Assembly: GCF_041146795.1 (NCBI RefSeq)
Contig: NC_135177.1
Span: forward strand, 25,610,060 to 25,674,059
Origin: Maylandia zebra
Taxonomy: Eukaryota; Chordata; Actinopteri; Cichliformes; Cichlidae
Direction: 5' to 3'
DNA: 64,000 bases
Shown: piece after piece, positions 1 through 64,000 of the stretch
Layout: every line of letters begins with the position of its first letter
How positions within the stretch are numbered: position 1 is the stretch's first letter
Position numbers and translations under genes: made by a program
Notes under the pieces: model-generated
What the model saw: the letters and a program-made list of their open reading frames with translations, nothing else
What the model was told of the DNA's origin: nothing
Databases searched by the model: none

Positions 1-690
1 TGCCTATTTGGTTAATTGGTAATTTTAAGCATGGGAGGGTGTGGTTGTCTGCGTTGTTATGTTAGCTCTGTCATGACCGAGGGTGTAACCCACCTCTAAG
101 TGAGCTGGGATAGGCACCAGCCAGAACATGGATGAATAAAGCAGAGAACTTCAGCTTGTCACATTGTTTCTGGCTTTTTGTCGTAGTTTAAATGTTCAGA
201 TAAAGCAATTTGAGAAACAATGTAGGGTATTTAGACCAAAATATTTTGATACTTATGGCAGGGATTATATATAATATTTTTTTATTAATTATTTTAAGGT
301 AATTAAAGCACAAAAACAAATAATCAAATAATAAAAGAAATATGGCTAAATTCGTGCGTAAAGTTTTTGCTTTGTCTGTATTGTATACTGTCCTAAAACG
401 TCATGGCTAATGATGGTATTAGTTTAGGAAACAATGATGGTGTAAAGCACAGTCATCGTTTAGTTATATTAGTTATATATTCAGATATATTCAGATATTT
501 ATAAGTACTGTTTGTAAGTACTGATGTATTTTATCATATTTAATAATTAAAATTAAGAATAACTAGAATTAATATCCATTACAATTAATACACTTTAACT
601 GTATGCTTACTGCAAAAACTCATTGTTATGAAGTACATTTGTAAACATTTATTTTCATCTGTTTGGCTACCACAGAATGAATTATGTGCT
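1..690. other. AT-rich intergenic sequence
   Basis: No coding exon or RNA gene is recognisable here. Around 95-140 there is a short stretch (GAGCTGGGATAGG and what follows) that resembles the degenerate tail of a common fish interspersed repeat ending near GGATGAATAA. The rest is AT-rich single-copy-looking DNA. Confidence 0.4.
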
Positions 691-795
691 GATCAGTGTG
701 AACCTAAGAGTCTGAATGAATTCCGCAGCTCATCAATCATCAAGTGCTCAATTTTATTCTCCTTCCAATCTCTTTCTTTTGGATGAACAGCAGCT

Positions 796-1303
796 TTGAG
801 GTTACTTCCAGTTACAGAGCTCAGCTCACTGATGAAAACGCTCTCTGTGATCAGTGTGACCTGCTGTGACCATGTAGTAAACTTTACCATCAGCTGTGAG
901 TTGGGCAATAGCATATTCACTACTACTGCAGTTTTATATACTAATATAATCATTGAGCTTCAATACACAGTTCTTATTTTTCTGTATGTCTCTCGTCTGC
1001 CTAATTGTCATTGCTTTTCTGAGATGGACGAGATAACATAGCGCTCAAAATGAACGGACCGAACATTTTTCCTTTTTAGCTGGATCCAATCTGTCTGCGG
1101 TCTGTTCTGCATTCTCCAATCATCCAGCTCAGTTTTAGTGGGTTCAAAGCTGTTACATGTCAGCAAGTGGTCCATATTGCTGTCTGGCCTTCAACAATCA
1201 CGCCAACATAAGAAACGACATCACCGCAAATGTGCTCATAGCAAGTGCATTTGTTACTATTACAACAGCAACATCAGTACTTCTTGGTTTTGTTCCAAAC
1301 TAA
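796..1303 (+). pseudogene. Decayed CEACAM-like Ig domain and tail exon
   Basis: Reading one frame from about 1082 gives GSNLSAVCSAFSNHPAQF, then a stop exactly where the Ig tryptophan segment (QWV in the gene downstream) should start. The same frame runs on through W-V-Q-S and then MSASGPYCCLAFNNHA, the MSxSGxYxC motif that closes a C2 domain, and ends in a hydrophobic tail with a stop at 1301-1303. About 25 residues between the tryptophan and the MSxSG motif are missing. The best match in the window is the YGP-type C2 exon of the downstream gene (GGSNITLSCSAVSSPPAMF and MSGNYTC at 4673-4936). A weaker stretch at about 796-900 ends in FTISC before GTGAG, like the close of an A-type C2 exon. 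I read it as a dead neighbour of the intact gene, broken by an in-frame stop and an internal deletion. Host gene, not viral. Confidence 0.6.
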
Positions 1304-1439
1304 CTTTGTTTTGTTTTTTCTCAACACAAACTGTGTTCACTGTGGAGCACTGCCTCCCTTTGCTTTTCACAGATGATAGCACGTTCACTGTGATGGACCG
1401 AGCAGCGAAGGAAACTTAGGCACAGGTTAAAGGGAAAAA

Positions 1440-2835
1440 AAAAAAAGAAAGGATTTTTTTATTGAACCCCAATAAATAATTGGTTAAATCATGTAAAAAG
1501 AATCAAAATCTTGGGCCCATAAAAGAGGTCAAAATAACAGAACTCTACTCAAAGTTGACAAACCATACTGATAACTGAAACAAACTGAACTAACTTAACG
1601 AGACAAAGGGGAAACTTAACAATGGCTGATCACCCACAAAAGCACAAAAAGGGGTAAAACACACAAAACCTAACTCCAATTACCCCACATGGTCCTAAAT
1701 TATGAAATGAGCCAATTTGCAGCTTTCCATCAAGGCTTGTTCTGCCCCTTTTCCACCTGTTGGCTCCTCAATCAAGGGACGGGAGCAGCTCCAACTAAAG
1801 TAACTCAGAAAACAAAAATTAAATCATACATAACAGTGTAAACTAAAATGTGCACACTTATTTTAGAATACTGTGTTATGTGGATATGTGAACTAATTCT
1901 AAACCAAATCCAGTTATTCATTGTCCTGTAAATTAATTCCTATTTGAAGAAAGACAAATGTGAATGTGATGTTATGTATAAGCCTCTACACTAATATGGT
2001 GGCTATTACCACTGTGTGGCTGTAAGTGCAGCCATCACCATTATCTACTAGAAATACTGTCATACCTAAATTAGGATGTGACCTCAGCTAGTGAATGCAA
2101 CACCCTTGTTTTTTATGTGTAGCGTGATCATGTCTTTGTTTGCCATTTCCTTGCTCTATCAACCCTATTATTGGTTTATTTTCACTTAAAATCGATTCAA
2201 TGTTTATAGCCTTTAACACCACATGTTATTAGGTGCTCCAAAAAAAGAAAAGCAGATATCGTGTATATTGAAAATAAAAAATTGAGCTGATTGTGAGAGG
2301 TATTTGTGAAACTTATTTATTTATTTATTTTTATTCTAGTCTTATGGGGGAAAGAAAATTGTAATTTTGTTTACAGATGAATAGTGCATTTATCCCGTGT
2401 CTCTTTGGTTACTGTAAACAAAGTAGGAGAAGGAGACGATCCAGTATAGTGGGACAGAGAGTCCATTGTCCTCTACAAATTCTTTAAGTTTTGATATTCT
2501 GGGTGCAACTCATAACCAAATAATCCAATAAGAAGGCATTTACAGATTTGGATGGATCATCATAGCTGAATCTGCAAATGCCTAACCCCAAATTTGTTTT
2601 TATTTTGTCCAATTCAGTGGTTTCCATCTCTATTGTGGGAGGAAGTGACTCATCTTTTTTATGAGAATACTAAAATGACGTTCAGAGACCAAGATTCCAC
2701 AGATTTGGTTTGCATTCTAGGTACAGAGTCACGTGTTAAAATTATAAACGCTCTCCACATGTTTCCTTGGTTGGAAAAAGTTGCAGAACAACAGTATACA
2801 GTAAATGGACACTCATAGGTGTGCACCTGTAAAGC
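1440..2835. other. Intergenic, no gene seen
   Basis: AT-rich sequence with no exon-like open frame and no recognisable repeat family. It separates the decayed Ig copy from the promoter of the intact CEACAM-like gene. Confidence 0.5.
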
Positions 2836-2840
2836 ATCAA

Positions 2841-2850
2841 TATAAAAGGG
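2841..2850 (+). promoter_or_regulatory. TATA box, CEACAM-like gene
   Basis: A consensus TATAAAAGGG lies about 200 bases before the start codon at 3049. A start of transcription near 2870 would give an untranslated leader of about 180 bases. Inferred from motif and position only. Confidence 0.45.
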
Positions 2851-3048
2851 TAAAACAAGGTGTGGTCATGACTTTGAGGTGGTATGATGATGGTGAAGGC
2901 AGGGGAAGGCATTTGCATCAAGAACACAGAGAGCTGCAGTGTTACAGAGTAAATATTAGCTGATTTGAAGGCAGGTAGCAGAGAATATCACAGGATTTTA
3001 TTCATCAAAGCCAGATTCAAGTTTAGGGAAAGGATACCAAGGAGCTTA

Positions 3049-6000
3049 ATGGAGTCTCCAGTGGTGTTCATCCTATTCTTGGCTGCAGTAACTTTCACAG
3101 GTAAAACTGAATGATAAGTGAAGTTCAATGAGTTTTATTGCCTATTACAATAACTACAGGGTCAGAGAATTAGACAATTTATAGATCCTAATATCAATTA
3201 AAATTCTTTAAATATACTACTTTGACATATATCAGTACTTTTGTAACTACTTCTGTCCCAGTGTGTGGATGACAACTACGTGGTGACTGAATATTTTACT
3301 TGCTTTCTCTTTCTAGATGTGACATGCAGTCAGACATTATATGCCTCTGAGAACCCTGTCGCAGTGGGAAACAATGTTACCCTTAGCAGCAATTACACTG
3401 TCAGCTCAGGCGGATGGCTATTCAACACCCGCCAAATTGTGATAATACTAAATGGGGGTTTTGCTATTTCCAAAACTTGGCGTGACAGAGTATCTTTTAA
3501 CCAAAGTACTTCATCACTGACCATACACTCAGTAAAATTGGAAGACTCTGGAAACTACGCACTACAGGATCTAATCAATGAAATTTCTTCTCAGTTAACA
3601 CTTTCAGTTGAAGGTAAGCGCTCTCTCATTTTTCTTGTTTAGTCACCAGCACAGATTTCAAGAAGATTTCACTTCCTACATTATACTTCTTGCACGATTT
3701 CTGTATCATTGTCATTATTATTATTATTATTATTATTGTTGTTGTTGTTGTTGTTGTTATAATTAATTAACTTTGTTATGATTTATGAAAAGAGGCATTG
3801 TCAGAGTCTCTTGGTTCCATTATGTTAAGGAGAAAAACAACTCACACTATCACATTGTAGACATATCTATCTAGAAAAAAAGGGAAAACAATCACACTAT
3901 AAATTTAAATAACACTATCAAAAATATGTTGATCTTGATTTTCAACAATTGTTACAACAAAGGTTTTACATCAAACTGATAAAAGTCAGGGTAAATACCA
4001 ACTCAGAACACGACATCACACCAAGTCATTGTTTAACAAAAATTTTAAGAGGTAAATGCAAATTAAAGTATATCCTTGATGAACCAAAGAATTGGACTGA
4101 CAAATCAACAGACCAATACTGTCACCCAAGGAGGCCATTTTGTATAAGACTGTTTTGTTTTTATTTGTTTTTATCTTGAACCTGACTTTATTTCAACATA
4201 TGGGTCACATTTTCATATATATTTGGTGGAGGACACATTTGCTTAGATAAAACATGACAAATGCCTTGCTGTTTTATTCTCCGCAGAGTCTGTTTCAAAT
4301 GTGACCGTTCAGACAAGCACAACCAACCTGGTGGAGTTCAATGACACAGCAGTACTTATGTGCAGTGTGTCCAAAGGTACATCCCTGTCTTATCAGTGGT
4401 TCAATGGGAGCTCAATGATCACGGCCAATGAAAAAGTTCAACTCAGCAGTGGAAACACCATTCTCACTATCATGAACGTGACCCGCTATGATCAAGGACT
4501 ATACAAGTGTAATGTGTCTAATAATGTCAGTAATGACATCAGCGCCCCTGTGAATCTGACTATCAGCTGTGAGTTCTAACCAAAAGACACCAATACATGC
4601 ATACAATCTATAAAACAATCTGCTGTCCCAACAATAACCTCTAAAACAATTTATGCCCTGTTCTGTCACCAGACGGCCCAAGTAACACGGAGATGACAGT
4701 CATGCCCCTTATGAGTATATACAAAGGCGGATCTAATATCACACTGTCATGCTCAGCGGTGTCCAGTCCTCCAGCAATGTTCCAGTGGATGGTTAATGGA
4801 GTGTACCTAAACAAAATTGAACCAAAGCTTGAACTAGAGAAAGTTAACGAGAGCATGTCAGGAAATTACACATGCCTAATTCACAATAATGTCACGTTCA
4901 GATTCAGCAGCCAAACAGCAACGATCCTGATTGTGGGTAAGTTTGGTTTGGTATCTGTTTAAAAATGTATTTTGTTTTATTTTTTACTTTGCTGCTTAGA
5001 TCTGCTGAGCTGGTAGACCATCAAGACCAAAAAGAAAGAGTTGTGATTTGTGCCTTTTCCTTTGTACAGTGCAGAGGAATTATCTAGTTGAACATGCCAT
5101 ATTTTTTCAGGTCAAATATTTGAGTGAATTTAAATTACTTACTAAACTCCAACAGATCCTGTGAAAGCAGTCGTGGTGAATCTTGCCAAACCAGCAATAT
5201 TTGGTGAGACATTCTCTTTGAGCTGTGAAGTGATGGGACCTGTTGACATCATTCATTGGTGGAAAAACGATCAACTTATTTCTGCTGACAATAAAACAAC
5301 GTTTGGCACGGGCAACAGGACACTGACTATTAGTTCAACCCAGCATTCAGATGGTGGAGATTATCAGTGTGAGGCTTTTAATTCTGTAAGCAACCAAGCC
5401 AGCGACCCCTTCACAGTCACAGTTTACTGTAAGTATTTGTATCATTATTAACATAACGATTATCACTGTGATGTCAGTTCTGTATTATCTGAATGTTTGT
5501 AGTCACATAAGCATTTTTCAGTGAAAGTAATTTGTGGTGTTCTTTATGTGTTTAGATGGACCAGAGATAGCAAATGTCATGGGACCAAATTTGGCAAAGG
5601 CAGGAGACTACGTCACATTCACCTGCAATGCAACATCTAATCCTCCCAGCATCTATGAATGGTACCACGAAAATGTTCTGGTCTCCAACAAGTCAGAGTA
5701 TGTCACACCGTCTCTGACAACCAGCATGAGTGGAAAGTACCTCTGTGTGGCCTTCAACAGCATCAGTGGCAAAAACAGCACTGCCGACATAATGCTTACT
5801 GTTATCGGTAAGACTTACGTGACCATTTTTTTTGGTGTACACAAAATAACTTTTCATTCATAAAAAGGAGACAGGTGCCTCGGGGGAGAACTAAAGAGCT
5901 ATTTTGTGATTTGCTTTGTTTGCAGAGCCGCTGCAAAACATAATAGTAGAAGCACCAATGATGCCTGCCAAAGAAGGTTACTCCTATAATTTAACATGCA

Positions 6001-9000
6001 ACCCAAATGTACCTGCTGATTACATTTACTGGATGAAGAATGGGGAGCCACTGGATGAAAACAACAGAATAGTTTTCTACAATGATAACAAAACACTTCA
6101 CATCAGAATGGTGCAGCGCTATGATAATGCCAATTATGAGTGTATGGCTGTTAATGCCGTTTCATATAACAAGAGCACTCCTTACATGCTCTTTGTCAAC
6201 TGTGAGTATAATATTTAGAGATTTTATGCAGTTTAGTGTCATGTTTAAATGAACAATTTTTAAGTTTTACATTTATAGTTGTTTAGATATTCATCTATCT
6301 CCTCTTCTGTTACAGATGGACCAGAAACACCTTCTGTTTATGGGCCAGCTTTTGCTGAAACAGGACATCAAGCTGTCTTCAGCTGTTCTGCCGAGTCAGT
6401 GCCTCCCAGTACGTTCTGCTGGTGGTTCAATGGATCCATCGTGGCCAATACATCAGATTACACAACTGATGTGTTGTCTTTAGGCATGAGCGGAGAGTAC
6501 AAATGCATGGCCATTAATAATGTGACAGGAAAGAACAGCACAAACTCCACGACACTCACCGTGATTGGTATGAAAACTTTAGGATTCAGAGGAATTAGAT
6601 GAAACATTTTTAACATATGACTCTGGCTGCTATTGTGTTCCAAGAATAAAGAACACTAAAGACATCTTACCCTCTCAACTCTCATGTTCTGTGTCTACAG
6701 AGGCCATAGAGTCAGTGATGATCAAAAGCACGACAATTCCAATCAACACTAAGAACTTTACTCTCACCTGTGATGTTACTGGGCCCTATGACACAATCTA
6801 CTGGATGAAAGATAACGTGACGCTCAACATGGACCCCTCTAATGACTCACATATCTCCTATAACATTGAAAACAACATGCTGAACTTCATCCCAGTGACA
6901 ACGTACAATGAAGGGATATATCAGTGTGTTGCTACCAATAAGGCTGGCCAGCAAAAAAGCCTCCAGTACAGACTACTGGTGAATTGTGAGCATGACAGAA
7001 AGCAGTGAAATGTGTTTTTTCTATTTTTTTTTTTTGAAAACTAGTTTTATTTAATTTTGTACTCATTTTCAAATGCTAGACACAAATTGTTTTAATATCT
7101 ACATCCCTGAGAAAATGTTTGCTGTAACAAAGATCCAAATGAAGAGTCATGATATGTTTTTAGCAGTATTTAGACATTTTGGGGATTTAAATACTTAACA
7201 AAACAGCCAACATGTTTTTGGGTTGATGCAAAAAGTGTATTTAATTTATTTTCCTTCTTAGAAAGAGGAATGGCAGCTAAATAGAGAAATTAAGTGTTAT
7301 GTGGTTTGCTTTGTTTGCAGATCCAATCCAAAATGTAAAACTAAATGCACCAGTGACCTTTGTCAAAGAAGGTTACGCCTATAATTTAACATGCAATGTA
7401 ACTGGACCTGCTGACTACATTTACTGGATGAAGAATGGGCAGAGACTGCATGAAGACAACAGGACTTTTTTCCACAAGGATAACGAGACAGTTGAGATTA
7501 ATCCAGTAAAGCGATATGACACTGGAAACTACTACTGTTTGGCTATTAATGCTGCTGGAAACATGCCCAGCGCTATTTACATGCTCGTTGTCATCTGTGA
7601 GTTTGATATTTTAAAGATTTACGCAACTGAGTGATATTATTTTAACATTTCAAGATAATTGTTGCAAGTCAATTATCTGGAGTTCAGATCATTTCAGTTA
7701 TGTGAAATACCAAAAGTTCAGGCACAGAAAAATTAATTACAAATACATAAAACATATCAATATCGTATGAAACTTTACAGAAGGCAGTAAATAAAAGACA
7801 ATGCACAGATGTTAAATTATACTTGCATATCTATGTGCATGTGTGTTGTGTGTTTGTCTCATTTCTTCATGCTTTGCGGGTTTTGGAAAAAAAAGAAAGT
7901 GTTCCATAGCGTGCCAGTGTGTGATTTATCAATGTTATGTCTATAACCAGAGGGCATCAGGGACAATAGGCTGTTGTGTGGCTGCCGTGGGCCATTTAAA
8001 ACTCACCGAGATGCGCTAAAGGATGGTGTTGCCTTTGCTAGTGCGGTTAACATACCAGTTTTGGAGTATTTGAGGGCTCATACTAAAGGTTAAATGTGGG
8101 CACTGCTGGACCTTTTTAACAACAGCTTTGATGTAAGTTACCTTTGTCATGTCTTTCTGACTAAATGACTGTTGTGTTTGTTTTGTTTGCAGATCAAATA
8201 GAAAATGTGGAAGTAAAAGCACCAATGATGCCGGCCATAGAAGGTTATTCATATAACTTAACATGCAATGTAACTGGACCTGCTGAATACATTTACTGGA
8301 TGAAGAATGGGGAGATACTGCATGATGAAAACAGAACTGTTTTCTACATGGAAAATAAGACGCTCCACCTCAGTATGGTGGAGCGCTATGATAATGGAAA
8401 CTACTGCTGTATGGCTATTAATGCTTTTGGAAACAAGGCCAGCCCTGCTTATAACCTCATTGTCAATTGTGAGTATATTAGAATGTATAGAATGTATGCT
8501 ACTAAATGGTTCAATGTCAATGGTGCATCACCTTAAATTAGGTAAATCCATTGTATTTCGGTTCTTCAGTTGGGGTGGCTGTAGCTCAGGTGGCAGAGCC
8601 ACTAATCAGCCACTAATCAGAAGGTCGGTGGTTCGATCCCAGGCTGCCTCCTGGCTGCATGCCAAATATCCTTGGGCAAGATACTAACCCCATGTTTGCC
8701 TACTGGCGGTGGTCAGAGGGCCCGGTGGCGCCAGTGTCCGGCAGCCTCGCCTCTGTCAGTGCGCCCCAGGGCAGCTGTGGCTACAATGTAGCTTGCCATT
8801 GCCAGTGTTTGAATGGGTGAATGACTGAATGTAGTGTAAAGCACTATACAAATGCAGGCCATTTACCATTCTAAAACATGGATTCTACAAAAAGGGTCAT
8901 AATGTTCATAATGTGCAGACTTGCTTCTCATATGCCTAACTACGATTGCCTGATTGATCACTTTTACAAAAAGTGCACCTCAATTTGTATTAGCTTCACA

Positions 9001-11333
9001 TTAATTATAGATTAGTAATTTACTTAATGCAGCAATTTTACAAAGTCAGCTTTCATTGAGAAAGCACTGGTGTTACATGCTCTGGTGTGGATAGCAATCA
9101 CACTACATGCTGAACCGTACCCACACAGCTGTGAAAAACATGATGACTTGACACACAGGTGACCAATTTCATGATAAAACTATCAAAGAGTATTTTAGTG
9201 TTGCAACTACAATGTCTCTTAAGACACAGGAGTCAACACAATAAATATACAATGAACTGCACAGCTGACCAGAACCTATCCAAATTTGGATAATACTTTA
9301 CCCAGCTCAAAAGACAAATTTGCATGCTATATAGTCAGGTAGGCTACTCTTTTGCATTAAAGGTAGGACTATGAAATTGCTTCATAATGTTAAATTGCTC
9401 GGTGGTAGCTCATACTAACTCAAAGTGTTATCTTTGCCTTATAATACTTATTACTTACTTACTAAGTATTATACTTACTTATAATACTCCAGTGTTGCTT
9501 GTTGCTCAAAAGTTTAGACAATAAATTTCCTCAGGAGCGGCACAGATATTCAAAACGTCTGTAAGAACATTCATCAGGGACAGGTGTGTCAGTCTCTTTT
9601 GCATCATGCTGATCCATCACCACATTTTTAACCGCAAGTTGAAGAAGGATACTTGCACGAGTCCAACATGGGCACAATTTAAAGAACTTTGTAGTTAACA
9701 AAAAAGTTAACACTCTAGATTCTTACTGTTAGAGTCACCTATCCTCTTTTGCTGTTACAGATGGTCCAGAAAAGCCCATTATTTATGGGCCAGCTTTTGC
9801 TGAAACAGGACGTCAAGCCGTCTTCAGCTGTTCTGCCATGTCAGAGCCACTCAGCCAATTCTGCTGGTGGTTCAATGGATCAATTGTGTCCAACACGTCA
9901 GTGTATGCAACTAGCCTCTTGTCTTTCAACATGAGTGGAGAATACACATGTATGGCCATTAATAATGTGACAGGAAAGAACAGCACAAACTCCACTACGC
10001 TCACAGTTGTTGGTATGAACACTTTAAGATTTTTGGGAAATTTGTTGCACATGTGGCTCTGAAACTGATCAAATACAAATTCTTATTGTGTTCTTAAAGT
10101 CTAAATATTTCATGGGGATGTACTCCAGTCAAGATGTCATGCTCTTTTGTGTTTAACACCTTGTAATTTGTGTCTACAGAGGCCATAGAGTCAGTGATGA
10201 TCAAAAACAAGACAATTCCAATCGACACTAAAAACTTTACTCTCACCTGTGAGGTTATTGGGCCCTATGACACGATCTACTGGATGAAAGACAACATGAA
10301 GCTTAACACTAATCCCTCTAATAACTCATATGCGTCCTATAATACTGAAAACAACATGCTGCATTTCACCCCAGTGACACTGGACAGTGAAGGGACATAT
10401 CAGTGTGTTGCTACCAATAAGGCTGGTGATCATGTGAGCCCCCAGTACAGACTGTTGGTGAACTGTGAGTGTTTATTGAGAACTAGTTCTGAGTAATCTG
10501 CCCAATATTCTTTTGAATTGTGTGCCAAGGAAACACTATTCATAATTTTGCAGTACATTATTCAAACGAAATCTTTCTTTTTCCAGATGGCCCAGTCAGA
10601 CTGACCATTTCCCGTGCAAGTATGTTCATGCACGTGTCCCTGATATGCCAGGCTGATTCTCGACCAGCGTGTGACTTCTCCTGGTTCTTCAACAATCTGT
10701 CAACACCTCTACAGAACACATCTACTATTGTATTCCCTGCAACCAGCCAGAATTTTGGGAATTACATATGCAAGGCATGGAACCCCGTGACTGATATCAC
10801 AATGTACCAAAATCTTACCGTCACAGGTGAATAAACCACACATCTTATCTCTACTCATTTTTCTTTAACAAGTTCTTTAGTGTTGTTGAGCAACGGGTAT
10901 TTTACTATAACCTATGACCTCATAAGAAAATTACGGAAGCGTAGAGCTGCCACCCAGGCAAAAGAAAAATAGAAGTATGTCACGTTATAACGTGACATAC
11001 TTCTATGTCACGTTATAACGCTTCCGTAGAAAAATAGAGGTGAAATGTACAAAAGATTTTGAGACGTTAATGCCAAACGACGTCTTTGTAGTGTGGAGCA
11101 TTTAAAGAAACTATGATGATCGCACCCATCTTTTAAAATTGGCCACAGGCAGTGCTATAAATTTGCAAATATGCTTTAAGCGTTTTTCTTTTTCAGTCCT
11201 AACCTCAAACGTGTCTCTTTGCTTGTCATATTTTCCACCCCCAGCTCACGCCCCTGCCATCCACTTCCCATACCAAGGCAGCCTGATGATGATGGTTCTG
11301 TTTGCCTTTTCTGCGCCTGTGTTGTTCAACTGA
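3049..11333 (+). CDS. CEACAM-like cell adhesion protein, 13 Ig domains, GPI-type tail
   Basis: Fifteen exons, all joined in phase 1: 3049-3100, 3317-3613, 4287-4568, 4673-4936, 5156-5428, 5556-5807, 5926-6201, 6316-6567, 6701-6985, 7321-7596, 8193-8468, 9761-10012, 10180-10464, 10587-10826, 11197-11333. They sum to 3699 nt, 1232 residues. Exon 1 is a signal peptide (MESPVVFILFLAAVTFT). Exon 2 is a V-like N domain with neither disulfide cysteine, ending DSGNYALQ, as in mammalian CEACAM N domains (DTGFYTLQ). Exons 3-14 are twelve C2 domains with Cys..W..YxC and many N-glycosylation sites. Most alternate between an A type and a type opening YGP, the join seen in CEACAM A/B domains. The last exon ends in a hydrophobic stretch (LMMMVLFAF) with no basic cytoplasmic tail, suggesting a GPI anchor like CEACAM5/6; no ITIM is seen. 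The final acceptor could instead be at 11245, in the same frame. Likely a surface adhesion or decoy protein. The family is clear; one-to-one orthology with a mammalian CEACAM is not expected. Confidence 0.85.
3713..3758. repeat. (ATT)n(GTT)n microsatellite
   Basis: A run of ATT units passes directly into GTT units within intron 2 of the CEACAM-like gene. Confidence 0.9.
8572..8870 (+). repeat. tRNA-derived SINE, intronic
   Basis: The head has pol III promoter boxes: TAGCTCAGGTGG (A box) and GGTTCGATCCC (B box). The body (GTGGTCAGAGGGCCCGG, then GCCATTGCCAGTGTTTGAAT) recurs at 33510-33846, 40119-40316 and, inverted, at 28127-28411. The tail is ACAAATGCAGGCCATTTACC. It lies in the 1.3-kb intron between C2 exons 11 and 12. 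The head differs from the GGCGATCGTGGCTC head of two other copies, so two subfamilies share one body. Confidence 0.8.
10933..11040. repeat. Nested palindrome
   Basis: 10969-11006 is a perfect 38-base palindrome (two 19-base arms, no spacer, centred on CGTTATAACG). It is followed by a direct repeat of half of it (TATGTCACGTTATAACG at 10977 and again at about 11005). An outer inverted pair, ACGGAAGCG (10933) and CGCTTCCGT (about 11019), brackets the whole, and GAAAAATAGA is present on both sides. It lies in the last intron of the CEACAM-like gene. Confidence 0.85.
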
Positions 11334-11735
11334 GTTCTCCACACTCTTAAGTCTTCTGAGAATGAAAGGCTTCTTTCTCGCTCCCTGTTTTTTGACAACA
11401 ATCTTCCTGCACAATGATTAAGAAAACATAGCGCAGTCCATAATCCTAATGTTAGACATACACATTATTTAATTAGTGCAATGCCTATTTTTTATGTTCA
11501 ATATTATATCTACTAACAGTAAAATGTAGTTTCGCTAGTTTTAATACTGTCATTGTAATCACTCCCCTGGAGCTAGTTCAGTGAATAGTTTCATAAAAGG
11601 AAAGCAGGGAAAGTGTACTCCTTACAAATTATAATCACTGTGAGCATTTAACCATGTTAATAATATATATACGTAGATGTTTTATTATACCTTGATTCAC
11701 CTTATTTGATTGATTGATTACTTTTTTAAAAAATG

Positions 11736-11741
11736 AATAAA
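11736..11741 (+). terminator. Poly(A) signal, CEACAM-like gene
   Basis: AATAAA about 400 bases after the stop codon at 11333. The opposing gene's signal lies 30 bases away on the other strand, so the two transcripts end tail to tail. Confidence 0.5.
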
Positions 11742-11770
11742 AAAAGACAACATAATATATTTTTTGGAGA

Positions 11771-11777
11771 TTTTATT
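11771..11777 (-). terminator. Poly(A) signal, cxcl17-like gene
   Basis: AATAAAA on the minus strand, about 185 bases beyond the stop codon at 11961. Confidence 0.5.
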
Positions 11778-11960
11778 AAGTGGGATATTTAAAATAATAA
11801 TGGTCCCATTCAGAAAGTTATAGTGAGTTCAAATTCCAGTGATAAAGTTTCTTTTACACTGCATTTGTAAAAAGTATCATGTGTATGCATAGAAAATATG
11901 ATTGGCAATGAGTCTTACAAAAGCATGCATGTGTAAGAATAGAGGGCTTCTTTATATTGC

Positions 11961-12876
11961 TCATATGGGCACGGAGGGGTTGAAGGATTTATTAATCCTT
12001 TGGCATATCTTCATGTTCTTGAACTTTTCCTTCTTGCAGTGTTTTTTCCCTTGTGGTTTGAATGAATCCAGAAAGATAAAGCAATTGGACACAAAAAAGA
12101 AAATTAATGAAAAAATGAAATGAAAAAAAATGTGTAACTTCTATCTGTAATCACTCTTCAAAGCCATGATAATAAAGAGAATACAATAATTGATTTTATC
12201 ACTGATTTTTCTCATCATTTTATTCCTTCCCTATTCCAAAAATCTTAGAAGTTATAGGCAACTTACACTTTCCAGTATTCAAGCAGTGGCAGGCTTTGTT
12301 CATCACACCCATTTCCTTCCCTGAGTGACATATAATAAAAGAAGAAGAATGGGTTAGAAATACTGTATTTTTCTAAGAGAGAGGATGTACTTACATAAAA
12401 GCGATACATGTAAATATCTATACATTCTTTGGTAAAATTCTCATGTCACCTTTACAGGTGCAAGGTCTTTTGTCCTGTCTTTGGATGACTGGACGTGCAG
12501 TTGTAAGTAGTTCTTTAACAGCAGATCCTGTAGCACAGTTTATTGTAGAAATAACTTTAAAAGATTTATAATAACAATTTTAATAAAGTAAGTATTTAGA
12601 TACAAACCTGTAACTATCATTAAGGAGCTGGTCTTGTCGAAATGTGTTTAGAAAATAATCTCACATACCGTCAGTGAATGCGCTGACAACCAGGCTCTGT
12701 TTCTTTGTCTCATGAACACCTTTAACAAATGAAAAGGAAAATAATAGAGAAGGAGACTTCAGAATAGGGTGCAAAGGATACAAAAAGATTTTTACGAAGT
12801 ATCATACTATACCTTGGATGCAATCAGTTAATATTACCAGCCCAAGAGCCAGCGGCAAAAGCACCCTGGGTCCCAT
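11961..12876 (-). CDS. cxcl17: CXCL17-like small secreted six-cysteine protein
   Basis: Five exons on the minus strand: 12813-12876, 12669-12719, 12450-12527, 12267-12320, 11961-12049. Every join is phase 1 with GT..AG; total 336 nt, 111 residues. Residues 1-21 are a signal peptide (MGPRVLLPLALGLVILTD). A dibasic site (QRQDKR, 54-59) precedes the core. Mature cysteines are C61, C63, C75, C77, C87 and C98: CTCK, then ACHC, then two single Cys, followed by a basic tail ending NPSVPI. Human CXCL17 as I recall it has the same plan: CECK, QCPC, two more Cys, a Lys/Arg-rich stretch and an end in ALPL. The C-terminal x-P-x is the feature reported to drive CXCL17 activation of GPR25. CXCL17 lies beside CEACAM1 and near CNFN, PRR19 and PAFAH1B3 in human, the neighbours found here. 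Likely a secreted mucosal chemoattractant. If exon 4 were not spliced at 12266 (GTAAGT), the protein would end CKLPITSK and a few more residues; the strong donor argues against that. Confidence 0.72.
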
Positions 12877-12973
12877 GTTGGAGAAAAGGCAATTCAGTGA
12901 ACTCGGGGAAAGAAATCCTGCTTGTGCACTGACTTCAGTCCCAGAGAAGAAATGATGGGGTTGGTGTTCCGGC

Positions 12974-12983
12974 TCTTTATAAA
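12974..12983 (-). promoter_or_regulatory. TATA box, cxcl17-like gene
   Basis: CTTTATAAAG about 100 bases upstream of the start codon at 12876 on the minus strand. Position and sequence fit a focused, inducible-type promoter. Confidence 0.6.
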
Positions 12984-13019
12984 GGATGATGGTGATGAAA
13001 TCATGGCTGCAGCACATTA

Positions 13020-15300
13020 ATCAACTGGCTGAAAAAACAATTTTACGATATGTGGCAGTGACTGACAGAATGATGTACACTTGCCAACAGATAGTGGTTT
13101 TGAGTAATGGCTTTTTGCTTTTAGAGAGATTCACAGGGTTACTGAGATGCGGTAAAAGAGCACTTGAATGTCAGATGTGCCCATTTGATAGCCTCTAGTT
13201 AAACTTTCCTGATGGGAACCTAATACATCAATAATCTTTTATATGCATTTTATCTTTTTGCTGCCATTCACTAATTTGATAAAAATTGGGATCAAATTCT
13301 GTCTTCAGGATATATCTGTTACTCTCGTTAAAAAACTGGCTGGCGGTTATCACTTCTGTCAGCATGACTGCAACTGATACATCACTGTCAATATTAAATC
13401 GTGTTTGCTAATGTCAAGAAGAGCTGTAAGTGCTCTGCTTTTGTTTCATGTGTGATGACAGTTGGAGAAAGGATCAGATTCGTGGTAAAACTCACAAATG
13501 GGTGGTATGGACAAAGTTAGACTTGTTCACCTTCCTCAAGTTTCTGAAACGTGCCTCTGCTCACAAAATATGCGTGAGACAGGAACAAAACCAGTCAAGC
13601 AAACGTAATAAATCTCTTTTACACATCTAACAATCTATATGTACTCTTGATGAACCCAAGGCCTAAACATGTAGCTCTGCATCAGTGGTACTCAACACAC
13701 AGATCCAATCTTGTTTTGATATTTAATGCATATCTTTCATCACTTACACAGTTGGCCATCCAATTGTTCATGTAATGTAGCACAGTCGTCACACAAGAGG
13801 CCCAGAAGCAGGTTAGTGTGAAGTAAAGCCTTTAAATATTTGAAGGAGCCATTACAAAAGACTTATCTCAATTCACAGACATCTAGATATATCACCACAG
13901 CTTCTCGACCTACTCAAACACATCTATCCTTGCAACAAAACAGTCTCTCATATGAATACTCTGTTGCTGTTATGGATAAAGGAAAAGATACAAGGGCATT
14001 AATGAGATAACATGATATGCTGAAAAGCAAGTAAACTGTAACGGTCAATTGTTTGCAAGTGCAGACAAGCAAAAAAAAAAAAAAAAAAACCCCAAAACAC
14101 TTTGGTCCTTCAAATGAACAGGTACAAAAAAAAAAAAGAAACCAAACACATCAGACATCGCAATAAAGCTATTGCCAAATAAAGGTAACCTGAAGAACAG
14201 TGAAATCGAGATGATTTACAAGGATCTTCTAAGAAGGGCAGTTTTTCTATCTTGTATACAGGCATATTTTGGCTTAAACCTGATATATCCTGCATCCTTT
14301 TCCAACAAGCTCCTGTTCCTAAAGTTCAAGAAAGTGCAACCTGTTTTTGTGTGTGAAGGATTCATGAGCTATAGCCAAAGGGATAAGATCTGCAGCACAG
14401 CAAGCCTTTAACAAGGTGCTGCATTCAGCAGTTTGACCTACAGAATGTCTTCCTTAGAATATAAAGCTGCTGCCTACTTTTGAAATTTATTCATGACCAC
14501 TGAACATCTGGACTGATGTGTGCTCTAACAGCCATCTCTTCACGTATCGTTAAAGGGTGCTTTATGGTCAGCGCATTAGTCGTGTCATTTGCAAACAGTG
14601 ATATCACCACAGCAGTCACCATTAATACTGGTGCTTAGGGCTCAGTTACCCGCTACAGCATTTTCGAAAACAAACTGTCATCACTGAGATAAAACCTCCA
14701 CATCAGCCCTCTTTAAGAGTAGAAGAAGCTCAAACCAGAAGCTGAGTTTTTAAGAAGTCTTTTTGTCAAGCTGTTGCAGCATCTCCCTCTGTATAATTTG
14801 GGAATTACCGGCCATGGTGCCAATGCCACCCACACACAGGTAAAAAAAATTGAGAGGTGTGTGACCGGCTAAAATGACACAAAAACTTGCACCGGTGGAT
14901 ATGACATCACTTTTAGTGAGCGGTGCCAATCATGAGGGTGATAATGGACAGTATAATTAGCTCATTATTATTCTCTTAAACCAGAGGGTCCCTGGATGAC
15001 AAACAAAATTGTCCAATTGTATTGATTCTTTGTGTCAGAGAAGCTAATGGAACAGGTGCAATATTGGGAATGGAAGTAGGGATTTGTCAATTCATATAAA
15101 CAAAAACCGTATGGTCACATTGTCTTTAACAGTGGTCACCAACCAAGGCCTTGAAGAGGTCTTCCACAAATAGTTTATGCAGCTCTTAGCCCTCAATAAC
15201 TGATTCTATCCATCATTACACATCTTAATAATATAAGTGCAATGGTTTCTTGAAACAGGGACAAGGACCACTGTGGTAGTGTACTTTTGTGACCTAGATG
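13020..15300. other. Intergenic, no gene seen
   Basis: No exon with homology is visible on either strand. The stretch has poly(A) runs at about 14070-14090 and 14127-14138 and otherwise ordinary AT-rich sequence between the cxcl17-like gene and the 3' end of pafah1b3. Confidence 0.5.
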
Positions 15301-15301
15301 C

Positions 15302-18300
15302 TCAGTTGTCAGTAGGTTCACCTAGCAGGGCCTTGAGATGGGCATGCAAAGGTTCACATACAGCTTGATATCCTTTCGGGGTCAGGTGAAGGTAGTCGTA
15401 CATGTCCTGGTGGGAGATGCTACCATTGGAGTGAACAAAGCCGGGGTCTACATTGAAGAAGGAGGCACGGGGAAGGGATGTTAAGGTGTCCTTTACTAGC
15501 TCGTTCACCTTGGCATTTCTCTCCCGTAGAGGGTTTGGCATTTTTCCTCTGGGCAGTAAACTCTGGAAAACAAACATTAGCATACTTATTTTTAAATGTT
15601 TCATATTCCTTATTTCATATGCGTGTTAGCTGAATTTCCAATTAAGTTTCTGCCCCTAGTACATATACAGTAAATTAATACAGTTAAACTTCAGACCTGT
15701 CTGAAACAAGTACAGCTTTTTGGCCCCCTAACATTCACCTGACCAGGCAGAGACTCCTCTGGTTTACTTTTAACTACATATCATATAGCACAAAACCTTC
15801 TGATCCAAACAATCTAAGATATCCATTTACATACAATACAATATAGCATCAGTTGATTTTCAAGCAGATTTTCTAAGCCGTTGCCGTTTCAGTTTAGTTT
15901 TTATTGTCTGAAAATCTCAGTCTTTTTTTAATTACCAGAGTTAACCAGGTTTGCAGCACTTTTTCTAATTCTTCTTTCTGTATTTAGTGGTGACTTGAAC
16001 AAAATTCTACTGCGGATCCAATTTTCTTAAACCATTAACTTACATATAGGTGACATACATTGAAGATAGCACATGAAACAAACGAAAACTATTAAGTCTT
16101 TTTTTAAAAAAACCATAGATGTTAGTGATCTGATGTTAGTTTTGTTCAGACTGGCCAACCCCGTTAAAGAGATCATTATAGCAAGATAAAAAATTCAAGA
16201 ATTTTGGAATAGTTATTAGAATACATATAACATGTCCTAAATACACGTAACTCATCCCAGTCTCAATAAACATATTCACCACAGGCTCATCAGACAACTT
16301 GCATTGATAGATTCTACAAAATTGGCAAAGACTCAAGCTGAAGAGAGTTCCTCTGTATTTTCATTTGATATTAGTTTCCAAGGTTCACCAAAAAAGGTTG
16401 TTCCAGTTAGCATTAAATTTTCAAAAGTCTCGTTTTATTCTAAGTACCTAAAATATTTCAGTTTCAGTCTCTAACTTTAGTTGCAACAGCATCAGCAGCA
16501 ATTGCAGCTTCTACACAGCTCCCATCAAGCTGCTATTCTCTGCAGACTCGTTGAAGAGCATGTCTGTAGAGTGTGTGCTGCACTGTTTTTCCAAATGGGC
16601 CTCAGAACAAAATACTTCCAAGCCCTTATTCTTATGAGCAATGTCTGCAGTGTATATTTAAAATCCTTGAATATACTACATGAAATGGCTCACAGATAAT
16701 CAAAGTTCCAGCCTATGAAGAAGCATCCATAACTTTACACTTCACCTCATTTCAGATAGCTAAGATGCTGCTAAAAGGGGTGACATCGCACTGTACTTTG
16801 ATGGTTGAATTAACTTCATTAGTCATTTTCAAAAAACATGCGGGTGAGCAGATTAACACCTGATACAAGGAATGCTTTAGGAAAAACACGTACAAGTACA
16901 AGCGTGTGGGCATTGGGAAGCTTGTTCTTGATAACTTGGATAATAGCCAAGATGCCTCCACAGATCTGTTCAGGAGTGTGACCGTGATTGTTAGTTCCTA
17001 CCCACAGCACTACGACCTGCAACAACAAACGACAAAGCAATGCATGACTGAACACATGTCACTGATATTTTGACCCAATGTACCTGGAAGTGGGATTTTA
17101 ACACAGAGTTGAGCACAATCAGTCTTTTGTGTGAATAAACAAGCATGATCATGTTATCTATTTCTGGCACTGTTTTGAACCTTTGGGCTGATGTTATCCA
17201 GTTCACCGTTGCTCAGTCGCCACAGCACATGTTGTGTTGCATCACCACCCACCCCAAAATTAAGGCAATGGAGAGGTGAGAACAACTGACGCCATATCTG
17301 CAGACAAACCACAATAATATTGCATTCACATGTTCCACAACAAGTTTTCACACTTTGAAAACATTTATGAGAAAACGTAAATCAGTTACATAATGGACAG
17401 AGGCACACATATCAATGCAATCTTTGTTTTACCCCAAACTCGTGCATGAGCTGAACAAGAGAGTCTCCAACAAACAGGACATCAGGTTCTTTGTCTTTGC
17501 TGTCGGACACAAACCGATTGTGCTACAAAAAGAAAATGTAAAAGATGTATATATATTTTTACTACAGTACCAACCATTGCACAACATCCGCACATATTGC
17601 AAGACAAACTTTTTAAAACCTTGTGTTTTTTTTAAGAATCAGCATGGTATGTTTCTTTTGATTTTCTGGTGACTACTGACATTTGTGTTCATTTAGAGAC
17701 ATCCTTTAAAATAACTACCCAAATGAATGCCCGATGGCAACGCCAAAAGGCTAACGAGTGGCGAGTCTACTTTCTAGAAGCACTTTGATATCATCACAGT
17801 GCAGTATTGAATGTAACACCAGCAATTTCATTTTTACATGGCAAGTCCAGGTACAAAAATGTATTTAGAATGCGCTGTTATGTGGATAGAGAAAACATTT
17901 TCTAATGGGTTTTTTTTAATCAATTAATGAAATATCTATGCATATCCCCATGTGTCTGAAAAAATACTAATTTGCCAAGACTTTTCTCCTTTCTTTCACA
18001 ATCAATTGCAAAACTGCACACCCCTCACAAGCCATTGCATTTTCATTTATTAGACAGGTTTAAATAATTTATGAAGGCCATTATTGCAACAATATGTACT
18101 ACAATATGTTAGTAGCTGGCTCTTTTCAACTATGAAGCTTCCCTTTATCTTCACTGATTGCAGAACTAAACATCAGCAACGATGCAAACGGAATAATATA
18201 ACACCGTACTTTATAAAACCTAAAAATAATATAAAAGTCACACACCATAGACATCCATCGTCCATCTCCCTGCGTGTCTTCACAGGGAGTGGGTGTGGCG

Positions 18301-18326
18301 GCTGGGTTTGGTTCTCCTGCACTCAT
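15302..18326 (-). CDS. pafah1b3: Platelet-activating factor acetylhydrolase IB catalytic subunit
   Basis: Five exons on the minus strand, all phase 0: 18246-18326, 17433-17522, 17181-17297, 16894-17016, 15302-15562; 223 residues. The protein removes the sn-2 acetyl group of platelet-activating factor and acts in the cytosol as part of a complex with LIS1. It is an SGNH-type hydrolase: the nucleophile is S48 in VGDSLVQ and the other catalytic residues are D193 and H196 in YDYLHL, matching S47, D192 and H195 of the mammalian alpha1 subunit. Other family blocks are plain: NFGVGGDATQHVLWRL, WVGTNNHGHT and PNPLRERN. The closest human protein is alpha1 (PAFAH1B3) rather than alpha2, supported by PRR19 being the divergent neighbour, as in human. 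The exon 3 donor (AAG, then GTTCAA) is weak but is the only one keeping the frame. The gene is complete. Confidence 0.95.
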
Positions 18327-18639
18327 TCTGCTTTACCTGTGTTGGGAAAACAGTCGCATTGAGTTCTTCACACTTTCAGCAATGTATACAAACCAATTCA
18401 TAAATAGCCCATAGCTCTGTTCGCTTGAGAGATCTGTGGAAGCTAACAAAGTTAGCTACAATAGCTAGCTCAACATGCTGGAACACATAAGAGATGTAGT
18501 TGAACAAAGATAAGAGAAATTGTGAAATTAAATAGGCCTGTGCTCTGCAGAATGGAAAAGGGTAGAGATTAACATAATGACTGCATTAAGAGGTATAACT
18601 TATCATAGCATACCACTAAATCAAAAACACTGTTGTCCC

Positions 18640-18984
18640 CCCGAATCACTTTCCGGAAGTGAGGTTCAGCACAGCAGAGCGTACCATTATCATGAGTAGT
18701 CAGCAACATGTATGGTTTTAGATATTTTAATTTTCCGACGTTTGAACATATAAAATTGTAGTGTGCAAAATATGATATGAGAATGTAAATAATAAAGGAT
18801 TACATAAGTAGAGAAATGGAGCAGAGTTGATACTGTGTAACCCCTCGTTTTGTGAGGGTAGTTTCGTCCAACTCGTGGGCTTTCTTGGGCGTTATCACTG
18901 CGTGTAAAAAACGCAACGGCTGCGTGTTGCCGTGCAACGACACATTCGGTGTGCGATAAAATTAAGCGGTTGTTAACGACTTTG
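18640..18984. promoter_or_regulatory. Divergent pafah1b3/prr19 promoter
   Basis: Between the two head-to-head genes there is an ETS site, CCGGAAGTG (18653-18661), and an X-box-like imperfect palindrome, GTTGCCGTGCAAC (18926-18938), in the one CpG-containing stretch of the area. ETS sites are common in shared promoters, and X boxes bind RFX factors. A splice donor follows at 18985 (TTTG, then GTAAGT), so the stretch just before it is probably the untranslated first exon of prr19. PAFAH1B3 and PRR19 are divergent neighbours in human too. Confidence 0.5.
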
Positions 18985-19261
18985 GTAAGTAGACACTATG
19001 TTTATTAACTATTTTTCCTTTTCATTTATTTTTTTCTCATGTATTTACGGTTTTAACTGATTTACAGTTTGCTAAAGTTGGAAATACTTTTCGCTTCTAA
19101 GCAGCTACAGCTTGGACTTCATGCACCGCGTGTCACCTTAACTTAAATTACACCTGGGGATAGTAGGTGCTTGCTAATCTCCAAGTTAGTTTGCTGACAT
19201 AATTCAGTTAGTTTGCTCGTTTTAGTTAAGTTTTCATTAAGTTTCAGTATTAGTTCGAGCT

Positions 19262-19765
19262 GATTTGTGTTCAAAATACCTGGGGGTCAACCATCCAAAG
19301 CAACGAACAGTCCACACAGGAAGTGGTGAAGAGGTTGTGGACGAGGTGGAGTGAGTGGGCACTAGTGTCAGGTGTGATTGGCGACATAAGCATAGAAGAA
19401 TGCAAAAGGAAAGTTAAGATGTTAGTAAGACTTGCGATGATGTATGGTTTGGAGACGGTGGCACTGACAAAAAGACGGGAGGTGGCGCTGAAGATTCTAA
19501 ATTTTTAGTTGCGAGTGACTAGGAGGGACATTGAAGCAAAGTTGAAATGGCTTGGACATATGGTGAGGATGGATAGTGGACACAACGGGCAAAGCATGTT
19601 AAAGATAAAGCTGCCAGGCAGAAGGAAAAAGAGGATGATTGCAGAGGAGGTTTATGGATGTAATGAAAGTAGCAGGTTGGTGTTACAGAAGTGGGATGGG
19701 GTGAGATGGAGGCAGATGACAGACTGTAGGAATGCCCAACAGGGCAAACAGAAGTATAAGTTCTA
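19262..19765 (+). mobile_element. LINE reverse transcriptase 3' relic
   Basis: Translated pieces match the C-terminal part of a fish non-LTR retrotransposon polymerase: KYLGVNHPKQRTVHTGSG in a shifted frame, then ARLAMMYGLETVALTKR-like and WLGHMVRMDSGHNGQSML-like blocks. Frames change and stops interrupt. It lies in the first intron of prr19, in the sense orientation. Related fragments occur at 46270-46460 and 51935-52250. The clade (RTE-like) is not certain. Confidence 0.65.
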
Positions 19766-20696
19766 ACTTTTTTGTGTGCATACAGGATATTGTCCGGGGC
19801 TTTTCCCCCCCAGACATTCAGAGTAGAAATAAGTACATTCACATATATTATAAGCAGTACTTTTGACTTGCAGTCATCTCAATACTGCACATATTTTTAT
19901 TATTATATTTTTTTAATGTTTTTATTTTTATTATTATTATTTTTTTACACAGGGTTAACAGCAGACCATATGAACTTGACAGGCAACTTTGATGGGTGTA
20001 GTCAGCTCAACTCACCTTACTATTCAGTATCTATACAATTACAAACGTTATAAATAATTACAACCATGCATGCACAGAGAAATGTAACCACAGCTATAAA
20101 ACTGCAAAAATATCTGAAGGGGTACTTAAAGTGCTCAAAGTCTGACTGCAGTTGGCCCATCTGCTCAGTGTCTCTTTTTCGCCCATTTATGTGAAATGTT
20201 TTTCTCGAAACCTAGTTTTTAGTGTGTACAGCTGCACATATATGGTGAAACTCTTGTGATTGTGGAACAGGTCAAATAATACATTATATATTGGAATGAT
20301 TTTGTGTCTGTAGTTTAATATGATTTTAAATGTCATGCAAATTAATTTCCTTACAATTTGTACTGTACATGAAATGATCCTCACTTCAGGGTTTAATTGC
20401 ACAAATAATGTTAAGGTAAAGGAGACATTTTTCATACTTTATCTATCTCTGCTAAACTATGGCAAGTATGTTACATGCTTTCTTATTATTTTTATGAAGT
20501 GCTTAGAAAGTTGTATTATGTGTGGTCTACATGTTCAAGTCAAAGCCCACATTCAAATTTATATTTAGTCAGTTTCACTGAATCATTGGTAAGTTGCTCT
20601 TAATTTTAATACTAGAGTCGACCTCAATGAGGTACAACCACATCCTGTATTATCAAGCCTGCTTTACTAACTGTGGTTATTTTTCTACAGAATAGA

Positions 20697-20864
20697 ATGC
20701 AGCATGAGCCATGTGTGTGGCAGGACCTCTATAAGAAGGAAAAGTCAACAATTTTCAACAAGAAACAAAAACAACAGATAAAAAGTGTTGCTTTGCAAAA
20801 AGATTCAGTGCTCTTCCCAGATATTCAACCCACTACAGTAAGGCAAATGAGGAGAAAAAAATGA
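20697..20864 (+). other. Upstream ORF overlapping the prr19 start
   Basis: In the second exon (acceptor at 20690) the first ATG opens a 55-codon frame (MQHEPCVWQDLYKKEK and so on) that ends with TGA at 20862-20864. Its stop overlaps the presumed prr19 start as ATGA (20861-20864). It could be a translated upstream ORF followed by reinitiation, or leader sequence without a role. A donor-like GTAAGG at 20838 could remove the overlap if used. Confidence 0.45.
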
Positions 20865-23800
20865 AACGACTGAAGACCCGCAAGGAGAGGAGTCAAATAA
20901 GAGGTGGCTGGAAAGAGATTTCAAAGATCAAGTCAAATCACCATCATCATCACTACCGTCATTGCCAAAGCAACATAGACATGGCACATTTGCATAACTG
21001 CTGTTGTGCTAGTTGCCATTGTTCTTCGAGGAGAAATCCACCATTTCCAAGTGTTGTGCGCTCTGTGCAGGAGCCCAGTATCATCACAGACGGCCGCCTG
21101 ACAGGACACCATGGCCTGTTTAACCATGAGGTGAAGTCTATTGATTTTGAACGCTTGCTAAGTGAACAGCCAAAACTGGAGGAACAAAGAAAAGAAAAGA
21201 ACACTGTAATTTCACATTCATCTTCAGCATTGCACAATTCTGCTTCACTGTCCACTGATGCTTTGTTGGGAGCTGATACAGATGTTGGGAGCTGTGTGCC
21301 ATTCAGAAAAAATACAGACCCTGCTTCAAAAGCCCACACTGACTGCCAAGAGAAGGAAAAGAACAACATCCAGTTTGAGTCAAAGCAGTCAGATGTCACA
21401 ACAGAAGAGAAACCACAACAACAACTCCCTCTTTCATGTGAAAGTTTTCAAAGCAGCCACTGGTCTAAACACAGCTTCCTCGATGTACTAACAACAGAAA
21501 CCAAGTGGGCATGTGTCATGTCTGAAAACAGCAGAGAATCACTGCTGACTCCGGTTGTTGACAGAGACAATATTAAGTCTTTCAACACAAATGTAAAGAA
21601 ACGTGTGATTTCTACTCTTGTGCAAACCCCAAAGAACCAGGAGCCCCCTGTTCAGCAGTTTGTCAGTGCAGTAGCAGCACGTTTGTGTCAACGTTTGAAG
21701 CTTCCGTCGATCAGTAGGAGAAACCTGCTGTCAGAGAGCAGGGAGGTCCTGTTAAACTCTCTGAGGGAAACACATGGACCGTGGCTTCAAGAGAACCTCC
21801 TTAGACTTCAGCAACATCGTAGCTTTGCTGTGCATCCCACAAAGAAAGACCAAGATCATGATCAAGAGCCAACCAGGAAAAATGAAGAGAATCTCTTTGC
21901 CGCAGGTGAGCATTAACCTCTTGAGACTTGAACTCTTCCATGGCATGCATTTTTATTTCTTTTTGATATTTGGGCTCATTGGGACCTGATGAGTGTAAAA
22001 ACAAAGAATTGCCAGATTTTCTTTACCTGATTTTTGTTTCTGACAAAAATGAGACGCACATATGAGGATATTCGTTTAAAATTTCAATTGAACTGTGGCA
22101 CTATAATGTCATCGTAAGTGGATATCAGGCCCTTGTAGAGCAAAATTTAGTATTTTGGTCTAGAGCTTAAAATACATGTCCCCCATAATATAAAGGAAAG
22201 CGCAGATTTGTTCAAGCTCAACGGTTTTTTTTTTTTTAAAGTAACAACTACTTGTTATACTTTATCTATCACTATCATAGGGGAGATATTCTGGTGCAAG
22301 TTTTTAACTGATTATGTCTAATGATCTCTGTTTGACCACAGCCATGCTGGTTGACATGGTAATAATTTCAACTGTGTAACTTCCAGCTGATCAAACATCT
22401 GTTTGATAGATGTTATTACATTGTGATACAGATTATATGCTCAAAATTCGTTATTTTAAAAGTGTTTATGGACTATCTTTGCATTCATTGTTACTTATAA
22501 GTACTTAGTATAAAAGTGATTGTTAGTAATATATTGCCAAGCTGATTGGTAAGAAATATTTAAGTTCTTACATTTACTTTTGTTTGATAGCTTGAACATT
22601 TACACTGTCTTTTTATGTTGGTGTATTTTAACCATTTAGTCATTCAGATTAAATTGAACTAGTAATAGTGCATGCTGCATCCTGTAAGCTCACACACATT
22701 ATTTTGTTCTTATGCACACAATACAAACACAACTTAAATACACTAATTGCGAATTCTGCACAAAGTGTTTCCCTTAGAGACTGACCATGACCTCCACCTA
22801 CATCACGTTTACCTGTTGTCACTTTTTCTTCCCGTGTCTTTGTGCTGTCATGTACTATAGAATTTACCGTTGCAGTAATTGTTACTCCCCCTCAGCCTTG
22901 TAGACCTTGTGTATTTGGTTCAGATTTAACTTTGGCAGAGAGTTATTGGTACTCCAGCTAGGACCAGCTTCTCTACTATCAGACTTACAGATGTTTAGTG
23001 TAAATCTGCATCTGTCTATCTATGGTTTTAGAATAATTAACATTTCTTGCACTTCAATCAGTTGTCATTAACTCACCACTGTCCTCTCTTATACTTGTCT
23101 GTCTTTGTGCCACCTCTTCCTTCTGTCAAACACGTGCAAAAACAGTTACGGAAGAGAAGTGAAACACTGAAAAAAACCTTTTTCCCCTTAAAGAATGACT
23201 GGATAATGCCTTCTGTGCTAAAATAGTTTTAAAGGTTTATTTACTGTTAAATATCTTTAAACCAACATTTCTGCTGTTTTTTTGTTTTGTTTTGTTGTTT
23301 TTTTAAAAGAGAAAACATTGATCTTAACTCCATGTATTGCATGATGAGGAAGATTTTTTTTTTTAAAAAATACTTTTTTTTTTAATAGGCATCCATTGTG
23401 TGAAGATAGGTTTGGATTTTTTGACCTATCCTAAAAAGTGTTTTGTGTTTGTTTTATGTCAGGAGATTAATTTGTGTAAAGAATACAGAAAAGACACAAA
23501 CCATCAATTTGGTTTTACATCATTTTATGTGGTTATTTAAAAAAAAAAAAACAGAAGTAGGCATGACATACCTACATTTTTTCAGTTTTGTTTCCTTATT
23601 TTTAGATATCTCTTTTAATATGCCAGCAAATAGCCATTCCAGCTGGAAGACCAGTCTGCAGCAACACTGCAGTCAAAAACAGGTGAGGCCCTCAGTTTAC
23701 ATTGTCACTCTTAAGTTATTTTCAGATTTCTATAATATAAGATTCTCTGATAATAAATAATGATTCCTTATGTTAATTGTCAAGGTTACTGAGTGGCTGG

Positions 23801-24408
23801 CGAGCCCTGCGGATATGGCTGACAGTGTTTTGGATGATATCCTCAGACCAAGTCTCTCTCCTCCATTGTTCATGAACCTTCAGACCTGTGAAGCTCCAGA
23901 AAGCATTTTGTTTGCTCCTTCTACCACTTTATGCCAGAGAGAAGGGGCTTCTGTACCTGAGAACTGGCAAGATGGTTTAAACTGGTCAAAGAGCAAAAAT
24001 TCAGCTACATTTGGTTCTTTTGAAAATGGCTTCATGGACCAATCCAGCTTACTTGGAAATCAGAGCCTACAGTACTCTGACAGCAACTCCCAGCCCTCTT
24101 TTCCTTACCAATCGCAGCTGCCAGAAACATACGCAGGAGAGCCAATGCACTTTGCCCAGCAGGAAGACCCATTTGGAACTGATATGTACTCTTGTGTTCC
24201 CTCTTTTGCTGCCCCAGTTCACCATCAGAGCAGCCATTTCCAACCTTCAAACCAGTTCAGTCACGCTTCAGCTTGTTCTCTGAAGTCCCAGCACACTGAT
24301 ATTATGCACTACCCTCCGTCATTCATTCTTGAGAGAGACCCTTCACCTTCCCTTTCTGCTTTCCTTAGCCCTGAGCCGTGGTCCTTCCCTCCTATGAGAC
24401 TGTACTAA
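20861..24408 (+). CDS. prr19: Proline-rich protein 19
   Basis: Three coding exons: 20861-21905 (phase 1 out), 23606-23682 (phase 0 out), 23785-24408; 581 residues. PRR19 is reported to work with CNTD1 in meiotic crossover maturation in mouse. Family blocks: a basic KRLKTRKERS near the start (human RRRKTRRERN), GLFNHEVKSIDFERLL at about 85-100 (human GLFNHEVKSLDVARLL), a conserved segment around LPSISRRNLLSESRE at about 275-290, and the C-terminus PWSFPPMRLY (human AWSFPPMRLY). The start at 20861 was chosen because the basic block follows at once and no upstream ATG lies in this frame. The fish protein is much longer than human PRR19 and carries a His run (27-31) and a Cys/His cluster, HNCCCASCHC (about 45-54). 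The gene is divergent from pafah1b3 and convergent with the TLR gene, whose stop codon is about 550 bases away. Confidence 0.9.
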
Positions 24409-24695
24409 TGTGTGGTAAAGCTCTCCATACAAGCATGTGGATCAATATTTCTATGACTGATTAAAGTACAATTCTCCCTTAATTTATGCACTCCAAGGTT
24501 TTTGTTTAGTGAGTGATAAACATGTTATGTTCCCATATTAATATAACCATAGCATTAAGCATAGATGCAATAGCTATCCTCTGAAGAGTAACCTGTCTTT
24601 TTCTATTGTCCTGTTTTTGCTGAGTTAAGTAGCCTTTGATTATGCATCATTTTCAACCTTTTTAAGCATTTATGTTTATTTTGGACTTCTGTACA

Positions 24696-24850
24696 ATTAA
24701 AAACACATGTCATAATGGAATATTATTTGTTTGTGAAAGTTGCGCATCCCTTTAAATGCAAAACAGTAATTTAAAAGACATTTTTAGAAATTGCATATAT
24801 ACATAAACACTGCAAAACATAAAATTAACAAAAGCTGCTCTTACATTTAT
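24696..24850. terminator. Facing poly(A) signals of prr19 and tlr
   Basis: ATTAAA at 24696-24701 (+) fits the end of prr19. AATAAA on the minus strand at 24845-24850 fits the end of the TLR gene. The two 3' ends face each other inside about 550 bases. Confidence 0.4.
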
Positions 24851-24956
24851 TACACATTATATTGCATATTTACAACATAACTTCATCACAGATAAACACA
24901 TTTAGACTGAAAGGTTAATTGAGTAAAACCACAAATCACACATTCTTATTTTCTTT

Positions 24957-27884
24957 CTAAGGTTGCAAGTAAAAGTTTTCATCAGATCTCTCATCCGTAA
25001 AGTCTTCAGCTTCTTTGCTCTCACGAGTTGCAGAATATTCTTCTGTCTCTAGTCTGGTCCCTGTTTTTATTCCTCTACGCAGCTGATTCCAGAACAGTTC
25101 CTGCGCCTGTGTTGGGTTAGTACAGTCTGAACCAGGCCACTGCAGGTAAGTTTTTTTTAACATAACTTTCCTCATGCGATGATACGAAGACAACTGCCTC
25201 TCAGAGATTGGCTCCAGAAAAACGAGCAGGAGAACATCTCTGTGCTCATCAAAGAGTCTGTAACTGGCAAGCTGGATTTCCAGAGAACACCACTCACTTT
25301 GCAGAAAATTCCTGCTCACCACACAAATGGTTTTCCGGCTGCTGTATACAGCAGAAACAATATTGTCCACAATATCACGGCCCAACTCAAAGTCCCTGTG
25401 GTGCAGGCAAAGCTTAAAAGATGATCCGCCTCCCTCCAAGTTGGGTAACAATTGGTCCATGACCCATTGTTCATCAGATGAGTTATAGGAAATAAATGCA
25501 TCATATTTACAATTCTCCTCCTCCTCATGGAATCTGCTCCACTGCTCACTAAACCAGGCCCGAAACACATAGTAGCTGTACTTCATTTTCCAGTAGAGTT
25601 TAACATAGAATAAGGGAATGATTGTAAACAAGAAGATTGCAGCTGATGTGCTAAAAAACAGGTACATTCCTATATCTCCGCGACAAACTTTAGTGTCAAA
25701 ATTGTAAAATTTGAGTTTTGGATTGTGTTGGCATGACAGGTTGTACAGGTACACCACCTGAACATCTGTGTTATTCTTTGTATAATTTTGCAAAGGCCCG
25801 TTGTTGCAGGTGCAGCTTACAGGATTATCTCGTATGTCAAGGTAACGAAGCATAGGTAGACTCATTAATGCGTCTACAGAAAGAGTCTGCATGGCATTGC
25901 GGTTGAGCTGCAGTAAACGTAACTGTGTAAGATTCCCAAAAACCTCTTTAGAGAAGTTCTGAATGCCCATATTTTCTGCAGCCAATCTGGTCAAATTTCT
26001 TAAATTTTTAAAGACCCCTGGTTCTAATTTTTTCACCCCAACACAGCAGTTATCCAGTGTGAGGAAACTTAAGTCTGTTAGGTCATCAAAGGTATCAGGA
26101 GCAAGATGGTATATGTTATTGTTGGTGAGATACAAAGATTTCAGCGAGTAGAGGCCACGTAGTAAAGTGCGTGGTAAAACGGTGAGTCCGTTAGGTCGCT
26201 GCCGATCTAATTTCAGATCAGTCAGTCTGCTGAGATTCATGAATGGTGACTCATGAGTTTCTGTTATGAAGCAAATCTGATTACTCTGTAAATCTAGCAC
26301 AGTGAGGGTGTCTTGAAATGCACGATATAAGAAAGGGTCAATTTGTTTTAGCTGGTTTCCATCTAGATAGAGCTTGGACAGGCTTTTTAGTCCATCAAGA
26401 CCCGATCGCTGAAAATGGGTAATCTTATTACCTCCAAGATCCAGTGTATTTAAAAATGTCAGGTTGAAAAAAGTCCTATTGAAAATGACAGAAATGCGGT
26501 TGTTGCGAATGTTAAGAATTTGCAAACTGACCAGATCTTCAAATGTGACACTGAACAAATCAGTTAAGAGGTTATTGTCTAAACGAAGTGTCTCGAGCTT
26601 TTTTAGTCCCTTGAGAGCGTGTATATGGAGAAATGCAATACTGTTTATGTTAAGTTGTAGCGTCCTGATATTTGGTGTATGATAAAAAGCATGAGAGTCA
26701 ACTTTTAAGATGCGATTGTAACGATAACTCAGATTTTCCATTTTTTTAAATTGAAACATTTTTTTACAGTATATTAGGGAGCTGAGATGGTTGTGCTCTG
26801 CTTTGAAGTCTTCTATGTATACATGTCTTCTAAGAAACTCAAGGCAATATGCACTCTTTAGGTTGTTGCGGGATAGATCCAAAGCCCCTGTGATATTAGG
26901 ACAATAGGACAGTGTGTTATTTGTAAGTTGCCTAATTGCATTATTACCCAGGTTCATATTTTTAAGATTTTTCTCTTTCAGCCTTTTTTTCAACAGTATG
27001 CATAATTCTTTGAGCATGCTGTCATTGTTCAGTCCTGTACCAGAGAAATCAACATGACTTGGATTGATGTTGCTAATGTTTAAAAACTCCACTATTGTTA
27101 CATTTGTTGAACGCAAATGCAAATAATTTATAGTGCTCAAATCAATTTGATCAAAGGCTTTTGTAGGCAGCTGAGAATTGTATGACAAATCTAAAATGTT
27201 GATAAAGCTGAGAAATGAAGGCTTACATCCCAGCGTTAATAGATTATTATGGCAAACATACAAAACAGTGAGGGACTGGGGCAGTGACACATTTGAGTGT
27301 CTGAGGGAGGTCAAATTGTTAAAGCAAAGATCCAGTGTCGTCAGATTTGTCAGATGTGCCACAGACTTAGCAATGCCTGAGAAATCTGACAGAAAGTTTT
27401 GTCTCAGGATTAAAGTGTGTAGCTTGAGAACAGATGAAAAAATATCCTCGGGCAGCCGCTCCAATGCATTGTTGGCCAAAAAGAGGGAGGTGAGATTCTG
27501 CAGGTCCTTAAACAGAGAAGGGTTGAGCGCTGATATTTTGTTTAATGACATGTTTAGATTCTTCAGTTGATACAAGCCTTGGAAAGCTAACTGACGGATG
27601 GTTGTCAAGGAATTATTATCAATTCTGAGGTGCTGAAGGTCTACTAGGTTACTAAAGCTGTTGTTAGGAAGGTCCGTCAGAGGAGTTCTTAAAATGGTGA
27701 GATTGATGGCAGATGGTGGCAGGTCACTGACAATATCAGAAATATGCATTGCATTCCGATGCATGCAGTTGAAAGTTTTCCCATCAGAATCTGCTTCTGC
27801 AATGCAGTTCCTGAAACTGTAACTACTGGTGAGTTGAACAGCTGCAAGAACAACTGTAACTGACAGCAGCTGATGGTTTCCCAT
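24957..27884 (-). CDS. Toll-like receptor, TLR11 family (TLR13/22/23-like)
   Basis: One uninterrupted coding exon, 975 residues. Order: signal peptide (1-22), LRRNT with paired Cys, a long solenoid of LxxLxLxxNxL repeats to about residue 685, LRRCT (CTCNNG and NLSCQHNP, about 685-732), one membrane span (about 738-760), and a cytoplasmic TIR domain (about 790-935). TIR boxes: YDAFISYNSSDEQWV (box 1), LCLHHRDFELGRDIVDNI (box 2) and ELFWNQLRRG (box 3). Such receptors sense microbial or damaged RNA or DNA, usually from endosomes, and signal through MyD88. The long ectodomain without the undefined loop of TLR7/8/9, and the single-exon form, fit the fish TLR11 family; I cannot separate TLR22, TLR23 and TLR13-like from memory. 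Box 2 has Leu where many TLRs have Pro. A splice donor at about 28620 on the minus strand suggests an untranslated first exon near 28621-28700. Confidence 0.88.
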   Translation of the reverse strand: MGNHQLLSVTVVLAAVQLTSSYSFRNCIAEADSDGKTFNCMHRNAMHISDIVSDLPPSAINLTILRTPLTDLPNNSFSNLVDLQHLRIDNNSLTTIRQLAFQGLYQLKNLNMSLNKISALNPSLFKDLQNLTSLFLANNALERLPEDIFSSVLKLHTLILRQNFLSDFSGIAKSVAHLTNLTTLDLCFNNLTSLRHSNVSLPQSLTVLYVCHNNLLTLGCKPSFLSFINILDLSYNSQLPTKAFDQIDLSTINYLHLRSTNVTIVEFLNISNINPSHVDFSGTGLNNDSMLKELCILLKKRLKEKNLKNMNLGNNAIRQLTNNTLSYCPNITGALDLSRNNLKSAYCLEFLRRHVYIEDFKAEHNHLSSLIYCKKMFQFKKMENLSYRYNRILKVDSHAFYHTPNIRTLQLNINSIAFLHIHALKGLKKLETLRLDNNLLTDLFSVTFEDLVSLQILNIRNNRISVIFNRTFFNLTFLNTLDLGGNKITHFQRSGLDGLKSLSKLYLDGNQLKQIDPFLYRAFQDTLTVLDLQSNQICFITETHESPFMNLSRLTDLKLDRQRPNGLTVLPRTLLRGLYSLKSLYLTNNNIYHLAPDTFDDLTDLSFLTLDNCCVGVKKLEPGVFKNLRNLTRLAAENMGIQNFSKEVFGNLTQLRLLQLNRNAMQTLSVDALMSLPMLRYLDIRDNPVSCTCNNGPLQNYTKNNTDVQVVYLYNLSCQHNPKLKFYNFDTKVCRGDIGMYLFFSTSAAIFLFTIIPLFYVKLYWKMKYSYYVFRAWFSEQWSRFHEEEENCKYDAFISYNSSDEQWVMDQLLPNLEGGGSSFKLCLHHRDFELGRDIVDNIVSAVYSSRKTICVVSRNFLQSEWCSLEIQLASYRLFDEHRDVLLLVFLEPISERQLSSYHRMRKVMLKKTYLQWPGSDCTNPTQAQELFWNQLRRGIKTGTRLETEEYSATRESKEAEDFTDERSDENFYLQP

Positions 27885-28126
27885 TTTGTCTTCTTGCAGT
27901 GCAAAGAAATAGTCCTTTAAATAACTTCTGTTGGCTCCTTTTTTTTCGTTTCGTTTGTTTAAATATTAAGTTGAAAACGTCTAAAGGCCTCTGTGTTTTT
28001 TCATCAGGTGAATGCAGGGATCTGAAAAGAGAATACTTTCAAATCAGAAAAAAATTCTAATATCAGATTGCAAATTCTCGCTTTAGGTATATCATTGATG
28101 TTTTCAGCTGTCTCTTAAAATCTGAC

Positions 28127-28411
28127 AATAATAATAATGTGCTTTTTAAGACCCTCAAAAGCGCTTTACAATTCCACTATTCATTTACACACTGGTGGAG
28201 GTAAGCTACAGTTGTAGCCACAGCTGCCCTGGGGCACACTGACAGAAGCAAGGCTGCCATATCGCACCATCAACCCCTCTGGCCATCGCCAGTAGGCGGT
28301 AGATGAAGTTGCCCAAGGACACAACGACCGGTTTGAGCTGACTGTCCGAGCTCAAACCGGCAACCTTACAATTCGAAGACAAACTACCAACTCTTGAGCC
28401 ACGATCGCCCC
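28127..28411 (-). repeat. tRNA-derived SINE, minus strand
   Basis: On the minus strand the head GGGGCGATCGTGGCTCAAGA and a B box (AGGTTGCCGGTTTGAGC) lead into the body shared with the copies at 8572 and 33510; the tail runs into (ATT)n. A 12-base hairpin, CCGGTTTGAGCT / AGCTCAAACCGG (28329-28361), sits inside. It lies upstream of the TLR gene. Confidence 0.8.
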
Positions 28412-28700
28412 AAGTACAAGTACATTTAAACATTATAAAGACGTAAATTGACAAACTAGCATTGTATATCTGATAGATTTTTAATCATTTTTAAAATATT
28501 GTAGAAACAGTATACAGGACACTCATCATGGTTATTGGAGCCTGCTGCCTTCAACTGACATTTTAATTTAGACTAAATATTTTTATAATTACTTTACTAA
28601 CCCAAGCTCAGATTCTTACCTTTTCTTGTTGCTGTTACCGTTTCTTATTAGAAGCAGTTGCGAGTCTCTAGGAATAGTCTCAGCATAAAAGAATCTTCTA

Positions 28701-30230
28701 ATCCTGAGGTGTGAGGAGCGTGTCCCCGAAGAAATTTATACGATGAGAAAAACTTTGTTCCTCTTTTCTTATGTTTTCACATCCACTTTCAATATAAATG
28801 AATGTTTGCCCTTCTCCTCCTCTTTAGGGTTTCTCACACGTCATTGCGGTCCACACAATGCACAATGTTGAAAAGCAACGAATTCCTAATTGAATACTAC
28901 AGGAATACAATATATGGCAAAAATCACGATATCAATAATTTTAGAACGATAAAAGAAATGCATAGAAAGAGTTGAGAAATAATTTGGTTCTTTCCTATGT
29001 ATAATGTTTAATTTTCACCCTTTACAAACATAAATTCTTATGATTTTGCAAATAAGATAACGTTTATTTCCTATCCTTAGACGATCCCAAGAAAACTGAA
29101 AATGTCATGATGTGTGAAGTTAATCTAATTTGTACTTACTTAAATTAATGCTGTTTATCCTGCCTTCTTAGACAGCTTTGTTTTTGGTGGCTGCAAAAAC
29201 ATTGAGTCAGAAAGAGGAAGCTGTCTATAAAAATAAAATGTATAGAAAGAGTTGCGAAATAGTTTTCAGAGAGTTTTTTATATAATACGTGCCACTTTTA
29301 AGATTCACCCTTTATGAGCATAACTTTATAATATTGATGTCATTCCTCAAACCTCCCCAGGAAAACTGAAAACATGTCCTGATAGTTTAAAGTTATAAGG
29401 TACCCTAATTTGTACTTACTCAGATTAATGCTTTTCGCCTCACCCTGTGCCTTTAGACAGCTCTGAAGTACATGGTCAGCCAAAAATAAAACAGTCAGTC
29501 AGAAAGGGGAAGATGTCTCCAACGTATTCTTCTTCTTTCATAATCCTTTACAGCTGTGTTCAACTATTTAATCACAACACATTAATTCCAATAGTTTTAT
29601 TGAAATATTGTTTTTGAGTGGATATACAATTTGCATTCACACATCTATAACTCACGTATTTTTAACACAATTATGTTAAACATTAAAAAAAGAAAAATAT
29701 AAAATTGTGAACATTATTGAATTGTATTGTAGGTAGTAAAAAAGTTCTCAGAAATGATGATGATAGTTATTTGAGTTTACCACCATAAACTGGTTGATTC
29801 TTTTTGTTTTGTTTTGTTTTGGGGGGGTTTAAGGGTGGTTAAGAGTTACTCGTGCTGCAAATTCCCACATATCCGTCAGATTTTTTCACTGATTTGTTGC
29901 ACAAACTTGGTGTCAGCACAATGAGTCGCTGTTGAACTTCGAGTGAAAGATACGGGGGTTTTAAGCCTTATTCTAAGACTCAGAGCTCACATTTAAAATA
30001 TAACAGATATACTATGTAATCCTATTAAACTATAGAATAAACAAGGAAAAACAAGAAGAAATTGTCAGTTTAGTCCAGTTATCTGACTTTATTTCTTATC
30101 AAATCCTTTAGCTTTACTACAATATGTCTATGCCATTTTTTTAACATTTTAATTTAAGATACAGAAACTGAAGAAATACACTTTCACATATTATATTACT
30201 TTGATACTTTGAGGATATCATATATTGTAT
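28701..30230. other. Intergenic, no gene seen
   Basis: AT-rich spacer between the TLR and cnfn genes. Two related stretches, about 28970-29220 and 29230-29480, share blocks such as AGAAAGAGTTG.GAAATA, CACCCTTTA and AGACAGCT, which suggests an old local duplication. No exon is recognised. Confidence 0.4.
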
Positions 30231-30236
30231 AAATTT

Positions 30237-30895
30237 TCAGTTTCCTCTTATCTTCTGCTCACGTGCCATCTGACATAATCCACATGCTGGAATGCAGGCC
30301 ATGACTAACCAGTCGTCACACACAGAGCCCTGAGGAAAAGCACAGTCACAGTAAACTGGTGACAAACATCATAGTTTGTTTTTTTTACAGAACCATATTT
30401 AGAGTGCTGGGATTTCAAAAATGTAATATAAAACACCATCTAGATTAGAATTCTAGAGAATTTTCTGACTTCATGATTGAATTCATGATTAGAATTCTAG
30501 TCTTCTTGTTTAATAAATGATTAGAAATCTGCACCACACTTACACCAATATTGTATCTGTTGCGTATGCTTGTCCGTAAAGCAATCAGGGCGCCGGGAAG
30601 GCAGGCCAGACAGCAGCTTTCATCGCTGTCCTGAGCCACCTGACAAGCCAGGATGCAGGGAACGAATGTTCCACAAAGACCTGGAGGTGAGAGATGTTTT
30701 ATCATATTTCTGTTATGTTACACTGTTGGTAAACTTCAGCATGTTCCCATAGAACTTATATAGACACGTACAGATGCCGCAGTCTTCACAGCAGTCGCAT
30801 GCATTTGTACTCCACTCTGACGACCCACGGGAGACCGTGTACTGTGTCACAGTCACCTGAGGTTGTGCATTTATCACATTTGTCTGGTATTCCAT
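30237..30895 (-). CDS. cnfn: Cornifelin (PLAC8 family)
   Basis: Three coding exons on the minus strand: 30772-30895, 30544-30680, 30237-30329; 117 residues (human 112). The PLAC8 cysteine pattern is intact: CDCCEDCGICLCGTFVPC, then ESCCLACLPGAL, RTSIRNRYNI and a final CGLCQMAREQKIRG, matching human CNFN (CLCGTFAPLC, RERYHIQGS, CQMARELKIRE). Mammalian cornifelin is part of the cornified envelope; in fish a role in skin or mucosal epithelium is inferred. The start codon lies two bases after a splice acceptor, so an untranslated first exon is expected. AATAAA at 30088-30093 on the minus strand fits the 3' end. CNFN is next to the CEACAM/CXCL17 block in human as well. Confidence 0.93.
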
Positions 30896-31151
30896 GGCTG
30901 CAAGAAGAAGAAAAATAACTTGGAGCAAATTAAACATGAAGGTCACTTACTTTACCAATTTACTTTCTTGTTTATAGAACCTTTGAGACACTTTTACACA
31001 GTTTCTTTATAGCAAATGTTATATATCCAAATCTGTGTTGTGAAAGCTTCTTAAGATTTTATTCCAACCAAAAATTATTAGATCTTTCTTGATTAAGAGT
31101 TTACCCCAAATCAGATATGAAGAAAATCAGTTAGTAGGATGAGTTTAAACT

Positions 31152-31275
31152 ACCTTGATTTGTAGGAAAATTTGCAGTCCCCTTCAACTCTTGAAGTTAG
31201 TATCTGGCTCCTGAAAGCAAGGTCTGAAATTGAAGACTAGGATAGGGTTTACAACCACAGCTCTTATACCCAATG
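31152..31275 (-). promoter_or_regulatory. cnfn leader exon and TATA box
   Basis: On the minus strand a donor (AATCAAG, then GTAGTT) lies at 31152 and a TATAAG box at about 31264-31270. The short exon between would be the untranslated first exon of cnfn, splicing to the acceptor just before the ATG at 30895. Confidence 0.4.
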
Positions 31276-31629
31276 ACACAGTATGCATAGGTTGTAGTTC
31301 AGTTTCTATGCTGATATGAGATGGCAAACAATGACCAAGTAAACAGGGCTGAATGCCTTGTAAAGGAAAAAAGGAAAAAATGTTTGGTTTTGGGGCGTAT
31401 CACACACCTAAAATGGTGCACCTAGAATTATGTGTGTGTACATAACAGGGGACAAGCTGAAAAAATTGAATGAACTGTGACGCTCAAGCGCATACTCTGT
31501 TGACTTTATAAAGTGGCACTCCGTATGTAAATACCAGTGACTCAAGAAAGTACTCAGCGCAGAAACATTATACTTGTTTAATACAATTTAGCAAAGTATT
31601 TCTGACTTCTAGGCCGTTCAAATACCACT

Positions 31630-31920
31630 TTTGTTGTTATTTATGGCTTTTTCAGTTAAAAAAAGCTAACAAATCATCAGTTCAAATGTATAGTGCATTA
31701 CATTCAGTTTTAAATATGACTAACTTATCTCTGTTAATCAACTCTATACCACAGGCCTTCAATCTGGCAGTAATTAAACCACTACTTAAAAAGCCATCAC
31801 TTGACCAGCTTTCTTGGCTACTTATCTCCAACCTTCCTTTTATCTCAATAATTCTTGAAAGAGTGGTTTAATGGTAATGCTAAATGGCTGATTTGAAGAG
31901 TTTCTGTCAGGTTTCATAAC
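31630..31920 (+). mobile_element. L2-like LINE, 5' piece
   Basis: The frame reads IPQAFNLAVIKPLLKKPSLD and, after a gap, ISNLPFISIILERVV, then EFLSGF-like sequence in another frame. These are the first reverse transcriptase blocks of fish L2-type LINEs. The next expected block is found again only at about 34570, on the same strand. Confidence 0.75.
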
Positions 31921-32288
31921 TTGGCAAAGTACAAAAATAGTGTTAGGGAAGGTTACAGAGGCGGAGGTGTAAGTGCCTGCCTCAAAACAGGACAATTTAG
32001 CTGCATTTAACCTTCAGTTAATCTTTATATAGTTAGGTAGGAGTCAGAACATGTTTCTTTTTAGCTGAAAAACATTACACCAGGTAACCTGCAGTTTTGA
32101 AAACGTGTTTTCCGACGATGTTTGCTACCCTACAATCCGTCCTACTCTGTAGTAAAATCAGTGACATTTGACAGTCCTGTTGCTCCCATTGAAATTTCTA
32201 TAGCCTATTTAAAATCTAAAACTTAAAATTGTCCGTAGCCTACTGTTGTTACCACTGTCCTGGATGCCCATTAACCTTATAACTCCTG

Positions 32289-32289
<1 letters not shown>

Positions 32290-32374
<85 letters not shown>
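32290..32374. repeat. (GT)n microsatellite
   Basis: About 42 uninterrupted GT units. Confidence 0.98.
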
Positions 32375-32375
<1 letters not shown>

Positions 32376-32815
32376 GTGTACAGAGAGACAGCCAGGTTCA
32401 TAATGGATATAAGGAGGTTTTTCAAAAAAAGGTGTAAGATCAAATGATCCGTCAATAAAGGATAATGTTGGATCAATGTTTCAATATTCATATCTTTTAT
32501 TAGTGGTACATGTGGTTTGGTTATTTTCCTTTTAGTTGAAAGTACACTGAGAGAGGGCTTTTTTCATATTAATGTAATTTTTTCATCTAATTGAATACAA
32601 TCTATTTGTGTATGATTGTCAGTCCAAAGAGGGAGAGAGGAAAGAGGGGAACGTGAGGAGAATGGTCAGGAAGAACCAGGTAAGAAAATGGACAGGGAAT
32701 AGTGACAGGCAAAACTGAAACAGATAAACTGCTTGAGAGAGTTGATCACCAAAAAGTGACAGACAGATTTGCCAACCTCAAGGTGAGGTGACATCTGCAG
32801 AGCCATACTAGTATC

Positions 32816-33135
32816 TGCAGTAAAGATCGTCTTGATGCATTCTCAATCATCCAGGAAAGTAAATCTCCAAAAGTCGATTCTGTTCATCTGGACGTAACGT
32901 TTTGTGGGAGAAACGTTTCGTCACTCACCCAAGTGACTTCTTTAGTCTCAGCTGACTGCAGGTTTCCCCAATCTTATAAATTTGCAATTCATTATGCAAA
33001 TGTACTATAAGATTGGGGAAACTTGCAGTCAGCTAAGACTAAAGAAGTCACTTGGGTGAGTGACAAAACCTTTCTTCCACAAAACGTTACGTCCAGATGA
33101 ACAGAATCGACTTTTGGAGATGCAGTAAAGATCGT
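32816..33135. repeat. Foldback element with 15-base flanking repeats
   Basis: Two arms of roughly 90 bases (about 32868-32975 and 33010-33120) are near-perfect inverted copies, for example CTCCAAAAGTCGATTCTG against CAGAATCGACTTTTGGAG and TTCCCCAATCTTATA against TATAAGATTGGGGAA. The unit is bounded by TGCAGTAAAGATCGT at 32816-32830 and 33121-33135, a 15-base direct repeat that looks like a target duplication. No coding capacity. Confidence 0.85.
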
Positions 33136-33509
33136 TTCATAGATAGTATACATTGTACCATAGGCAAAGTTGCCTCCATTTTTAAGATTTAAGTTTGTTT
33201 TTTTTTATTAATATTTTGTACATTTGTACATGTGAAATGCACTTCACACACGTACACACACACACAGTTGTTTGTCGCCAGATGGCACGTTTATTTCTAG
33301 TTTTCATTTGTTATGACCGTCCACAGTCTGACAGCTCCGGTCTCAGCTGATTTCCAGCTCTCCCTCTGCTCCTCTCCCGTCTCACTATAAAAGGGGAAGG
33401 AAACCATCATCAGTCCAAACGCCATCAGCTGTTCTCACCTGCGTCTCCAGCACCGCCCCTTTGAGCTCACTGCACCACTCCTCCCCTGCAGCCGCGCCCG
33501 GGACCACAT
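33136..33509. other. Spacer with isolated TATA-like motif
   Basis: Contains a short (AC)n and, at about 33383, CTATAAAAGGGGAAGG followed by a more GC-rich 100 bases running into a SINE. No gene downstream uses it as far as I can see. Confidence 0.3.
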
Positions 33510-33846
33510 GGGCGATCGTGGCTCAAGAGTTGGGAGTTCGCCTTGTAATCGGAAGGTTGCCGGTTCGAGCCCCCGGCTTGGGCAGTCTCGGTCGTTGTGT
33601 CCTTGGGCAAGACACTTCACCCGTTGGCTGTCCTAAAACTGGTGGTGGTCAGAGGGCCCGGTGGCGCCAGTGTCCGGCAGCCTCGCCTCTGTCAGTGCGC
33701 CCCAGGGTGGCTGTGGCTACAATGTAGCTTGCCATCACCAGTGTGTGAATGTGTGCTTGAATGGGTGGATGACTGGATATGTAAAGCGCTTTGGGGTCCT
33801 TAGGGACTAGTAAAGCGCTATATAAATACAGGCCATTTACCATTTA
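33510..33846 (+). repeat. tRNA-derived SINE, full length
   Basis: Head GGGCGATCGTGGCTCAAGAG with B box GGTTCGAGCC, shared body, and tail ATATAAATACAGGCCATTTACC. The cleanest copy in the window. Confidence 0.85.
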
Positions 33847-34139
33847 CACCTCCGCCACAGTACATTTCAAGGACTCTTCTATTTTTGGAGTGTATTTTTG
33901 TGTATCTGTAATATATTATACATACACATTAAAAGTGAATCTCTGTCCACTCAGTTTACTTCTTGCTCACTATGAACATCATTCATTTTTCTTCCCCAGT
34001 AATTAAGGTTAGGATATGTAATTTTTTTTTAAAATTCCAATCCATTCTTCTTTTGCAGCATTTAAATAACCTTTATCAGATTTGATGGTTTTGTTACAGA
34101 CTTTTCAAAAAAGTGTTTTCCTTTTTCACAAATGTGGGG

Positions 34140-34562
34140 ATTAAATTGTGTTAAAATGTACAAAACAGTCATGTTTTGTGATGAGGACCCAGGCACAGAG
34201 AGACTTGATGAATTTAAGAATCTTATGATTTAATAAAGAAATTTGCAGACTTGCATAGAGATGGTAAAATTATGATGACTGATAACGGAGACGAAGACAA
34301 CAGATGACGAGGACAGGGAGGAACAGAGGTATAAATGCACCAAGGAGACAGTCAGAGAGAACCTGGGATAACTGGAGACATTAAAGGATGCAGGGACTGA
34401 CAGAGACAGGGAAGAAGTCTCATCGTGACGAGTAAAGTTTATCTTGTCTGGCTGGGCAGCTCTCTGGGTGCTCCACACCCCCAAAGCTCTGATCCTAGAA
34501 TCCCCCCTGGTTAAAAATGATCTTCTTATGGCACCTGACAGTAACATCATCCTTTTGCTGTC
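34140..34562. other. Unclassified repeat-like stretch
   Basis: Purine-rich sequence ending abruptly where L2 coding sequence resumes at about 34565. Probably part of the material inserted into the L2 element. Family not recognised. Confidence 0.3.
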
Positions 34563-34564
34563 AG

Positions 34565-35693
34565 AGGCTATACTTCAGTGCATCATTCATTGTTGACCAC
34601 AATATTTTATTAGAGACATTGGGGCAAGCATTAGGTATTTAAGGCACTGCTATGCAGTGGTTTGAATTTTATCTAGACTCCAACAGATTTTATGCTAGGA
34701 CCAGTTCTGTTTACTTTGTATATGCTATCATTAGAAGGCATAGCATACATTTTCACTGCTATGCAGATGATCCCCAGCTTTATCTAGCTCTGAAGCTAGA
34801 TAACACACACCAGTTAGTTAAACTGAATGAATATCTTAAACACATAACTACCTGAATGACTTCTAACTTTCTGCTTCTAAATTCAGGTAAAACTGAGCAT
34901 ATTGTACTCAGCCCTAAAAATCCTAGAAATATGGTCTCTAACCAGACGCTTTCTCTGGATGACAGTGCCTTAGTCTCCTGTATTACTGTGAGGAATCTTG
35001 CAACTGTTCTTGGTGAGAATGTGTCCTTCAATGCGCATATTGAACAAATATGTAGGACTGCTTCCCTCTCCTTTTGTGCAATATCTTTCAAATTAGAAAC
35101 GTCTGATCGTGATGCTAAAAAATGAGTTAGTTGAGAATTACTTTCTGGCTGGACTATTGGATATCATTATTATCAGGCTGTCCTAAAAACTTACTGAAAA
35201 GTCTTGAGTTTATCCAAAATTCAGCAAATAGAAAGAGAGAGTGTATTTTTCCTATATTATCTTCTCTTCATTGGCTCCCTGTTAAATCCAGAATCAAATT
35301 TAAACTCTGTCTCCTCACATACAAGGTCTTGAATAATCGGGGCCCATCTTACCTTAATGACCTCATTCATACACCACTCTGCATTTAATTATTAGCTGTT
35401 ATTAATCTCAGGTTCTCTTCTACACTCTGTCTTTGGCCTGTTTTTCCCCTTCTCCCTCCCAGCCAGTCGAGGTAAGTGGTTGCCCCTCCATGAGCTTGGT
35501 TCTGCCAGTTGTTTCTTTCCATTAAAAGGACATTTTTCCTTCCCACCATGTGTAAGTGCTTGCTCATATGGGGCCATCAAATTCTTGGGGGTTTCCCTGT
35601 ATTATCATACGGTCTTTGCTATCTTACAATATAAAGTGCCTTAAGGCAACTGTTTTTGTAATTTTGCACTATATACATACATTAAATTGAACT
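34565..35693 (+). mobile_element. L2-like LINE, 3' piece
   Basis: Pieces in changing frames give FIVDHNILLETLGQALGI, AMQWFEFYLDS, FHCYADDPQLYLAL (the YADD polymerase site), NSGKTEHIVLSPKNP, SLHWLPVKSRIKFKL and GPSYLNDLI, the standard order of an L2-type polymerase. The 3' end has the usual TATAAAGTGCCTTAAGGCAA and ATTAAATTGAACTGAA tail. Stops and frame changes are many, so it is old. Confidence 0.85.
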
Positions 35694-35699
35694 GAATAC

Positions 35700-36033
35700 A
35701 TTAGTTGACTTGATGATTCAATGTGGAAATACTGAAACAATATTGTCTCTTCATCACTGACAAGTTTATTTTTAGCACTTTGTAAAGTCATTGATCTGCA
35801 CTTGGACCAAGAGGTTTTTGTCAAACCCCTCTCATCACATCAAATTTTTCCCCATACATCCTCATCCATTACACTGAACACTGAATCTCTTTGAGGTTGC
35901 TTCTTTACATAGCGCACACCAGTGACTGTACAGCTGTCCACTCATCCAACATCATTGTTTAATCTGCTGATGATGCAATTGTTGTTGAGCTAATATCAGG
36001 TGAAGGTAAGTCACCATACAGAGATGAGATGTG
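35700..36033. other. Intergenic, no gene seen
   Basis: No exon or named repeat between the L2 tail and the hAT element. Confidence 0.5.
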
Positions 36034-36493
36034 CCCATCAGCAGTAGCGGTTTTTGATAGGGGCGACATGGGCGGTTGCCCAGGGTGGCATCGTGGTGGG
36101 AGCAGCATCACGGGCATCTCCAATAAAAAAAAAGTTGCTCGTACTCATGCTGCCAGACATCAGCCAGTGCATTTTGGAGATGGCATAGGCACCGGTCGGT
36201 TTTCTGCCGCCCATTTGCTGGGAGTAAAGGCGCCCTCCGTTTGCGACGTGCGCCTGCTGCTTGCGGCACATGGAGGAGAGGGCGGGGCGGCGGAGGATTC
36301 ACTGCCTGGAGCAGCATCTAATAACCAGCTCGCAGAATATAACAAAATAAAAACAAACCAACAAACACGAAACACCAGACATTATGATACAGTCTTATAA
36401 TTTGTTTGAAAAAGGTTTTTTTGGGTTTTTTTTTTCGAAATTCTATAAAGTGAACGTGAGAGCCCTCGGTGCGCCCGTTTGCTGCTGTGCTGA

Positions 36494-36620
36494 AATCAAA
36501 GTAAACTTTATTGTCATCTCCGCTACATGCAGTACAGTATACAGAAAGACGAGACGACGAGGCTCCAGTTACAACAGTGCAAGTAAAAAAACAATAAATA
36601 TAAAAAGAGTAAAATATATA
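36494..36620 (-). mobile_element. LINE 3' tail nested in the hAT element
   Basis: AAAGTAAACTTTATTGTCAT and CGAGACGACGAGGCTCCAG resemble the 3' untranslated end of the LINE at 56957-58738, in the minus orientation. Confidence 0.55.
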
Positions 36621-37071
36621 TATATACTTTAGGACTAGCAGTAAAGGGATCAATAACAATTTATAATTTACAGTTTGATGATTTAAAGTCTGGCACACAA
36701 AGTGTCGATAGGGGAGGGGGCGGCTGCTTCCAAATAGAGCACATTTCATTCATAATGTGGAAATCCAAGCCCATTTTGTATTCCTGGTCTGACTCCTGGG
36801 TTGTGCGAAATCCCAGAAATAAACCCTAGACAAAGCATATCTGTGAACTAAGGTGTAGGTCTATTAGGTTATGTTGTGGTGATCCTCGGGTTGGGGGGTG
36901 GATGTTCATACTGGAGTGCAAAATTAAAACCAATGGAAGGTGGACAAGAAAAGTTCAAAGCCATCAGGTGCTCAGTTTAGGAAAAAAGAGAAAAGAAGAG
37001 GAGGAGAAACGAGCAAAAGATACAGGTAAGCAGATGTGTCATTGGATAATGGCAGGTCATGTGTCCTGAAA

Positions 37072-37715
37072 CAATCAGAATCAGAATACTTTATTAATCC
37101 CTATGGAAATTATGTGGGTTACAGTTGGTCCAAGAAGAAATTCTAAAAATAGTAACAGTAACAGACTAAACTCCAAACAATACATTGTGTTACAGATTTT
37201 ACACATTTGGGAAATAGCACTAATATATACAGATCACTCAGTTATAAATATCAAGAATTAACAGAGGTGATTATAAATAAATATCAACAAAATTGACAAG
37301 AATATTCCAGAGTAAAAAAGAGCGTGTGTAAAAAGGGTGTAACTATTGCAGCATTTACAGTGTATTAGATGGAGGAGTTGTACAGGGAGATGGCCACGGG
37401 CAGGAATGATTTCCTGTGTCATTCAGTGGTGCATTTGGTAATCTCAGTCTCTCACTGAACGTGCTCCTGTAACTAGCCAGTACTTCATGGAGTGGGTGGG
37501 AGGTATTATTCATGATTGTCCTTATCTTGGACAACATCTGCCTCTCAGACACCACCCTGACAGAGTCCAGCTCCATCCCCACAACATTACTGGCCTTGTG
37601 GATCAGTTTATTTAGTCTGTGGGCATCTGTGACCCTCAACCTGCTGTCCCAGCATGCAACAGCATAGAAGATAGCACTGACCACAACAGAGATACGACAA
37701 GATAACATTAATTAG
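37072..37715 (-). mobile_element. Rex1/CR1-like LINE 3' fragment nested in the hAT element
   Basis: On the minus strand a frame of 117 codons (37355-37708) reads VVVSAIFYAVACWDSRLRV, RLNKLIHKASNVVGMELDS and MLSKIRTIMNNTSHPLHEVL, the C-terminal end of a fish LINE polymerase. The 3' tail is ATCAGAATCAGAATACTTTA as seen on the plus strand. A related fragment lies at 63530-63840. Confidence 0.8.
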
Positions 37716-37912
37716 TAGGGATAGTGAAAATGTCTGTTTACGTTTGTTAGCCACTTGGCTATAGTAAACAGTAGACACTGATGTAGCTTACTGAATCTTT
37801 TGGATTGTGTTCAGCACAATATTAAGGTGCATTAGTCATCGTCAGTTATTGATTTGTTCCAATAACAGTAAAATATGTTATTGTACAATCTTTAATATAT
37901 TGAATGTGTGAT

Positions 37913-37978
37913 TGAGGGGTGTGGGGTGGGGCGGGGTGGAGGGTGCGGGGGGCGGGGTGGGCGGGTGCCAGAGGGGGT
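37913..37978 (+). other. G-rich tract, possible G-quadruplex
   Basis: Many runs of three to six G separated by one to three bases (GGGGTGGGGCGGGGTGG and on). It lies inside the right end of the hAT element. Confidence 0.6.
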
Positions 37979-38021
37979 GTTCCAGGGCACCAAACAGGCT
38001 AAGACCACCACTGCCCATCAG

Positions 38022-39505
38022 TGTGGTGTTCAGTGAACATAGTAGCTTAGAATACCTTTAGGACTAAAGAGTTGATACTGAAATACAGGAAAAGCTTGAC
38101 TCAAACCAAGCGTCATTTTGTATTGACTGTGGAGAGCTTGTGAGTTCCTCAGTGAGACTCCACTTTCTGCTGTTATAACATAATTCACATCAGTGTGGTA
38201 GGCATGCTGCTCTGTGGCAGAAAAAAATGGTGCTGCAAGCACTGGTGGAGAAAAAACCAGCGGTTGCTATCTGTCAACCCTAGAGAACATTGCCACCTCA
38301 GACCACAAAACATCATCAGGGGACTGCTCTCTTTCCAGTTAGGGACTTATTCTTCGTCTAAAACATGCACCTCTAGATTGTGACACCCTTTCTTTCCAAA
38401 AGCTATCTGTGTTCTGAACACTTGCATCCACCAATAAATAAATGTGCCGATAACTGACTCATGCTGCAACTTTTTTATTTCAATAAAGCTACAAAATGCA
38501 AGTGTAAAATGTCACATTAATAAAACACTAGGGTTGAGTTTTTGTTCACATTGGGTAACATAAGAAAAAGTCTGAATTTAAACATGGGAGCATAGTGTTT
38601 GAGGGGCTGTCAGAAGACACAAAAACATGTATGATGTTACACAATAGCTTAATTTTCCAGGAGACCTTCGGTTGAGACAGATGTAACCACAACAGTATTC
38701 AGTTCCTCTCAAACGAACTGCTTTTCAAAAATAACACTTGTACCGTGAGGGGATATGGCTCACTCAGACTATCCAGCCTCTGTCTAGTTTATGACTCATT
38801 TTTTAACTGAATTTTTCAATTTGCATTTGAATGTTCTTGAACCTCACTATGCAATTATCTACTGCTTAAACATACCTTTTTTTTATGTGTTCACCTTAGT
38901 TTCAAACTTGTGGACTGACTGTCTTTTGGTGTCATTGGTGCCCAAACCTCATAAACTTTTAAAGTTTTTTAAAGTCTGCATAGAGACATCGTCTGCAGGA
39001 AATCCTATCTACCACATTTCAAGCAAACGATATATTCTGATGTCATCCTCTTAAACCTATGTTTAATTTAACCACAAAGATAAACGCAAATAATGTCATA
39101 TCCTGTCTTCTTTAAAGCCTGCACAATCATAAAGCCTTCAGTATCTCTTTCACCAGCCTTCATCAGCTTGTATCCTGTTTTTATAAAAGTTCAGAAGGTA
39201 AGTCTTGTTTGCTCTATTTATACATATATATATATAATATTTTAGTGAGTTGACATGGCTCACTCAGTTAATCCAGCTTTAGTAGTTTTAACTGAGTGAC
39301 TTTAATTAAGTCGCCCACTGCTTGCTAACACGCTTTTTAAAAATTTTTCATCTTACCTCAATTTAAAATTTAAAATCTTTTAGTATTTAGTACACTAATT
39401 TAGTAAAACAGTTTTAGCATTTACTTTTAATTCACTTCCGAGAGCCTTTGAAGTACCTCTAACATTGCTTCTGCACACAGCTTATATCCTGTTGTCATCC
39501 TTTAA
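38022..39505. other. Intergenic, no gene seen
   Basis: No exon with recognisable homology. Open frames such as the one at 38791-39054 lack any family signature. Confidence 0.45.
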
Positions 39506-39507
39506 AC

Positions 39508-39710
39508 CAGACGTGGGGGAACTCGAGGCCTTAATGGCCAGTGTCCTGCAGGTTTCAGATGTGTCCTTGATCCAACACAGCTGATTGTAATGGCTAAATT
39601 ACTTCAACATGTCTTGAAGTTCTCCAGACTTCTGGTAATGAACTAATCATTTGATTCAGGTGTGTTGATCCAGGGTGATATCTAAAACCTGCAGTACGCC
39701 GCCCTTGAGT
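39508..39710. repeat. MITE-like repeat, copy 1
   Basis: Shares GTGTCCTGCAGGTTT, TGTCCTTGATCCAACACAGC and GGTGTGTTGATCC with 60029-60223, partly in the opposite orientation. It is a short inverted-repeat element without coding capacity. Confidence 0.7.
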
Positions 39711-39783
39711 AATATGTAATGCATGTTTATAGAGAGATCTTTTGTTTTCAGTGAGGGATGTTTTTTTTTTTCCCCCCAGAAAT

Positions 39784-40794
39784 CTTTTATGTATTTTTTC
39801 ATTGCCTCCCTACAGGTTTACATTTTGCCAGGAATGTCATTGCTAAAATAAAAGAAAAAAAAAAGAGCACAATTATTAATCTCACTGAGGAAAACACTAA
39901 ATGGATTTAACCTCTATAATCTAGCATGAAAATACTGAAAATACCACAAAGCTAATAAACTTTGTTTTATGCAAGAACGCACTCTTGGCTGAAAACCTGA
40001 AGGTTGACATAGCTCACTTCCAGGTGCAAAGTTCCAGGAAGACAGCTCTCTGTTTTTCTTGCTTATTTTTTTATTATAGAAAACTGCATGTGGCACCATG
40101 GTGAAGTGGTTCACACATACTGGTGGTGGTCAGAGGGCCCGGTGGCGCCAGTGTCCGGCAGCCTCGCCTCTGTCAATGCGCCCCAGGGCAGCTGTGGCTA
40201 CAATGTAGCTTGCCATCACCAGTGTGTGAATGGGTGAATGACTGAATGTAGTGTAAAGCGCTTTGGGGTCCTTAAGGACTTGAAAAAGCGCTATACAAAT
40301 GCAGGCCATTTACCATTTGCCTGACATGCAAAACCTGCTCAGTATGTGCCTAGATAAATGGTAGTGCATCAGGAAGGTTATTTGCCATAAAAAAAAACCT
40401 CTGCCATATTAAATATCACATATGCAGACCCACTTTTTGTGATGAATCTTTCAGAAATAAGGGAGCAGCTGAAAGTCAGATCTGTTTTACAGGGAACTTC
40501 AGTGGCACACAGTTTGGAGCCAGGTGGTCCGAGTTTGACGACAGAAAGAATTTTCACAAATGAGTGACTCATTAGCTCTAAGCCATTGCAACACAGCTGC
40601 ACTTGCAACATTTACTTGAGGCACACTGTCAAGTTTAACGCAAGATTATCTGTCAAGATAAGAACCTTAACCTTCTTAAACCTCACTGGTTGCTAAATGT
40701 AAAAATGCACTTAGAGGTAACCGTGCATAAGTCAACAAATATAGAAACTGTAACTAAGACATCAACTCTGATATTTCATGAGCGAAATCCAAAG
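39784..40794 (+). repeat. Direct repeat left of the CXCR3-like gene
   Basis: Near-identical to 43377-44179 base by base (for example TTTACATTTTGCCAGGAATG and AGCCATTGCAACACAGCTGC), except for a SINE fragment at 40119-40316 present only here. The two copies flank the receptor gene in the same orientation. Confidence 0.93.
40119..40316 (+). repeat. 5'-truncated SINE inside the direct repeat
   Basis: Body and tail of the window's SINE (GTGGTCAGAGGGCCCGG to GCAGGCCATTTACC) without the tRNA head. The other copy of the repeat shows the empty site at 43710. No clear long target duplication. Confidence 0.85.
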
Positions 40795-41501
40795 TCACCA
40801 ATGTTTGAAATCACTTAATAAATCTTGTAATGCAGTCCTGCTGAGCTCTAAACTGTTTTATATTTTCACATTCTATAAATTGACAAAAACAGGAAAAAAA
40901 ATACTCCTGAAGAAACAAACAAACAAGTTCCTACATTGTAGGTTGAGTGAAATGCTTGATATGTCAAAGCAAGTTGAACTTGCAGCAGTGGCGAGTGTAA
41001 AATTTGTGCCAACAAAGCACTTTCACTTCTCCTTAGTTGTGGAGGATTTCTTTGCAAAAACAACTTTCTGCTTTTTAAAACCTGACAACTTACAGTTTTT
41101 TACTTTATGATGTGTAATCAATTTGTGTTTTCAAAGAGGATGCATTTTCTTCTAAGTTTTCTTGCAATGGAATATTTTTCATTTTTCCGCACAGTAGTCA
41201 TGCTCTGTCTGTCTGGCTGACGCTTACAACTAGGTGGAGACACAGATTAAAAATATGTGTAAAAAATTTCCTGAAACAGTCATCAATTCCCACTTTAGCT
41301 ATGTTTTCATCTGTCTAAAACTGAAAAAAAAAACAATCAGTTCCTGAAATTCTTACTTCTTCTTTCTGATCCTCTGTCATCTGGCTAAGGCAAGATGTGA
41401 AAAGGGATGTTTGGCAAACGTGTTTATGAGAACAGTACTCTCATCTCCCTTGGAAGGTTTTAGGTCTTCTGCTGGCTCGCCGTCCAATCCCAGATTCAGC
41501 C

Positions 41502-42790
41502 ATGTCAACCACAGACAATATCTGGGTGAGTGGATATTTTTAAAATTTAGTTATTAATTTAAATTAGTTATTTAGTTGTTATGCATAATTGTTCATTAGG
41601 AAACACAAAGTGTTACCTGAACCTTATCCAAAAGCAAGTCTTTTTTTTTTTTAATTACCCAGACATTGAAAGACATTGATGAGTTCTGTATCTCTGTCTT
41701 CTCACAGGACTATGATTATTATGGAAATACGACAGAAGCTGTTGCAGCCCCGTGCTTAGAGGAAGACATCTATGGTTTTGCAGAAAAGTACTCCCCTGTA
41801 GTATACAGCCTGGTGTTCGTCTTGGCAGTTGTTGGCAACGTGCTGGTGCTGTGTGTGATCAGACGCTACAGAATCTCTCAGAGTAGTGGAGCTTGTGCCT
41901 TTTCCTTAACAGACACCTTCCTCCTTCACCTGGCCATTTCAGACCTTCTTCTGGCCTTCACTCTGCCCCTGTTTGCAGTGCAATGGGCTCACCACTGGAT
42001 GTTCGGCTTGGCTGTTTGTAAGATCTCTGGTGCTCTCTTCTCCCTAAACCGGTACAGTGGCATCCTCTTCCTGGCCTGCATCAGCTTTGACAGATACCTG
42101 GCAATCGTTCATGCCATCAGCTCAAGTTGGAAACGAAGCACATGCCATGCTCAGTTTGCATGTGCCATCATCTGGGCAGTCTGTCTGGGCTTGAGTGGAA
42201 TTGACATTTACTTTAAACAAGTGGTGATGATAGACCTTGTCGGTCAGCAGAGGGGGCCCGTGTGCCAGGTGTGGTTCACTGAAAACACTTTACAGTGGCA
42301 GGTGGGGCTGAAGTTTGTCAGTGTAGTGCTGGGCTTTGGGGTTCCCCTCCTAGTTATGCTCTACTGCTACATCCGGATCTTCAGGTCTCTGTGCAATGCC
42401 TCTCGCCGCCAAAAGCGCAAGTCTCTCCGCCTCATCATCTCCTTAGTGTCTGTATTTGTAATCTGTTGGGCTCCATACACCTGCTTCCAGCTGGCAGATA
42501 GTCTGCTAAGGCTGGGTGTGTTAAGTGCATCCTGTGAGCTTGGCTATGTGCTTGACGTTGGAACTCTGATCACTGAAAGTCTGGGGCTGTCACACTGTGC
42601 CCTCAATCCTCTGCTGTACGGCTTTGTAGGAGTGAAATTCAGGCGGGAGCTAGTCAGAATGTGTAAGGGGCTACTGGGACAGAGGAGCTGGCTGGCAATG
42701 GAAGGGTGGCGAGAGCGAAGGCTTAGAAAAGCCACGGGATCGTTCAGTTCTGCAGAGAGTGAAAACACCTCGTATTCTGTCATGGTGTGA
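41502..42790 (+). CDS. CXCR3-like chemokine receptor, conventional type
   Basis: Two coding exons: 41502-41525 (MSTTDNIW) and 41708-42790; 368 residues. The short first exon and one long exon are the usual chemokine receptor form. The acidic, Tyr-rich N-terminus (DYDYYGN) fits tyrosine sulfation for ligand binding. Seven membrane spans are clear. Signalling motifs are intact: LAISDLL in span 2, FDRYLAIVHA at the end of span 3, CWAPYT in span 6 and NPLLYGFVGVKFRREL in span 7. The tail is Ser/Thr-rich and ends SVMV. Fish have several tandem CXCR3 genes (cxcr3.1-3.3 in zebrafish); this is a G-protein-competent member, but I cannot choose 3.1 or 3.2. AATAAA lies at 42886-42891. The gene is flanked by direct repeats of about 0.8 kb. 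Confidence 0.9.
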
Positions 42791-42885
42791 TTTTAGTCAG
42801 AGATACATAAAGAGAAAGGAAGATGAAAATATATTTTTGTGGTTTTGGGTGTGAAGCTTGTATAGTAAAGTGAGGTGAAAACTGA

Positions 42886-42891
42886 AATAAA
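42886..42891 (+). terminator. Poly(A) signal, CXCR3-like gene
   Basis: AATAAA about 100 bases after the stop codon. Confidence 0.6.
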
Positions 42892-43376
42892 ATGTTCTCA
42901 AAAATATTTGCTACATGTTATTGGTGCTTTTTTGGAAGTGTGCAGTTTGTATTCTTTTGATTTCTTTTGTGTGTGACACGAGCAATGGAGTAAAACGATT
43001 GCAAAATGCTGATGTTGTCACAAAATATTTCTTGCTAACTTACTGTGAAAATTTTTGATTTCCACATTTCTAAAAAGCTTGATCAGCAGTATTGGGTAAC
43101 GTTTACGTAAGTACTCAGAGTCAGATCTCATGTATTTATTCCCAGTAGATTGTAAATTTTTAAAAGATTTTAAATCTGTATATGTTATAATTTATGTTGT
43201 AACATGTATAAATCAATCATCCTATTTGTGTCCTTTAAAATGTTTTGTGCTGCAAAAGATGAAATGGCTATAGTGCTTCTTAAATTTTCTATGTATCATT
43301 GAAACGCAACCTTTATTTTGACCGATACTGAATATTTTTGTATTAAATGTTTTAAAGAAAATGATTATTCAGTTGT

Positions 43377-44179
43377 CTTTTATGTATTTTTTCATTGCCT
43401 CCCTACAGGTTTACATTTTGCCAGGAATGTCATTGCTAAAAAAAAAGAAAAAAAAAGAGCACAATTATTAATCTCACTGAGGAAAACACTAAATGGATTT
43501 AACCTCTATAATCTAGCATGAAAATACTGAAAATACCACAAAGCTGATAAACTTTGTTTTGTGCAAGAACGCACTCTTGGCTGGAAACCTGAAGGTTGAC
43601 ATAGCTCACTTCCAGGTGCAAAGTTCCAGGAAGACAGCTCTCTGTTTTTCTTGTTTATTTTTTTATTATAGAAAACTGCATGTGGCACCATGGTGAAGTG
43701 GTTCACACATTTGCCTGACATGCAAAACCTGCTCAGTATGTGCCTAGATAAATGGTAGTGCATCAGGAAGGTTATTTGCCATAAAAAAAACTCTGCCATA
43801 TCACATATGCAGACCCACTTTTTGTGATGAGTCTTTCAGAAATAAGGGAGCAGCTGAAAGTCAGATCTGTTTTACAGGGAACTTCAGTGGCACACAGTTT
43901 GGAGCCAGGTGGTCCGAGTTTGACGACAGAAAGAATTTTCACAAATGAGTGACTCATTAGCTCTAAGCCATTGCAACACAGCTGCACTTGCAACATTTAC
44001 TTGAGGCACACTGTCAAGTTTAACGCAAGATTATCTGTCAAGATTAGAACCTTAACCTTCATAAACCTCACTGGTTGCTAAATGTAAAAATGCACTTAGA
44101 GGTAACCATGCATAAGTCAACAAATATAGAAACTGTAACTAAGACATCAACTCTGATATTTCATGAGCGAAATCCAAAG
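43377..44179 (+). repeat. Direct repeat right of the CXCR3-like gene
   Basis: Second copy of 39784-40794, lacking the SINE. It starts about 590 bases after the receptor stop codon. Confidence 0.93.
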
Positions 44180-46050
44180 AGCCGTTATTAGACCCAACAT
44201 TTGTTTTTATAAGAAGCAAAAGTACCAAAAGGTTTGGAAGCTCATTATGTTTGATAACATCATTAATTAAAAAACCTATTTATGTCAAAAGTATTCATGT
44301 AGTTGAGGTTTAAATGTGGACAGATCTGACCTTAAAGTAGCTTACTGCAATGAAAATACTTTGAAGTAAATAAAAATTGGACAAAAAAACAAAAACATTA
44401 GAATCTACTTGAGAATTACACATTTCAAAGTCAGCAAACTTTATAGTGGTATTTAGTATACTGTCTTTATGTCTATTATTTGAAGTTAATTTAAATACTT
44501 AAAAAATAAGAGCTGAGTTGTGAGACCTCCTTGTTTCTACGAAGACAGGTGGGCTCATATTACATTACATTGATCAACTGAAATGAAACACAACACATGA
44601 GTGCTACATTAAGTTTAACTGTATGTTTACAATAGATGTCAGACATGTCAGACAATGTCTAATGTAAAATAATACAATAGAAAAAACACATGTAAAGTCT
44701 GATTACATGTAAGAGGATTGCCCTCTGGTGGAATCTGATTAAAAGACAGTGTAGATTAAAATAATTTGCCTGGAGATTCAATAATATAAACAGTGGTGAT
44801 TATAGAGTCTTATGGAGACCTAAAAAAAAAATCACAGCACGTCCTTTCATCACCTTTACATTACTGTGTAAAATTCTTGAGCCTTTGCTTCCAAGGAGTC
44901 AGATTTTGGACATGTTTACTCATTTTTCATTTTTCCGTACAGTCCTTGTACCTGTGTCATGGTCTCCTGGTCCTTCTCCAGGTGCAATGCAATGATTTGG
45001 CAATCTCTGTTGGGCTCACTATGGTGAGCAGGCTACTACTGAAGAGGTGATTTCAGATTTACCTGCGCTTTCTCTTTTCACATGCCCACTGCTGTCAACA
45101 GAAAGAGTTGTTTACGAGGGTGAAGTCAGGAATCAGCTGTTTCGATAGAATTTGGAAACAGAGTTTCAGAGGAGACAGACCCACCAAGAGAAGATCACTC
45201 ACCTGCCCCACTGACAAAAGCCTGACGTATGCTAAATTACACAAGAACTGGACTGAAAATCAGTGGCAATAGGTCATATTGAGTAGGGAATCCAAATTTT
45301 AAAACTGTGGTTCAAATTACCATAAAGTAGCACAGTCCAGCTTTCAGGTAAGATGAAGCACATTTACTATCATATCACTCAGATTTGTTTTTCAAAATCA
45401 ATGCCTTTTGAAATTTCCAATGTGAAAGCCTTCAAAAGTCTTCAGGTCTTTGAGTGTGGAAGAACTGCAATATTTACTGACTTTTATAAAGTATTTTAAA
45501 CTTCTGTTAAAATACTTTATAAATGTTTTATTTGCAGCAAGGTAAGTCTTTTTGCAGTCTTTTTGTATCCGTTTGGATTCCTATGCGTGCACATTTACTG
45601 GAAACAGTTGCCCTGAACACTTCTGATTTTATAGAACCTTTGATAATTACTTCACAAAGAATAAATAGAAAACCTGTGAGACTGTTTTATAGATTATGAA
45701 TGCCTATATTCTACCTAATCCTGCCTCACAGTGCCATCATCAACACATTCTGTTGGGTTTATCAAGAACTCACTTGTGTCATAGGACACACAATGTGATG
45801 TCAAAATTATAAAAATTGCATATGGTTGTAGGGATGAGCAATTAATGTCCCATGGGGCTACATGAGAAAATGGGGCTGCTATGAAGAGCTGCTTGAGTAA
45901 GCTGAACTCTGTTCTGCGCATTATTAAATTTATCCTTTATAAGTTTATTCGTGTGGCCTTGCACAGCAGTTATGTAACACTTGGGGGAAATCAATTGCTG
46001 AGCCCTGTTGGCACTGCAGAAGTTACATTTTTACGTTTATATTTTACAGG
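44180..46050. other. Intergenic with a strong hairpin
   Basis: No exon seen. At 45483-45523 two 17-base arms, TTTATAAAGTATTTTAA and TTAAAATACTTTATAAA, are exact inverted copies around a 7-base loop. Confidence 0.5.
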
Positions 46051-46059
46051 CAATTATTG

Positions 46060-46255
46060 TATTTCTTGGATTATAAGGCGCACTTAACCCGTTTAATCCC
46101 AAATTTTTCACTGCAAAATAATAAATTTTGTAAACGTAATAGGGGGTTAAAATGGCAACAATTGTTGCCTGTGGGATTAAATGGGTTAAAATCCTTTAAT
46201 TTTCTCAAAAATGACAGCGCACCTTATAATCTGGTGCGCCTTATATGAATTAATT
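46060..46255. repeat. Short inverted-repeat element with a TTAA-bounded MITE nested in it
   Basis: The outer element has ATTATAAGGCGCAC at the left and GCGCACCTTATAATC and GTGCGCCTTATA at the right. Inside it, 46084-46189 is bounded by inverted ends TTAACCCGTTTAATCCCA and TGGGATTAAATGGGTTAA (17 of 18 matching), starting and ending in TTAA, as piggyBac-type elements do. Confidence 0.7.
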
Positions 46256-46269
46256 CTGGTTAACGTGTT

Positions 46270-46460
46270 ATCCGTGGATATCTGCATTTTAGCATTCCTC
46301 TTTCAGATGCTGCCTTTAGTAGTCACCACAGCAGAACATTTCCCTCCAGCTCACCCTGTCCTCTGCATCCTCCTCCGTCACACCAGGCCTCTGCATGTCC
46401 TTCTCACTACATCTATGAACCCCACATTTCTCTTTTCCTCCTGCCTGACAGCTCCATATT
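46270..46460 (-). mobile_element. LINE 3' end fragment
   Basis: On the minus strand it encodes EEDAEDRVSWREMFCCGDY-like sequence, the end of the same LINE polymerase type as at 19262 and 51935. Short and frame-shifted. Confidence 0.5.
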
Positions 46461-46507
46461 CACCATTGTTTGTCTAATACATCCACTGTCCTCCCCCTTT
46501 GTGGACC

Positions 46508-46861
46508 TTAGTTTGCCCACTGGTGTGCAGTCATGTTGGAACAGGAAGGGGCCATCTCCAAATTATTCCCAGAAGGTTGGGAGCAGGAAATTGTCAAAAT
46601 GTCTTTGGATGCTGAATTATTAAGATTTCCTTTCACTCGACTTAAGTGGCTGAGCCCTGAAAAACAGCTCCACACCATAATCCTCCCTTTACCTAACTTT
46701 ACACTTGGCACAACACAATCAGACAAGTACCACTGTCCTGGCAACCGCCAAATACATCCATTGGATTGCCAGGTGGAGAAGCGTGATTTATGATTCCAGA
46801 AAAGACATCCCCACTGCTCTAGAGTCCAGCGGTGGTGTGCTTTACTGTACTTTGCGTTCAC
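46508..46861 (-). mobile_element. Tc1-like transposase fragment
   Basis: The minus-strand frame reads HRWTLEQWGCLFWNHKSRFS, VVPSVKLGKGRIMVWSCFSG and VKGNLNNSASKDIL, the middle of a Tc1/mariner transposase. WNHKSRF replaces the usual WSDESRF, losing the catalytic Asp. No ends found nearby. Confidence 0.85.
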
Positions 46862-46974
46862 TTTGCCTATGCTGAGTGTGTGAAGAGTTTTTAAAAAAAA
46901 TTAATTATAAGAATTTTGTAGCAAGAAAAATCTAAGGGTGTTTTTTTTAAGAAGTTTTCTAGGAAAAAGGGTGT

Positions 46975-47160
46975 AGCCATGGGTAGGATCAACATCCTCA
47001 GGAAATCCTGTTATTTTCAAAAGCAGTCTGGATGTTTACATATTAACAAATCCAACTTAATACACTTGGGTTACCACATAAGACAGATGGAGACATGTAG
47101 CATTCCTATTCAAACGATCACTTTCAGTCAGAAATCTCTGTAACTGTAACATTAAATTCT
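46975..47160 (+). repeat. Local repeat unit, copy A
   Basis: Shares GGATCAACATCCTCAGGAAA, CCTGTTATTTTCAAAAGCAG and GTAGCATTCCTATTCAAACG with copies B (48600-49060), C (52700-52940) and D (61790-62240). Confidence 0.6.
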
Positions 47161-47274
47161 GTACCAATGACTTCCTGACTATGTTGTTTTCTGCTGACTC
47201 TGAGTTTGGTATTTATATTTCTTAATTTCTTGTTTTAGTATGTTAGGTCCATGTCCTCTTTCCATGTCACTGAC

Positions 47275-47860
47275 ATCTATCTTTGTGTGGACCTCTGCTC
47301 TTTTCTACAGTGTCTTTTTTCATGCCACTCTTCCATAAAAGCCAGATTTGTAGAGTGCATGAACAGAGTGCTCCCGCCATGAATAATTGTCCTGTGAACA
47401 GATTCTCCCACTGCTCAGGTGGATCTCTGCAGCTCCTCCACAGTCACCATGCTTCTTGACTTGTTCTCTTCGCCCTCCTGGCTGCCAAATTAGGTTGACA
47501 ACCATGTGTCGGCAGGTTTGGAGATGTGTCACACTCTTCTTCAGATTAATAAAACAGTACTCAGTAAAATTTGGGATATGTTTCCATAACCTAACTCTGT
47601 TTTAAACTTTTCCACAACTTCATCTCTGTCCTGTCTGGTGCTTTCCTTGATCTTCACGATGCTGTTTGTTCACCAGTGATCTCTAACAAACCTCTGAGGG
47701 CTTCAAAGAGCAGCTGTACTTAAGCTGACATTAAAGTTCACACAAGTGGACTCTTATTTACTAATTACATGACTTCTGAAGGCAATTGGTAGCACTGGAT
47801 TTTATTAAGGGATATTGGAATAAAGGGGGTATAAATAGTTTTTTAAGAAGCTGCTTACTC
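47275..47860 (-). mobile_element. Tc1-like element fragment
   Basis: On the minus strand the sequence encodes parts of a Tc1 transposase N-terminus, ending in LYKSGFYGRVA after a frame break. The plus-strand text from about 47515 to 47860 matches the element at 53640-54014. Confidence 0.7.
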
Positions 47861-48599
47861 ACCATTTCTTCTGCTTTCCATGTTTTCCTTGCTTGTTTGT
47901 TTGTTTCTCACTTTGAAACTCACTAGAATTGTACAAACTCTGTTTTTGCCTTGTATGCTGTATTTACATTGACATGTCTGCACAGGATTCAATTTATCGC
48001 TGTTTACCTTTACTTCAGCTCCTACATTGGTCTTTGACTGTGAACTTAATGTAATTAGGTTTACTTAAACAGCATCTTGCACCCCACTTGAAAAGGGATT
48101 GAGTGGAGTCAGGATTCTGCTTCAGTTTTAGGTTTGTCAGTCCTGACCCGCCTCCCCATCTCACAATTTTACAATATCAACAGCTCCCTCTAGTGTTAGC
48201 GGCTCTTATTGTAGTGCTTTGTCAGTTTTGTGCCCCTCAGTTTGCCAGGTACAGGTTGTTAGAAAGAAGCAACACTGAAGTGGGTTAACAATAAAGACAT
48301 AGGTCTCAGAGACTGAGCCTGTATAGAGCCCTCTCTTTTTTCAGATTATCTTTAGTGTTTTTAGTTGAAGCTGTTGCAGCAAGATCTTTTCAGTGAAGCA
48401 GTGAAGTTGTTTTTGACTTTAAGTTAAGTTTGATTAAGATTAAGTTTGACTGTGCTCCAGTATTTCCGGTTGAATCCAGATCCTTGGCTGAACATGCAGA
48501 ACAGGGTCATTGTATTTAATGGGACGATAGCAACATCCTCTGAGCATTAAGACACTCATAGGAAGACGAGGGGATAGCACAATATTTTATCTATAAAAA

Positions 48600-49060
48600 T
48601 TAATTTAGTCTTTAAGATTGAAAGTAAAATCCTCGTCTAGGGGTCCTTTTGAAAGTATTATAAAATCAAGGCTATAGCCTCGTGTGGGAGAAAACCTGTT
48701 TTGGTTTTGTTTGGTTTTTTGTTTTCAAAAACAGCCTGGATGTCTAAACGGGAACAAACTTAACTTAGTTAACCTGGTTCGACACATAACTGGATGAATA
48801 TAGCATTCCTACTCAAGGAACGGCTTTCAGTCAGTCAGAATTCTCTGTAAAAGCACCTGAAGCATGAAGTTTTTAACTGCTGTTCAAGTTAACTACTTAA
48901 CTTGAACATTAAAAATTCTTCTGCAGCCCCCACCTCCTCCTTTGTTTTACTTCATCAATTTCTACTATGGATTTTGAGTTATGTTTTTCATTATGTTCAT
49001 CTGTAGATATTGTCAAAGGTTTGTGTTTTATGCTTGTGTTTTCTTTTCTTGGTAAATTTA
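48600..49060 (+). repeat. Local repeat unit, copy B
   Basis: Shares AAACAGCCTGGATGTCTAAA, ATAGCATTCCTACTCAAGGA and TTCATCAATTTCTACTATGG with copies A and D. A hairpin, GTTCAAGTTAA / TTAACTTGAAC, lies at 48882-48907. Confidence 0.55.
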
Positions 49061-49064
49061 ACAT

Positions 49065-50130
49065 TATTTTCACCACAAAGATGATGACAAATCATTTTTC
49101 TGCCAACTCATGTCATCTTACCTCTATTACAACACTTTCCAGAAATCAGAAATATTATAACCTGCCAACAAATGCAGGTGTGAGCCCGAAATAGACAAAA
49201 TTATTTTTGTCCTATCACGTTCAACTACTGATGCACTAGGAAGTACAGAAAACAACAAAATAAACGGTGCTTATTGCAGATTATCTCTAATACAAGCATA
49301 CTTTGTATGTGTGGATGTTAATGTTTTTCTCTTCATGTCCATTTACATGCTATTTATTACAGCCATCCTCAGATAACAAGGGAGTTGCAAGTTTCTATGT
49401 TTGCTTGAGGCTCCCTGTCAAGCTTAATGGAAGAGTAATTGCCAAAAACCACTGATTGCTAAAATGTAAAAACACACAGCTGGGAAATAATGAACAGAAA
49501 GTTTTGGAAACACCGGGTTAATCTTGTGTTTAATAACTGCATTATTTTTTATCTAAAACATTGATGTAGTGCCATGGTCCTTGGTCTTTGACCCAGTGTT
49601 TCGAGTTTGTTTTTCTTTGTCCTTAGTTAAGAGTAGTCTTATTTAAGATTTCCTGTGTTTTCCCAGGCTAATTCCTCTCTCCTTTTTTATTTCATGTGTT
49701 TTTAAGCTCTCGGATTTCCATAGTACTTGGTTGGTTTTACTTCTGTCTCCCATGCTCTGCTCTAGTCCTGCTGCCAAACAACTGCATATTACATAAAGAA
49801 AACAAAGGATAACACAATGGAGAGCTGAAACTAAAATAAAATAAAGCTTCACTTTCTGTTTTGGACCTTGTTAGAAATTCCAGAATTTTGTGTCACTATG
49901 GCAATTTCTGACATAAAATAATGAATTACATGAATGACAAATAACAAATATTAATAATTGGCAATGAAGTGGCAATTTTGAGAAGAAGTTAAAGTGGTTA
50001 TAACTCTTTCTGTGCCTGAGGGGCTTTAAGCTACCAATCTGCAAATGGGGTGTGTCTGTGTTAGGGGTTTCCTATGGGGAGATTTCAGCGAACTGGCTTC
50101 ACTTTCTCATATACAGCTTCTGAGGCACTG
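49065..50130. other. Upstream region of first atypical CXCR3 copy, no exon seen
   Basis: Any short first exon of the receptor at 50169 should be here or further upstream, but I cannot place one. Matching sequence near 48160-48240 and 55420-55460 (CAACAGCTCCCTCTAGTGTTAG) shows that the upstream regions of the two atypical copies were duplicated together. Confidence 0.4.
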
Positions 50131-50168
50131 ATGTATTTTTGTTTGTTCTGTTTTTGTCTCCACAGTAT

Positions 50169-51646
50169 ATGGACATGGCACAGCTGCATGTGGATACTGG
50201 CGGAATCTTAAAGGAGTCGGATGACTATTTGGAATATGGCAGGAACAACACCCGTGATTATGATTACGATGCAGCAAATACAGTGAATAACACTACAGTG
50301 TTTACAGTGTTTAACAGCACAGTGGATAATGTTCCTGTGGAAAGAGGCAGTGAGGCAGTGTGGGTCCCTGCTCTGTATGCTGTAGTGTTTTTTGTTGGAA
50401 TCCTGGGAAATATTATTCTCCTGAGAGTTCTGGTTCAAAAAAGGAGACAGTGGAGCCTATCGGACACCTTTATTCTCCACCTGAGTTTTATGGACATCCT
50501 CCTCCTGTTGATGCTGCCCTTCTGGGCTGCACAGACAACTCAGCTTTGTGACTCGTTTTGGGGGATTTTCAGCCGGGTCTTTGGGGTCGTTTTCAAGGTA
50601 AAAACCAGATGTTATGTGAAACAGAGACTGAAAGTGAAAACAAGACATTTTCAGTGAAGCTGTGAGAAAGCTGAACAGAGTCATTGTATTCAACAGTATG
50701 ATAGTGACATCCACTGAGTATGAACAGAGTCATTGTACTCAATAGACAGTGAGTATTTAACATTTTCAAAGAGAACACGCTTAGAACAGCAGTTTAGAGT
50801 AGGACAGAAGTGAAAGGGAAGAAATGAAGTGTAATTTTTATAGATGTTAGAGGTTTGTGTCTTACGCTAAAAGTTCTCCCTGTCTTCTTCTAGCTCAACT
50901 ACTACTGTGGGATCTTTCTGCTGGTTTGCATCAGTCTTCAAAACTACCTCTCTGTCATCCATGGCATCCAGTTATATTCCCACGGGAGGCACTGGTTAGT
51001 TCATATCAGCTGCCTGTCAGTCTGGCTTATCTCTGTCCTCCTCACTGCACCTGACTGGATTTTCCTGGTGGGTAAAAATAATTACACAGAAGTTAATACT
51101 TGTGTTAATATCTACCCTCAATCTGGAACTGACTGGCAGTTGTGGTCACGCCTGCTCCACCACATATTTGGCTTGGTGCTACCTGGACTCATGTTGATGA
51201 TCTTTTGCTCACATATGCTACGGCGGCAGTGCAGCTGTAATGGCCTCCCAATCCCGAGAAATGTCACCGTCATCCTGTCTCTGGTGGTCGTATTCTGTCT
51301 GTGTTGGATGCCGTACAACTTCATACTTGTTTTGGACACTCTCCAGAACAGACTTCGGGATCCTCCTAATGATTCACAGGAAGGTTCTGAAAGTTCACTA
51401 AAAACCCTTCTCACGGTCACCTCTGCGTTAGGCTGCCTTCACGCCAGCCTGAGGCCTCTGCTGTATCTCGGCCTGTGTGGAAACTTCAGGCAACACTTAC
51501 TGGCCATGCTGAGATGTAGTAAAACTGAACCAAAAGGCTCACTCTGGGATCTTGGTGTAGACCAGAGACAGCAGCCTGATCACGGTCAGGATCAACAGGA
51601 AGAGCTGGAACGGATGATGGCTGTAGAGAATCTGTTAGCTTGTTGA
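50169..51646 (+). CDS. Atypical CXCR3-like receptor, copy 1 (cxcr3.3-like)
   Basis: Exons 50169-50597 and 50894-51646, phase 0; 393 residues from the ATG just after the acceptor at 50165. A further short 5' exon could exist. Seven spans are present. The N-terminus is long and acidic with several Asn-glycosylation sites. Retained: LSFMDILLLL in span 2, the span-3 and loop-2 cysteines (TQLCDS, NTCVNI) and CWMPYNF in span 6. Lost: DRY is QNY ([12 protein letters not shown]) and NPxxY is RPLLY ([11 protein letters not shown]). Loss of both switches is what marks decoy or scavenging chemokine receptors, and zebrafish Cxcr3.3 is an atypical receptor with an altered DRY. So it probably binds or clears CXCR3 ligands without G-protein signalling; this is inference. 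The C-terminal half is almost identical to the copy at 56337-59557. Confidence 0.85.
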
Positions 51647-51934
51647 AGATGAACAGACATAAATACCCTCTTGTGACTCAGATGTGAGCAAAATATTGTT
51701 ACACTCCTGACTATGGATTGACAATTAATGAATTAACACTTTAATGGCCACACCAAGAAAAACCATTGAAACTGTTTTTCTTTGTATTTTTTATTCCTTT
51801 GACCAAGAATAACAATAATTCAAACTGAATTTAAATAGACGCCTCTCCCAAATGGTTACCTCTAATCAACATAATCGATGTAACACATACTCACCCTATC
51901 TATGTTTTCATCTTCTTTTACTTTTCCTTTCAGC

Positions 51935-52250
51935 TGGGTCGCCAGAGCAGATTATCTGCTTTCATTTTCACCTATCCTCAGCATCCATCACTGTCACACC
52001 AACCCTCTTCATCGTCTTTTTCACTATATCCGTAAATCTCTTCTGTGGATTGCTCCTGATTGGCATCTCCACATTCAGCATCCTTTGTCCACTATATCTC
52101 CAATCTCTCCTCTGCATATGTCCAAAGCATGTCAGCCATGTCTCTCTAACTTTGTCTACAAACTGTTGAACCTGGGCCATCCCTCTGATGTACTCATTTC
52201 TAGTCTTGTTCACTCGAATGAAAATAGGAACATCTCCAGCTCCTTTCCTT
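51935..52250 (-). mobile_element. LINE 3' relic downstream of copy 1
   Basis: The minus-strand frame reads RNEYIRGMAQVQQFVDKVRE, CFGHMQRRDWRYSGQRML and RVGVTVMDAEDR, the C-terminal end of the same LINE type as at 19262. Confidence 0.7.
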
Positions 52251-52699
52251 TAGTCAGTGCTGCGGAGTAGCCTTCAGACTGAAAGTAAAATCACCATAAA
52301 GGAACATTTTGACTTATTTAATTGTTAATTTGTTATTTTAATTTTATTTTTGCTTTTAAGATTTTTGCTTAAAATGTGTGTTTATGTCTAAAACATTTTT
52401 TATAATGTTCCACATGTTCTTTATACAGCTAAAACTTTTACATCAGCAAAAGTGCCATTTATTATTCCCTCATCAACAATATACAGTATTTCCAAACTAT
52501 GTACATTATTTTCCACCAATTATCCATATAGTTGAATTTTTTTAAGAGTTGGTTTTAAATGTGGCAATTTTAAGAAGTGTTTGAACATGCTAAATGAACT
52601 GTGTAAATCTCTGTAGATTGTAAATTTAAAACTTTCTTAAAAACTCTTTAAGAAATTTTGTGAGGAAAAAACTGCAATGAATTTAATTATTTCATTAAT

Positions 52700-52940
52700 T
52701 AGCAAAAATGTATTTATCTCTTAAAATTGAAAGTAAAAATCCTCATTTAAGAGTGCTTTGGGATCCACATCGTCTGGAAATCCTGCTATTTCCAAAAGCA
52801 GCATGGATACAAACTCGGTGTAATACACTTGAGTCCCCGAATAAAACAGATGGAGTTGTATACCAGTCTTATTTAAAGGACTGCTTTTATTCAGTCACAG
52901 TTCTGTGTAACAGAAAGCATTACAACATTAAAACATTCAA
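52700..52940 (+). repeat. Local repeat unit, copy C
   Basis: GGATCCACATCGTCTGGAAA, CCTGCTATTTCCAAAAGCAG and the following ACACTTGAGT match copies A and D. Confidence 0.5.
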
Positions 52941-53112
52941 TTTTGTACCAGTCACTAGGAAACTGTTACTTACTCTGTACTCTAACTTTGTACTGTCCAC
53001 TTTCTGCTGTAGCAAAACAAATTTCCCACACGTGGGACTAATAAAGGTTATCTTATCTTATCTTACTCTCATACTGATCAGTTGGCCAAACAATAATCAA
53101 GCCTGAAAGTTA

Positions 53113-54014
53113 CAGTGTCTTGAAAAAGTATTCATACTCTTTGAACTTTTCCACATTTTCTCACATTACAATCACAAACCAAAATGTATTTTATTCAGAT
53201 TTTATCTAATAGACCAACATAAAGTGGTGCAAAATTATGAAGTGGGAGTAAAATGATACATGGTGTTAAACATTTTTTACAAATTTGAAACACGTGGCAT
53301 GTATTTGTATTCAGTCCCCTGAATCAATACTTTATCAAACCACCTTTACAGCTGCAAGTCTTTTCAGGTATGTCTCTACAGACTATATTTTTTGCTCATT
53401 CCTTTTTTCCAAAATAGCTTCAGTTCGGTCAGACTGCATGGAGAGCCTCTGTTAACGGCAATTTTCTAGTCTCACCAGAGATTCACAATAATAATTACAT
53501 CTGGACCCCTGTTTGAGTCATAATCCTTTTGCAGCCTTGAACAGGTTGAACATCATGTGGCTGCCACCACCATGTTTGATGGTGGGGATGGGGTGCAGTG
53601 TTAGTTTTCCACCACACAGCATTTTGCAAGTAGGCATGTCAAGCCTGTCAGTTTAGGTGGATGAGCATGCCTTGGTAGTTTGCAGTTGTGCCACACTCTT
53701 TCCATTTTCAGATGAGGCATTAAACATTGCTTTGTGAGATGTTCAGAGTTTGGGAAATGTTTCTATAACCTATCCCTGCTTTAAACTTTTTCATAACTTC
53801 ATCCCCGTCCTGTCTGGTGCATCCCTTAATCTTCATGATGCTTTTTATTCACTGATGATCACCAACAAATCTCTGAGACCTTCACAGAACACCTGTATTT
53901 AAAGTGAGATTAAAGTTCCTACACTCTTTTCATTGATTACAAAACTCCTGAAGGCAAGGATTTTATTAAGCAGTAACAGCATAACGGGGATATGAATGCT
54001 TTTTTATACCACTG
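53113..54014. mobile_element. Tc1-like transposon, internally reduced
   Basis: Ends are inverted repeats of about 29 bases: CAGTGTCTTGAAAAAGTATT on the left and, inverted, CAGTGGTATAAAAAAGCATT on the right; TA precedes the left end. The right half matches the Tc1-like fragment at 47515-47860. No intact transposase frame. Confidence 0.75.
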
Positions 54015-54547
54015 CTTAGTCACCATTTGTTCTGCTTTCCTTGTTTTTACTTTTTGTTCTTAAATGTTTGTGCTGTTGATGTTGTTGTATAGATGTTTTT
54101 AATTATGTTTGTTTACATTCTTTGCCAGGTTTGAGTTTTAGGCTTTATGTTTTATCTTTATGCATGTAATAATAAGGCTCTCTTTTTTCAAATCTAAGAA
54201 TTTTTTTCACTGCAAAGATAATTAAAGACTAATTTTTCTGTCAAAAGAAGAAAATTGAGCAAACCAGTAGACAGGCTTCAAGTTGCAACTGAAACCTGGA
54301 GACCAGTAGACCTCATCAACGAAATTTACCGGCTGTAAGATGTTTTAAATGGCTTGTTTCTAAAGCTCTTTGCGCATCAAGTAAAGTAATTTAATTAAAT
54401 ACTTTTGGTCCTGTGGGTGTATTGTAATATTGGACACAGAATTTCTGATTATAATTAAAAATATTGCTCTGGTCTCGGTGTGTCCCTAAAAAGCCTGAAG
54501 AAAGTGTACAAGAGAAGGCCTAAAAAAAATCTAAATCAAATGAATAT

Positions 54548-54957
54548 TATCCATGGAATTATATTTGTCATGATTTTTTTTTTTTTTTACGCCAGTGAAA
54601 TTATTTCTGTTCTCGGCCGCAATTTAATTCCTCACGTGTAACTCAGTTTCCGCAGTACCCTGAAGTGGCCATTAAAGTGACCAATCACATTAGGACCCCG
54701 TCCTCCTTTGGGCTTCGCGTCCACACAGTCAAAAGTTGTTTTTTCGCGAAAGCAGGATTTCTCGCAGAGAGCTATGCGAAAGCATAAAACTGGCGTAGCG
54801 CATGCAAATCAGACAGTCTCCCGTGCGCAATGGCTTCTTTCTGCACGTGGCTGCTGAGTACTAAACGTTAAATTTACACGCAAGGGATTTAATTGCACCC
54901 GTGAAATGAAATTATTTGCTTGGTTTATTTGTTTTGGGATAAATATAATTCCATAGA
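54548..54957. repeat. Foldback element with CpG-rich core
   Basis: Left CCATGGAATTATATTTGTC and, inverted, right CTATGGAATTATATTTATCC are terminal inverted repeats. Inner pairs also match (CGCAATTTAATTCCT against TGCAATTAAATCCC). The core is far richer in CpG than its surroundings and has a CCAAT box (about 54680) and ATGCAAAT (about 54800). Confidence 0.6.
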
Positions 54958-55856
54958 AGGTCTGGAGAGAGAAACAACAGTGAATATCTACAGCCACCTG
55001 TAACATATATTTATCATATTGGTACATCAAACAGCTAGACAAATGATACGTGATATGGGAGAAAATCCGCAACGGATATCCATCATGTAATGTATTTTGT
55101 TGTTTTACTGTAGCTTTGTGTGACATATAGTGTTGTGGAAAAGTCTTCAACCACATCTCATTTCGTATATTTTGCTGCCAGGGAGCAACAGAATTGTGTT
55201 TTTTGAAATGTTCTTATCTCTTAGTTCTCGCATTTTGCAACATATTTCTCTTTGTATCGATCAAAGTTTGTCTTTGAAACTTTTTTCAAAGGAATGCATT
55301 TTTTTTAAATTCAATTAATCCAAATTTGACAATCTTGATTAAAATTCAATTCCTGGAACGGGTGAAGTCAAGTGGCTGTTAAAACGACTGTGCCCTTGCC
55401 CTGCATCCCATCTCACAAAGTCATGTTGTCAACAGCTCCCTCTAGTGTTAGAAGCTCTTTATGTGCGGTTTTGACGGTTTTTTTGCCCTGCATTCTACGT
55501 CAACCCAGGCAAAGCGAGAAACATCCGACCAGTACTGATCCTTTAACACTGGTTTACTTGGAGTTGAAGCGGTAGGACATACTGAGGTCCTGCTTTTAGT
55601 ATCATACGCGCAGAAAGCTTCTCAAACTCTGCAGCTGAAGCTCTTTATGTGAAGTAAGTGCATTTGTTTGCATATATCAGCCCTCCTACAATATGTCTTT
55701 TAACATTATGAACATTTTACTGGCAGCCATAGAAGTTACTGATAATTCTGTCTACTTTCTGTTTGCAATAACTGTGTGCGCAAGCTTAGCTGGTTTTGTA
55801 GAAGCTTTATTTTAACAACGGTAAAAAGGAAAGCTGGGAGGCAGTTTTATAGATTA

Positions 55857-55860
55857 AAAA

Positions 55861-55943
<83 letters not shown>
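55857..55943. repeat. (TG)n(AG)n microsatellite
   Basis: A TG run passes directly into an AG run, upstream of the second atypical receptor copy. Confidence 0.95.
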
Positions 55944-55946
<3 letters not shown>

Positions 55947-56336
55947 TGAGAGTGTGAGAGACTAAGGAGAACTGTACTTTCTGTCTATGTCAGCCGCACA
56001 ATTGCTAAATCACAACATGTGAGTTGTTGTATGTTTTGCATTCACTATAAGCTGGGCTTACCAAAGGGAAACGGAGTACTGTACTTTCCTTTTATGTCCA
56101 CTCCACGATTGCTACATCACACCATATGAGTTGTGATGTGTTTGTGTATGTGTTATAAAGGCTCATCTGGGCTTCCCAAAGGGAAATGTCAGGGAACTGC
56201 CTTCACTTTTACCCAGAGAGAAAGAAAGAGAGAGGAATCTATTTTGACATAGAGCTTCTGAGGCACTGCAGCACTTTTGTCTTCTCTCTGTGTTTCAACA
56301 CATGTGTTTTAACTTTTTGTTTTGGTTCAACAGAAC

Positions 56337-59300
56337 ATGAATATGAGTACAGATGATCTGGATGTGTACAGTGGAATTGACTATGACCCTAACATCACCT
56401 ACGACTATCCAGGGGATGAGTCTTTTGTGAAAAGAGGCAGTGAGGCAGTGTGGGTCCCTGCTCTGTACTCCATAGTGTTTTTTGTTGGAATCCTGGGAAA
56501 TATTATTCTCCTGACAGTTCTGGTTCAAAAGAGGAGACTGTGGCGCATATCGGACACCTTTATTCTCCACCTGAGTATCGCGGACATCCTCCTCCTGTTA
56601 ATGCTGCCCTTCTGGGCTGCACAGACAACTGAGCTTTGTGAGTGGTTTTGGGGGATTTTCAGCTGGGTCTTTGGGGTCGTTTTCAAGGTAAGGACCAGAT
56701 GTTGTGTGGAACAGATAAAGACTGAAAGTGAAAGTAATACATTTTCTGTGAAGCTGTGAGAAAGTTGTTTTGGCTTGGATTATATTTGGCTGCACTCTGT
56801 CATTTCCTGCTCTTTTGCAGATTCTTGGCAGAACATGCAGAACAGAATCATTATACTCAACAGGATGACACGTGACATCCTCTGAGTACTTAAAACATGT
56901 TTAAGATGAGAACAAGATTAGATACAGAGGTTTAGAGTAGGACAGAAGTGAAAGTGAATTAGAATTAGAATTAGAATTAGAATTCAACTTTATTGTCATT
57001 GCACATGCACAGGTACAGGGCAACGAAATGCAGTTTGCATCCATCCAGAAGTGCTTTAGTGATATAGGTATATTACAATATATATTAGCAATAGTATAGA
57101 TATGTAAGTATATTACAGAAATGGGTCTATTATGGTATGTTATAATGTACACGGTATGAAGTATGTTGTGAATATTCTATAACTAAGTATGTACAGGCTG
57201 TAGTGAGTACAAGCTATGTGCAGGCTATGAACAGGATATAAATATGAAAAACTATACAGAATATGAAATAAATAACTTTACAGAAATCTGAGATATACAG
57301 CTATACAGAAATGGGAACTATGCAAGTTGTAAACAGTTGTAGGATTAAAGATTATTGAATGTACAGAATGATTATTTACACAGAGCTATACAGTAGTGCA
57401 GTTAAGATAAGTGAGGGTGTAGATAGTTTCTACAGAGGCTATATAAAGTGCTAGTGGTTGTGAGTGGTGGTTCACTCCATGTTATTATTATTGTGTTTGA
57501 GGGTACAGTTGTCCATTGTGGGGGTGTGTATGTTCAGTCCATGAGTTTAACGTGGGTCAGATGTCAGGAGGCAGAGTTCAGGAGTCTGACAGCTGTGGGG
57601 AAGAAGCTGTTCCGGTACCTGGTGGTCTTAGTCCGGAGGCTCCTGTGGCGCCTCCCAGAGGGCAGGAGGGTGAAGAGTCCATGTGATGGGTGACTGGGGT
57701 CTTTGATGATTTTCCCAGCCCTTTTCAGACACCGCTTCCTGTAGATATCTTTTATGGCAGGAAGTGGTGCTCCGGCGATGCGCTGGGCAGTTTTCACGAC
57801 CCTCTGCAACGCCTTCCGGTCCGAGGCAGAGCAGTTCCCGTACCAGACTGTTATACAGTTGGTCAGGATGCTCTCGATGGTGCAACGATAGAAGTTCACC
57901 AGGATGTCTGAGGACAGGTGGTTCTTCCTCAGAGTCCTCAAGAAGAAGAGGCGCTGGTGAGCCTTCTTGACCAGCTTGGAGCAGTTGGTCGTCCAGGTGA
58001 GATCCTCGGAGATGTGGACTCCCAGGAACTTGAAGCTGCTCACACGCTCCACAGCCGTCCCCTTAATGTGGATGGGTGGATGTGGGTCAGCATTCCTCCT
58101 GTAGTCCACGATGAGCTCCTTGGTCTTCTCGGTGTTAAGCAGCAGGTTGTTTGTGTCGCACCACTCAGCCAGACGATCCACCTCCTCCCTGTAGGCGGCC
58201 TCATCGTTGTCACTGATGAGACCAATCACCGTGGTGTCATCTGCAAACTTAATGATGGTGTTGGAACCATCAGCAGGTCTGCAGTCGTGGGTGAAGAGGG
58301 AGTAGAGGAAAGGGCTCATCACACAGCCTTGTGGTACACCGGTGTTCATTGTGATGGTAGATGAGCAGTGGTTATCCAGCCGGACATGTTGGGGGCGGTT
58401 GGTCAGGAAGTCCAGTAACCATTTGCAGATGAGGGAACTGATGCCCAGGTCTGTCAGTTTCCTGATGAGTTGTGAGGGGTGGATTGTATTGAACGCTGAA
58501 CTGAAGTCTATAAACAGCATTCTGGCGTAGGTGTTGTTGTTGTCCAGGTGTGAGAGGACAGAGTGCAGTGCGATGGAGACTGCATCCTCTGTGCTCCTGT
58601 TCTGGCGGTATGCGAATTGGTGGGGGTCCAGGGTGGGGGGGAGACAGGATTTGAAGTGTGCTAGGACCAGCTGCTCTAAGCACTTAGTGATGATGGGGGT
58701 GAGTGCTACTGGGCGGTAGTCATTGAGGCAAGATGGAGTCGAGTGTAATTTTTATAGATGTTAGAGGTTTGTGTCTTACACTAAAAGTTCTCCCTGTCTT
58801 CTTCTAGCTCAACTACTACTGTGGGGTCCTTCTGCTGGTTTGCATCAGTCTTCAAAACTATCTGTCATCCATCCGTGGAATCCAGTTATATTCCCACGGG
58901 AGGCACTGGTTAGTTCACATCAGCTGCCTGTTAGTCTGGCTTATCTCTGTCCTCCTCACTGCACCTGACTGGATTTTCCTGGTGGGTAAAAATAATTACA
59001 CAGAAGATAATACTTGTGTTAATATCTACCCTCAATCTGGAACTGACTGGCAGTTGTGGTCACGCCTGCTCCACCACATATTTGGCTTGGTGGTACCTGC
59101 ATTCATGCTGATGATCTTCTCACATATGCTATGGCGGCAGTGCAGCTCTAATGGGGCCCGAATCCAGAGAAATGTCACCGTCATCCTGTCTCTGGTGGTC
59201 GTATTCTGTCTGTGTTGGATGCCGTACAACTTCATACTTGTTTTGGACACTCTCCAGAACAGACTTCAGAAACATCCTAACAATTCACATGAAAGTTCTG

Positions 59301-59557
59301 AAAGTTCACTAAAAACCCTTCTCACGGTCACCTCTGCGTTAGGCTGCCTTCACGCCAGCCTGAGGCCTCTGCTGTATCTCGGCCTGTGTGGAAACTTCAG
59401 GCAACACTTACTGGCCATGCTGAGATGTAGTAAAACTGAACCAAAAGGCTCACTCTGGGATCTTGGTGTAGACCAGAGACAGCAGCCTGACCACGGTCAG
59501 GATCAACAGCAAGAGCTGAAACAGGTGACGGTTGTAGAGAATCCGTTAGCTTATTGA
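56337..59557 (+). CDS. Atypical CXCR3-like receptor, copy 2 (cxcr3.3-like)
   Basis: Exons 56337-56687 and 58808-59557, phase 0; 366 residues. The start is the ATG four bases after the acceptor. Same altered switches as copy 1: [12 protein letters not shown] for DRY and [11 protein letters not shown] for NPxxY, with CWMPYNF kept. The extracellular N-terminus is about 26 residues shorter than in copy 1 and quite different ([20 protein letters not shown]), while spans 1-7 are nearly identical. Four of its Tyr sit in acidic context, fitting sulfation. The intron has grown from about 0.3 kb to 2.1 kb by a LINE insertion on the opposite strand (56957-58738), and splice sites are unaffected. The coding frame is intact. 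AATAAA lies at 59803-59808. Confidence 0.85.
56957..58738 (-). mobile_element. Rex1/CR1-like LINE in receptor intron
   Basis: 5'-truncated LINE on the minus strand. Its polymerase frame is open from the truncation point (58738) to a stop at 57564, about 390 codons: [66 protein letters not shown] (FADD active site) and [19 protein letters not shown] 3' untranslated part of about 0.6 kb ends in GACAATAAAGTTGAATTC and (AATTCT)n. The open frame suggests a young insertion. Naming it Rex1 is from memory of conserved blocks. Confidence 0.88.
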
Positions 59558-60028
59558 AGATGAAAAGAGAAATATGCTCTCTTCTGACTCAGATGTGAGC
59601 AGCATGTTGTTTCACTCCTGAGAGGATATGAATTCAATCTCATGTCAACGCATGGAGGACTTTATTCTGTGTAACTGACAAGTAGATATTTATCTACAAA
59701 AACTACTTTCACATTTCACTATAATGCTAAGGTTTTGGAGATCCATCACGGTGACTCATACTAATCCAAAAGCACAAAATGTAGCTCTTTCTTATTATTT
59801 TAAATAAAAATATATAGTTTTTTTTTAATCAATAGTGAAATATCTGTGCTGTTAGTGAACTGATTTTAACACATTTATCATTAAGCTAACGCTGTAATCA
59901 TTGAAAGTTGATATACTGCAAACTGTTATCTGTGATAGTATTACTGACTTCTTACATTAAACAACACATAAACACTTTTTGTAACTTTATTGCCATAAAC
60001 ATAGTTTCATGTTTCTTTTTATGTCATT

Positions 60029-60223
60029 GGTGGGCAACTCCAGGCGTCGAGGGCCGGTGTCCTGCAGGTTTTAGATATCATCCAGGGTCAACACACCTGA
60101 AATTAATGATTAGTTCATTACCAGGCCTGTGGAGAATTTAGCCATTTAAATCAGCTGTGTTGGATCAAGGACACATCTTAAACCTGCAGGACACCAGCCC
60201 CTCGAAGCCTGGAGTTGCCCATC
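60029..60223. repeat. MITE with perfect terminal inverted repeats, copy 2
   Basis: Left GGGCAACTCCAGGC and right GCCTGGAGTTGCCC are exact inverted copies; inner GTGTCCTGCAGGTTTTAGAT and TTAAACCTGCAGGACACC also pair. Related to 39508-39710. Confidence 0.85.
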
Positions 60224-60224
60224 C

Positions 60225-61785
60225 CTGTGCTCTGTTTTGACTCTGCTTGAAACGGTGAAGATGTCAATTACTTTTTATTCAGCAACATTATTTATTTACA
60301 TTGTTTTTTTGCACCCAAACACACACAAATACTTTGGAACAGCCTTTTAACTAAAAGTAAACTTAGCATTTAAAACCATATTTACTCATTTAAATGTTAA
60401 TTTTACATTTTTATCAGATTTTGTTTTTGTTTTTGCTGAAGTTTATACAAGATGTGTGTTTTATATTTAAAACTGCATTGTTTTTATGATGTTACAGATG
60501 TGTCAACAAACGTTTTTCACTTTTTTCAAACTGCTAAATTTGTTAATACAGCTCATCAGAATTTAACAATTAAAAAATCACTAACATGCACCATAAACAC
60601 TTTTTAGATCAGCATCAATGCTTTTTCAATAAGGAGAGATCACTTGTAAGGATTAAGCATGATTTATTGAGATGGAGAAAATAATGTATTTGGTGATTAG
60701 AGTCCAATGACTCATCATGGCAGAACCGAATCCCAGTGATTGAGTTTTTAACAGGATCCCCTCAGAGTCTAGACACTGGTGGAGGTGGTGAAGATGAAAA
60801 CTGAGGGTTGAGTAGAGCTCTGGCTAAGGTGTCTGAGGTGTAGCTGGGGAGGAGGTGAGTTGCATAAAAGAGAGTCTGAAAGGGAGAATGATGGAGTGGA
60901 CAGATTTAAACCGAAGCAGAGGCTGATTGGCTCAAAGAAGGCGAGTGCGAAGATGATTGGACTAGAATAATGATGTCACTTGTGAGATTAGCAGTGTGGA
61001 AAAGCAGTAGACACACCCAGGAAAGCAGGCAAGTGTGTGATTACAGATCTTCTGTATTGAATTTACACATAAGCTTTATTACTACAGCCCTAATGGTCTT
61101 CATTATCACCAGCAATACACAGCATTTCCAGAATACATGCATTTGTTATTATGCCACAAATTAAATAGAAAAGCTTTTACAGCTTTCAGCCCTGCAGCCT
61201 GTGTTTTTCAATTTTCATATTCATAAAAAACCCTAAAAATCTCTGGGAGATTAATAAAATAGAACTGTGCATATGTGCTTATTTACTACGCTGAGAGCTA
61301 AGGAGAAAAAACTGATCATGGTTAAAATACAGAATTCAGCTACTTGGTGAATACTTTGACCCAGGATGAGTGAATACAGATCTTCGTTATTGAACTTGCA
61401 CATAAGCTTCATTTGTATAAACTAGTGACAGAGGAAAAAGTGGCCATAATTTCACCACACGTCATTTACTTTCTTGCAGTATGCACTGTAAAAAAAAATC
61501 TCTCTGCATGACTTATATACCTCTAATATATCTTCTGCAGATTTGTTTTGTTGTTGTTTCCATATATACCAAAATGTAGCAAATATCCATATTGCTTTTT
61601 TATCCATAGTTATTTTGTCGTAGTTTGTTTTAAATAAAGCATTTTTGAAGCACAATGGAGACATGTTAAAATGAACTGCGCATAGTAAATTTGAATTTTG
61701 AAAGATGTTTTCACTTTTACGATGCTGACTGTATGAAGAGTTTTTTTTAAGACAAAATTTAATTATATGAAAAATAAGCATTTTG
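60225..61785. other. Intergenic, no gene seen
   Basis: The part at about 60640-61000 is purine-rich and repeat-like but was not recognised. Two related phrases, TACAGATCTTC.GTATTGAA.TT.CACATAAGCTT, occur at 61041 and 61376, so a short local duplication is present. Confidence 0.35.
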
Positions 61786-61789
61786 TCTA

Positions 61790-62240
61790 TGAAAATGAAT
61801 TTAGCCTTTAGTATTGTAAGTAAAATCCTCACCTGATGACTATAAAGGGTATAGTCCAGGGTGGGATCGACATCCCCTGGAAATCCTGTTATTTTTAAAA
61901 GGATGTCTAAAAATGAACAGACCTTAACTGAACTCACCTAAATAACACAAGTGGAGATGTACACCTCCACTTGTGTTATTTGGAGACGTTCAAAGGATTG
62001 CTTTCAGTCACTTAGAATTACAGCAAACCCCAATTTGTACTTTTCTTCATCAGTTTCTACTCTGGATTTTGTTATATGTTTTTAATTATGTTTGTTTGTA
62101 CATATTTTTACAGGTTTGAGTTTTAGGTTCGATGTCTTACATATATGTGTATTATCAAGTTATTTTTTGTAAGTTTTAGGTTGTTTTCAACAAAAAGGTG
62201 AATGAAAGCTAATTCATCTGCCGTCATTCCTCCAAATAAA
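61790..62240 (+). repeat. Local repeat unit, copy D, with hairpin
   Basis: Shares GGATCGACATCCCCTGGAAA and TTCATCAGTTTCTACTCTGG with copies A and B. It contains an exact 17-base-arm hairpin, AAATAACACAAGTGGAG / CTCCACTTGTGTTATTT, at 61940-61981, which the other copies lack. Confidence 0.65.
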
Positions 62241-62547
62241 GTAAATCAAACAAACTAGAGGCTTCAAACGGGACCTGAATCATGGAGTACACAGAGGAAT
62301 TTACCAACTGTTCTGTGTTTTTTCAACTGTTGTGCACTGTTTTGATAGCTGTTTCCAACGCAATGGTTTTATCAGCAAGTGAGTCCAATTTCATAGAATG
62401 ATCACCAAAGATTCCTTTAATTAGTCTGTTGGCTGTGTGGGTGTACTTTAATGCTGCAAACAGACTTGATTGTGCTAGGTTTATGTTACACTGCTAATAA
62501 ATGCAGTGTAACATACAGAAAACAAAGTAGCCACTTCTTCTTTCAGG

Positions 62548-63210
62548 TTATATAACACAAAAAATATACAAACATACAATGGATGTGCTGATGTTTTTGG
62601 CTTCGTGTCCATTCATGTCCGTTTTGTAGACTTGATAAGATTTGTTTGACATCAAGGAAGGGGATGGGGGGTCAGATTGACCAGAACACAGAGACCTGGG
62701 AATGCTCAGGAGCCGATACCGGAATTCCACACCCACGAAGGCATACAGAATCAGATGCTGTGACTGAACAAGCTTTGTTGCTTGTGTCAAAATGAAATGT
62801 TTTCAGCGTGTGATATTGTACAGCTTCCAACAGAGGAAGAAAACCACAATGCCTGCCATAATAATCTTAAAAGCTTTCTGCTTTTTAAATCCCTGGGCAC
62901 CACGCCACAGCTGATCCATGCTGCAGGAGTAACAGAAGATCATGATGGCCGAAGAAAGCATTTAGACCACTATTTCATAAATCAATGTGATTCAAGCGTC
63001 CAAGAATCTACTGCCTGTTGGCCAAACTTGGGATAGCTGTGAACACACTCTTCTCTACCTCGTCTTTCATCCAACACATCTTCTAAAAAATCCAGTCAGA
63101 GAAAGGAAGAAGCATCGACTGGCCTGAATGACCCAAGGCTTCTTTGGAAATACATCTAGTGTGGATGATCGACAGGTAGCAGTCAGGACTGTTTCAAACC
63201 AGGAAACTCA
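62548..63210 (-). pseudogene. Chemokine receptor pseudogene (CXCR-like)
   Basis: On the minus strand, in several frames: DCYLSIIHTRCISKEALG (end of span 3, DRY as DCY), IMIFCYSCSMDQLWRGAQGF and FKIIMAGIVVFFLCWKLYNI (spans 5-6; CWxPYN as CWKLYN), then LILYAFVGVEFRYRLLSI and PRSLCSGQSD (span 7 and tail). Spans 1-2 are not found and the pieces are separated by stops and shifts. The order fits a single decayed receptor, inverted relative to the three intact ones. Confidence 0.75.
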
Positions 63211-63529
63211 TAATAGAAACTGATCTAAATGTACCAAGAAATAAACGCGCCCTCTGCTAAATGATACAGGTACAGATCCAGGCACTTTCAAAGCATCTTC
63301 ACTCCAGCACAATACTTACTGTAAAAATTGTTCCAATGACATGTTTCCTATTGCTACCCTGCAAGTTTACTCCAGGAAACCCTCACACAGTACAGTATGC
63401 AGATGACAAGGTCATTTACCATAAAATGTCATTGACAGAAAAACACAATTATTCATTTCACTAATAAAATGTAGGAAGAAGCAGTAAGGTGTTGTTAGTG
63501 AATGGCATCTATTTTGCTGTTGTCTACTT

Positions 63530-63840
63530 GGGGGGAGGGGCAGCATCGGTGACAGAGATGCCATCAGGATCAAGAAACTAATCTGCAAGGCCGCAGTCAT
63601 CATTGGTCTGAAATTGGAGGTGTTTGGAGTGAGGAACACGAGGTCACTGAACAAACTGCCCTCCATCATGGACAGCCCATCACAACAGCTCCACTCCTCA
63701 CTTCTGAGGCAGCAGAGCTCCTTCCCCCTCAGACTGATTCAACCTCGCTGCCATAAAGAACTCTACAGGAAATCACTCCTACCGTTCTCTATGAAGCTCT
63801 TCATTCTGTGACACGTGATCACACCTGCCAGGCACAAAAG
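63530..63840 (+). mobile_element. Rex1/CR1-like LINE 3' relic
   Basis: The frame reads KLICKAAVIIGLKLEVFG, LNKLPSIMDSPSQQLHSSLL and SSFPLRLIQPRCHKELYRKS, the same polymerase C-terminus as at 37355-37708. The 3' tail runs toward the window end. Confidence 0.75.
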
Positions 63841-64000
63841 CCCAAACATATTTTATATTTTACTTTCATTCAGCTGTTCTTCTTATATTTACTGTATAAA
63901 TATTTTTTATTAATGAAATTTGCACTTCTCTCTTACACTCTGTCAGTCTTACCTTCACTGTTTTTTACTAACTTAATTTTTACTGTTCTTTGGTTTTTAT

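Follow-up and report, generated by a model that had tools for sequence, protein, structure and literature searches.

A five-exon gene of the cichlid Maylandia zebra as a probable orthologue of zebrafish cxcl17

Do the short exons next to pafah1b3 in the cichlid Maylandia zebra encode a fish CXCL17? A broad 2024 phylogenetic study confines CXCL17 to placental mammals and holds it to be non-homologous to canonical chemokines (PMC10792014). A 2015 teleost chemokine review speaks of limited information on fish CXCL16 or CXCL17 (PMC4690017), the table of a 2012 synteny survey enters CXCL17 in 4 of 18 species columns (PMC3568907), and PMC2416438 lists the human accession only. In January 2026, Yu et al. 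(Biochem J; PMC12905490) described zebrafish cxcl17, whose product Dr-CXCL17 (zgc:158701, NP_001138293) binds and activates GPR25 and almost loses its activity without the last three residues.

A prediction made from sequence alone (here the original prediction) proposed a hidden five-exon gene for a CXCL17-like ligand within the window, the 64,000-nucleotide stretch of M. zebra DNA analysed here. Here we describe this gene with its conservation and locus, its exon pattern as obtained by comparison, and an intact GPR25-like gene elsewhere in the genome. We consider it highly probable that the gene is a cichlid orthologue of zebrafish cxcl17, encoding a small secreted basic chemoattractant that would act through GPR25.

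Gene structure and start codon

Five minus-strand exons joined at GT-AG sites encode a 111-residue product (Table 1). The original prediction left the strand unstated, but its coordinates hold, as do the exon sizes of 51–89 nt, the uniform phase 1 and the product length. The introns measure 93, 141, 129 and 217 nt, with GT-AG borders at all four and all four junctions in phase 1. As had been proposed, no single open frame reveals the gene – the window's list of open reading frames contains none of at least 100 amino acids that covers it – and a TATA box does lie roughly 100 bases upstream. Downstream of the gene, at 11777, is a hexamer resembling a poly(A) signal, AATAAA or ATTAAA.

Table 1. 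Features of the cxcl17-like gene and its neighbours in the window
Feature	Position	Strand	Description and basis
CEACAM-like gene(s)	7299..11333	+	Ig-domain exons (Pfam); 7299-7634 and 10170-10496 tested; last exon probably ends at stop 11331-11333
Coding exon 5	11961..12049	-	89 nt including stop; cysteines 5 and 6, basic stretch, S-V-P-I; splice sites, homologue alignment
Coding exon 4	12267..12320	-	54 nt; residues 65-83, second CxC (CHC); splice sites, homologue alignment
Coding exon 3	12450..12527	-	78 nt; residues 39-65, first CxC (CTC); splice sites, homologue alignment
Coding exon 2	12669..12719	-	51 nt; residues 22-39, mature chain begins; splice sites, homologue alignment
Coding exon 1	12813..12876	-	64 nt; ATG and predicted signal peptide, residues 1-22; splice sites, homologue alignment
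TATA box (TATAAA)	12976..12981	-	105 nt upstream of ATG at 12876
pafah1b3 C-terminal exon	15302..15604	-	PAF acetylhydrolase IB alpha/gamma subunit, E = 4e-29; beta subunit lower, 5e-25
prr19-like ORF	20861..21916	+	PF15455, 48 bits, cut-off 27

We searched for chains of five GT-AG exons that read M...CxC...CxC...C...C...[VILM]P[VILM] over 90–130 amino acids. When the locus was shuffled 2000 times with dinucleotides preserved, no such chain arose. Tiling the window on both strands gave 420 stretches, of which one contained a matching chain, and that one is the gene. This is an after-the-fact check, since the gene was known when we chose the pattern and the limits on exon and intron size. Because nine different products at the locus satisfy the pattern, the one originally proposed included, the pattern alone leaves the junctions ambiguous. 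Comparison settles them: an NCBI model of M. zebra, LOC143421096 (P0002; 158 aa, 'uncharacterized'), contains exactly the same 111 residues, and homologues align across the four junctions.

LOC143421096 begins 47 residues earlier, at 13017, and the 47 upstream codons translate identically. We favour the ATG at 12876 as the probable true start, and regard the NCBI start as probably wrong, because 13017 precedes the TATA box by 36 nt, seven of nine NCBI-named models use the start that aligns with 12876, the extension is poorly conserved (3 of 47 columns identical among the three proteins carrying one), and the signal peptide would otherwise be internal. The Epinephelus model has an extension similar in length to that of LOC143421096 and hardly conserved. 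Against the start at 12876, the protein P0003 carries an in-frame upstream stretch. P0003 may be cDNA-derived, since it runs through all four junctions, and given its upstream frame transcription could start upstream of the TATA box. The gene was therefore hidden only in part: its NCBI model is uncharacterized and probably misplaced at its start, but a model already existed.

A search of the assembly (962 Mb, 63 contigs), in which the window spans 25610060-25674059 of contig C11, gave six matches, five of them the gene's own exons and the sixth at E = 3.9, and the gene looks to be single copy there.

The protein and its percomorph relatives

The translation contains the predicted CxC, CxC, C, C series (C61, C63, C75, C77, C87 and C98), is basic, and ends N-P-S-V-P-I, giving the V-P-I terminus that had been foreseen. 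Mean Kyte-Doolittle hydrophobicity of the leader is 2.24 over residues 5-18 (2.19-2.57 across all ten members of the family described below), and the mature chain has a net charge of about +14 and a pI of about 10.0. The mature charge is +12 to +21 in nine of the ten members and -3 in the tenth, the frameshifted model P0013. The criteria of Yu et al. for fish CXCL17 (PMC12905490) include a signal peptide on a protein of fewer than 200 residues, six mature-chain cysteines in the order CXC-CXC-C-C, and a C-terminal Xaa-Pro-Yaa with large aliphatic residues. The cichlid product has 111 residues with a leader that is hydrophobic by Kyte-Doolittle, six mature-chain cysteines in that order, and V-P-I. 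The structure predicted from the ten-row alignment is of low confidence (mean pLDDT 47.5), and a PDB sequence search with the protein returned one chance match, a histone methyltransferase at E = 0.51.

Three successive protein-collection searches, each widened by the previous one, matched 13 distinct proteins with E values no higher than 10. We aligned ten of these, leaving out P0004, P0005 and P0014, which are open frames running into introns. Nine of the ten are NCBI-named, all annotated 'uncharacterized' or 'hypothetical', and come from Maylandia zebra, Perca flavescens, Sander vitreus, Acanthopagrus schlegelii, Champsocephalus gunnari, Epinephelus lanceolatus, Eleginops maclovinus, Dissostichus eleginoides and D. 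mawsoni. The original prediction would have been refuted by a conserved fish family at this locus with a different cysteine plan and C-terminus; we found instead that all six cysteines are present in eight of the ten proteins and an S-[VI]-P-[IM] end in nine. The leader is conserved across the ten, and few features beyond the leader and cysteines are as well preserved as the uncharged end P-S-[VI]-P-[IM]. Insertions and deletions within the family preserve the frame and the C-terminus in nine of ten. P0013, the D. mawsoni model, diverges from all other aligned proteins after exon 4, probably through a gene-model error; the D. eleginoides model is intact.

In walleye (Sander vitreus, P0007), cysteines 2 and 3 are replaced by Phe and Tyr, with the other four cysteines and an SVPM end kept. 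AlphaFold bonds for zebrafish CXCL17, from a model of low overall confidence, are C47-C62, C49-C60 and C80-C91, corresponding to C1-C4, C2-C3 and C5-C6 (PMC12905490). As C49-C60 is the C2-C3 bond, walleye has lost exactly one predicted bonded pair. The fragment P0014, which covers part of the protein, carries both substitutions as well; since its source may be a close relative, we do not treat it as an independent case of cysteine loss. P0014 also carries foreign sequence just before SAVGEP, after CTFKG, before KGREM and after GKRKK. In the cichlid gene these breaks correspond to the end of intron 2, the start and end of intron 3, and the start of intron 4, and because of this correspondence the five-exon layout is probably common to percids.

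Locus and relationship to known CXCL17 proteins

Zebrafish cxcl17 lies between pafah1b3 and ceacam1, near cnfn, and the human locus is stated to be similar (PMC12905490). This placement is part of the orthology argument of that study rather than one of its search criteria. In M. zebra the order is CEACAM-like / cxcl17-like / pafah1b3 / prr19, so the gene sits between pafah1b3 and a CEACAM-like neighbour, as published for zebrafish and as the original prediction had it. The identity of pafah1b3 is clear and that of the CEACAM-like gene(s) less so: CEACAM1 is among 82 PDB matches of exon 7299-7634 but stands behind titin, neurofascin, contactins and others, and the name comes mainly from the published locus.

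Several further features of the neighbourhood were observed. The putative last CEACAM-like exon (11245-11333, plus strand) appears by eye to encode a short hydrophobic tail with no cytoplasmic part, which is suggestive of a GPI anchor. Between it and the last Ig exon, a 38-base palindrome was seen by eye at 10969-11006 (ATAGAAGTATGTCACGTTA with its complement). An intact, single-frame Toll-like receptor of 975 amino acids, with leucine-rich repeats and a TIR domain, occupies 24957-27884 (minus strand), and its best-scoring solved chain is TLR13. Partial seven-transmembrane matches at 50250-51514, 56451-56657 and 58784-59425 (plus strand) lie, with a CXCR3-like gene at 41666-42790, 29-47 kb from the cxcl17-like gene; among them is a reverse transcriptase ORF at 57564-58520 (minus strand).

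The cichlid protein resembles Dr-CXCL17 in its predicted signal peptide, its short basic mature chain, its CXC-CXC-C-C plan and its locus. The C-termini, LPI in zebrafish and VPI in the cichlid, are both aliphatic-Pro-aliphatic, whereas four exons are reported for the zebrafish gene and we find five coding exons. The zebrafish protein was absent from the matches of all three protein-collection searches, and the case for orthology to it is built on locus, cysteine plan and C-terminus. A second zebrafish protein, Dr-CXCL17-like (si:dkey-112a7.5), is likewise secreted, has six cysteines and an X-P-X end, and is a GPR25 agonist. It differs from the cichlid protein in its cysteine order (CXC-C-CXC-C) and in its chromosome and neighbours.

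With mammalian CXCL17 (PF15211), the cichlid protein shares six cysteines in the same order and a C-terminal X-P-X, the human protein ending in ALPL. The spacing of the cysteines differs from that of the human sequence. The common cysteine order, asserted in the original prediction, agrees with the published human plan (PMC12905490). The original prediction had also warned that standard searches could miss the gene, and they do. None of the ten family members matches Pfam CXCL17 (PF15211), a profile that the human sequence matches at E = 6.7e-53, and a search of the genome with the profile gave two matches, neither at this locus and the better at 16.6 bits against a cut-off of 27. Comparison of the ten-row alignment with human CXCL17 by hhalign gave a probability of 1.6% at a nominal P of 0.031, which is at noise level. 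A second run, which set nine of the ten rows (P0013 dropped), cut to a common start, against the mature human chain, reached a nominal P of 0.02, with a score at least matched in 10 of 300 full shuffles and, when the cysteines stayed in place, in 29 of 300. A PDB search with human CXCL17 found nothing at 0.001. Since sequence similarity is within noise, orthology to mammalian CXCL17 rests on locus, cysteine order and C-terminus; the zebrafish CXCL17s likewise lack overall similarity to their mammalian counterparts (PMC12905490).

Canonical CXC chemokines share the CxC with the cichlid protein and, by analogy with zebrafish CXCL17, would share the attraction of cells. Unlike them, the cichlid protein gives no chemokine-domain Pfam match: none was found for it or for the ten members at E up to 10.

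Candidate receptor, proposed action and alternatives

A search with the human GPR25 sequence identified an intact, single-frame GPR25-like gene on contig C5 at E = 1.6e-65, with 38% identity over 341 columns. It leads the next of the 115 genome matches listed (1.4e-47) by 59 bits, and by our own reading of their sequences the next two appear to be apelin-receptor-like. The best solved-structure match of the C5 gene is GPR15, as it is for human GPR25, and no GPR25 entry occurs among the 17 PDB matches of human GPR25 at 1e-40 or at the threshold applied to the C5 gene. Yu et al. name W104 and K274 in zebrafish GPR25 (PMC12905490); the C5 gene has W at 104 and a lysine at 269 in WLPYNVFK, which may correspond to those residues. 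A GPCR gene within the window itself (41666-42790, plus strand) was considered as the receptor and rejected as CXCR3-like.

Work on the zebrafish and human proteins suggests how secretion, disulfide formation, receptor activation, tissue and chemotaxis might be connected. The signal peptide (about residues 1-22) would be cleaved off, leaving a mature chain of about 89 residues with three disulfides, C1-C4, C2-C3 and C5-C6, in a short core. The basic mature chain could bind cell-surface glycosaminoglycans, and the free C-terminus S-V-P-I would enter the pocket of GPR25 on leukocytes and activate it, upon which the leukocytes would migrate toward the secreting epithelium.

That the splice chain is spurious, or a decayed copy without a product, is scarcely credible given that no shuffle reproduced such a chain, that homologous models exist in eight other NCBI-named percomorphs, and that family indels leave frame and C-terminus intact in all but one member. 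A more substantial alternative is a fish ligand that has the same C-terminal key but is not orthologous to mammalian CXCL17, having acquired its Xaa-Pro-Yaa end and six cysteines separately. Yu et al. suggested a separate origin of this kind for zebrafish CXCL17-like, which is encoded on another chromosome (PMC12905490), and beyond the cysteine plan the cichlid protein has no significant sequence similarity to human CXCL17. We nevertheless think such an origin unlikely, since the CEACAM-like, pafah1b3 and prr19 locus matches that of zebrafish and resembles that of human as described in PMC12905490, and the cysteines follow the mammalian order, which those of CXCL17-like do not.

The product might also be a cationic, cysteine-rich, defensin-like host-defence peptide that kills microbes and has no GPCR role. 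It is strongly basic and rich in cysteine, mammalian CXCL17 has antimicrobial activity, and there are weak profile matches, each in one of the ten members, to a small toxin (E = 0.025) and a defensin-like profile (E = 3.4). Yet the conserved uncharged end P-S-[VI]-P-[IM] is more in keeping with a receptor key than with a membrane-active peptide, and the zebrafish protein is a GPR25 agonist, which makes a purely defensive role quite improbable. We thus retain orthology to zebrafish cxcl17 as the best explanation: the proposal of a CXCL17-like ligand is borne out as far as gene, cysteine plan, C-terminus and locus can be matched with zebrafish cxcl17 by sequence, although the kind itself was already published in January 2026.

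To that known kind, the present analysis adds a percomorph family, a probable NCBI start error, five coding exons where zebrafish has four, and the loss of a cysteine pair in walleye. In the literature searched, whose scope lay outside preprints and most subscription papers, we found no further fish CXCL17 beyond PMC12905490, and within the same scope we did not meet the percomorph family, the start-codon correction or the walleye cysteine loss. The main text of PMC12905490 does not contain the words percomorph, cichlid, medaka or carp, though its supplementary species table may list some of these fishes.

An automated model that is unnamed and probably wrong at its start can mask the signal peptide that screens like that of Yu et al. 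need. The family now extends to cichlids, perches, seabream, grouper and notothenioids, and the percomorph sequence set is useful for ligand-receptor comparison. We tentatively propose, as an idea that falls a little short of even odds, that selection constrains the fold less than the C-terminal key P-S-[VI]-P-[IM], which walleye keeps although its C2-C3 pair is gone, and that the protein may in effect be a peptide agonist carried on a replaceable cysteine scaffold. If true, this would account for the absence of alignable sequence between fish and mammalian CXCL17.
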